Assembly: GCA_039680785.1 (NCBI GenBank) | Contig: JBDKSF010000115.1 | Span: 1 to 40,357 of the forward strand | Length of the DNA: 40,357 bases | Origin: Candidatus Cloacimonas sp. | GTDB taxonomy: Bacteria; Cloacimonadota; Cloacimonadia; Cloacimonadales; Cloacimonadaceae | Reading direction: 5' to 3' | Shown here: piece by piece, positions 1-40,357 of the stretch | Layout of the letters: every line of letters begins with the position of its first letter | Position numbering within the stretch: position 1 is the stretch's first letter | Notes under the pieces: generated by a model | What the model saw: only the letters and a program-made list of their open reading frames with translations | What the model was told of the DNA's origin: nothing | The model's database searches: none | Translations under genes and position numbers: made by a program

Positions 1-59
1 TGTTAGGGAATTGTTACTCGGCTGTAAGAGGATAATGTAAGCAAAACAGGGCTGCTAAT

Positions 60-420
60 ATGTGAAGCTTTAGAAAAAACGGATTTCAGGTTTGGTTTTT
101 TGAAACGAGGATTTCAGGATTTTAGGAGTTAGAGGATTTATTTTTATAAAACAGGATATTTATCAAGTTCGAAAATGCAGGAGGGTTGAAGTCCTCGTCA
201 ACCACAACAAATAAACTCTCAAGCTTGTATAGAATTAAGCGGAAACTGTATAACTCATTTTTCATTGGGAACGACGATATGTTGTTCTTTCTGGAATATT
301 CTCTCACAGATTTAGTTTTAGTAACAAGGATTTCAGGTTTGGTTTTTGGAAACGAGGATTTAAGGATTTAAGGATTTAGAGGATTATTTTTTTATAAATG
401 GTGATTATAAAAGAGCGTAT
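60..420. repeat. GGATTT-type phrase repeats with one inverted hairpin element
   Basis: No gene is supported here. The stretch holds degenerate phrases of the type GGATTTCAGGATTTTAGGA, seen twice (about 80-140 and 325-390). Between them, about 165-300, lies a diverged, opposite-orientation copy of the element found at 2575-2725, 33326-33440 and 38118-38410; shared words are AACCACAACAAATAAACT, GCGGAAACTGTATAACTC and GGGAACGACGA. Small open frames on both strands here have no ribosome binding site and run through repeat sequence. The same phrases recur in reverse complement at 33120-33850 and 38690-38780. Confidence 0.7.
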
Positions 421-594
421 TATAAAGCCCCTTGTGGGCGACACAATGATAGCGATGGAGGCGTAAGCCCCTCGTAAAATGGAAGACACCATTGCTATCA
501 TTTCATATTTTGCAATCTAAAAAAGCCCTTGTGGGCGACACAATCATAGCGATGGTGGCGTAAGCCCCTTGAAAATAAAAAGAATTAAGATAAA

Positions 595-700
595 AGTTCC
601 GTTAGGAACGATACATATTAACGACGGGTTTTTAACCCGGCGATAAGAAGAATTGATAAAAAAGTCCCAGCGGGACGACAGATAATAGCGATGGTGGCGT
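595..700 (+). repeat. Hairpin-module pair (GTTCC and GTCCC types), representative copy
   Basis: Three small palindromes sit in a fixed order: GTTCCGTTAGGAAC, CGGGTTTTTAACCCG and GTCCCAGCGGGAC, joined by conserved linkers (GATACATATTAACGA and GACGACAGATAATAGCGATG). The same arrangement recurs at about 896-1001, 1360-1468, 1603-1706, 1904-2010 and 2364-2460. It recurs in the opposite orientation at 33446-33572 and 38432-38690. A related module at about 425-455, 522-560 and 1528-1570 replaces the stem with GCCCCTTGTGGGC but keeps the linker GATAGCGATGG. The sequences are non-coding; their function is unknown. Confidence 0.75.
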
Positions 701-716
701 AAATAATCTTTCGGCT

Positions 717-837
717 GTCGTCTTTAAGTCAAAATCGGCCTTTTCAATAAGATTATTAATGACCTCATTCAAAGATAGGAAACAAGAATGAAATTGTCAG
801 GAAAATCACAAGCAAAACCGATTTTAACTCAAAGGAC
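717..837 (+). repeat. 121-bp element with inverted ends, copy A
   Basis: One of six same-length elements. The left end CTTTAAGTCAAAATCGG and right end CCGATTTTAACTCAAAG are inverted repeats, 15 of 17 positions matching. The core contains words shared by all copies, such as GAATGAAATTGTC and AAAATCACAAGCAAAACC (with minor variants). It has no open reading frame. It sits between hairpin modules ending GATGGTGGCGTAA. It resembles a miniature inverted-repeat element in size and structure, but a clear target duplication was not identified. It could equally be a structured RNA unit. Confidence 0.7.
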
Positions 838-1019
838 TACACAATCATAGCGATGGTGGCGTAAGCCCCTCGAAAAGAAAGATATATAGTGAAAAAAGTT
901 CCGTTAGGAACGATACATATTAACGACGGGTTTTTAACCCGTTGCAAAGAATAACTGTATAAAAAAGTCCCAGCAGGACGACAGATAATAGCGATGGTGG
1001 CGTAAATAATCTGTCGGCT

Positions 1020-1140
1020 GTCGTCTTTAAGTCAAAATCGGCCTATTTTATGAGATTATTAGTGACATTGTTCAAAGATAGGAAACAAGAATGAAATTGT
1101 CTGGAAAATCACAAGCAAAACCGATTTTAACTCAAAGGAC
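1020..1140 (+). repeat. 121-bp element with inverted ends, copy B
   Basis: Same element as at 717-837, with a core variant (TATTTTATGAGATTATTAGT). It lies 45 bp upstream of copy C, the intervening bases holding only ATGATAGCGATGGTGGCG and short linkers. Confidence 0.7.
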
Positions 1141-1181
1141 TTCATAATGATAGCGATGGTGGCGTAAATAATCTGTCGGCT

Positions 1182-1302
1182 GTCGTCTTTAAGTCAAAAT
1201 CGGCCTATTTTATGAGATTATTAATGACATCATTCAAAGATAGGAAACAATAATGAAATTGTCAGGAAAATCACAAGCAAAACCGATTTTAACTCAAAGG
1301 AC
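1182..1302 (+). repeat. 121-bp element with inverted ends, copy C
   Basis: Same element and length; differs from copy B at a few core positions (for example CATCATTC for CATTGTTC and AATAATG for AAGAATG). Ends are unchanged. Confidence 0.7.
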
Positions 1303-1723
1303 TACATAATGATAGCGATGGTGGCGTAAGCCCCTCGAAAAGAAAGACATATAGTGAAAAAAGTTCTGTTAGGAACGATACTTACTAACGCCGGGTTTTT
1401 AACCCGGCGAATACGATCCACGACGAAAATAAGTCCCAGCGGGACGACAGATAATAGCGATGGTGGCGTAAGCCCCTCGAAAAAAAGAAGATACAATATT
1501 TATCATTTTGTATTTTGCAATCTAAAAAAGCCCCTTGTGGGCGACACAATGATAGCGATGGAGGCGTAAGCCCCTCGTGAAAAAAGACATATAGTGAAAA
1601 AAGTTTCGTTAGGAACGATACATATTAACGACGGGTTTTTAACCCGGCGATAAGAAGAATTGATAAAAAAGTCCCAGCGGGACGACAGATAATAGCGATG
1701 GTGGCGTAAATAATCTGTCAGCT

Positions 1724-1844
1724 GTCGTCTTTAAGTCAAAATCGGCCTTTTCTATGAGATTATTAGTGACCTTATTCAAAGATAAGAAGAAAGAATGAAA
1801 TTGTCTGGAAAATCACAAGCAAAACCGATTTTAACTCAAAGGAC
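1724..1844 (+). repeat. 121-bp element with inverted ends, copy D
   Basis: Counterpart of copy A one duplication period (1007 bp) downstream. The core reads GATAAGAAGAAAGAATG where most copies have GATAGGAAACAAGAATG. Confidence 0.7.
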
Positions 1845-2026
1845 TTCATAATGATAGCGATTGTGGCGTAAGCCCCTCGGGGAAAAAGACATATAGTGAA
1901 AAAAGTTCCGTTAGGAACGATACATATTAACTACGGGTTTTTAACCCGTTGCAAAGAATAACTGTATAAAAAAGTCCCAGCAGGACGACAGATAATAGCG
2001 ATGGTGGCGTAAATAATCTGTCAGCT

Positions 2027-2147
2027 GTCGTCTTTAAGTCAAAATCGGCCTATTCTATGAGATCATTAATGACATTGTTCAAAGATAGGAAACAAGAATG
2101 AAATTGTCAGGAAAATCACAAACAAAACCGATTTTAACTCAAAGGAC
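2027..2147 (+). repeat. 121-bp element with inverted ends, copy E
   Basis: Counterpart of copy B one period downstream. It carries ACAAACAAAACC where others have ACAAGCAAAACC. Confidence 0.7.
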
Positions 2148-2188
2148 TACATAATGATAGCGATGGTGGCGTAAATAATCTTTCGGCT

Positions 2189-2309
2189 GTCGTCTTTAAG
2201 TCAAAATCGGCCTTTTCTATGAGATTATTAGTGACCTTATTCAAAGATAAGAAGAAAGAATGAAATTGTCAGGAAAATCACAAGCAAAACCGATTTTAAC
2301 TCAAAGGAC
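2189..2309 (+). repeat. 121-bp element with inverted ends, copy F
   Basis: Counterpart of copy C one period downstream, but its core (GATAAGAAGAAAGAATG) matches copy D. This suggests sequence exchange between copies rather than simple descent. Confidence 0.7.
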
Positions 2310-2574
2310 TACATAATGATAGCGATGGTGGCGTAAGCCCCTCGAAAAATAGAATTAAGATAAAAGTTCCGTTAGGAACGATACATATTAACGACGGGTT
2401 TTTAACCCGGCGATAAGAAGAATTGATAAAAAAGTCCCAGCGGGACGACAGATACTAACGAGGGGTTTTAACCCGGCGAAATAATGAATGGATATAAAAG
2501 TCCCGATGGGACTTTAAATTATAAATCCTCTAAATCTTAAAAATCCTGTTCATCCCAGACCTATTATTTTGCTT

Positions 2575-2725
2575 TTTGCGGAAGAACGGCATCCTGCCGT
2601 TCACCCAACAACCAAATTATACAGTTCCCACTCAATTTTAAAATTGTCTGATAGTTTGTTTGTTGTGGTTGACCAGGAGGTCAACCTTCCTATATTTTAG
2701 CGACGGGTTAAAACCTGCTGATCTT
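2575..2725 (+). repeat. Hairpin element of the GAACG type plus GGTTGACC hairpin
   Basis: Contains the palindrome GAACGGCATCCTGCCGTTC, then a linker with AACAACCAAATTATACAGTT and GTCTGATAGTTTGTTTGTTG, then GGTTGACCAGGAGGTCAACC, then a CGGG-type module. Copies of the same order occur at 33326-33460 and, in triplicate, at 38118-38430. Compared with those, the first stem has changed on both sides together (GGCA/TGCC here, GACG/CGTC there). Confidence 0.7.
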
Positions 2726-2774
2726 ATCTCTCATCACGCTAATTCACTTTTCCACTTGACAATCTATTACCGTA

Positions 2775-2802
2775 TTTACAAAATTGATTTTGCAGATATA
2801 AT
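2775..2802 (+). promoter_or_regulatory. Putative sigma-70-type promoter of the cardiolipin synthase gene
   Basis: TTTACA at 2775-2780 and TATAAT at 2797-2802 are separated by 16 bases. A second overlapping TATAAT lies at 2802-2807, and an extra TTGACA at 2756-2761 is too far upstream for either. A strong Shine-Dalgarno (AGAGGTG) follows at 2861-2867. Motif reading only. Confidence 0.55.
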
Positions 2803-2913
2803 ATAATGGAATTTTAGGCAAAGGCAACCTGTGTGTGAAAAAGAACAGCAAAGCTACAAAAGAGGTGAACTATTATAACTTCCAGTAAGTTATGGGATGC
2901 CATAGCACTTATT

Positions 2914-4437
2914 ATGGCTCTCTTAATCAGTTTAGTATTGATTGCTTCACTAACTCAGCTAATTGTGGGTGGTTCAGTTTTGGAAACATTCAGCAAAGTA
3001 ACTCTGCGCATCATAAATATCCTGTTTGGTATATCCATAGTATTGGTCATTTTGATAGTAGTGATGGAAAATGGTTCTCCGGCGACAACTATGGCTTGGA
3101 TATTAGTTCTCATATTTTTGCCTATAGTCGGTTTTATTTTGTATTTGTTTTTTGGTAGAAACTGGCGTAAAAAACGCTTATTCAGTAAAAAGGGTTATGC
3201 AGACATCCAAAATCTTATAACCTATATCCAAAAATATCCGCTTCCCAAAGAAAATAACTGGCAGACGGAATTAAGCGCGCGTTTAAATAAATTACTGGAA
3301 AATAACAGCAAGGCAACGCTGACGATAAATAACGATGTAACTTTGTATTCCGATACCTTACAAGCATTTAAGGCAATTTTGGAAGGGATTGCTTCTGCCC
3401 GTTATTTTGTGCATTTGGAATATTTTTCCATTAATGCCGATGAAACGGGTTACGCTTTGCAAAAATTGCTAATTCAAAAGGCGATGGAGGGAGTAGAAAT
3501 TCGCTTTATTTATGATGATGTTGGTTGTTGGATGTTGAAAAAGAGTTTTAAAAATGAGTTACGCAATGCGGGTGTGGAATTTGTGCCTTTTATGCCGGTC
3601 TGGATTCCTTTTTTAAATAGTCGCTTGAACTATCGCAATCACCGAAAACTGGTTATCGTAGATGGGAAAAAGGCATATTTGGGTGGCTTGAACATAGGCG
3701 ATAAATATTTGGGGCGAAAACGCTATTATGGTTATTGGCGAGATTCCTTAGCTGAAATTGAAGGTCAAGCAGCGCTTGCTTTGCAGGCAATATTTTTAAC
3801 GGACTGGGATTTTGTGACAGGCAAAAACTTGATGCAAGAATGCCTGCTGGATAAATATCTTCCTGTTCTTCCAGCCGAGAAACAATACTTTTTGCCAATG
3901 CAAATTGTTGCCAATGGTCCAGATAGCGATTATGACAGCATTATGCAATTATATTTTGCAGCCATTACTTATGCCAGGAACAATATCAGAATCTCCACTC
4001 CCTATCTGGTTTTGAATGAAAGTTTGCTGTCGGCTTTGAAAATTGCTGCAATTAGCAAGGTTAAAATACAAATTCTGGTTCCGGACAAGCCAGATCACTT
4101 TCTGGTCTTTTGGGCTTCGCGTAGCTATTTTCAACAGCTTTTGGATGTAGGAGTGGAAATCTGGACTTATCATAAGGGCTTTAACCATTCCAAAACACTA
4201 ATTGTGGATGAAGAAGTGCTTTTAATAGGAACCGCTAATATGGATATGCGCAGTTTTAATCAAAATTTTGAACTGGCGGCTACAATATATGATAAAAATG
4301 TCTGTCTGGAAGCAATCCATCAATTTGAAGAAGACCTAAAATATAGCAGTAAACTTGATCCGGAGAAATTTCAACAACGCAGTATGGTGCAAAAGACCAA
4401 AGAATCCATTTGTCGTTTGGTTTCTCCTTTATTATAG
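2914..4437 (+). CDS. cls: Cardiolipin synthase, phospholipase D family
   Basis: Predicted membrane enzyme joining phosphatidylglycerol molecules into cardiolipin. Both phospholipase D HKD motifs are present: HRK with H243, K245 and D250, and HSK with H425, K427 and D432, the expected spacing for this family. The N-terminus has hydrophobic segments at roughly 1-18, 33-50 and 57-80, then a basic stretch (RNWRKKR) facing the cytoplasm. Length, 507 aa, is slightly above the usual 480-500. The start is uncertain: ATG 2914 lacks a nearby Shine-Dalgarno, while AGAGGTG at 2861-2867 sits just before in-frame ATT 2872 or ATA 2875, which would add 13-14 residues. The frame is open back to a stop at 2866. 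It stands alone, 144 bp ahead of addB, and appears to have its own promoter. Confidence 0.93.
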   Translation: MALLISLVLIASLTQLIVGGSVLETFSKVTLRIINILFGISIVLVILIVVMENGSPATTMAWILVLIFLPIVGFILYLFFGRNWRKKRLFSKKGYADIQNLITYIQKYPLPKENNWQTELSARLNKLLENNSKATLTINNDVTLYSDTLQAFKAILEGIASARYFVHLEYFSINADETGYALQKLLIQKAMEGVEIRFIYDDVGCWMLKKSFKNELRNAGVEFVPFMPVWIPFLNSRLNYRNHRKLVIVDGKKAYLGGLNIGDKYLGRKRYYGYWRDSLAEIEGQAALALQAIFLTDWDFVTGKNLMQECLLDKYLPVLPAEKQYFLPMQIVANGPDSDYDSIMQLYFAAITYARNNIRISTPYLVLNESLLSALKIAAISKVKIQILVPDKPDHFLVFWASRSYFQQLLDVGVEIWTYHKGFNHSKTLIVDEEVLLIGTANMDMRSFNQNFELAATIYDKNVCLEAIHQFEEDLKYSSKLDPEKFQQRSMVQKTKESICRLVSPLL

Positions 4438-4581
4438 AAATGGAATGCTAAATGTGGCGCTAAATCCTATAAGAAATAGGAAGGAAGTTACTTAAAAGCT
4501 ATGCAGAATTTCAAATTGATGGTGGTAGAGGAGCGATAAAAATCTCGTTCTTCTCTGGAAAATGTGTAAAAGGAAAAAATT

Positions 4582-7404
4582 ATGAAATTTATCAATTATC
4601 CGCTTTCCGAAAACCTGGAAACAAAAGTGCAGGATCTTATTGCTCCCAATTGCCTTTTTGTTTTTCCCACTTTAAGTTCGGCTAAAAGAGCCGCCAGAGA
4701 TTATTTACAAAATTGGGATCTTTCAAATTGCCTTTTTTACAGTATGGAAGAATTACGCGCTGCTCTTATTTTGCCTGAGCAACCTGTTTTAACCGATGAA
4801 AAACGCCTACTGTGTCTTTATTTGGTGATGGAAGAAAGCGAGCGAGAATTTTTTCATATCTTTAATTATTCTGATATAGTGGACTGGGGACGGCGTTTTT
4901 TTGATTTTTATGAAGAACTTTGCGAAGAATGTGTAGCGATAGAGGCCTTGGAACAATTACCCGATTCCGGAACATTTCATACGCAAGAATGGCAAGAAAT
5001 ATATCTGCAAAAGATTATTACGATTCGTAACAATTACTGTAAATTCATTGGGTCTATGGGTTTTAGCGATGCTATTTTATATCTGTTGCCAGAAAATATT
5101 ACCGTTCCCTGGCAGGGCTATAATATATATTTTATCAATCAATATTATTACAGCGCTCTGGAAAAACGGCAAATTAAAGCCCTGGAAGATTCTGGAAACA
5201 ACATAAGCATAGTTACACATAGTTTAGAGATATCAGGCAATGCGGAAAACTGGAAAGTGCAGGACTTTGATTTGCAAAGCGCTTGGAATTCTCTGAAGCG
5301 CAAACCTCAAATAGAAATTTTGGAATCGGACAATGAAACTCAGATGGCTTTGGCATTTTTAGCTTGGTTTTCAGAACAAAAAAGGACTAATGGCGCAATT
5401 ATAGACAGCAGTTTTTATTTAAAAAGTTACAGCCACTTCTTTCCGGAAGAACATTTTGCCAAGCCCGACAGTTATTCTTTCAGTGAAGGAACCATCTATA
5501 AAATGCTTGTGGCAGTTCGCGCAGGATTAAAATCAATAAATGAGAGCGAGGGCTCTTTAGCTGTAAAAATACTGGCGAATTATATCTCCGATGATTGGTT
5601 TTGTCGCTATTTTTACGCTGAAGAGCTTTGTTTGGATCCAGAGGTATATTTACAGCAACTGCGTATGGAACTTGCCTATTTGATAGACAGGGATTATCTG
5701 TATGTGGATTGTGCTTTGTTTGATTCGATAGACAAACCGATGCTAAAAAATCTAATACGGGAATATTATAGATTAATTTACGCTTTCGGCAATATAAAAA
5801 ACTTAACTGATCTCTGTGCTCTGATAGATGCTGAAAAGGGATTGTCGCTGAACAAATTGCTAAATGAGGAAGAAAAACAATATACCGATATTATGCCGGT
5901 TTTTTGGAAACAGATGGCAAATTTCACGGCAATTGAAAATCTGGGTTTGATCAGTTCGTGGCAACAAATTTGGGCGGAAGAAACTTTGGGAGAAAATTTA
6001 CTGGAATTGCTGGTTAATTATTTGAAAAGCGCTAAAATAACACTGCATCGCAAAGAAAATTTATCACCCGAGTGGGAAATTAGTAATCTACTGGATTCTC
6101 GCAATCGAAACTATCGTTCCATAGCTTTTTTGCAGATGATTGAAGGTAGCGTTCCTTCCAGCCCTACTCCGGTTTGGTTATTTAATGAATCCCAGCGGGC
6201 AAAATTGGGGCTGAAGACATATAACGATATCAGAAGCAGAGAGCGTTATTATTTCTTTCGGCTTTTGCTGTGCTCTGAGCAGGCAGTTTGCTTAAGCTAT
6301 GTAAATCAAGAAAAAGATATCAGTCCCAGCTCCTTTTTGGGAGAATTGGCAGAATTTTTAAAAGACCAAGAAGCGGAATTGTTGTCTAAAAAGAAAGTAG
6401 TTGTTTCTCTGCAAGAAGTATATAAATCATCAGCCGTCGAAAAGCAAATCGTGGGTGTGGAAGATAATGAACAATGCCAGAGAGAAAAGAACTTTCCCGA
6501 AGATTTTTTTATTATCCCTTCCGACCCCGCAATGGATATTCCGCAGGATAAAAATGTTTTGTTTAGTGCATCCTCGCTGATTCAATTCTTGAAAAACCCC
6601 TTTCTCTGGTTTGTGGAGAATAAATGCAAACTCTCTCTTCAAAATTGGGAAGCGGAAGAGACCATTAGCTATAAACTCTTTGGAAATATTATGCACACTT
6701 ATTTTTCCACTACTCTTGCCAAATTGAAAGGTGAGCATACTTCCGTGGAACAACTGGAACAATTGTTCGGAAATAATGAAAAGCTGGAAAGACAATTGAA
6801 AGAAGTGATCAATTCCGCCAAACATAAATATCAGATACCCAAAAACTACAATGCCGATTTTTTAGGTGATATTCTGGCAAAGAGATTGGCACAATCGCTC
6901 AATATTTTCTATACTGACTGGTTGAAAAAACAGATTGATCGCCGCGAGTTCATTCTCCTTCCCGAAATGGAAGAATTGTATGAAGAAGAGTATGTTTATA
7001 AACCCTTAGGAGTAGTTCAATTTGCTGATAACGATTATACACTTTCCATAAAAGGCCGGGCAGACCTGCGGATTGAATTGGAAAATAAGGCATTTATCGT
7101 CGATTTTAAAACCGGTAGCCATGACTATCGTCAACTCTGCATATACGAATGGTATTATTATCTTTTGGATGAAGTTTTGCCTGAAGATAGTGTTTCATCT
7201 CTATTTTGGAATATATTTGATCCTTCCGGAAAAATGGAAGGCGTGAAGGAAGACAAACGCCAGAAACTTAAAACGCAAATATTTGAACACTTCTTATCCT
7301 GCCTTGCAAATGGCTATAGCACGATTACTAAAATTGCCGATAGACAGCGCTTGCAAAATATTACCAGAGCGGACTTGCTGAACATTAAAAAAGGGGGTGT
7401 ATGA
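4582..7404 (+). CDS. addB: AddB-like PD-(D/E)XK nuclease subunit
   Basis: Likely the AddB-type partner of the AddA helicase-nuclease that resects double-strand breaks before RecA loading. The C-terminal third carries a RecB-type nuclease: GNIMH with H705, GRAD with D828, IVDFK with D841 and K843, then a QLCIYEW helix, in the canonical order. The preceding roughly 650 residues are helicase-like but inactive-looking. The N-terminal region (LFVFPTLSSAKRA) has no recognisable Walker A, unlike Bacillus AddB, and no terminal CxxC cluster for an iron-sulfur centre is visible. Length is 940 aa. ATG 4582 follows AAAAGGA at 4568-4574. The stop TGA overlaps the next start (ATGA), indicating translational coupling. 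The subunit name is inferred from gene pairing and the nuclease domain; a more divergent RecB-family exonuclease is possible. Confidence 0.85.
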   Translation: MKFINYPLSENLETKVQDLIAPNCLFVFPTLSSAKRAARDYLQNWDLSNCLFYSMEELRAALILPEQPVLTDEKRLLCLYLVMEESEREFFHIFNYSDIVDWGRRFFDFYEELCEECVAIEALEQLPDSGTFHTQEWQEIYLQKIITIRNNYCKFIGSMGFSDAILYLLPENITVPWQGYNIYFINQYYYSALEKRQIKALEDSGNNISIVTHSLEISGNAENWKVQDFDLQSAWNSLKRKPQIEILESDNETQMALAFLAWFSEQKRTNGAIIDSSFYLKSYSHFFPEEHFAKPDSYSFSEGTIYKMLVAVRAGLKSINESEGSLAVKILANYISDDWFCRYFYAEELCLDPEVYLQQLRMELAYLIDRDYLYVDCALFDSIDKPMLKNLIREYYRLIYAFGNIKNLTDLCALIDAEKGLSLNKLLNEEEKQYTDIMPVFWKQMANFTAIENLGLISSWQQIWAEETLGENLLELLVNYLKSAKITLHRKENLSPEWEISNLLDSRNRNYRSIAFLQMIEGSVPSSPTPVWLFNESQRAKLGLKTYNDIRSRERYYFFRLLLCSEQAVCLSYVNQEKDISPSSFLGELAEFLKDQEAELLSKKKVVVSLQEVYKSSAVEKQIVGVEDNEQCQREKNFPEDFFIIPSDPAMDIPQDKNVLFSASSLIQFLKNPFLWFVENKCKLSLQNWEAEETISYKLFGNIMHTYFSTTLAKLKGEHTSVEQLEQLFGNNEKLERQLKEVINSAKHKYQIPKNYNADFLGDILAKRLAQSLNIFYTDWLKKQIDRREFILLPEMEELYEEEYVYKPLGVVQFADNDYTLSIKGRADLRIELENKAFIVDFKTGSHDYRQLCIYEWYYYLLDEVLPEDSVSSLFWNIFDPSGKMEGVKEDKRQKLKTQIFEHFLSCLANGYSTITKIADRQRLQNITRADLLNIKKGGV

Positions 7405-10400
7405 TGACGGAAAATAACTGCCGAATAATATGTGCCAGCGCTGGAACGGGAAAGACCTATCGCCTTTCTCTGGAATATATATCGCTGATTTTACAATATT
7501 ATGGAACAAGTGAATTTTCTCCTGATAATATCCTCGTTTTAACTTTTACCCGCAAAGCAACGGCTGAAATAAGAGAACGCATTGTCAATCATCTGGAATT
7601 GTTGCTTTCCGAAAATGAACAGGATTTGGAAAAGCAAAATGAACTGCTGAAAAATCTGCGAGAACTAAGAGAAGAGGAAAACATCCCTTTAAGCGATCTG
7701 GAGAAAAACCTCTTGTTTAGCGCGCGTAAAGAAATTATCTGTGATCAGAGCCGTTTACAGGTAATGACAATTGATTCTTACACTGGGCAAATTTTTCGTA
7801 ATATTGTGCGTCCTTTGCGTAATATTGAACGCTACAACATAGATACCGAAGCGGTGAAAAAAATTATGCCATTTCTATTCAATCATCTGATGAAACCTGA
7901 TTTTCGCAATCGTTTACAGCGTTTGTTAAGCAGGAAAGTAAGCCGTTCGTTGGATGATTATACTGCTTTTTTTCTATCTTTAATTAATCAGCGCTGGCTT
8001 TATTATTTGATAACCAGGCGTCAAACAAGTAAGACCAACTTACAACCGGGACGATTGATTGAACTGAACTATCAGACGGAGGGCTCTGAAATTTATGCTA
8101 AGTTCTTGATAGCTATGCAGGATTTGATAAAGATAGTTGCAGATATCTGTTCTTCACTTGCCAAAGCGCCTTTGGAGGATTATTTTAATAAGGATTTTAG
8201 GAATCTGGTAGTGAAGGAAGCAATTAGTCCAGCGGGAATTTTGCAGAACTTAAAAGAGCTTGATTTGGACGCCAGAGAAAAACTTCTAATGATTATGGCT
8301 AAGAACAATGTCTGGAATAAGCAGAAAATTAGCGAAAAAAAATACGGTGCAGAAAATATTGCTTTGCAAACTGCCCAAAAAGATGCTCAACTACAGCTGG
8401 CAGATTATTTGATCCTAAAACTCTATCTTCCTGAACAGCAAGAGATTATGGAGATATGGTCAATCATTCTGGCAGAATATGATCGTCTCATATATCGCTA
8501 TAAAAATCTTACCTACAATGATGTAACTTGGTTTACTTTTGAAACGCTCTTCAGTGAAGAACCGCCCTTTTTGAATCCAGAAAGTGCTGTTTCCGCTACG
8601 GAATTTTATCAGTTTTTAACGCACAGAACCCGTTTTCTGCTGATAGATGAATTTCAGGATACTTCCTTAATTCAATTCAATGTGCTGAAACCAATAATAG
8701 AAGAAATCACTGCGGGAGAAGGTTCCAAACCTTTTGGGGGAGTGATTGTAGTGGGTGATGAAAAACAATCTATCTTCGGTTGGAGAGGCGGAGAAAGAGA
8801 TTTATTGCTAAATCTGAAAGATATTTTCCCTGCTCTGAAAGAAGTGGAAATGGAAACTCTGAAACAAAGCTTCCGCTGCGGACCAACCTTGATGGAATTT
8901 GTCAATCAGGTTTTTAATAATGAAGCATTACATAAAATCCTGCACGCCAAAGAAATGAAGTGGAATTACAGCCGCATTGAAAGCCAAGAATATAGAAAAG
9001 AAGAAGGCACGGAAATTGAATTCTGTCTGCATAATGCTTCTTTCAGTGCCGCTAATAAAGATCCTGATGCAGATATTTATACGGATTTTGTGAAACGAAT
9101 GGTAATACCTGCCTTGGAAGCTGATTCTTCCGGTTCCATTGCCGTTTTATGTAGAACCAACGAAGATCTTAGAAAAATTCAACAGGCATTGGACATTTCC
9201 GGAACAACCAGTTTGTTCCAACCGAACCGGTCTATAATTGAATATCATTTGGTAGCCCCTTTGCTATCCTGGCTAAGGTTTTTGGCTTGGGGTGACTGGA
9301 TAGATTTTATTGCTTTTCTGCGTTCGGATTATGTTCTAATCAATACAGATGTGCTAAAACAAACGCTCATTATTATTTCCGAAACCCTCGCCATCCAAAA
9401 GAAATATCAAAAACCGTTTGCGATTAATTTTGCTGCTTTACCTTTGGTTAACGAATTTTATGAACTTGCTTTAAGCCAAAAAGGGAGAAATGCCACAGAT
9501 ATCTGCAGAGAAATTATAGATATCTGTTTACCCTGCCAAAAAACGAATGAGCGCGATTATCTAAATTTACAACGCTTCCTGGATATTGTATCCACCCGAT
9601 TGTTAACGGAACCAGAAAAAGGAACTTCCCTTCCGGACTTGCTAACCTATTTAACAGAAAACGCTGCCTCCGAAGATTTTACCCAAGTATCCGTAAATGC
9701 CGGAGATGGTTTGCAACTACTTAGTTTCCACAAATCCAAGGGATTACAATTTAAGCGGGTTTTTGTTTTCTATAATTTTTCTACGGGGCATAGGGACTCA
9801 GACAATAAATTATCCTGGGCTTTGGACTATGAGGATAAGACCTTTAATAAAATCAAAGATTTCTGCCTAAGCTTGCATTATCAAAAAATCTTGGCTTTAT
9901 CCAGTTATGCAGACCTCTATTTGCAGGAACAAAAAAGAAATCAACTGGAAGAAATGAATAACCTCTATGTTGCCTTTACCCGTGCCGAACAAAAACTGCA
10001 CCTTTACTTTAACTATCAATGCAAAGACGGGTGGGATTTTTATTATAATGCCAATAAGGAAAACAAATTGGTAGTAACTCTTTGCGAAGCGGTGAACGAA
10101 ATATTTATCAATTCTGAACCTGACGAGCGAGGCATATATACTAAAAAAAGTTGCTTCAAATTGAATGAGAAAGAAGAGGGCAATGTATCCGATAGTTCAA
10201 AAACAACACAGCAACTAAATGGTTCGCAGCTGAAAATCCGGCATTCCAGACCTGACTGTTGGGATGATTATCTGCCTGCGGAACAAATCAAAGTGCCCAA
10301 TCTGAAAAATTACTATTTGCTGGAACGACCGAATTTAATTGGCGATTTAATGCATTATTATATGTCTTTCATTATCAGAAATGAGGCAGATGAACATAAA

Positions 10401-10739
10401 TATGCTTGGCTAAGATGTCTAAACCGCTATGGTTCCATTTTTGTCAGCGCTCAAATCGGTTCTTATACGCATCGCTGTCAAAATACCTGCCAAAATAATC
10501 CTTTTCTGTTTGCGGCGCAGTGGGATAAAATATTTACGGAACAGGAAATACTTTGGGAAGGAAAACTGATGCGAATTGACCGTCTGATGATAAATACAGC
10601 TGAGAAAGAAGCATTGATAGCGGATTATAAAAGCGGAGATATTTATGATTCCAACCAACTTTTAAATTATAAAAATGCGCTTTTAAAACTACCTGCCTTG
10701 CAAGGTTATAAGATCAATACCCAAATTGTAGTTTTGTAA
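7401..10739 (+). CDS. addA: AddA-like UvrD-family helicase with C-terminal nuclease
   Basis: DNA helicase/exonuclease of the AddAB (RecBCD-like) complex. The Walker A motif ASAGTGKT begins at residue 12 (K18). Motif Ia is LTFTRKATAEIRER, motif II LLIDEFQDTS has D416 and E417, and motif III VGDEKQSIFGWRGG follows. Late motifs include LLSFHKSKGLQFKRVF and NNLYVAFTRAE, the RecB/AddA form of motifs V and VI. A C-terminal PD-(D/E)XK nuclease shows MRIDR (D1060) and IADYKSGD (D1075, K1077). So both subunits carry nuclease residues, as in AddAB. Length is 1112 aa. The start overlaps the addB stop by four bases; a second ATG follows directly at 7404, and AAAAAGGGGG precedes them. Cytoplasmic DNA repair. 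Confidence 0.93.
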   Translation: MMTENNCRIICASAGTGKTYRLSLEYISLILQYYGTSEFSPDNILVLTFTRKATAEIRERIVNHLELLLSENEQDLEKQNELLKNLRELREEENIPLSDLEKNLLFSARKEIICDQSRLQVMTIDSYTGQIFRNIVRPLRNIERYNIDTEAVKKIMPFLFNHLMKPDFRNRLQRLLSRKVSRSLDDYTAFFLSLINQRWLYYLITRRQTSKTNLQPGRLIELNYQTEGSEIYAKFLIAMQDLIKIVADICSSLAKAPLEDYFNKDFRNLVVKEAISPAGILQNLKELDLDAREKLLMIMAKNNVWNKQKISEKKYGAENIALQTAQKDAQLQLADYLILKLYLPEQQEIMEIWSIILAEYDRLIYRYKNLTYNDVTWFTFETLFSEEPPFLNPESAVSATEFYQFLTHRTRFLLIDEFQDTSLIQFNVLKPIIEEITAGEGSKPFGGVIVVGDEKQSIFGWRGGERDLLLNLKDIFPALKEVEMETLKQSFRCGPTLMEFVNQVFNNEALHKILHAKEMKWNYSRIESQEYRKEEGTEIEFCLHNASFSAANKDPDADIYTDFVKRMVIPALEADSSGSIAVLCRTNEDLRKIQQALDISGTTSLFQPNRSIIEYHLVAPLLSWLRFLAWGDWIDFIAFLRSDYVLINTDVLKQTLIIISETLAIQKKYQKPFAINFAALPLVNEFYELALSQKGRNATDICREIIDICLPCQKTNERDYLNLQRFLDIVSTRLLTEPEKGTSLPDLLTYLTENAASEDFTQVSVNAGDGLQLLSFHKSKGLQFKRVFVFYNFSTGHRDSDNKLSWALDYEDKTFNKIKDFCLSLHYQKILALSSYADLYLQEQKRNQLEEMNNLYVAFTRAEQKLHLYFNYQCKDGWDFYYNANKENKLVVTLCEAVNEIFINSEPDERGIYTKKSCFKLNEKEEGNVSDSSKTTQQLNGSQLKIRHSRPDCWDDYLPAEQIKVPNLKNYYLLERPNLIGDLMHYYMSFIIRNEADEHKYAWLRCLNRYGSIFVSAQIGSYTHRCQNTCQNNPFLFAAQWDKIFTEQEILWEGKLMRIDRLMINTAEKEALIADYKSGDIYDSNQLLNYKNALLKLPALQGYKINTQIVVL

Positions 10740-10935
10740 ACATTATGTAGATAGTTAGAATTTATGATGCCTAAAGTCGATTAGCCCTATATTGAAAGGA
10801 CTATAGAACTTCTAAGGGTAGTATAGCAAAAACTAACTGGAAATTAGTAACTTGAAGGGTATCTAACAAAAGTATTGACTAAATAGGCAAGTAAAAAGAA
10901 AAGGATAAATTAGAAAAAAGTGCAAAGGAAACGCT

Positions 10936-11190
10936 ATGCTGAAAGCGAAAATCTATGTTCAACTCAAAGCCAGTGTTCTTGATCCGCAAGGCAAGGCAGT
11001 AACCAATTCCCTTCATAATTTGGGTTATGCTGATGTGCTTGAAACTCGCATCAGCAAATATATAGAGATGAGTTTCACGAGTGATGACAGAGAAAAAGTA
11101 AGCCAGCAAGTGGATCAAATCTGCAATAATCTTTTGGCTAATCCCAATACAGAGACCTATCATTACGAAATAGTATCAGTGGAGCAATAA
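10936..11190 (+). CDS. purS: Phosphoribosylformylglycinamidine synthase, PurS subunit
   Basis: Small bridging subunit of the three-part FGAM synthase (PurL-PurQ-PurS) in purine synthesis. It is 84 aa, typical for the family, opening with KAKIYVQLKASVLDPQGKAV, the characteristic PurS beginning, followed by SLHNLGY and a terminal strand. ATG 10936 has AAAGGA just upstream. It opens a tight six-gene run; purQ starts two bases after its stop. The 196-bp gap before it holds a possible TTGACT (10875-10880) but no convincing -10 box. purL is not in the window. Confidence 0.93.
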   Translation: MLKAKIYVQLKASVLDPQGKAVTNSLHNLGYADVLETRISKYIEMSFTSDDREKVSQQVDQICNNLLANPNTETYHYEIVSVEQ

Positions 11191-11192
11191 TT

Positions 11193-11879
11193 TTGAGGAT
11201 CAGCGTTATTACTTTTCCCGGTTCCAATTGTGATCACGATGCTTATCGAGCTTGCCAAAGCAGAGGACATCAAACAAAACTTATCTGGCATAAAGACACT
11301 AATCTGGAACATCCGGATTTGGTTATTTTACCGGGCGGGTTTTCTTATGGCGATTATCTTCGCTGTGGTGCATTGGCAAGGTTTTCTCCCATTGTCCAAG
11401 AAGTTATGGCATTTGCTAAGAAAGGTGGTTTACTGATGGGTATTTGCAATGGTTTTCAGATTTTAACTGAATGCGGTTTGCTGCCGGGAACATTATTGAT
11501 GAATTCTTCGTTGGAATTTATCTGCAAACATCAATTCATAAAAGTGGAAACACAGGCAAGTCCTTTCACTTGTAGCATTTATAAAGGTAAAGTGTTGGAT
11601 ATACCAATAGCGCATAAAGAAGGAAATTACTTTATAGATGGCAATGGTTTAAAACAATTGCAGGATAACGATCAGATCCTTTTTCGCTATTGTGACTCAG
11701 AAGGCAATATCAATATGGAAAGTAATCCCAATGGCTCTTTAGATAATATAGCAGGGATTTGTAACAAGCAACGCAATATTTTAGGAATGATGCCACATCC
11801 TGAGCGTTCCACAACCGAAACCGTGATTAGTAAAGATGGAAGGCAGATTTTTGAAGCCGTTGAAAAGGCCTTGGCTTAA
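11193..11879 (+). CDS. purQ: Phosphoribosylformylglycinamidine synthase, PurQ glutaminase subunit
   Basis: Class I glutamine amidotransferase that supplies ammonia to PurL for FGAM synthesis. Clear family start (MRISVITFPGSNCDHD), nucleophile in MGICNGFQIL (C85), and catalytic HPE in MMPHPERSTT (H202, E204). Length 228 aa is normal. The start codon is TTG at 11193, two bases after purS stops; the Shine-Dalgarno GGAG lies at 11180-11183 inside the end of purS, which supports coupled translation. No upstream ATG fits the family N-terminus. Confidence 0.95.
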   Translation: MRISVITFPGSNCDHDAYRACQSRGHQTKLIWHKDTNLEHPDLVILPGGFSYGDYLRCGALARFSPIVQEVMAFAKKGGLLMGICNGFQILTECGLLPGTLLMNSSLEFICKHQFIKVETQASPFTCSIYKGKVLDIPIAHKEGNYFIDGNGLKQLQDNDQILFRYCDSEGNINMESNPNGSLDNIAGICNKQRNILGMMPHPERSTTETVISKDGRQIFEAVEKALA

Positions 11880-12558
11880 TTTGCTGGAATTGATCATTCC
11901 ACCCGCCTGTTTGGTTTGCGGAGAAAGAATAGAAGACCGCACTCAAGTTATTTGTGCAGATTGTGAAACGAAAATAGCATTTATGGGAGAGGGAACCTGT
12001 CCTGTTTGCGGCAGCGAAAATACAGAATTTCCCTGTGAGGTCTGTGCGGAAGGTAATTTTGAGTTTGATTCCGCTCGTTCCGTTTTTCATTTTTCTGGCG
12101 CAGTGAAAGAATTGATTCATATTTTAAAGTATGAGGGCTATGTATCCCCCGCGGGATATTTTGCTTTGCCGATAGCGGAGATGATTGATTCCGAACCAGA
12201 TTTTAAGAACCACGATTATATTTGTGCCGTTCCTTTACATAGAGTACGCAAAAGGGAGCGCGGCTATAATCAGTCAGATCTGATAGCTTTTGCAGTGGCA
12301 GCATTGACTAATCTGCCTTATGTGAATCCTATAAGAAGGAAAATAAACACTTTTAGCCAGACCTTGCTTTCCCGTGAACATAGAATCCAAAATTTAAACG
12401 GCGCTTTTACCGTTAAAGACAAAAAACAGGTGCAAGGGAAAAAAATAATACTGATTGATGATGTATTTACCACTGGCAGCACTTTAAATGAAATCGCCAA
12501 AACTTTGCATTGTGCAGGAGCTGATAAAATCAGCGCCATAACTGTTGCGAGAGCTTAA
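11836..12558 (+). CDS. comF: ComF family protein, phosphoribosyltransferase fold with zinc finger
   Basis: ComF-type protein, linked in other bacteria to DNA uptake during transformation. N-terminal cysteine pairs (CLVCG, CADC, CPVCG, CEVC) form the expected zinc-binding region, followed by the PRTase-like domain with YNQS and the PRPP-loop motif IILIDDVFTTGSTL near the C-terminus. The longest frame gives 240 aa from ATG 11836, overlapping purQ by 44 bases with no good Shine-Dalgarno. TTG 11881, two bases after the purQ stop and downstream of AAAAGG at 11863, would give the shorter N-terminus typical of the family (LLELIIPPACLVCG). Either is possible. Its role here is inferred; no other competence gene is visible. 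Confidence 0.9.
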   Translation: MEGRFLKPLKRPWLNLLELIIPPACLVCGERIEDRTQVICADCETKIAFMGEGTCPVCGSENTEFPCEVCAEGNFEFDSARSVFHFSGAVKELIHILKYEGYVSPAGYFALPIAEMIDSEPDFKNHDYICAVPLHRVRKRERGYNQSDLIAFAVAALTNLPYVNPIRRKINTFSQTLLSREHRIQNLNGAFTVKDKKQVQGKKIILIDDVFTTGSTLNEIAKTLHCAGADKISAITVARA

Positions 12559-12561
12559 AAG

Positions 12562-12960
12562 ATGAATAAAGATTTTTGGGAAATCCGTCCCGAAACCTCA
12601 GAAAGCGAAATCAACGAAATGATTGAGAAAGTGGCAAAATTCATTGCAGAGCGTCACTTAGCTCCTGCGGGGATTTTACTTTTTGAATCCATTCGTCCCT
12701 TGCACGGTATTGGAAGTCAGGCACTATTTATGATTTTACCGGTGGCAGAGATTATTTTTGATTCTCAAAAATATCAGCAGTTTGCCATAATGATGGAAGA
12801 TGAAAATAACCTAAAAAAACTAATCAGCAGAATGGATGAGCTGGATGAACAATATACGCGCGAACGCAGAAAAGAAAACCGATTAAAAAAACAACATCGC
12901 AGAGCTAAAAGAAAAGCGCTGCTTCATAAAATATTTAAAACCGGAAATAAAACTGCTTGA
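12562..12960 (+). CDS. Conserved-looking protein of unknown function
   Basis: A 132-aa protein I do not recognise. The N-terminal half (residues about 15-70) predicts mixed helix and strand, with EKVAKFIAERHLAPAGILLFES and a hydrophobic segment GSQALFMILPVAEIIF that is short for a membrane span. The C-terminal third is strongly charged and basic (ERRKENRLKKQHRRAKRKA), consistent with a coiled or nucleic-acid-contacting tail. It begins three bases after comF stops and 15 bases before the glmL-like gene, so it is almost certainly co-transcribed and real. The LAPAGILLFES phrase resembles short accessory sequences next to transport or mutase genes, but not enough to assign a role. Confidence 0.7.
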   Translation: MNKDFWEIRPETSESEINEMIEKVAKFIAERHLAPAGILLFESIRPLHGIGSQALFMILPVAEIIFDSQKYQQFAIMMEDENNLKKLISRMDELDEQYTRERRKENRLKKQHRRAKRKALLHKIFKTGNKTA

Positions 12961-12975
12961 ATAAGTGGAGGATAT

Positions 12976-14838
12976 ATGCAATACGACGAAAAACGCCTTA
13001 CGCGCATTGTGGCAACTGATTGTGGTAGCACAACGACTAAGGCAATATTGATTGAATGGGTGGATGGAGAATTTCGTCAAACCATACGCGGTGAGGCACC
13101 TACAACAGTGGAAGCGCCTTTGAACGATGTTACCAAGGGTGTTATCAATGCCACCCAAGAATTGGAAGAATTGGCGCGTCTGAAGTATCACAATACCAAT
13201 ATCAGATTTATGGAAAATGGGGAATTTGTTATTCCGCGCCAAGGTGATGTAGGTGTAGATGCTTATGTATCAACATCTTCAGCTGGCGGAGGTTTACAAA
13301 TGATGGTTACAGGCGTAGTTGCAGCTATGACAGGTGAAAGTGCAGAACGCGCTGCTTTGGGTGCTGGGGCAATTGTTATGGACCTTATTGCCAGTAACGA
13401 TAAAAGAATGAACCACGAAAAAATTGAACGCATCCGCCAATTAAGACCTGATATGATTTTAATGGCTGGCGGTGAAGATGGTGGCACTGTAAAACATGTG
13501 GTGGAAATGGCAGAACTGGTTGCCAGTGCAGACCCGAAACCCCGTTTAGGTTCGGGCTATAAATTACCGGTTATTTATGCAGGAAATAAAGATGCCAGGG
13601 AAGAAATTATCAAAGCGTTGGGCGAAAAAGTGGATCTGATTATTACCGATAACATTCGTCCCAAACTGGAAATTGAAAATCTCCTGCCGGCAAGAGAGAA
13701 AATTCATAATCTCTTTATGGAACATGTTATGAAACAAGCGCCGGGCTATAACAAACTTATGGAATGGACTATAGGTCCTGAACATGAACAAGTTCCCATA
13801 ATGCCAACCCCTGCAGCAGTGGGAAATATTATGCAAGCAATAGCCAAAGAAGAACAGATTGAAGTAGTGGGAGTTGATATAGGCGGTGCCACAACAGATA
13901 TTTTCAGTGTGTTTACCAAGGATTTTATTTTTAACCGCACGGTTAGCGCCAATTTGGGTATGAGTTACAGTATATCCAATGTTTTAGCATCAGCGGGTTT
14001 GGACAACATAATGCGGTGGGTGCCTTTTGATATTAACGAAGGCGAATTGCGTAATATGATAAAAAACAAAATGATCCGTCCTACCACGGTTCCTTCGCTT
14101 TTGGAAGAATTGGTTTTGGAACAAGCAATAGCAAAAGAAGCATTACGGCTGGCTTTTGAACAGCATAAGTCCTTTGCCAGCTCCTTAAAAGGAATGCAAA
14201 AACAGCGTGATATTTCCGAAGCGTTTAGTCAATCCGTTTCCGGAGAAACAATTGTGAATATGATGACCCTTGACCTTTTAGTAGGTAGCGGGGGAGTTCT
14301 TTCGCATGCTCCGCGTAGAAATCAGACCGTTATGATGTTGATTGATGCCTTTTTACCGGAAGGAATTACGCGTCTTTCCGTAGATAGCATTTTTATGATG
14401 CCTCATTTGGGTGTGTTATCCGAAATTAGTTCCAAAGCAGCTACAGAGGTCTTTCGTAAGGATTGTATGGTTTATTTGGGAACTTGTGTTGCTCCCGTTG
14501 GCAAATGCAAAATCGGCAAACCAGCTCTTTATGCCAAATTAGAGCTTCCTGATGGCTCTGTGTTTGAAGAAGATATCCCCTTTGGGGAGATGCGTTTGAT
14601 TCCCTGTGAAGTTGGCAAAGTTGCAAAGGCAACGCTTAAAACACACAGTGGATTGATTTTGGATAAAGAAAAAAAGAAAGAATTAACCGTTGATCTGCAT
14701 GGTGGGAAAGTTGGTATCGTTTTAGATACGCGTGGTCGTCAACCTTTTGTTCTTCCGGCAGAAAAATCAGTTCGGATTGCCTCCCTTAAAAAGTGGATGA
14801 AAGAACTGATAGTATATCCTGAACATATTTTAGCATAG
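12976..14838 (+). CDS. GlmL/MutL-family ATPase (B12-mutase reactivase-like)
   Basis: ASKHA-fold ATPase of the family once called MutL of glutamate mutase (GlmL), found beside B12-dependent carbon-skeleton and amino-group mutases and thought to reactivate or chaperone them. It is 620 aa. Phosphate-binding loops are visible as ATDCGSTTTKAIL (D15 to K22) and VVGVDIGGATTDIF (D301), with a glycine-rich LVGSGGVLSHAP segment toward the C-terminus. ATG 12976 follows GTGGAGG. The next gene starts 11 bases downstream and may encode its partner. No glutamate mutase, ornithine or lysine aminomutase gene lies in this window, so the client is unknown. The family call is firm; the reactivase role is inferred from better-known homologues. 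Confidence 0.88.
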   Translation: MQYDEKRLTRIVATDCGSTTTKAILIEWVDGEFRQTIRGEAPTTVEAPLNDVTKGVINATQELEELARLKYHNTNIRFMENGEFVIPRQGDVGVDAYVSTSSAGGGLQMMVTGVVAAMTGESAERAALGAGAIVMDLIASNDKRMNHEKIERIRQLRPDMILMAGGEDGGTVKHVVEMAELVASADPKPRLGSGYKLPVIYAGNKDAREEIIKALGEKVDLIITDNIRPKLEIENLLPAREKIHNLFMEHVMKQAPGYNKLMEWTIGPEHEQVPIMPTPAAVGNIMQAIAKEEQIEVVGVDIGGATTDIFSVFTKDFIFNRTVSANLGMSYSISNVLASAGLDNIMRWVPFDINEGELRNMIKNKMIRPTTVPSLLEELVLEQAIAKEALRLAFEQHKSFASSLKGMQKQRDISEAFSQSVSGETIVNMMTLDLLVGSGGVLSHAPRRNQTVMMLIDAFLPEGITRLSVDSIFMMPHLGVLSEISSKAATEVFRKDCMVYLGTCVAPVGKCKIGKPALYAKLELPDGSVFEEDIPFGEMRLIPCEVGKVAKATLKTHSGLILDKEKKKELTVDLHGGKVGIVLDTRGRQPFVLPAEKSVRIASLKKWMKELIVYPEHILA

Positions 14839-14849
14839 GAGGAGAAAAA

Positions 14850-15980
14850 ATGGGACAAGCATATTCTGCAGGATTAACCGTTACCGATAATATCATCTTA
14901 CGCAAGGAACGCATTTTGCCACTTAAAGGGCAGGTTCTCGTTAAAATTGGCGATAAAGTTAAAGCCGAAGATGTTGTAGCTGAGACCTTGCTCCCCGGCA
15001 AAGTTTTACCTTTCAACCTGGCTAATAAATTGGGAGTAACTCCACAACAATTAGTTAATTACATCAAAATTCAACCAGGCCAGCAGATAACCAAGAAAAC
15101 GGTTTTAGCTTCCAATAAAGGACTTTTTGGGCTCGGAATAATGAAAACGGAAGTTCTATCACCTATAGAGGGTGAAGTAGAAAATATCTCTTCCGTTACA
15201 GGACAAATTTTATTACGCGAACCACGCATTCCGGTTCAAGTAAAGGCATTTATTGATGGCTTGGTGACTGATATTATTGAAGATGAGGGTGTAATTATTG
15301 AAAATAAAAGTGCCTATATTCAAGGAATTTTTGGTTTGGGAGGAGAGACCTCTGGCGAATTAAAAATACTTGCCGATACCCCAGATGCCGAATTGGATGT
15401 AGCCAAAATTGATGCTTCCTGCGCTGGGAAAATTATTGTTGCAGGAGCTTTTGCGCCTTACCACGCCATAGACATTGCTCGTAAAAATGGCGTTAAGGCC
15501 ATTATAACCGGCGGATTAGACGACGAAGACATTAAAAAATTGCTCGGTTATGATATCGGAGTTGCCATCACAGGACACGAAAACATCGGCATCACTATCG
15601 TCTGCACCGAAGGTTTTGGCAGAATTGATATGGCTAAAAAGACCTTTGACCTCTTGAAACGCTTTGAAGGACATAAGACCTCTATCCATGGCAGAACCCA
15701 AATTCGCGCCGGTGTTATCAGACCCGAAATCATTATTCCGCTTGTATTTGACGAGAAAGAACTGGTCACCAAAGAGGCAAGTATGCCCGTTTTGGAAATT
15801 GGAACTGTCATCAGAATAATCCGTCAACCGCATTTTGGACGCATTGCCAAAGTTACAGCTTTGCCGGAAGAATTGACAAAAGTGGAATCGGAAACGCTGG
15901 TTAGAGTTCTGGAAGCGGAATTTGAAGACGGAACCAGAATTATTCTACCTCGTGCCAATGTGGAAGTGATAGAATCATAA
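14850..15980 (+). CDS. Unknown protein with barrel-sandwich and KOW-like segments, partner of GlmL-like ATPase
   Basis: A 376-aa soluble protein without a signal peptide. Residues about 25-45 (LPLKGQVLVKIGDKVKAEDV) and 105-140 (LSPIEGEVENISSVTGQIL) look like biotinyl/lipoyl-type barrel-sandwich strands, split or repeated. The middle (about 180-270) is a Rossmann-like stretch, IIVAGAFAPYHAIDIARKNGVKAIITGG, with GHENIGITIVCTEGFG. The end (EIGTVIRIIRQPHFGRIAKV) resembles a KOW-type barrel. ATG 14850 follows AGGAGGAG. It sits 11 bases after the glmL-like gene and ends the operon before a terminator. I know no experimentally assigned function; co-occurrence suggests it works with that ATPase. Confidence 0.8.
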   Translation: MGQAYSAGLTVTDNIILRKERILPLKGQVLVKIGDKVKAEDVVAETLLPGKVLPFNLANKLGVTPQQLVNYIKIQPGQQITKKTVLASNKGLFGLGIMKTEVLSPIEGEVENISSVTGQILLREPRIPVQVKAFIDGLVTDIIEDEGVIIENKSAYIQGIFGLGGETSGELKILADTPDAELDVAKIDASCAGKIIVAGAFAPYHAIDIARKNGVKAIITGGLDDEDIKKLLGYDIGVAITGHENIGITIVCTEGFGRIDMAKKTFDLLKRFEGHKTSIHGRTQIRAGVIRPEIIIPLVFDEKELVTKEASMPVLEIGTVIRIIRQPHFGRIAKVTALPEELTKVESETLVRVLEAEFEDGTRIILPRANVEVIES

Positions 15981-16032
15981 CTACTTAAATTGCAACATAT
16001 TGCAGTAGAAATATAGAATAAACATATTTAGG

Positions 16033-16069
16033 AAAGCAGTTGCCGAATTTCGATTTGGCAGCTGCTTTT
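16033..16069 (+). terminator. Rho-independent terminator of the purS-to-unknown operon
   Basis: AAAGCAGTTGCC (16034-16045) pairs with GGCAGCTGCTTT (16056-16067) with one G-U pair and a ten-base loop, ending in TTTT. It lies 53 bases after the last stop of the six-gene run. Confidence 0.75.
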
Positions 16070-16560
16070 GACTGTTAATATTGGGAAATCGTCTGTGGTT
16101 ATTTCCGCTAACAAATTGTAGATGGCGCACTTAATTTTATAAATCTCAAGCCCGGCTTCGCAAGTTTGCTATTATCTTGAGCTATTCCATAACCGCCAAA
16201 AATGGCAGATACAAAGCGCAAATTTGGCAGCGCTACCTAATCGTCATTTTGGCAAACCATCCATTTCTTGCTTAATTAGCTGTCGTGGGGATGCGGTGGC
16301 GCTACTTGGCTAATATCCACAATGCACCACCATAGCTCCGCCATTACTAATTAGGTAAGAATTAACTATCTATTGTTCTCATATTATCATAAGCTACAAG
16401 GGGAATCATACAACGGCGTTTACCTGGAAATATATCTTGTGAAACAATTGTAAGCGAAACAGGTTGAGTGTATAAGTAAATTTCAGAAAACTATCGCAGC
16501 AAAAAAAAGCGCTGTAAAAAAATCCTTGACACTATCGAAAGTTTGAAAAGAAAGGAAATT
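16070..16560. other. Gene-free stretch, content unclear
   Basis: About 490 bases with no credible coding frame. It does not contain the hairpin modules found elsewhere. Visible features are an eight-base inverted pair (TACCTAAT near 16234 and ATTAGGTA near 16346), repeated words such as TTTGGCA and GGCGCTAC, and TTGACA at 16526-16531 without a good -10 at the right distance, which may belong to the lipoprotein gene promoter. It could hold a small RNA or be decayed sequence; nothing firmer can be said. Confidence 0.45.
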
Positions 16561-16583
16561 AGAAATATTGTAAAGGAGTTACA

Positions 16584-16925
16584 ATGAAAAAAATTCTCTT
16601 AGTCATTAGCGCCCTTACCCTAATTTTTATTCTTGCAGGTTGTGCTAAGGGTCCCGAAAGCGTTGCCCAAAAATTCGTAACTGCTTGGCAAAAAGGAGAT
16701 ACGAAAGAAATGGAAAATCTTTCCACTCCCGATAGCAAAGCGATGCTGGGTATGTTCTCTATGTTTAAGGTTAAAGAAGCCACCTTGGGAGAGACAAAAG
16801 TAGTTGGAGACAGTGCTGCTACAGTTAATGTATCTTATACTACTGAAGATGGAAAGAAAGACGAATTTGATTTGAATCTGGTAAAACAAAGCGGAAAATG
16901 GCTGGTAAACATTAAAGGTAAGTAA
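16584..16925 (+). CDS. Small lipoprotein, NTF2-like/DUF4878-like
   Basis: A 113-aa precursor with a classic lipoprotein signal: MKK, a hydrophobic core, and lipobox LAGC with C20 as the lipid-modified cysteine. The mature part (PESVAQKFVTAWQKGDTKEM ... VNVSYTTEDG ... VKQSGKWLVNIKG) has the helix-then-strand pattern of DUF4878/NTF2-like proteins, where a trafficking-type start and a final KWLV strand are typical. Likely anchored in the periplasm-facing leaflet. A strong AAAGGAG lies at 16571-16577. The next gene overlaps its stop by one base (TAATG), so the two are coupled. The ligand or partner is unknown. Confidence 0.85.
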   Translation: MKKILLVISALTLIFILAGCAKGPESVAQKFVTAWQKGDTKEMENLSTPDSKAMLGMFSMFKVKEATLGETKVVGDSAATVNVSYTTEDGKKDEFDLNLVKQSGKWLVNIKGK

Positions 16926-17557
16926 TGTCTTTCAGAGACCTTGCCAAATTAGGTCTAACCACATTAATTTTATTGCTTATTGGCAGTTCGGCTATATTTT
17001 CAGGCAGGACTGCCAATTTATCTTCAAAAAGTAATTCTGAGATACCCGCTTTGGCATTAAGCAAATTGCAAGATGGCGATGTAATCCTTAGAAAAGGTAA
17101 CAGTTTATTATCAGAACTCATAGCCCGAAATTTTCCCGCGGCAGAAGGTATGTCTCATTGTGGTTTTATCTTTAAAATAGATAACCATTATCAAGTTATC
17201 CATACCATTTCCAAATCACTTTCCGATATTGATGGCATTAGAATGAGTTCTTTGGAAGATTTTATCCGGGAGGCAAAACAAAATCGGATTTGCATTATTC
17301 GCTATCATAAAGAATTGAATTCGAACGAAATGAAAGAAAAATGCCTTCTTCTGCTCAAACAAAAGACACCTTTTGACGATAATTTCGACCTTAGCGATTC
17401 TTCCAAATTGTATTGTTCTGAACTATTACGCCAGATTTATTTGGAAGAAGGAGAGCAAGATTTCTTTCAAAAACGAAAAATTGCAGGCGTTTCCGTGATT
17501 GATTTTTCCACTTTCTTTAATCCTAAACTGTTTACGCCTGTTTATAAAAACTACTGA
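16925..17557 (+). CDS. YiiX/YebB-like permuted papain-fold hydrolase
   Basis: A 210-aa predicted exported or membrane-anchored hydrolase. An N-terminal hydrophobic segment (residues about 8-26) is followed by a permuted NlpC/P60 (YiiX-like) domain: LQDGDVILRKGNSLLSELIA, then the catalytic histidine in MSHCGFI (H78) and the later nucleophile in LYCSELL (C164), the circularly permuted order typical of the family. Family members act on peptides, amides or lipids; the substrate is not predictable here. The ATG overlaps the lipoprotein stop codon by one base, suggesting the lipoprotein is a partner or substrate guide. Just downstream is AT-rich sequence and then the tRNA cluster. Confidence 0.82.
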   Translation: MSFRDLAKLGLTTLILLLIGSSAIFSGRTANLSSKSNSEIPALALSKLQDGDVILRKGNSLLSELIARNFPAAEGMSHCGFIFKIDNHYQVIHTISKSLSDIDGIRMSSLEDFIREAKQNRICIIRYHKELNSNEMKEKCLLLLKQKTPFDDNFDLSDSSKLYCSELLRQIYLEEGEQDFFQKRKIAGVSVIDFSTFFNPKLFTPVYKNY

Positions 17558-17615
17558 ACTACTGAACTAAACAAAAATGACTATCCGACCATTGAACTAT
17601 TGAAATACTAAAACG

Positions 17616-17768
17616 ATGCTTGGGCATTATCGCCACTATGATTCTGAATTGAATGCAAAAAAAACCATTCCTATCACCCCTCCGATTTTGGTTGGTAAAT
17701 ATATGCAGCTGATTGCACAGGATAAAAAAGGGGGATACTTTTTACCTTTACCACCCAATAAACATTAA
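17616..17768 (+). CDS. Possible 50-aa small protein, doubtful
   Basis: An ATG-to-TAA frame of 50 codons opening MLGHYRHYDSELNAKK and ending in a proline-rich tail (YFLPLPPNKH). No Shine-Dalgarno is visible before the ATG and I recognise no family. The composition is more protein-like than random (few rare residues, a plausible amphipathic layout). It could be a small gene or the remnant of a larger one; it ends 50 bases before the tRNA cluster. Confidence 0.25.
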   Translation: MLGHYRHYDSELNAKKTIPITPPILVGKYMQLIAQDKKGGYFLPLPPNKH

Positions 17769-17818
17769 AAAAGCAGTTGACAATTTAGAGGGTTAAAAAT
17801 TGATTGACAAGAAATGCT

Positions 17819-17893
17819 GCCGATGTAGCTCAAAGGTAGAGCAATTGATTTGTAATCAATAGGTTGGGGGTTCAATTCCCTTCATCGGCTCCA
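17819..17893 (+). tRNA. tRNA-Thr (anticodon TGT)
   Basis: Acceptor GCCGATG pairs with CATCGGC, and CCA is encoded at the 3' end. The anticodon loop TTTGTAA inside ATTGA/TCAAT reads TGT. T-arm GGGGGTTCAATTCCC is present. First of four tRNAs preceding tuf. TTGACA at 17777-17782 upstream might be a -35 element, but no matching -10 is convincing. Confidence 0.95.
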
Positions 17894-17907
17894 GAAATTA
17901 TAGGTGT

Positions 17908-17993
17908 GGAGAGGTTCCCGAGCGGTCAAAGGGATCAGACTGTAAATCTGCTGTCGGATGACTTCGGAGGTTCGAATCCTCCCCTCTCCACCA
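17908..17993 (+). tRNA. tRNA-Tyr (anticodon GTA)
   Basis: Acceptor GGAGAGG with CCTCTCC and encoded CCA. The loop CTGTAAA reads GTA. The long variable arm (about 17949-17967) is that of a class II tRNA, as expected for bacterial tRNA-Tyr. Confidence 0.95.
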
Positions 17994-18015
17994 GAAATAG
18001 TTTTTTTTTAAAAAA

Positions 18016-18092
18016 GCGGGAGTAGCTCAGTTGGCTAGAGCATCAGCCTTCCAAGCTGAGGGTCGCGGGTTCGAACCCCGTTTCCCGCTCCA
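18016..18092 (+). tRNA. tRNA-Gly (anticodon TCC)
   Basis: Acceptor GCGGGAG pairs with TTCCCGC (one G-U) and CCA is encoded. The loop CTTCCAA reads TCC. D-arm AGCTCAGTTGGCTAGAGC and T-arm are canonical. Confidence 0.95.
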
Positions 18093-18108
18093 AGGTTATA
18101 TTTGTAAA

Positions 18109-18184
18109 GCTCAAGTAGCTCAGCAGGTAGAGCACCTCCTTGGTAAGGAGGAGGTCACCGGTTCAAGTCCGGTCTTGAGCTCCA
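18109..18184 (+). tRNA. tRNA-Thr (anticodon GGT)
   Basis: Acceptor GCTCAAG pairs with CTTGAGC and CCA is encoded. The anticodon loop TTGGTAA inside CTCCT/AGGAG reads GGT. Fourth tRNA of the cluster, about 150 bases before tuf. Confidence 0.95.
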
Positions 18185-18296
18185 CTTTTGAAATCGGAAG
18201 ATATATTTAGCCAATTTATCGGACCGTTCAAAATAAGAAAAAGGATAGTATATGCCTGAAGGTATATATTTTTAGAAAAAAATTAAGAATAAGAGA

Positions 18297-18330
18297 TGGG
18301 CTTAAAAGATAAAACTTAAGTCCAGGAGGA
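18297..18330 (+). promoter_or_regulatory. tuf leader hairpin and ribosome binding site
   Basis: GGGCTTAA and TTAAGTCC form an eight-pair stem (one G-U) around an A-rich loop, ending directly before the strong Shine-Dalgarno AGGAGGA (18324-18330), four bases from the tuf ATG. The stem could influence ribosome access or mRNA processing between tRNA cluster and tuf. Interpretation is tentative. Confidence 0.4.
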
Positions 18331-18333
18331 ACA

Positions 18334-19518
18334 ATGGCAAAAGAGAAATATGTTCGCACTAAGCCACATCTGAATGTGGGAACAATTGGTCATATAGACC
18401 ATGGAAAAACAACGCTGACTGCAGCGATTACTTTGTATCTGAGTAAAAAAGGCGGAGCCAAATTCCGTTCATTTGACAGTATTGATAATGCTCCGGAAGA
18501 AAAAGCCCGCGGTATAACTATTGCTACAGCTCATGTCGAATATGAAACAGATGCCCGTCATTATGCTCATATTGACTGCCCCGGTCATGCCGATTATATT
18601 AAAAATATGATCACTGGTGCAGCTCAAATGGATGGAGCAATTTTGGTTGTTAGCGCTGATGATGGACCAATGCCTCAAACCCGTGAGCATATTTTGCTTG
18701 CCCGCCAAGTTGGTGTACCTGCAATAGTTGTCTTTATGAATAAATGTGATTTAGTGGATGATCCGGAACTGCTTGACTTGGTGGAAATGGAAGTGCGTGA
18801 ATTGCTTGATAAATATGAATTTCCGGGAGCGGAAGTTCCAGTGATTCGTGGTTCTGCTTTAAAAGCACTCAATGGAGATCCTGAAGCTGAGCAGCAAATT
18901 CAGCAACTTTTGGATGCCGTTGATACTTATATTCCACTTCCCGAACGCCCAGTTGATAAGCCCTTCTTATTGCCCGTGGAAGATGTTTTCAGTATTCCTG
19001 GCAGAGGAACCGTAGCTACAGGCCGCGTGGATAGAGGCGTAATTAAAGTTGGTGATAAGGTTGAACGGGTAGGTATCAGAGAAACAGTGGAAACAACTTG
19101 CACAGGCGTGGAAATGTTCCGTAAACTTTTGGACGAAGCTCAAGCCGGAGATAATATCGGTGTGCTGTTACGCGGTTTCGGTAAAAAAGATGTCGTGCGC
19201 GGTATGGTATTAGCCAAACCCAAATCCATTACTCCACACACAAAATTTATAGGTCAGACCTATGTATTAACCGAAGAAGAAGGTGGACGCAAGAAACCCT
19301 TCCAAACCGGTTACCGTCCTCAGTTTTATTTTCGCACTACTGATGTTACAGGTAGTTTAACTCTTCCCGAAGGAGTAAAAATGGTTATGCCCGGTGACAA
19401 TGTTGAAATTCAAGCGGAATTAATAACTCCAATTGCTATGGAACAAGGGCTGCGTTTTGCTATTCGTGAAGGTGGGCATACCATCGGTAGCGGTGTAGTT
19501 TCCCAAATGTTAGAATAA
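18334..19518 (+). CDS. tuf: Elongation factor Tu
   Basis: GTPase that brings aminoacyl-tRNA to the ribosome. Length 394 aa. The G motifs are GHIDHGKT (residues 19-26), the switch I end RGITI, DCPGH, NKCD and GSALKAL, all intact. The phrase [17 protein letters not shown] departs slightly from the common YDQIDKAPEEK form. Domains 2 and 3 ([13 protein letters not shown], and MVMPGDNV through [10 protein letters not shown]) are normal. ATG 18334 follows AGGAGGA. It lies directly downstream of four tRNA genes and upstream of rpmG. No second tuf copy is seen after rpsG. Confidence 0.98.
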
Positions 19519-19536
19519 AAAACCGGATACACGATA

Positions 19537-19683
19537 ATGAGAGATATAATTATCCTTGCCTGCGAAGAATGCAAGAATCGTAATTATACTACTACGCGTA
19601 ATAAACGCAAGCATCCGTCCAGAATGGAGCTGAAAAAGTATTGCCCCACCTGCCGGAAACATACTGTTCATAAGCAGCGTTAA
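19537..19683 (+). CDS. rpmG: 50S ribosomal protein L33
   Basis: A 48-aa protein opening [17 protein letters not shown] and ending [15 protein letters not shown]. Two CxxC pairs (CEEC, CPTC) mark the zinc-binding form of L33. ATG 19537 is 18 bases after tuf; TAA at 19681-19683. Placement between tuf and tRNA-Trp/secE is the standard arrangement in many bacteria. Confidence 0.95.
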
Positions 19684-19709
19684 GAGATATACACACATAA
19701 ATGTTGCAC

Positions 19710-19785
19710 AGGACAGTAGTTCAACTGGTAGAGCACCGGTCTCCAAAACCGGGGGTTGCGGGTTCGATTCCTGCCTGTCCTGCCA
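19710..19785 (+). tRNA. tRNA-Trp (anticodon CCA)
   Basis: Acceptor AGGACAG pairs with CTGTCCT, followed by G and an encoded CCA. The anticodon loop CTCCAAA reads CCA. D-arm AGTTCAACTGGTAGAGC and T-arm GCGGGTTCGATTCCTGC are canonical. Located between rpmG and secE, a widely conserved position. Confidence 0.96.
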
Positions 19786-19851
19786 CGACATTATTTGGTG
19801 TAACTACTATGAAGACAGTTTATTCCGATTGAACAAAGGGGAGTATAAAAA

Positions 19852-20037
19852 ATGAAATTTGAAAAAGTTAGCCGTTTCTTTCGAGAAGTTCGAGCTGAAA
19901 TGAAATGTGTCAGCTGGCCTACAAAAGCCGACCTGAAAGAGGGAACGCTGGTAGTGATTGTAATGTCTGTAATTGTATCTGCGTTTTTGTCACTTATAGA
20001 TTTTGGTTTTACCAAAATTATAGAACTTGTATTTTAG
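19852..20037 (+). CDS. secE: Preprotein translocase subunit SecE
   Basis: A 61-aa single-span SecE of the short type: an amphipathic start (FEKVSRFFREVRAEMKCVSW with the conserved WP at the following PTKADL) then one membrane helix (VVIVMSVIVSAFLSLIDFGF). It stabilises the SecYEG channel. AAGGGGAG lies 10 bases before the ATG. It is 16 bases before nusG, the usual secE-nusG pairing. Confidence 0.94.
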   Translation: MKFEKVSRFFREVRAEMKCVSWPTKADLKEGTLVVIVMSVIVSAFLSLIDFGFTKIIELVF

Positions 20038-20053
20038 GAATGGGTAAGAGCAG

Positions 20054-20587
20054 ATGCAGTGGTATGTAATTCATACCTATTCGGGACACGAAAATAAGGT
20101 TAAGACCACTATCGAAAAAGGTCTGGCAGGCACTCCTCTGGAAAATCAGGTAGGTCGATTATTGGTTCCAGTTCGGAAGACCTTCGTGATTAGAGAAGGC
20201 AAAAAAGTTGAGCGGGATAAGAAGCTTTTTACTTCTTATGTTATTATGGAAGCGGAGATGACTCCTGAATTGAAGACATATATTCTTCAAATAGCAGGTG
20301 TAACGAGTTTTTTAGGGATAAATAAAGACCATAAAGAACCGATTCCGTTATCTCAAGAAGAGGTAGACCGGCTCTTAGGTATCACAGATCCCAATAGGGA
20401 TTTGAAGGTATATTCCTATATGCCGGGAGATATGGTTAAAGTTAGTTCCGGTCCTTTTACGGATTTTGAAGGAATTGTCCAGAAAACCACGGAAAATGGG
20501 ACTAAATTGATTATTGAAGTAACAGTTTTTGGTCGTAGAACACCGGTTGAATTAAATGCCAACCAGGTGGAATTAATTAAGAAATAA
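20054..20587 (+). CDS. nusG: Transcription antitermination protein NusG
   Basis: A 177-aa NusG with an N-terminal NGN domain opening QWYVIHTYSGHENKVKT and a C-terminal KOW domain (YMPGDMVKVSSGPFTDFEGIV). It binds RNA polymerase and links it to ribosomes or Rho. Where most NusG proteins have FPGYVLV, this one has LFTSYVIME, so the usual proline-glycine is missing; the rest is standard. It follows secE and precedes rplK as in most bacteria. Confidence 0.96.
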   Translation: MQWYVIHTYSGHENKVKTTIEKGLAGTPLENQVGRLLVPVRKTFVIREGKKVERDKKLFTSYVIMEAEMTPELKTYILQIAGVTSFLGINKDHKEPIPLSQEEVDRLLGITDPNRDLKVYSYMPGDMVKVSSGPFTDFEGIVQKTTENGTKLIIEVTVFGRRTPVELNANQVELIKK

Positions 20588-20611
20588 TGAATAAGATGTT
20601 GAGGTTATAGA

Positions 20612-21043
20612 ATGCCAAAACCAAAAGATACAACAGCAATATTAAAGTTACAGCTACCGGCTGGAAAAGCTACTCCGGCACCTCCTGTAGGTCCTGCTTT
20701 GGGACAAGTAGGTGTAAATATTCCGGAATTTTGTCGTCAATTTAATGAAAGAACGGCTGATCAACCTGGAATGGTGTTTCCGGTAATTATCTATGTAGCA
20801 AAAAATAAATCGTTTACTTTTGAGATAAAGACCCCTCCAGCTGCGATTTTGATTAAGAAAGAAGCTGGCCTTGCTACCGGTAGTGCAACCCCCAATAAGG
20901 TTAAAGTGGGTAAACTTAATAGTGAGCAGCTTAGAAATATTGCTCAAATGAAAATTCAAGATATGAATTGTTATTCCCTTGAATCTGCTATGAGTATGAT
21001 CGCTGGAACTGCACGAAGTATGGGTGTCACGATTGAGGACTGA
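20612..21043 (+). CDS. rplK: 50S ribosomal protein L11
   Basis: A 143-aa L11 with the proline-rich N-terminal motif [18 protein letters not shown] and the rRNA-binding C-terminus ([11 protein letters not shown] ... [10 protein letters not shown]). It supports the GTPase-associated centre of the ribosome. Upstream is a weak GAGG; downstream rplA follows after 39 bases. No clear L1-binding mimic was recognised by eye. Confidence 0.97.
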
Positions 21044-21082
21044 TACTTCGGTGACAGGAGATAGTATTCATAAGGAGAGTCA

Positions 21083-21787
21083 ATGAAACATAGTAAAAGG
21101 TATAATGTCGCCTACACATTGTTCGATCGGCAGAAAAGATTTGATTTGAATGAAGGGGTAAGAATCTTGAAGAGCTTTCCCGCCTCCAAGTTCGATGAAA
21201 CCGTGGAAATTCATTTCAATCTGGGAGTCGATCCTCGAAAAGCGGATCAACAAATTCGTAATTCACTGGTTCTACCCAATGGAACTGGAAAAGAAATGCG
21301 AGTTTTAGTATTTGCTGAAGGTGACAAGGCAGAAGAAGCCAAAAAAGCAGGCGCCGATTATGTAGGTGTGGATGATTTAATTGAAAAAATATCGGGCGGT
21401 TGGTTCGATTTTGATGTTGTTGTTTCCACACCCAATTTAATGGGACGCATTGGAAAGCTGGGACGCGTTCTTGGTCCCAGAGGGTTAATGCCCAATCCTA
21501 AAGTTGGAACGGTGACTATGGATATCGCGAAAGCGGTGCAAGAAGCAAAAGGCGGAAAAGTTACTTATCGGGTAGATAAATTTGCCAATCTACATATTCC
21601 GGTGGGGAAACTCAGTTTTGAAGAGGACAAGCTGAAAGAAAACATCAAAGCTGTCCTTGCCGCTGTTTTAAGAGATAGACCTTCCACTTTGAAAGGAGTT
21701 TATATTAAGAGCATAACTCTCTGCACAACGATGAGTCCCGGAATCAAAATTCAGGTCGCAAGCGCAGCCATAGAAGCAAGAAGCTAA
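21083..21787 (+). CDS. rplA: 50S ribosomal protein L1
   Basis: A 234-aa L1 with hallmark GRLGPRGLMPNPKVGT-type signature here as LGRVLGPRGLMPNPKVGTV, plus the start MKHSKRYNVAYTLFDRQKRF. It forms the L1 stalk at the ribosomal E site and can repress its own operon. A strong AAGGAGAG precedes ATG 21083. rplJ begins 12 bases after its stop, leaving no room for the long L10 leader known in E. coli and Bacillus. Confidence 0.97.
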   Translation: MKHSKRYNVAYTLFDRQKRFDLNEGVRILKSFPASKFDETVEIHFNLGVDPRKADQQIRNSLVLPNGTGKEMRVLVFAEGDKAEEAKKAGADYVGVDDLIEKISGGWFDFDVVVSTPNLMGRIGKLGRVLGPRGLMPNPKVGTVTMDIAKAVQEAKGGKVTYRVDKFANLHIPVGKLSFEEDKLKENIKAVLAAVLRDRPSTLKGVYIKSITLCTTMSPGIKIQVASAAIEARS

Positions 21788-21799
21788 GGGAGAATTAAA

Positions 21800-22336
21800 A
21801 TGGTGCAAAGTGTTAAGTATGACATCGTAAAGGACTTGACAGAAAGATTAAGTAGCGCAAAAGCGATCATATTGGTGGATTATAAGGGAATAAACATTGA
21901 ACAAGTGAATCAATTGCGCAACCGTTTTAGAGAAAGTCAAGTGGACTACTTTGTCCAAAAGAATACCCTGATCAAAATTGCACTTAATGATTTGGGTATT
22001 AAGGAGCTTGATCCTTATTTAAATGGTCCAACTGCAGTGGCAGTTTGTAAAGTGGATGAAATTTCACCTGCCCGCGAATTAGTCAAATTCTTGAAAGAGG
22101 TGATGGAAGATAAAAATTTCCCTTCGTTCAAAGCAGGTTTTGTGTCTGGGCATATATTTGATGCCGCTGAACTAACTACTTTGGCAAAACTACCATCCCG
22201 CGAAGAACTGCTTGCCCAAGTATTGAGATGCTTTAATGCACCACTTACTAACTTTGTAAGCATAAATCAGGGTATCATTCGCAAGTTTGTTTATGCCCTT
22301 GATGCCATAGCAAAAAAACAAGCTGAAGCCAGCTAA
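21800..22336 (+). CDS. rplJ: 50S ribosomal protein L10
   Basis: A 178-aa L10, base of the L7/L12 stalk. Typical features: [26 protein letters not shown] near the start, RNTLIKIA-type segment ([10 protein letters not shown]), and a C-terminal helix that binds L7/L12. It lies 12 bases after rplA with AAGGGAG before the ATG, so it is translated from the same message; rplL follows after 32 bases. Confidence 0.96.
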
Positions 22337-22368
22337 AAAAAATTATTCATATATCCAATGGAGGAACA

Positions 22369-22749
22369 ATGTCCGATAAAAAGCAACAAGTAATTGATCT
22401 GATTAAGGAGATGACAGTTCTGGAGCTCTCTGAATTAGTGAAAGAAATGGAAGAAGTTTTTGGCGTATCTGCAGCAGCCCCTGTAGCAGCTGTTGCTACT
22501 TCAACTGCCGCTGCTGAAGGTGGAGAAAAAGAAGAACAGACAGAATTTGATGTCTTGTTAACCAGTGCCGGAGAGAAAAAGATTAATGTGATCAAAGTTG
22601 TGCGCGAGATTACCAAGCTTGGACTTAAGGAAGCAAAAGACCTCGTAGATAGCGCTCCGAAGATGATTTCTGAGAAAGTAAGCAAAGAAGAAGCTAATTC
22701 CATTAAGAAAAAACTTGAAGAAGTCGGTGCAACTGTCGAAGTCAAATAA
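22369..22749 (+). CDS. rplL: 50S ribosomal protein L7/L12
   Basis: A 126-aa stalk protein. N-terminal dimer domain ([23 protein letters not shown]), an alanine-rich hinge ([18 protein letters not shown]), and the factor-binding C-terminal domain with [21 protein letters not shown] strong GGAGGA precedes ATG 22369. It is followed by hairpins before rpoB, consistent with uncoupling ribosomal protein from polymerase output. Confidence 0.97.
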
Positions 22750-22770
22750 TCAAACCGTAATCAGGATAGG

Positions 22771-22805
22771 GGTCCAAAAAATGTCCGCAGGGACTTTTTT
22801 GGACC
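22771..22805. terminator. rplL-rpoB hairpin, terminator or attenuator
   Basis: GGTCCAAAAAA (22771-22781) pairs with TTTTTTGGACC (22795-22805), enclosing an inner GTCC/GGGAC stem and a small loop. The T run lies inside the 3' arm, so the structure could work as a bidirectional or read-through terminator. It begins 22 bases after the rplL stop; read-through would feed rpoB. Confidence 0.65.
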
Positions 22806-22834
22806 TGTTATCAGGTTATTGCTATTCCAAACTC

Positions 22835-22860
22835 TGGCTTTTTATCCTAAAAGCCATTTT
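22835..22860 (+). terminator. Second hairpin in the rplL-rpoB gap
   Basis: TGGCTTTT (22835-22842) pairs with AAAAGCCA (22849-22856) around a six-base loop, followed by TTTTGCATTTT. A further imperfect stem, AGGTTT/AGACCT, sits just before the rpoB Shine-Dalgarno. Together they suggest graded attenuation in the 215-base gap. Confidence 0.45.
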
Positions 22861-22964
22861 GCATTTTCCATACTGCAATGACGCGATTTAAAGCGTGACT
22901 GATAAACTTATTAACTTAAAGAACCTATGGACAGGTTTGATAAAGACCTAAAAGGAGAGAGCTT

Positions 22965-25900
22965 TTGAGAAAGATCAAAAGTTATTCCCGAATTTCCGGA
23001 AGATTTGCCGAGCTCGGTATTCCCGAAGTTGAGATACCCAATCTTCTGGCAATGCAAGTTGATTCCTTTAACGAATTTCTCCAAAAGGAGATTCATCCTC
23101 AGCGCAGAGAGAAAAAGGGGTTACAATCAGTTTTTGAAAATATCTTCCCGATCGAAGATACGAAAGGTAACTTTCTGCTGGAATTTATAGAATATAATGT
23201 GTTGCAGGAGAAATATTCCATCGAAGAATGCCGAGAAAGGAATTTAACTTATCAGGCACCCTTAAAGGCAAAAATGCGCTTGAGCGTATTTGAGAATATA
23301 GAAGGTGTCCGTGAGCACAAAGATACTTTAGAGCAAGAAGTATTTATGGGAGAAATTCCTCTGATTACCGAACAGGGAACCTTTGTTATCAACGGAGCTG
23401 AAAGAGTTATTATTTCACAGCTACAGCGTTCGCCGGGTGTTTTCTTTTCCGAAGAAAAGCATCCCAGCGGAAAAACGCTATATTCTGCTAAAGTAATTCC
23501 TTATAGCGGTTCCTGGCTGGATTTTGACATCGATATTCATGATGTGATGTTCGTGCATATTGATAAAAGACGCAAACTTCCGGTAACAACTCTTTTTCGG
23601 GCAATTGGAATATCTTCCAATGAGGACTTGCGGAAAACATTCTATAAATCCGAAACCCTAAATTTAAAAGACGCCAAAGGGCGTCATCTATACGCAGATA
23701 TTTATGAAGAGGGTAATCCTGCGCCCATTGCTTTGGCAAATGAGCAAATTACGGATACTTTGATTAAATTATTAACTGAGAAGAAAATCACCAAAGTAGA
23801 AGCGATAGATTACAATTATGAGATAGCCAGAAAAGTGTTGGAAAATACTCTGGCAAAAGATCCCACTACTAATCAGGAAGAAGCTCTCAAGAAAATTTAC
23901 AGCTTAATTCGTCCGGGAGAAGATGCTCCTTTGGAAGCCGCCAAACAGCTGGTAGATAGAATGTTCTTCAACGAAAAAAGATATAATTTGGGTGAAGTGG
24001 GAAGGCATAAAATAAATACCCGCTTAAATATCAATGTGGATCCCAAAATTCTTACGCTTACAGTGGAAGATTTTGTGTCCATCTTTAAGACCCTTATAAA
24101 TATCTATCACGATGATGATGAAGTTGATGACATTGATAACTTGGCAAATCGCAGAGTTCGGACCGTGGGTGAGCTTTTACAGGAACAATATAATTCTGGA
24201 ATGGCTATGGTTGCCAGAATAATCCAAGAAAGAATGGCAATTTCGAACATTGATGAAATCACCGTGCATGATCTGGTGAACAGCAATGCCTTGATATCAG
24301 TAGTGCAGTCCTTCTTTTTAACTGGGCAGCTTTCGCAATTTATGGAACAGACCAATCCCCTTGCCGCTTTAAGACATAAAAGAGCTCTATCTGCATTAGG
24401 ACCTGGAGGTTTGGCTCGTGAAAGAGCAGGATTTGAAGTGCGTGATGTGCATTCATCTCACTATGGCAGAGTATGCCCCATTGAAACACCTGAAGGTCCC
24501 AATATCGGTTTGATAGTATCTCCGGCAATTTATTCGCGGATAAATCATTTTGGTTTTATTGAAACACCTTATCGGAAGGTAATAGATGGTTATGTAACCG
24601 ACGAATATGAATATTTGGATGCGGCTCAGGAAGAGAAATACATTATAGCTCAAAGTGATGTTCATTTGGATGATCATCGCAAAATTATGGATGAAATAAT
24701 TTTTGCCAGAGACAGAGGAGATTTTGTTCAAGTAAGCCCTAAAAGCGTTCAATATATGGATGTAGCGCCTCAACAGATGGTTTCGGTATCGGCAGCGATG
24801 ATTCCTTTTTTGGAACATGATGATGCCAATCGTGCTTTGATGGGTTCCAATATGCAGCGTCAGGCAGTTCCATTAATTAATCCGCAAGCGCCTTTAGTGG
24901 GAACGGGAATGGAAAAAATCGTTTCTATGGATACTTCTGCCATTGCGGTTGCCCCTTATGACGGTATTGTCACTCAAGTTACATCCGCTTTTATAGATTT
25001 GAAACCGACTAATGAAAAAGATGAAGCATATTATCTTTCTACTGGCAATCGCATTAATCTGAAAAAATTTGTCCGCACTAATCAGGACACTTGCATCAAT
25101 CAACGACCTATCGTTAAAAAAGGCGATACGGTAAAAAAAGGACAGCCCATTTCGGACGGCGCTTGCGTAGAAGATAATCGTTTGGCGCTGGGAACCAATT
25201 TAATGGTTGCTTTTATGCCTTGGTATGGTTACAATTATGAAGATGCCGTAATTTTAAGTGAAAAAGTGGCGCGTGAGGATACTTTAACCTCTATTTACAT
25301 TGAAGAATTGGAAGTGTTGGTGCGGAATGTGAAAAACGGAAGAGAAGAACTTGCTTATGACATTCCCAATGTTCCGGCCCAGGCATTAAAAAACTTGGAT
25401 AAGACAGGTATCATCAGAGTTGGAAGCGTCATTCATGCTGGCGATGTAATCGTCGGAAAGGTAACTCCTAAAAGTATAGAGATTGATCCTTCTCCGGAAG
25501 AGAATTTGATGCGTGCTTTGTTTGGAGACCGTGCGGGCGATTTTACCAATAGTTCTCTCAAAGCCAAGCCAGGGATGGAAGGCGTAGTTATTGATGTAAA
25601 GGTATTTTCGCGTCTGGAAGAAGGCAGTGATCTGGAAGAAACAAATGAAGATAAAATTGAAAAACTAAAAGAAGAATTGGCTCTGCGTCGTAAAAAAATA
25701 GAAGAATTCAAAGAAGAAAAGCTTTCTACGGTTCTGGTAGGCAAAATAGCCAAGAACATTTGGGACGAAAAATCCAATGTTCCTTTCATTGCTCCCGGCA
25801 AGAAGATAACCAAAGAAGATATCAAGCGCATCAATTTTAAAAAACTCGATCTGGATGTGGAGCTGGTGGACGACAGAGAAGTAAATAACTACATCTATTC

Positions 25901-26744
25901 ACAAATTGTGCTGAAGATTAAACAATCGCTGGAACAGAGCGATAATATATATAAAAAATCTCGCGAAAGAATCAAGCATGGAGATGAACTTCAATATGGT
26001 GTGCGAAAAATGGTTAAGGTTTATGTAGCCAAAAAACGCAAAATTGAAGTGGGTGATAAAATGGCTGGGCGTCATGGCAATAAGGGTGTTATATCCATTG
26101 TTGCTCCTATCGAAGATATGCCTTTTATGGAAGATGGAACCCCGATCGATATAGTTCTAAATCCTTTGGGGGTGCCTTCCAGAATGAATATTGGCCAGAT
26201 TATGGAAACCCATCTGGGTTGGGCTGCCAAGACACTTGGTTTTGAAGTTGAGACCCCTATTTTTGATGGCGCTTCCAACGAAGATATTCGTTCCGAATTG
26301 AATAAAGCAGGTCTTCCTGAAGATGGTAAGACAGTTCTTTATGATGGTAAATCAGGTGAGCCATTCAAAGAAAGAGTAACCGTCGGCATTATTTATATGA
26401 TGAAATTGAATCATTTGGTAGCCGATAAAATGCATGCTCGTTCCACAGGACCCTATTCATTGATTACGCAACAACCTTTGGGCGGAAAAGCTCAACACGG
26501 AGGTCAGCGTTTGGGAGAAATGGAAGTTTGGGCATTGGAAGCTTATGGTGCCTCCAATGTTTTGGAAGAAATGCTAACCGTTAAAAGTGACGATGTGGAT
26601 GGAAGAAATAATGCCTTTAAGGCAATAACGCGAGGAGAAAATCCACCTTCTCCCGGAGTGCCTGAATCCTTCAATGTTCTGATCAGTGAGTTAAAATCGC
26701 TGGGCTTTGATATTGAATTTATCAAAGAAGAAGAGAATAGATAG
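22965..26744 (+). CDS. rpoB: DNA-directed RNA polymerase subunit beta
   Basis: Catalytic-core subunit of RNA polymerase, 1259 aa. TTG start at 22965 with AAAGGAGAG eight bases upstream; the N-terminus ([25 protein letters not shown]) fits the family. The rifampicin region reads [29 protein letters not shown], split here for quoting: [13 protein letters not shown], then [13 protein letters not shown]. Relative to E. coli, R529 is alanine (A474 here) and D516 is glutamate (E461). The active-site region ([27 protein letters not shown]) and C-terminal clamp ([18 protein letters not shown]) are intact. rpoC follows after 12 bases. Confidence 0.98.
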   Translation: [1259 protein letters not shown]

Positions 26745-26756
26745 AGGGGAGGAAAG

Positions 26757-29700
26757 ATGTTAAAAGAAGCAAAACATGAAATAAGACCAAATGAATATGA
26801 TGCCGTGCGTATTAAAATTGCCTCTCCCGAAACAATTAGAAAGGACTGGTCTAACGGAGAAGTAACAAAACCTGATACTCTCAATTATCGCACCCTAAAA
26901 CCAGAAAAAGATGGTTTATTCTGCGAAAGAATATTTGGGCCCGAAAGAGATTACGAATGCGCTTGCGGAAAGTATAAAAAGAAAAGATTTCAAGGCACTT
27001 TATGTGAACGCTGCGGAGTATTAGTTACCACCTCTCGCGTGCGTAGAACAAGAATGGGTCATATAGAACTGGCTGTTCCGATTGCTCATATCTGGTTTGT
27101 TAAAAGCGCTCCCAGCAAAATCGGCACTTTACTTGATATGACCGTTAAAGACCTGGAAAGAGTGCTATATTACGAATCATTCATCGTTATAGACCCAGGA
27201 GACAGTCCCTACGAAAAAATGGAACTTCTGGAAGTTGATGAATATTACGAAATAAAAGACAAAGTTGGCGATAACTTTTTAGCGCTGATGGGGGGAGAGG
27301 CAATCAGAGAATTGCTGAAGCGCATAAATCTGAAAAATGAAGCGCTTGACCTCAGAACGCGTCTCAAATTTGAAGAATCTGCTCTCCGCAAACAAAAGCT
27401 GATAAATAAGCTCAAAATTGTAGATGCCTTCATTAAAAGTGATAATAAACCAGAAGATATGATTCTGGAAGCATTGCCAGTTTTACCTCCTACATTGAGA
27501 CCCTTGGTTCCTTTGGAGGGAGGCCGTTTTGCCACTGCTGATTTTAATGATCTGTATAGAAGAGTTATTACGCGTAACAACCGTCTGAAAGCACTTTTGG
27601 AAATTCGTGCGCCGGAAGTTATTTTGCGCAATGAAAAAAGAATGTTGCAAGAAGCGGTGGATGCCTTAATTGATAATGGCAGAAAAGCTCGTCCCGTGCG
27701 TGGCAGAGGCAATCGTCCCTTAAAATCACTTACTGATCAGTTGAAAGGTAAGCAAGGCAGATTTCGTCAAAATTTATTGGGTAAACGCGTGGATTATTCT
27801 GGACGCAGTGTGATTACAGTTGGTCCTGAGCTTAAATTATATCAATGTGGAATTCCCAAAGAGATGGCAGTAGAGCTGTTCAAGCCATATTTGATTGAAA
27901 AACTGCAAAAGCTGGGCGAAGTAGATAAAGTAAAAAATGCCAAAAAACTGATTGAACGAAAACAACCTGAAATTTGGTCTATCTTGGAAGAAGTAATTAA
28001 GGATTACCCAGTTCTGTTAAACAGAGCTCCCACTCTTCACCGTTTGGGAATCCAAGCATTTATGCCAATTTTAACTGATAACAAAGCCATTCAGCTTCAT
28101 CCTATGGTATGCGTTCCTTTCAATGCCGATTTTGACGGTGACCAAATGGGCGTGTATATTCCTCTTTCTTTGGAGGCACAAATTGAAGCCAGAGTTTTGA
28201 TGCTTTCTACGCGTAATCTGTTATTGCCGGCAAATGGAAGATTAGCTATGGCAGCTAACCAGGATATTGTTTTGGGTTGCTATTATTTAACTATGGAAGA
28301 AACACCCCCACCGGTAAAAATTGAAGAATTGCGTCATTTCTATGGAACTGATGAAGTTATTTCTGCCTACGAAACAGAAGAACAATTAGGCAGCGCCAAA
28401 GGGGAATCTGTATATAAACGAAATTTAGATTTGCATACCTGGATTCGAGTAAAGCTGGAATCAGAATATATTGTAACTACTGTAGGAAGAGTGGTTTTTA
28501 ATCAGATTATGCCACCCGAAATCGGTTTTCAAAACATTGTTTACGACAAAGGCAAATTGAACGATTTAGCTATGCTTTGTTATGATGCCGTCGGACAATG
28601 GAGAACCGCTCAAATATTGGATAACATCAAGGAAATGGGTTTTCGCTATGCTACCAGAGCTGGAGTTACTTTCAGCTTTGATGATATAATAGTTCCCGAA
28701 AAGAAAGCGGAAATCATTGCCCAGTCAGAAGAAGAAGTAAAAAAGATCACCGATTTACACCAAAAGGGTGGAATCACCGAAAATGAACGCTTTGGCAGAG
28801 TTGTTGACCAATGGAAGAAAACCACTGTGCGAGTTACCGATGAAATGATGGATGAGCTTTCCCAAACCGAAAATGGTTTGAATTCCATTTATATGATGTA
28901 TAAATCCGGAGCTCGTGGCAGTAAAGACCAAATTAAACAATTGGGTGGTATGCGTGGTTTAATGGATAAACCAACCAAAATCGGTTCAATGGGTGGGGGA
29001 GATGTAATTGAAACCCCCATTAAGAGCAACTTTAAAGAGGGTTTAACCGTTCTGGAATATTTCGTTTCTACTCACGGAGCGCGTAAAGGATTGGCGGATA
29101 CTGCTTTAAAGACAGCTGACGCCGGTTATTTAACCCGTCGTTTAGTAGATGTTGCTCAAAATGCCATTATTACCATAGATGATTGTGGAACGACTCGCGG
29201 CGTGAATATGACGGCTCTTAAAGAGGGTAATGAAATTGTGCAGACCTTGGCAGAACGAATTCAGGGCAGGACAGCTGTGGATGATGTTGTCAGCCCCATT
29301 ACGGGAAGAGTTTTGGTTTCCGCGGGGGAAGAGATAACCAATAAAATGGCCAGAACCATTCAAAATCACGGCTTAATTTCTGTCCATGTGCGCAGCATTC
29401 TTACTTGTGAAGCGGATAGAGGTATCTGCAGTAAATGTTACGGTAGAAATTTGGCTACCCAGAAACCAGCCAAAATTGGTGAGCCAGTGGGTATTATTGC
29501 CGCTCAAAGCATTGGCGAACCCGGAACCCAATTAACGCTTAGAACTTTCCATATTGGAGGAGCAGCTTCCACAGCCACAGAATTGGCGGAAGTTGTTGCC
29601 ACTCAAGATGGTATCGTAAAATTTGATCGAATGAATACGGTTACCAATCCGGAAAATCAGTTGATTTCGGTAAGCCATTTGGGCAGAATATTAATCGTGG

Positions 29701-31238
29701 ATGAAAACGACGAAAACAAAGTGCTGGAAGAATTTAAAGTAGAATATGCCGCCACGGTTCATGTGCAGGATGGACAGAAAATTGCCAAAGATACCAAATT
29801 GCTTTCCTGGGATCAATTCAATAATCCGCTGATTTCTACGGCAAAAGGTGTTCTGCACTATGAGAATTTTATTAAGGATATCACCTTTAAAGAAGAATAT
29901 AACGATATCACTCTTGCCCGTGAACTTACCATCATTGAATCCAAAGATCGCCGCAAACAACCCCAGTTCAGAATTGTGGGTGAGGATGGAACGATGCGTT
30001 TGATTCCCTTGCCTACGGGATTAGTCGTGCGCGTGGAAGATGGCAGTTTTGTTCATACCGGAGACATTTTGGGTCAGACCTCCAGAATGACTATCAAACA
30101 GCGTGATATAACAGGTGGTTTACCCAGAGTGCAAGAACTTTTTGAGGCAAGAGTTCCCAAAGATAAAGCTAAAATTTCTGATATTGACGGTGTGGTCACT
30201 ATCGGTGGTTTGAAAAAGACCGGCAGAGATATATTCGTTACACCTCCCAATGGACTTTTTGCTCCTTACGATGGGAAAGTGGTTGTTCTTTATGATGAAG
30301 ACAAAAATCAGTTCATTGCCGTTTTATCCGATAAAGCCGTTTTTAGTGAAAATGATGGCAAGGTAAGCATTCTGGAAGAAAATCATAAAAAAATCGTCCA
30401 AGTTACCAAACGCGGTCAAAAACCAGTTCAATATTCTGTTCCCAAAGGGATGCAGATTTTAGTTAGAGAAGGAGAATCGGTAAAAACAGGAGCTCCGCTT
30501 TGTGGTAAACTTTATGCTATTCCTGCCGAACAGGAAAGCATCGTTTCCACAGGGGATAGTGTTTCTCTGCATCAGCCCTTGGCAGGCAGAAAGTATATAA
30601 TTCCATCCGGAAAACGCATTATCGTGCATCAGGGTGACTATGTGGAAAGTGGAGACGCTTTGTCCGATGGACCCTTAGACCCTCATGATATGTTAGTGAA
30701 AGGTGTTATTGAAGCTCAAATTCTTATCCTGAACGAAATTCAGGAGATATATCGTAAACAGGGCGTGAAAATAGACGATAAGCATGTTAGCGTAATCATT
30801 CGCCAGATGTTCAAAAAAGTGCGCATAACCGATAGTGGCAGCACCAGTTTTCTGCAAGGAGATATTGTAGATAAGATTCTGGTAGAAAAGGAAAATCGCG
30901 AAGCAATATCTTTCGGTAAAACACCTGCCCAATTTGAACAATTGTTATTAGGAATAACTAAAACTTCTTTGTTAACCGATAGTTGGTTATCCGCTGCTTC
31001 TTTCCAAGAGACCACGAAAGTTCTTACTAAAGCAGCCATCGAAGGTAGAATTGACCATCTTGAGGGTTTGAAGGAAAGCGTTATTATTGGCCACCGTATT
31101 CCTGTGGGAACCGGAACCAAAATCTATAATAATATGATTAAGCAAGCAGTTAGCGAAGGCAAATCAGTCGCCCAGATTATAGATGAATTCGCTCATCGTT
31201 CAGAACAAGAAGATAATGAGGATTATCTAAATTTCTAA
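26757..31238 (+). CDS. rpoC: DNA-directed RNA polymerase subunit beta'
   Basis: Subunit carrying the catalytic magnesium, 1493 aa, longer than E. coli RpoC (about 1407). The N-terminal zinc site is C68, C70, C83, C86; the active centre NADFDGDQM has D458, D460 and D462; the bridge/trigger region includes GARKGLADTALKTADAGYLTRRL split across LADTALKTADAGYLTRR; the second zinc site includes CSKCYGRNL. Extra length lies partly near residues 1229-1310, where three similar hybrid-barrel strands follow each other: VPKGMQILVREGESVKTG, IPAEQESIVSTGDSV and IPSGKRIIVHQGDYVESG. ATG 26757 follows GAGGGGAGG. Co-transcribed with rpoB; rpsL follows after 40 bases. Confidence 0.98.
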   Translation: MLKEAKHEIRPNEYDAVRIKIASPETIRKDWSNGEVTKPDTLNYRTLKPEKDGLFCERIFGPERDYECACGKYKKKRFQGTLCERCGVLVTTSRVRRTRMGHIELAVPIAHIWFVKSAPSKIGTLLDMTVKDLERVLYYESFIVIDPGDSPYEKMELLEVDEYYEIKDKVGDNFLALMGGEAIRELLKRINLKNEALDLRTRLKFEESALRKQKLINKLKIVDAFIKSDNKPEDMILEALPVLPPTLRPLVPLEGGRFATADFNDLYRRVITRNNRLKALLEIRAPEVILRNEKRMLQEAVDALIDNGRKARPVRGRGNRPLKSLTDQLKGKQGRFRQNLLGKRVDYSGRSVITVGPELKLYQCGIPKEMAVELFKPYLIEKLQKLGEVDKVKNAKKLIERKQPEIWSILEEVIKDYPVLLNRAPTLHRLGIQAFMPILTDNKAIQLHPMVCVPFNADFDGDQMGVYIPLSLEAQIEARVLMLSTRNLLLPANGRLAMAANQDIVLGCYYLTMEETPPPVKIEELRHFYGTDEVISAYETEEQLGSAKGESVYKRNLDLHTWIRVKLESEYIVTTVGRVVFNQIMPPEIGFQNIVYDKGKLNDLAMLCYDAVGQWRTAQILDNIKEMGFRYATRAGVTFSFDDIIVPEKKAEIIAQSEEEVKKITDLHQKGGITENERFGRVVDQWKKTTVRVTDEMMDELSQTENGLNSIYMMYKSGARGSKDQIKQLGGMRGLMDKPTKIGSMGGGDVIETPIKSNFKEGLTVLEYFVSTHGARKGLADTALKTADAGYLTRRLVDVAQNAIITIDDCGTTRGVNMTALKEGNEIVQTLAERIQGRTAVDDVVSPITGRVLVSAGEEITNKMARTIQNHGLISVHVRSILTCEADRGICSKCYGRNLATQKPAKIGEPVGIIAAQSIGEPGTQLTLRTFHIGGAASTATELAEVVATQDGIVKFDRMNTVTNPENQLISVSHLGRILIVDENDENKVLEEFKVEYAATVHVQDGQKIAKDTKLLSWDQFNNPLISTAKGVLHYENFIKDITFKEEYNDITLARELTIIESKDRRKQPQFRIVGEDGTMRLIPLPTGLVVRVEDGSFVHTGDILGQTSRMTIKQRDITGGLPRVQELFEARVPKDKAKISDIDGVVTIGGLKKTGRDIFVTPPNGLFAPYDGKVVVLYDEDKNQFIAVLSDKAVFSENDGKVSILEENHKKIVQVTKRGQKPVQYSVPKGMQILVREGESVKTGAPLCGKLYAIPAEQESIVSTGDSVSLHQPLAGRKYIIPSGKRIIVHQGDYVESGDALSDGPLDPHDMLVKGVIEAQILILNEIQEIYRKQGVKIDDKHVSVIIRQMFKKVRITDSGSTSFLQGDIVDKILVEKENREAISFGKTPAQFEQLLLGITKTSLLTDSWLSAASFQETTKVLTKAAIEGRIDHLEGLKESVIIGHRIPVGTGTKIYNNMIKQAVSEGKSVAQIIDEFAHRSEQEDNEDYLNF

Positions 31239-31278
31239 CCAAATAAACCCCAAATAAGAAAATAAAAGGAGAATATCA

Positions 31279-31665
31279 GTGCCAACCATTAACCAATTAG
31301 TCCGAAAGGGCAGAACCGAAGTGGAAAAGAAAAAAAAGAACAGGGCGCTTATGGAATGTCCGCAAAGGCGCGGAGTTTGTACTCGTGTTTATACAACTAC
31401 GCCCAAGAAACCCAATTCGGCTCTCAGAAAAGTTGCGCGTGTCCGTCTTGTTAACGGATTTGAAGTTACAGCATATATTCCCGGCGAAGGTCACAACCTG
31501 CAAGAGCACTCAATTGTTTTAGTGCGCGGAGGCCGTGTTAAAGACCTTCCCGGTGTGCGTTATCATATTATTCGCGGAGCTCTTGATTCTGCAGGAGTGG
31601 AAAAACGCGAAAGATCTCGTTCCAAATATGGAACTAAACGTCCCAAAGCTAAAACGGGAAAATAA
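31279..31665 (+). CDS. rpsL: 30S ribosomal protein S12
   Basis: A 128-aa S12, part of the decoding centre. GTG start at 31279 with AAAAGGAGA upstream; N-terminus [14 protein letters not shown] is standard. Core motifs [24 protein letters not shown] and the loop [10 protein letters not shown] are present in pieces of normal sequence, including the lysines where streptomycin resistance mutations arise, which here appear wild-type. A segment normally reading PALKGSPQ is MECPQ-like. rpsG follows 16 bases after the stop. Confidence 0.97.
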
Positions 31666-31681
31666 AGGGAGGATATAACTT

Positions 31682-32152
31682 ATGCCCAGAAAACGAAAAG
31701 CTATTGTCAGGGAAGTCCTTCCCGATCCTAAATTTAACGATGTAACCGTTAGCAAGTTTATGAACTGCATAATGAAAAAAGGCAAAAAAAGTATCGCCGA
31801 AAAAATCGTATATGGCGCCTTCGATATTATCGCTGAAAAGACCAAAGAAGAACCGCTTGTTGTTTTTAAAGCCGCTTTGGAAAATGTGCGCCCCTTGGTA
31901 AAAGTTGTTTCCAGACGCGTCGGTGGCTCTAACTATCAAATTCCACTTGAAGTTAATGAAAAAAATGGCAAAGCATTAGCTTTCCGGTGGATCATTACCT
32001 ATGCCCGCGCCAGAAGCGAAAATACAATGACGGAAAAACTTGCCGCCGAACTTATTGCCGCCTATAAAAAAGAAGGTGCTTCCATTAAAAAACGGGAAGA
32101 TACTCATAAAATGGCTGATGCAAATAAAGCATTTGCCCACCTCAGATGGTAA
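31682..32152 (+). CDS. rpsG: 30S ribosomal protein S7
   Basis: A 156-aa S7, primary binder of the 16S rRNA 3' domain. Family start MPRKRKAIVREVLPDPKF, core NVRPLVKVVSRRVGGSNYQ in pieces, and C-terminus EDTHKMADANKAFAHLRW are all present. GGGAGG precedes ATG 31682. In most bacteria fusA would follow; here a terminator comes 31 bases after the stop instead. Confidence 0.97.
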   Translation: MPRKRKAIVREVLPDPKFNDVTVSKFMNCIMKKGKKSIAEKIVYGAFDIIAEKTKEEPLVVFKAALENVRPLVKVVSRRVGGSNYQIPLEVNEKNGKALAFRWIITYARARSENTMTEKLAAELIAAYKKEGASIKKREDTHKMADANKAFAHLRW

Positions 32153-32182
32153 TTTAACTTTCCTAATTCCTGAATAGTAATG

Positions 32183-32222
32183 TGCCTTTACCTGTGTTTG
32201 ACGGTAAAGGCATTTTTCTTTT
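32183..32222 (+). terminator. Terminator after rpsG
   Basis: Perfect ten-base stem TGCCTTTACC (32183-32192) with GGTAAAGGCA (32203-32212), ten-base loop, then TTTTTCTTTT. A strong intrinsic terminator ending the tuf-to-rpsG block. Confidence 0.92.
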
Positions 32223-32580
32223 AGGGGTGGCTAACTGCCAATTCGTTTCTCTTTTATATGTTTCTATAAGCTAATTCTGCTGATGTAGGTTGGCAAATTT
32301 TGTCAAAACCAGCTAAAATCTATGGTAAAGTAGAGAATATTCTTGCGCTAAAATTTCTCTAACTGCTCGCATTTTCATTTTTCTAACGGCTTATTTTTGA
32401 ATACTTTCATAAAATTTATCTTTGTGTAGATCGCCTTTATTGCCTGCCTATCCATAACTGCTTGTTCCATAGTTGATTGTCTTACGACTCAGTAACACAG
32501 AAGTAACACTGCTCTTATTTCGTTACGGTAGTGTTAAAGAATTGTTACAGCGTTATCAGAAGTGGAAGCAAGGAAGAATT
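32223..32580. other. Gene-free AT-rich gap
   Basis: No credible gene. A weak inverted pair TAACACT (about 32504) and AGTGTTA (about 32530) is visible, and GTGTTAAAGAATTGTTAC near 32529 loosely resembles the first 20 bases of the window (TGTTAGGGAATTGTTAC). Nothing else stands out. Confidence 0.5.
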
Positions 32581-32581
32581 T

Positions 32582-32828
32582 GTGGTCTGGGGGTCGAGAG
32601 GTCTGGAAGTCGAGGGGTCTGGAAGTCGAGGGGTCTTGGGGTCTTGGGGTCGAGCGGTTTGGAGGTCTTGGGGTCGAGAGGTCTAGAGGTAGAGAGGTTT
32701 GGAGGTCTGGAAGTCGAGAGGTCTTGAGGTCTTGGGGTCGAGGGGGTCTGGAAGTCGAGGGGTCGAGGGGTCTTGGGGTCGAGAGGTCTTGGGGTCGAGG
32801 GGTCTGGAGGTCTGGGGGTCGAGGGGTT
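32582..32828. repeat. G-rich minisatellite with 9-base grain
   Basis: About 245 bases made almost only of nine-base words of the type GGTCTGGAA, GTCGAGGGG and TCTTGGGGT, joined in variable order. The plus strand is rich in G and poor in C, with many runs of four or more G. Because the period is a multiple of three, both strands stay open and yield repetitive frames (for example GLEVERS-like on plus and STPRPLDL-like on minus), which I regard as spurious. Confidence 0.9.
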
Positions 32829-32984
32829 AATCCCAACCTCAACTTATTATGCTGTATGGAAGTTATCTAAATACACAATTTTTGTCAATTTTGTCTTTGT
32901 TTCATTTTCCATTGCCAAAACTAATGCGTTTTAAGTTCCATTTCCATATATAACAATCAGAAAACCAGCTTATTTAATTGAAAT

Positions 32985-34065
32985 CTAAAATCTCCAAAAT
33001 CCCATAAATCTTGTTCATCCCCTACCTATTCAAATCTGCGCAATCTGCGTCATCTGCGTCCTCTGCGTGCAAAATCTTCGGAGCTCTCGGTTTTTTCGGT
33101 GTTTTCGGTGGCTAATAACTAAATCCTCTTAATCCTTAAATCCTAAAATCCTTGTTTCAAAACTTAAATCTTCGTGAACAAATCTTAAAATCCTTGTTTC
33201 AAAACTTAAATCCCCAAAATCTCTAAAATCCTGTTCATCCCCTACCTATTCAAATCTGCGTCATCTGCGAAATCTTCGTGAGACCTTTATCTGTGTTATC
33301 TATGCAATCTGTGAGAGGATATTTTAAAGGAAAAACGACGTCCTCGTCGTTCCCCTAACAACCGAGTTATGCAGTTTCCGCTAAATTTTAGGATGGTCTA
33401 ATAGTTTGTTTGTTGTGGGTTGACCAGGAGGTCAACCCTCCTGTATTTTCGCCGGGATAAAACCCACCGCTAATATCTGTCGTCCCGCTGGGACTAATTA
33501 TATCTGTTACTATTTTCGCCGGGTTAAAACCCGTCGTTAGTATGTATCGTTCCTAACGGAACTTTTATTCGGAATCCTGTAAATCCTCTTAATCCTTAAA
33601 TCCTGAAATCCTTGTTTCAAAACTTAAATCTTCGTGAACAAATCTTAAAATCCTTGTTGCTAAACTTAAATCCCCAAAATCTCTAAAATCCTGTTCATCC
33701 CTTGCCTATTAAATCTGCGCAATCTGCATCATCTGCGTGAAAAATTTTCGGTGCTCTCGGTTTCTTCGGTGTTTTCGGTGGCTAATAACTAAATCCTCTT
33801 AATCCTTAAATCCTAAAATCCTTGTTTCAAAACTTAAATCTTCGTGAGCTATTTTCGTTTTTTTCGGTGGCTAATAACTAAATCCCCAAAATCCCTAAAA
33901 TCCTGTTCATCCCCTACCTATTCTTTTTTTAATCTGTGCTATCTGTGTAATCTGTGAGAGCTATTAAATCTGCGTCATCCGCGTTATCTGCGTGCAAAAT
34001 CTTCGGTGCTCTCGGTTTTTTCGGTGCTTTCGGTGGCTAATAACTAAATCCCCTAATTCCGAACC
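32985..34065. repeat. Phrase-repeat tract between rpsG and the restriction system
   Basis: No gene. The tract is built from three kinds of degenerate phrases: ATCTGCGTCATCTGCG-type words (33034-33070, 33254-33275, 33712-33750, 33966-33995), TTCGGTGTTTTCGGTGGC (33098, 33760, 34018), and AATCCTTAAATCCTAAAATC (33130, 33590, 33800). The combination GGTGGCTAATAACTAAATCC recurs after the second type. The same phrases occur at 36236-36410 and 38690-39010, and in the opposite orientation at 80-390. A hairpin-module cluster (33326-33572) interrupts the tract. Confidence 0.85.
33326..33572 (-). repeat. Hairpin-module cluster, opposite orientation to 595-700
   Basis: In order: AACGACGTCCTCGTCGTT, the linker ending GTTTGTTTGTTGTGG, GGTTGACCAGGAGGTCAACC, a degraded CGGG module, GTCCCGCTGGGAC, CGGGTTAAAACCCG, and GTTCCTAACGGAAC. 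This is the same set as 2575-2725 plus the reverse complement of 595-700. Non-coding. Confidence 0.8.
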
Positions 34066-34077
34066 GAAAAAAAGAGC

Positions 34078-34107
34078 TTGACTACTATCTCAATTATGCC
34101 ATATAGG
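34078..34107 (+). promoter_or_regulatory. Possible promoter of the restriction-modification genes
   Basis: TTGACT at 34078-34083 and TATAGG at 34102-34107, spaced 18 bases, 35 bases before the methyltransferase ATG. Just downstream is a second AT-rich TATTAT. Motif match only; the -10 is weak. Confidence 0.35.
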
Positions 34108-34141
34108 TTTTGTATTATGAATAAGTGGGAAAAAAGAAAAC

Positions 34142-35281
34142 ATGAAGATAGATGAAGCAAACCAACTCACAATACCTATTTTTGAAGATAATCCAAAATC
34201 TTCAGTTTGGGTTATACTGAATCAGGTAAAGATGATAGAAGTCCTGGTAGAGATTCAAAAAACATCTAATTTAGTCCTAACGAAAAACCGAATTACTGAA
34301 TTAAAAGCGATTATAACCAATTATAGCAAAGATAAAGAGGGACTTTTAAATATTGAGGCAAACGGAGATACAATTTCTTTGCGGAGAGATATTCTCCTTT
34401 CCGAATTGGAACAAATTATGGAATCCCAGACATTGGAGAGAGCACAATATTACCTGAAGCGTTTAATAAATGGCATAAAAAAGGAAAAAACAAGCAAAAT
34501 TAACGATATCAATCTGCTTCGCTGGAAAGAATATGACGAAATTCTAACCGATAGTTTGTGGTTATTTGATAAAAGAAATACTTCCGGAGCTCATTTGGGC
34601 TGGTATTGGGGTAATTTTGTTCCACAAATTCCACATCAAATGATGCTGAGATATACCAAAAAAGAGGACTGGGTTTTAGATACTTTTTTAGGAAGTGGAA
34701 CTACGCTTATTGAAAGTAAAAGATTGGGAAGAAATGGAATAGGGATAGAATTGAATGCAGAAGTTGCAAATAAGGCAGAACAGCTAATAAAAACAGAACC
34801 GAATAAATATAATGTAGTGAGTGATATACTTATCGGGGACAGCAGAATAATAGACATTGAGCCAACATTAAATAAATATGCTACTGAAAAAGTTCAGCTT
34901 CTTATTATGCATCCGCCTTATCATGATATTATCAAATTTTCTAAAGATGACAAAAATGACCTTTCCAATGCTGAGACGATAGAGGAATTCCTGAAAATGT
35001 TTAAAGGAGTGGTTGATAATGTAACGCCCTATTTGGAAAAAGGACGCTATCTCATTTTGGTTATTGGAGATAAGTATTCCAAAGGAGAATGGATACCTTT
35101 GGGCTTTAATTGTATGCAGGAGGTTTTAAATAGTGGCTACATACTTAAAAGTATTATTGTGAAGAACTTTGAAGAAACCCGGGCAAAAAGAAATCAACAA
35201 GAACTTTGGCGTTATAGAGCCCTGGTAGGTGGTTTTTATGTTTTTAAACATGAATATGTAATGCTTTTTAAGAAGAAATAA
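34142..35281 (+). CDS. DNA methyltransferase of a type II-like restriction system
   Basis: A 379-aa SAM-dependent DNA methylase (N6-adenine or N4-cytosine class). SAM-binding motif DTFLGSGTTLIESKRLG with D180 and GIGIELN with E203 sits mid-protein; the catalytic motif follows at H257-P-P-Y260 (MHPPYHDIIKFS), so the order is X-I-IV, unlike the common beta class. The first position of the usual (D/N/S)PPY is histidine. The first about 110 residues form a separate helical region of unknown role, possibly target recognition. A weak GTGGGA precedes ATG 34142. The endonuclease gene begins 13 bases downstream. The base modified and the site are not predictable. Confidence 0.85.
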   Translation: MKIDEANQLTIPIFEDNPKSSVWVILNQVKMIEVLVEIQKTSNLVLTKNRITELKAIITNYSKDKEGLLNIEANGDTISLRRDILLSELEQIMESQTLERAQYYLKRLINGIKKEKTSKINDINLLRWKEYDEILTDSLWLFDKRNTSGAHLGWYWGNFVPQIPHQMMLRYTKKEDWVLDTFLGSGTTLIESKRLGRNGIGIELNAEVANKAEQLIKTEPNKYNVVSDILIGDSRIIDIEPTLNKYATEKVQLLIMHPPYHDIIKFSKDDKNDLSNAETIEEFLKMFKGVVDNVTPYLEKGRYLILVIGDKYSKGEWIPLGFNCMQEVLNSGYILKSIIVKNFEETRAKRNQQELWRYRALVGGFYVFKHEYVMLFKKK

Positions 35282-35294
35282 TTAGGAGAACAAG

Positions 35295-36134
35295 ATGCCT
35301 TTATTCAGCCATAAACAATTATTGAATTTGAAATTGAGTAGTATCAAAAGCGAGAATTTAAAGGAGTTAGCAGTTAATCTTGGCATTTCCCCAAAAGGTT
35401 CTGCCTCAGAAATCATAAAAAGAATATTAGAAATGCTACCCCTACCCCCTGAAAATATTATTGATGCTTTCATTAAAACCCTCTATCTACAAAAAATACA
35501 GGAACGGAAAGAACTTATCTCAGATGCAGATTTAAGAAATGAAGTTTCTAAAGTGAAATATTTCGCCTGGAGCACTACCCAAGGAGGGTTGGATCAAAAA
35601 ATACAAAAAGAGTTCGTAAGAAGATATTGTCACTACGATGATTTAATCAACCATGTAAAACTTACTCTCCATGATGATGTAACCAATTATGCAATATGCA
35701 GTTGGTTTAATCATTGGACTACTGTTTATATTGAAGAACATATTGGTGCGCATCCTAAAGTTATTCCAACTATCAAGAATATAAAAGGAATTGATCTTTT
35801 CTTTGCCGGGCAACCCTTTGATTTAAAAATAACTTATATCCCCAAAGAATATAACATAGCTGATGCTTTGCAGAATCCTCTGGATTTGGCTGTATGGATG
35901 TATGAAAACCAAGGCGCTGAAAGGTTTGGAGCCGATAATAGGATATTTATCATTCTTTTGGATAAAGAGAATCCAGCCAAAAGCTGGGAATTGAAAAGAA
36001 ATTTTGAGCTGATATTTAGCGCAATTGATGCTTTCTTTTCTAAGGACGATATCTCTGCCCAGGATGAAATCGCCTTCACTTATCATAAAAAATCCTATAC
36101 AGCCATCACCAAAGTGCTGATGATTACCAAATAA
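35295..36134 (+). CDS. Restriction endonuclease with SAP-like N-terminus
   Basis: A 279-aa protein, likely the nuclease partner of the preceding methylase. Residues about 14-50 (SIKSENLKELAVNLGISPKG, then SASEIIKRIL) look like a SAP-type helix-turn-helix DNA-binding motif. A PD-(D/E)XK core is suggested by KGIDLFFAGQPFDLKIT: D167, then D176-L-K178, with upstream acidic EEHIG. The remaining C-terminus (IFIILLDKENPAKSWELKRN) has a plausible strand-helix ending. ATG 35295 has AGGAG just upstream. No close known enzyme is recognised; the pairing with a methylase and the active-site pattern drive the call. A terminator follows. Confidence 0.75.
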   Translation: MPLFSHKQLLNLKLSSIKSENLKELAVNLGISPKGSASEIIKRILEMLPLPPENIIDAFIKTLYLQKIQERKELISDADLRNEVSKVKYFAWSTTQGGLDQKIQKEFVRRYCHYDDLINHVKLTLHDDVTNYAICSWFNHWTTVYIEEHIGAHPKVIPTIKNIKGIDLFFAGQPFDLKITYIPKEYNIADALQNPLDLAVWMYENQGAERFGADNRIFIILLDKENPAKSWELKRNFELIFSAIDAFFSKDDISAQDEIAFTYHKKSYTAITKVLMITK

Positions 36135-36180
36135 AACTTTGTATTCTACAGGAGAAATCAGCTACATTTTTGGCAAAATA

Positions 36181-36216
36181 AAAACGGCTGCAGTAAAGAG
36201 CTACAGCCGTTTTATA
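36181..36216 (+). terminator. Terminator after the restriction endonuclease gene
   Basis: AAAACGGCTG (36181-36190) pairs perfectly with CAGCCGTTTT (36204-36213), with an inner TG/CA continuation around the loop. Located 47 bases after the stop codon. Confidence 0.85.
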
Positions 36217-36235
36217 TAGTTAGTTGTATTTTTTA

Positions 36236-36420
36236 GTGCCATCGGTGGCTTCGGTGCTTTCGGTGCTTTCGGTGGCTAATCAATAAATCCCCAAAATCTC
36301 TAAAATCCTGTTCATCCCCTACCTATTCTTTTTTTAATCTTTGCTATCTGTGTAATCTGTGAGAGCTATTAAATCTGCGTAATCAGCGTCCTCTGCGTGC
36401 AACCCTTATCTGCAACGGAC
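36236..36420. repeat. Phrase repeats downstream of the restriction system
   Basis: TTCGGTGCTTTCGGTGGC, then AATCTCTAAAATCCTGTTC, then TGTGTAATCTGTGAGAGC and AATCTGCGTAATCAGCGTCC. Nearly the same string lies before the second surface-protein gene at about 38880-39020, so the surface gene and this flank were duplicated together. Confidence 0.85.
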
Positions 36421-36427
36421 AGAGCAG

Positions 36428-37774
36428 CTATTTCAGCATAACTATTTTCCGCGAAGAAGAAAAACTACCCGCCGTCACTTTGCAGAAATAAATTCCCGCC
36501 GCTACTGGCTTACCCTCATCAGTTTTACCATCCCAAACGAATGTATGTTCGCCGGGCGATAATACTTGCTGATTAACGACGGTCCGAATTAGCTGTCCCC
36601 TGAAATTATAGACGGCAATAGTAGTTGGACTATTGTCATCTTGTTTAATTTGGATATTAGTGCTACCCCTAAATGGATTAGGGTAGCAAGTAAGCTTGGC
36701 TTCCATTGCCGGGGTGCTTGGGTCATCGTTGGCAACAGGGGGTCCCACATACATACGGTAAATATGCGCATTATGGGCAATATAAATATATTCACTCCAA
36801 TAACATATTCCGTATATCTGACCTGATTGATCAGGCATATCGGCCGGCTGAACTATCCATTGCCAACTGCTGCCATTATTTAGTGAACGGATGATACCAG
36901 AAGAACCATCATTACCATCCCAAGTGCCAGCGACCACATAGACATTATCTTCTATAGCAGTCATAGTACAATCCGTCATACAACCACCTATTGAAAAATT
37001 GTCACCTAGTTGGCTCTGATCTGAGCCAACCCAATCATCTCCTGCATTATCTGAATATAGGAGACCCTCGCCACATCTTACTATTAACCTGCCCTCTCTT
37101 ACAAGGGCTGACGCAGCGTAAGATACACCTGACCACCCTACTTGATGAAATTGCCAATTTAGACCATCAGAGCTAACCAACGCACCATCCGGCGCATTTT
37201 GTCCAACAATCATTAAACCAGCCGAAAAATCAGCGCTGGTGAAGCAATTAGGCATTAAGCCATACACCAAGGTCCAGTTTTGCCCACCATTGGTGGTCCG
37301 ATAAATCTTTAAACCATCAATATAAATAAGGGCGTTAAGAACTACATAACCCTCCAGTCCGTTAATAAACTCAATATGATTAACTACATAGTACCCCGGT
37401 TGCTGTTCCAGCTGTCCAGTTCTGACCCAACTCTGACCGCCATTGGTGGTTTTATATAACACCGGACGGGTCAGTGTCCAGTCAGACGGATGGTAGATGT
37501 AACCCCCGCAATAACCAACCGTAGAAGAAATCATGTAGGATGATTCCAGAAATAATGAATCCCGATCATCAACGATGGTGTTTTGGAAGTTTATCCCATC
37601 AGTAGACCGGACGAAGCACTTCCATCCAACTCCATAAATTTGCCCAGCTGATTGGGTAATCATCTGCAACTGTTCTAAGGTCGCAGTATAACAATCTTGC
37701 CAGTCACCAGTGATATCTCCACCCCAAAGTGGGAGAGTGGCCAATAAAGCCAAAAGAATTATCATCTTTTTCAT
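36428..37774 (-). CDS. Secreted beta-propeller-like protein with C-terminal sorting domain, paralog 1
   Basis: A 448-aa exported protein. Signal peptide MKKMIILLALLATLPLWGG. Residues about 40-340 carry BNR/sortilin-like blades with repeated LYKTTNGGQSWV, IYRTTNGGQNWT and LVSSDGLNWQF motifs (Asp-box style). The C-terminus (about 368-448) is an immunoglobulin-like FlgD/Por sorting domain: CYPNPFRGSTNI, YNFRGQLIRTV, HTFVWDGKTDEGKPVAAGIY and KIVMLK. It is therefore predicted to leave through a type IX-like system and be cell-surface bound or released. AGGAGG lies before the ATG (start 37774). It has a strong upstream promoter. Its neighbour at 39035 is a near copy. The ligand is unknown. Confidence 0.9.
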   Translation of the reverse strand: MKKMIILLALLATLPLWGGDITGDWQDCYTATLEQLQMITQSAGQIYGVGWKCFVRSTDGINFQNTIVDDRDSLFLESSYMISSTVGYCGGYIYHPSDWTLTRPVLYKTTNGGQSWVRTGQLEQQPGYYVVNHIEFINGLEGYVVLNALIYIDGLKIYRTTNGGQNWTLVYGLMPNCFTSADFSAGLMIVGQNAPDGALVSSDGLNWQFHQVGWSGVSYAASALVREGRLIVRCGEGLLYSDNAGDDWVGSDQSQLGDNFSIGGCMTDCTMTAIEDNVYVVAGTWDGNDGSSGIIRSLNNGSSWQWIVQPADMPDQSGQIYGICYWSEYIYIAHNAHIYRMYVGPPVANDDPSTPAMEAKLTCYPNPFRGSTNIQIKQDDNSPTTIAVYNFRGQLIRTVVNQQVLSPGEHTFVWDGKTDEGKPVAAGIYFCKVTAGSFSSSRKIVMLK

Positions 37775-37942
37775 TAATGCCTCCTGTGCTTTTTTGTTTA
37801 TTATTGTAACTTATGAAGTCCGCTTCGCAATTTAGTTCCTAATATTGGTGCTTATATTCTAACTCAAGTCATTTCCGCTTCTTAAAAAGCATCTAATAAT
37901 CCTCATTACGCACAATCTATGTAAATAAAATCAAACAATTAC

Positions 37943-37971
37943 AATATAATCGGCTTGTTGTGCTCAGTCAA
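37943..37971 (-). promoter_or_regulatory. Promoter of paralog 1, minus strand
   Basis: Reading minus, TTGACT (37966-37971) and TATATT (37943-37948) are separated by 17 bases, close to consensus. The start codon at 37774 lies about 160 bases further, giving a long leader of unknown purpose. Confidence 0.6.
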
Positions 37972-38117
37972 GTTATTTTTTTATATACCTGCCTGGTGGT
38001 GAAAAAAATATGGGTAGGGTGTAAATTTTAGAAACAAGGATTTTATTAGCAGAGGGCTGAGGGCAAAGAGAAAAAAGAGCTCTCACAGATTACACAGATA
38101 GCAAAAAGTACTTTTTA

Positions 38118-38410
38118 AAGGAAGAACGACGTCCTCGTCGTTCCCCTGACAACCGAGTTATGCAGTTACCGCTAAATTTTAGGATTGTCTGATAGTTTGT
38201 TTGTTATGGTTTACAAGGAAGAACGACATCTCGTCGTTCCCCTGACAACCGAGTCATGCAGTTTCCGCTAAATTTTAGGATGGTCTGATAGTTTGTTTGT
38301 TATGGTTTACAAGGAAGAACGACATCTCGTCGTTCCCCTAACAACCGAGTTATGCAGTTTCCGCTAAATTTTAGGATGGTCTAATAGTTTGTTTGTTGTG
38401 GGTTGACCAG
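38118..38410. repeat. Three tandem copies of a 96-97-bp hairpin element
   Basis: Units begin at 38118, 38215 and 38311. Each opens with GAACGAC...GTCGTTC, followed by the linker GCAGTTTCCGCTAAATTTTA (variants) and GTCTGATAGTTTGTTTGTTA. The first copy has an 8-bp stem with loop TCCT, the others a shorter stem. Same family as 2575-2725 and 33326-33430. Confidence 0.85.
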
Positions 38411-38431
38411 GAGGTCAACCCTCCTTTTTTT

Positions 38432-38690
38432 CGCTGGGTTAAAACCCGTCGCTAATATCTGTCGTCCCGCTGGGACTAATTATATCTGTTACTATTTTCG
38501 CCGGGTTAAAACCCGTCGCTAATATCTGTCGTCCCGCTGGGACTAATTATATCTGTTACTATTTTCGCCGGGTTAAAACCCAGTGCTAATATCTGTCGTC
38601 CCGATGGGACTCTAATTGTATCTATTACTATTTGCACCGGGTTAAAACCCGTCGTTAGTATGTATCGTTCCTAACGGAACTTTTATTCGG
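38432..38690 (-). repeat. Tandem 67-bp hairpin-module unit, about 3.5 copies
   Basis: Units of 67 bases start at 38432, 38499 and 38566, with a slightly longer fourth. Each carries CGGGTTAAAACCC and GTCCCGCTGGGAC (or GTCCCGATGGGAC), and the last ends with GTTCCTAACGGAAC. They are the reverse orientation of the modules at 595-700. Confidence 0.85.
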
Positions 38691-39020
38691 AATCCTCTTA
38701 ATCCTTAAATCCTAAAATCCTTGTTTCTAAACTTAAATCTTCGTGAACAAATCCTGAAATCCTTGTTTCAAAACTTTAATCCCCAAAATCTCTAAAATTT
38801 TGTTCATCCCCTACCTATTCAAATCTGCGTAATCAGCGTCCTCTGCGTGAAAAATCTTCGGTGACTTCGGTGTTTTCGGTGGCTAATAACTAAATCCCAA
38901 AAATCTCTAAAATCCTGTTCATCCCCTACCTATTCTTTTTTTAATCTGTGCTATCTGTGTAATCTGTGAGAGCTATTAAATCTGCGTAATCAGCGTCCTC
39001 TGCGTGCAATCCTTATCTGC
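38690..39020. repeat. Phrase repeats between the two surface-protein genes
   Basis: AATCCTTAAATCCTAAAATC, AATCTGCGTAATCAGCGTCC, TTCGGTGTTTTCGGTGGC and related strings, in the same order as 36236-36420. The last about 110 bases are nearly identical to that stretch. Confidence 0.85.
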
Positions 39021-39034
39021 AACGGACAGAGCAG

Positions 39035-40357
39035 CTATTTCAGCATAACTATTTTCCGCGAAGAAGAAAAACTACCCGCCGTCACTTTGTAGAAATAAAT
39101 TCCAGCCGCTACTGGCTTACCCTCATCATTTTTACCGTCCCAAACGAATGTATGTTCACCGGGCGATAATACTTGCTGATTAACGACGGTCCGAATTAGC
39201 TGTCCCCTGAAATTATAGACGGCAATAGTAGTTGGACTATTGTCTATCTGCTTAATTGCGATGTTGGTGTTACCACGAAATGGATTAGGGTAGCAAGTAC
39301 AATTTACTTCCATTGCCGGGGTGCTTGAGTCATCGTTGGCAACAGGGGGTCCCACATACATACGGTAAATATGCAGATTATGGGCGATATAAATATACTC
39401 GCCCCAATAACATATTCCGTATATTTGACCTGATTGATCAGGCATATCAGTTGGCTGAACTATCCATTGCCAACTGCTGCCATTATTTAGTGAACGGATG
39501 ACCCCGGGATAAAGATCTTCACCGCTCCGAATTCCAGCGATGGTATAAATATTGTTACCCTGTGAGCTAAATGAACAAGAAGTCCAAAAACCCACTGAAA
39601 AATTGTCACCCAGTTGGCTCTGATCTGAGCCAACCCAATCATCTCCTGCATTATCTGAATATAGGAGACCCTCGCCACATCTTACTATTAACCTGCCCTC
39701 GCTTACAAGGGCTGACGCAGCGTAAGATATACCCGACCACCCTACTTGATGAAATTGCCAATTTAGACCATCAGAGCTAACCAACGCACCTTCCGGCGCA
39801 TTTTGTCCAACAATCATTAAACCAGGCGAAAAATCAGCGCTGATGGCACAATTAGGTATTAAACCATACACCAAGGTCCAGCTTTGCCCACCATTGGTGG
39901 TCCGATAAATCTTTAAACCATCAATATAAATAAGGGCGTTAAGAACTACATAACCCTCCAGTCCGTTGATGAATTCAATATGCACAACTGAATAGAACCC
40001 CGGTTGCTGTTCCAGCTGTCCAGTTCTGACCCAACTCTGACCGCCATTGGTGGTTTTATATAACACCGGACGGGTCAGTGTCCAGTCAGACGGATGGTAG
40101 ATATAACCCCCGCAATAACCAACCGTAGAAGAAACCATATAGGATGATTCCAGGTATAAAGAGTCACAGTCAGCCACCATAACATTTTGAAAATTTACAC
40201 CATCGGTGGATTTTACAAAATATTTATATCCCACACCGTAAATCATACCCGCGGATTGGGTAATCATCTGCAATTGTTCCACAGCCGAAACATAACAATC
40301 TTGCCAGTCACCAGTGATATCTCCGCCCCAAAGTGGGAGAGTGACCAATAAAGCCAA
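39035..40357 (-). CDS. Secreted beta-propeller-like protein with C-terminal sorting domain, paralog 2, cut at window edge
   Basis: About 440 residues visible; the true start lies beyond the end of the window. The visible N-terminus, LALLVTLPLWGG, is the tail of a signal peptide matching paralog 1, so about the first seven to eight residues are missing. Blade motifs TTNGGQSWV and TTNGGQSWT and the FlgD/Por sorting end (CYPNPFRGNTNI, KIVMLK) match paralog 1 almost throughout. Differences cluster in two stretches, about residues 40-75 and 260-290 of paralog 1 numbering. Both genes share flanking repeats, which supports a segmental duplication of about 2.6 kb. Confidence 0.9.
   Translation of the reverse strand: MALLVTLPLWGGDITGDWQDCYVSAVEQLQMITQSAGMIYGVGYKYFVKSTDGVNFQNVMVADCDSLYLESSYMVSSTVGYCGGYIYHPSDWTLTRPVLYKTTNGGQSWVRTGQLEQQPGFYSVVHIEFINGLEGYVVLNALIYIDGLKIYRTTNGGQSWTLVYGLIPNCAISADFSPGLMIVGQNAPEGALVSSDGLNWQFHQVGWSGISYAASALVSEGRLIVRCGEGLLYSDNAGDDWVGSDQSQLGDNFSVGFWTSCSFSSQGNNIYTIAGIRSGEDLYPGVIRSLNNGSSWQWIVQPTDMPDQSGQIYGICYWGEYIYIAHNLHIYRMYVGPPVANDDSSTPAMEVNCTCYPNPFRGNTNIAIKQIDNSPTTIAVYNFRGQLIRTVVNQQVLSPGEHTFVWDGKNDEGKPVAAGIYFYKVTAGSFSSSRKIVMLK

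Follow-up and report, generated by a model that had tools for sequence, protein, structure and literature searches.

Two-hairpin repeats of a Candidatus Cloacimonas genome and their probable link to subclass 1.2 Y1 transposases

A contig of Candidatus Cloacimonas sp. carries arrays of short palindromes whose stems differ on both arms while the adjoining linker hardly changes, which raises the question of what these elements are and how they were spread. The stretch analysed here (the window, 40,357 nucleotides, contig C115) belongs to a genome (G000) of 2.07 Mb in 122 contigs that is 99% complete. All positions below are those of the window unless a locus is named.

Architecture and covariation of the repeat units

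The original prediction had described three module types, each made of an A-rich lead, a palindrome and a linker, with further copies in reverse orientation. All of them were found where it had placed them: one array lies on the forward strand (427-2512) and two inverted clusters lie at 33450-33564 and 38432-38682 (Table 1). The extent of the unit had to be revised: hairpin 1 and the linker were as described, but a second hairpin after every linker had been overlooked, as had six modules of about 160 nt with a long hairpin. Specifically, the unit consists of an A-rich lead, hairpin 1, a near-constant linker of about 12 nt (12-13) ending in TAG or TAA, and hairpin 2 (CGACGGGTTTTAACCCGGCG or CGATGGGGCGTAAGCCCCTCG). 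The stem of hairpin 1 comes in three types (GTCCC/GGGAC, GTTCC/GGAAC and GCCC/GGGC), which appear in the window as GTCCC-AGC-GGGAC followed by GACAGATAATAGCGATGG, GTTCC-GTTA-GGAAC followed by GATACATATTAACGACGG and GCCC-CTTGT-GGGC followed by GACACAATGATAGCGATGG; the linkers by type are GACAGATATTAG, GATACATACTAA and GACACAATGATAG. The four nucleotides ahead of hairpin 2 in the window units are TTAG, ATAG or CTAA/TTAA, and complete units in tandem arrays are spaced at 66-67 nt. Folding of single units in five stretches, two of which were badly placed and set aside, gave moderate z-scores (-1.3 to -4.3).

The modules of about 160 nt, six in the window and about 31 in its genome, contain a long hairpin (GTC..CTTTAAGTCAAAATCGG ... 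CCGATTTTAACTCAAAGG.C), after which come a unit-type linker and hairpin 2, indicating that the hairpin-1 slot accepts very different hairpins. This linker is of the GCCC type in most copies and of the GTCCC type in others (L239, L237). In the window and at locus L006 the module starts inside the GTAA loop of the preceding unit's hairpin 2 and its end restores the interrupted loop (GGCGTAA/ATAATCT ... GGCGTAA/GCCCC, the stroke marking the junction), and at other loci it is preceded by non-unit sequence. The reverse strand of the stretch 1172-1337 folded as RNA with a z-score of -5.15, and the forward strand of the module folded as DNA was not stable (z -0.14). Behind the arrays there is usually one more hairpin, GGTTGACG(TCCT)CGTCAACC, then GAACGACG(AGGA)CGTCGTTC (33417-33438 and many other loci); stretches of the AATCTGCGT and GGATTTAAGG types border the arrays, and the order within these composites is much alike across sites.

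Table 1. Repeat units and related modules of the window
Position	Strand	Feature
427..474	+	GCCC-type unit: GCCC(CTTGT)GGGC, linker GACACAATGATAG, hairpin 2 CGATGGAGGCGTAAGCCCCTCG
525..571	+	GCCC-type unit
594..642	+	GTTCC-type unit: GTTCC(GTTA)GGAAC, linker GATACATATTAA, hairpin 2 CGACGGGTTTTTAACCCGGCG
662..699	+	GTCCC-type hairpin 1 and linker; hairpin 2 interrupted by next 160-nt module
707..864	+	~160-nt module: long hairpin replacing hairpin 1, then linker and start of hairpin 2
896..944	+	GTTCC-type unit
965..1002	+	GTCCC-type hairpin 1 and linker, hairpin 2 interrupted
1010..1171	+	~160-nt long-hairpin module, first of tandem pair
1172..1329	+	~160-nt long-hairpin module, second of tandem pair
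1361..1409	+	GTTCC-type unit
1431..1479	+	Mosaic unit: GTCCC-type hairpin 1 and GCCC-type hairpin 2
1530..1577	+	GCCC-type unit
1601..1649	+	GTTCC-type unit
1669..1706	+	GTCCC-type hairpin 1 and linker, hairpin 2 interrupted
1714..1871	+	~160-nt long-hairpin module
1903..1951	+	GTTCC-type unit
1972..2009	+	GTCCC-type hairpin 1 and linker, hairpin 2 interrupted
2017..2178	+	~160-nt long-hairpin module
2179..2336	+	~160-nt long-hairpin module
2364..2412	+	GTTCC-type unit
2432..2478	+	GTCCC-type unit, complete
2500..2512	+	Lone hairpin 1 GTCCCGATGGGAC, end of the array
33450..33496	-	GTCCC-type unit, downstream of rpsG
33517..33564	-	GTTCC-type unit, also behind rpsG; shared with G004 in place and orientation
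38432..38478	-	GTCCC-type unit
38499..38545	-	GTCCC-type unit
38566..38612	-	GTCCC-type unit
38635..38682	-	GTTCC-type unit

Genome unit counts were taken from covariance-model searches. The model was built from 14 copies of one stem type, because a MAFFT alignment of mixed types misplaced the loop. In the window genome it returned 143 matches at E<=0.1 and 126 at E<=0.001 with stricter filters, the best with an E-value of 5e-32. Similarly, the pattern GGGTTTTAACCCG with one mismatch occurred 99 times, compared to 7 for a control in which the pattern was read backwards, so that chance stems in AT-rich DNA, the outcome that would have undone the original prediction, do not account for the copies. 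For covariation, units from about 30 genomes were aligned by structure, 150 in all and 136 of them distinct. Standard pairs filled 97.3% of the pair cells of the distinct units versus 89.4% after shuffling, and both sides had changed at 11 of the 12 pairs (5/5 in hairpin 1, 6/7 in hairpin 2). The covariation score was 0.268, versus 0.128 for shuffled units and at most 0.099 when partners were slid. The size of this difference is inflated by relatedness among the sequences and by an alignment that had been fitted to the structure; the effect itself is beyond doubt, given that the stem types accompany different transposases (see below). Both hairpins therefore covary strongly, and the two stem arms do change together beside a similar linker, as had been proposed. 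Selection for a fold, also proposed, held in part: covariation points to a fold constraint, most simply acting on single-stranded DNA, but the signal largely reflects hairpin lineages that go with transposase lineages. An Rfam 15 scan of the window at the gathering score gave five tRNAs only and no family at the units.

Units around Y1 transposase genes

The units had also been suspected to be targets of a REP-associated Y1 transposase, and a search for a RAYT-type gene in the genome had been suggested. The only Y1_Tnp gene in the window genome encodes 222 aa (locus L009) and was rejected as the partner, its flanks carrying a different repeat. The suspicion was borne out in sister genomes instead, where the units flank Y1 genes. 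In G007, an intact 150-aa Y1 tnpA (L153 1072-1524, minus strand) is surrounded by the best-scoring units, several in each orientation on each side. In G001, a single contig of 2,246,820 bp, a tnpA homologue with one in-frame TAG has GTCCC units on either side, and a second, distinct tnpA with one in-frame TAA has several GCCC units (AAAAAGCCCGTAGGGCGACACAATGATAACGATGGGTGTGTAAACCCCTCG) before it and one inverted after it. These two stop-bearing genes are at L137 1164-1616 (TAG) and L315 1103-1531 (TAA), in a genome that keeps more than 120 units. GTCCC-type units thus flank one transposase lineage (G007, G001) and GCCC-type units a second (G001), which explains why the stems differ on both arms beside a near-constant linker.

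The homologues are about 150 aa long, with the HUH motif DH[VI]H and a few variants of its first letters such as NHIH or DHLH. Among 25 homologues examined, the HUH, WQ and Y---Q--HH signs were present wherever that part was complete, and the invariant columns of their alignment were H55, H57, W95, Q96, Y115, Q119, H122 and H123. NCBIfam models placed them in the IS200/IS605 family (transpos_IS200 above the cut-off, REP_Tyr_transpos far below it), and their profile matched the solved ISHp608 (IS608) transposase with E=1e-15. By motifs, length and sequence similarity, the partner genes are assigned to TnpA_Y1 subclass 1.2, for which Quentin et al. 2018 gave the signature DH[IV]H, WQ, Y---Q--HH and about 148 aa (PMC6006769). 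Table 1 of that paper enters 'no' under REP for this subclass, and its conclusions state that IS properties are not shared by it (PMC6006769). In the later open-access literature, we found no paper that changes the no-REP status.

To measure inverted similarity around the genes, each gene's 400 bp of upstream sequence was aligned with its 400 bp of downstream sequence in reverse complement. Over 34 loci the mean score was 41.0 for matched flanks compared to 11.7 for cross-locus pairs, and 0 of 20,000 permutations reached that mean (p<=5e-5). Because the named genomes had been picked for holding units, the family set, chosen only by transposase, is the fair subset; there, 16 of 22 loci scored above the 99th percentile of mismatched pairs. 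In the named-genome set, 7 of 13 loci exceeded the 99th percentile of cross pairs. Some subclass-1.2 genes had no detectable inverted flanks by this measure: six of the 22 family loci, six of the 13 others and one Bernardetia gene did not score above the 99th percentile. Ordinary window genes, used as control, scored 9-17 in 16 of 17 cases, the exception (30) lying in a duplicated, repeat-bound stretch.

Flank similarity also tracked transposase similarity (Mantel r=0.70, p=2e-4; Spearman 0.37). The GTTCC and GTCCC units of the window matched best the flanks of L153/L137, while its GCCC unit matched those of L118/L115/L119, a second transposase lineage. Among 50 family genomes, the median number of units was 10 with a subclass-1.2 gene and 1 without (p=9e-4; p=0.0017 outside the genus), a comparison that is supporting only, since the model was tuned to the genus and sister species are not independent. 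Near tnpA, TAG was the most over-represented trinucleotide 8-15 nt after the hairpins (85 versus 46 expected, z 5.9), often as TAGC directly ahead of hairpin 2.

The exact GTCCC-unit pattern was found in 45 stretches across phyla, the hosts being Cloacimonadota, Hydrogenedentota, a deltaproteobacterial bin, Melioribacteraceae, Paludibacteraceae, Fluviicola, Chitinispirillia and Kuenenia. The transposase profile matched in 10 of 12 genomes with this pattern, some matches being fragments, and gave none in the other two. In Kuenenia (L206), GTCCCGTAGGGAC-GCATTGACGTTAGC-CCGGGGTTTCAACCCCGG precedes the gene and is inverted after it, and the flanks of the Paludibacteraceae tnpA (L215) read GTCTCGGAGAGAC-GACACAACCATTAGC-CCCCGCACTTTCAGTGTGGGG. 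On a Persicobacter plasmid, a gene chosen independently of the units is bordered by ACCCCAAAGGGGT-GACACTTATTAGC-GATGGGTGTTAACCCATC, and a related copy follows the gene in inverted orientation. Of two Bernardetia genes chosen likewise, one has copies resembling AGCTGCGTAGCTGCGTAATATTTGTAG on either side and the other has such repeats upstream only. A scan of viral contigs with the transposase alignment gave no relative, so a phage carrier is unsupported; plasmid searches gave two records only.

The presence of units on both sides of a Y1 gene in sister bacteria indicates that this enzyme most likely recognises the hairpins and has spread them through the genome. We consider it highly probable that the units are REP-like non-autonomous repeats, the cognate DNA of TnpA_Y1 subclass-1.2 Y1 (HUH) transposases, orphaned in the window genome. 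By analogy with the chemistry of the family, the enzyme would bind hairpin 1 in single-stranded DNA and cut in or near the linker, the best candidate site being the TAG before hairpin 2, and units would have moved by a single-strand route. Arrays may then have grown and shrunk through recombination. In the window genome the transposase would have been lost, leaving the units as relics that may serve the host; their stem types point to at least two past transposase lineages, one behind GTCCC and GTTCC and another behind GCCC.

Genomic placement and alternative explanations

All 18 unit clusters with both neighbours visible were intergenic, between convergent (7), tandem (8) or divergent (3) genes, and 15 of them lay downstream of at least one gene. 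Downstream of rpsG, G000 has two units and G004 three in the same place and orientation, G001 carries three that point the other way, and units are absent there from G005, G007 and G008. At three other orthologous sites, G000 has 0.6-2 kb with units versus about 0-330 bp in G004 or G001, block differences that include other repeats and may be gain or loss. The three near-empty sites showed no clear target-site duplication, and no exact unit-sized insertion was seen between species, the differences being blocks of 0.6-2 kb. Also downstream of rpsG, at 32582-32836, lies an array of about 250 bp with an 8-nt period (GGGGTCGA-like), the orthologous site of G004 having about 20-30 bp. Elsewhere in the window, 36249-37280 and 38856-39884 are the two copies of a duplication (94-96% identical, about 2.6 kb apart), which encodes a secreted protein containing the domains FlgD_ig and Por_Secre_tail. 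Next to a unit cluster, at 34142-36134, an N6_N4 DNA methylase gene and, behind it, a 279-aa gene with no Pfam match may form a restriction-modification pair.

No subclass-1.2 gene was found in the window genome by single-protein or profile search, nor in G004 (99% complete) by profile search, while the same profile run found one in six of nine genus genomes (G001, G002, G003, G005, G007 and G008). Even so, 126 units are kept in the window genome and 88 in G004. Per genus genome there are 0-5 tnpA matches, some of them fragments, versus up to 126 units. The absence of the gene from G000 and G004, together with the stops in both G001 copies, indicates that units outlast the transposase.

It could be argued that the units act as RNA, as 3'-UTR, processing or termination elements under transcript selection, with the transposase link as a by-product. 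The strong covariation, the intergenic sites, mostly downstream of a gene, the position shared by G000 and G004 behind rpsG and the better folding of the long-hairpin module on one strand as RNA would all fit. Yet some units are found between divergent genes, both orientations occur, no Rfam family is matched and three relatives have no units behind rpsG. Nor does an RNA role explain why, in several phyla, the units flank a single transposase subclass in pairs; we regard it as unlikely. A different reading takes the units for the ends of full IS200/IS605-type insertion sequences and the arrays for decayed ordinary elements that are not REP-like. It draws on the closeness of subclass 1.2 to IS200 TnpA and on L137, which resembles a small insertion sequence with one unit per end, but it is at odds with the excess of units over tnpA matches, with arrays and opposite orientations around the gene that differ from the left and right ends of IS608 in the literature, and with tnpA copies that, where examined within one genome, were divergent and not near-identical. 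This makes it quite improbable. A third account, in which the palindromes arose by chance in AT-rich DNA and multiplied through nothing but slippage and segmental duplication, would suit the variable copy number of arrays (2 versus 3 units behind rpsG) and the mosaic units; the dispersal across the genome, model E-values as low as 5e-32, the covariation and the recurrence of the layout beside tnpA in other phyla already refute that account, to which we give practically no credence.

Relation to known repeat systems

As probable REP-like partners of subclass-1.2 enzymes, the units resemble the REP/RAYT systems (TnpA_REP, class 2 of Quentin; REPtrons, REPINs) in being high-copy intergenic hairpins with arrays and mosaics, in their inverted copies around one Y1 gene and in a separate hairpin family for each transposase (PMC6006769, PMC3733652). 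In the broad sense of REP, they are many dispersed intergenic palindromes (126-143 copies, 18/18 clusters intergenic), with inverted copies around a cognate Y1 gene in relatives and not in the window genome. Unlike REP/RAYT, they have two hairpins and a conserved linker, and their transposase carries Y---Q--HH instead of Y---NP. The GT[AG]G of canonical GTAG REPs is absent from the 5' foot of hairpin 1, which is preceded by A-rich sequence. The CGTC-tagged REPs (Di Nocera 2013), for which no dedicated transposase is known, have a stem of 8-9 bp starting with AT pairs, an unpaired CGTC at one end and a CCA tail (PMC3733652). The reverse strand of the GTCCC unit (...TGTCGTCCC...) contains CGTC, but the units have a 5-bp GC-rich stem, no CCA tail and a second hairpin, which sets them outside that group.

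With IS200/IS605 elements (IS608) the units share the Y1/HUH family and sequence relatives of ISHp608 TnpA, and single-stranded hairpin recognition would be expected; unlike in those elements, the units are inverted around the gene and vastly outnumber it, and no set of near-identical tnpA copies, each having subterminal hairpins at defined ends, was found. The transposases agree with subclass 1.2 as described by Quentin et al. 2018 in length (about 150 aa), in DH[IV]H, WQ and Y---Q--HH and in low copy number. They differ from the published picture (no REP, mostly Cyanobacteria and Bacteroidetes) in having cognate repeats and in occurring in Cloacimonadota, Hydrogenedentota, Planctomycetota and others.

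For subclass 1.2, published as IS200-like proteins that have neither IS properties nor repeats, the units are a direct candidate DNA substrate, and several transposase lineages with matching stems offer a natural series on how Y1 enzymes read hairpins. The link accounts for some of the intergenic repeats in Cloacimonadota and may also explain similar ones in Hydrogenedentota, Planctomycetota and Bacteroidota. Genomes with more than 80 units and no detectable transposase provide a case for asking whether REP-like elements benefit their host. A bolder proposal, which we make tentatively and hold to be doubtful, is that there is an undescribed multi-phylum class of two-hairpin REP systems centred on subclass-1.2 Y1 transposases, in which the linker and hairpin 2 would be fixed, hairpin 1 would be an exchangeable specificity part (even a long hairpin) and the units of some lineages would be kept by the host after loss of the transposase.

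The 222-aa Y1 gene of L009 constitutes, with its own repeat, a second candidate REP system in the window genome. Its product scored slightly above the cut-off of NCBIfam REP_Tyr_transpos, and a two-hairpin repeat (GTACCGGCGCTCGCTGTAGCGCCG and AAGGCGGAACGGCGTCCGCC) lies on both sides of the gene, at L009 1290-1415 and 2110-2443 (G000:C77).
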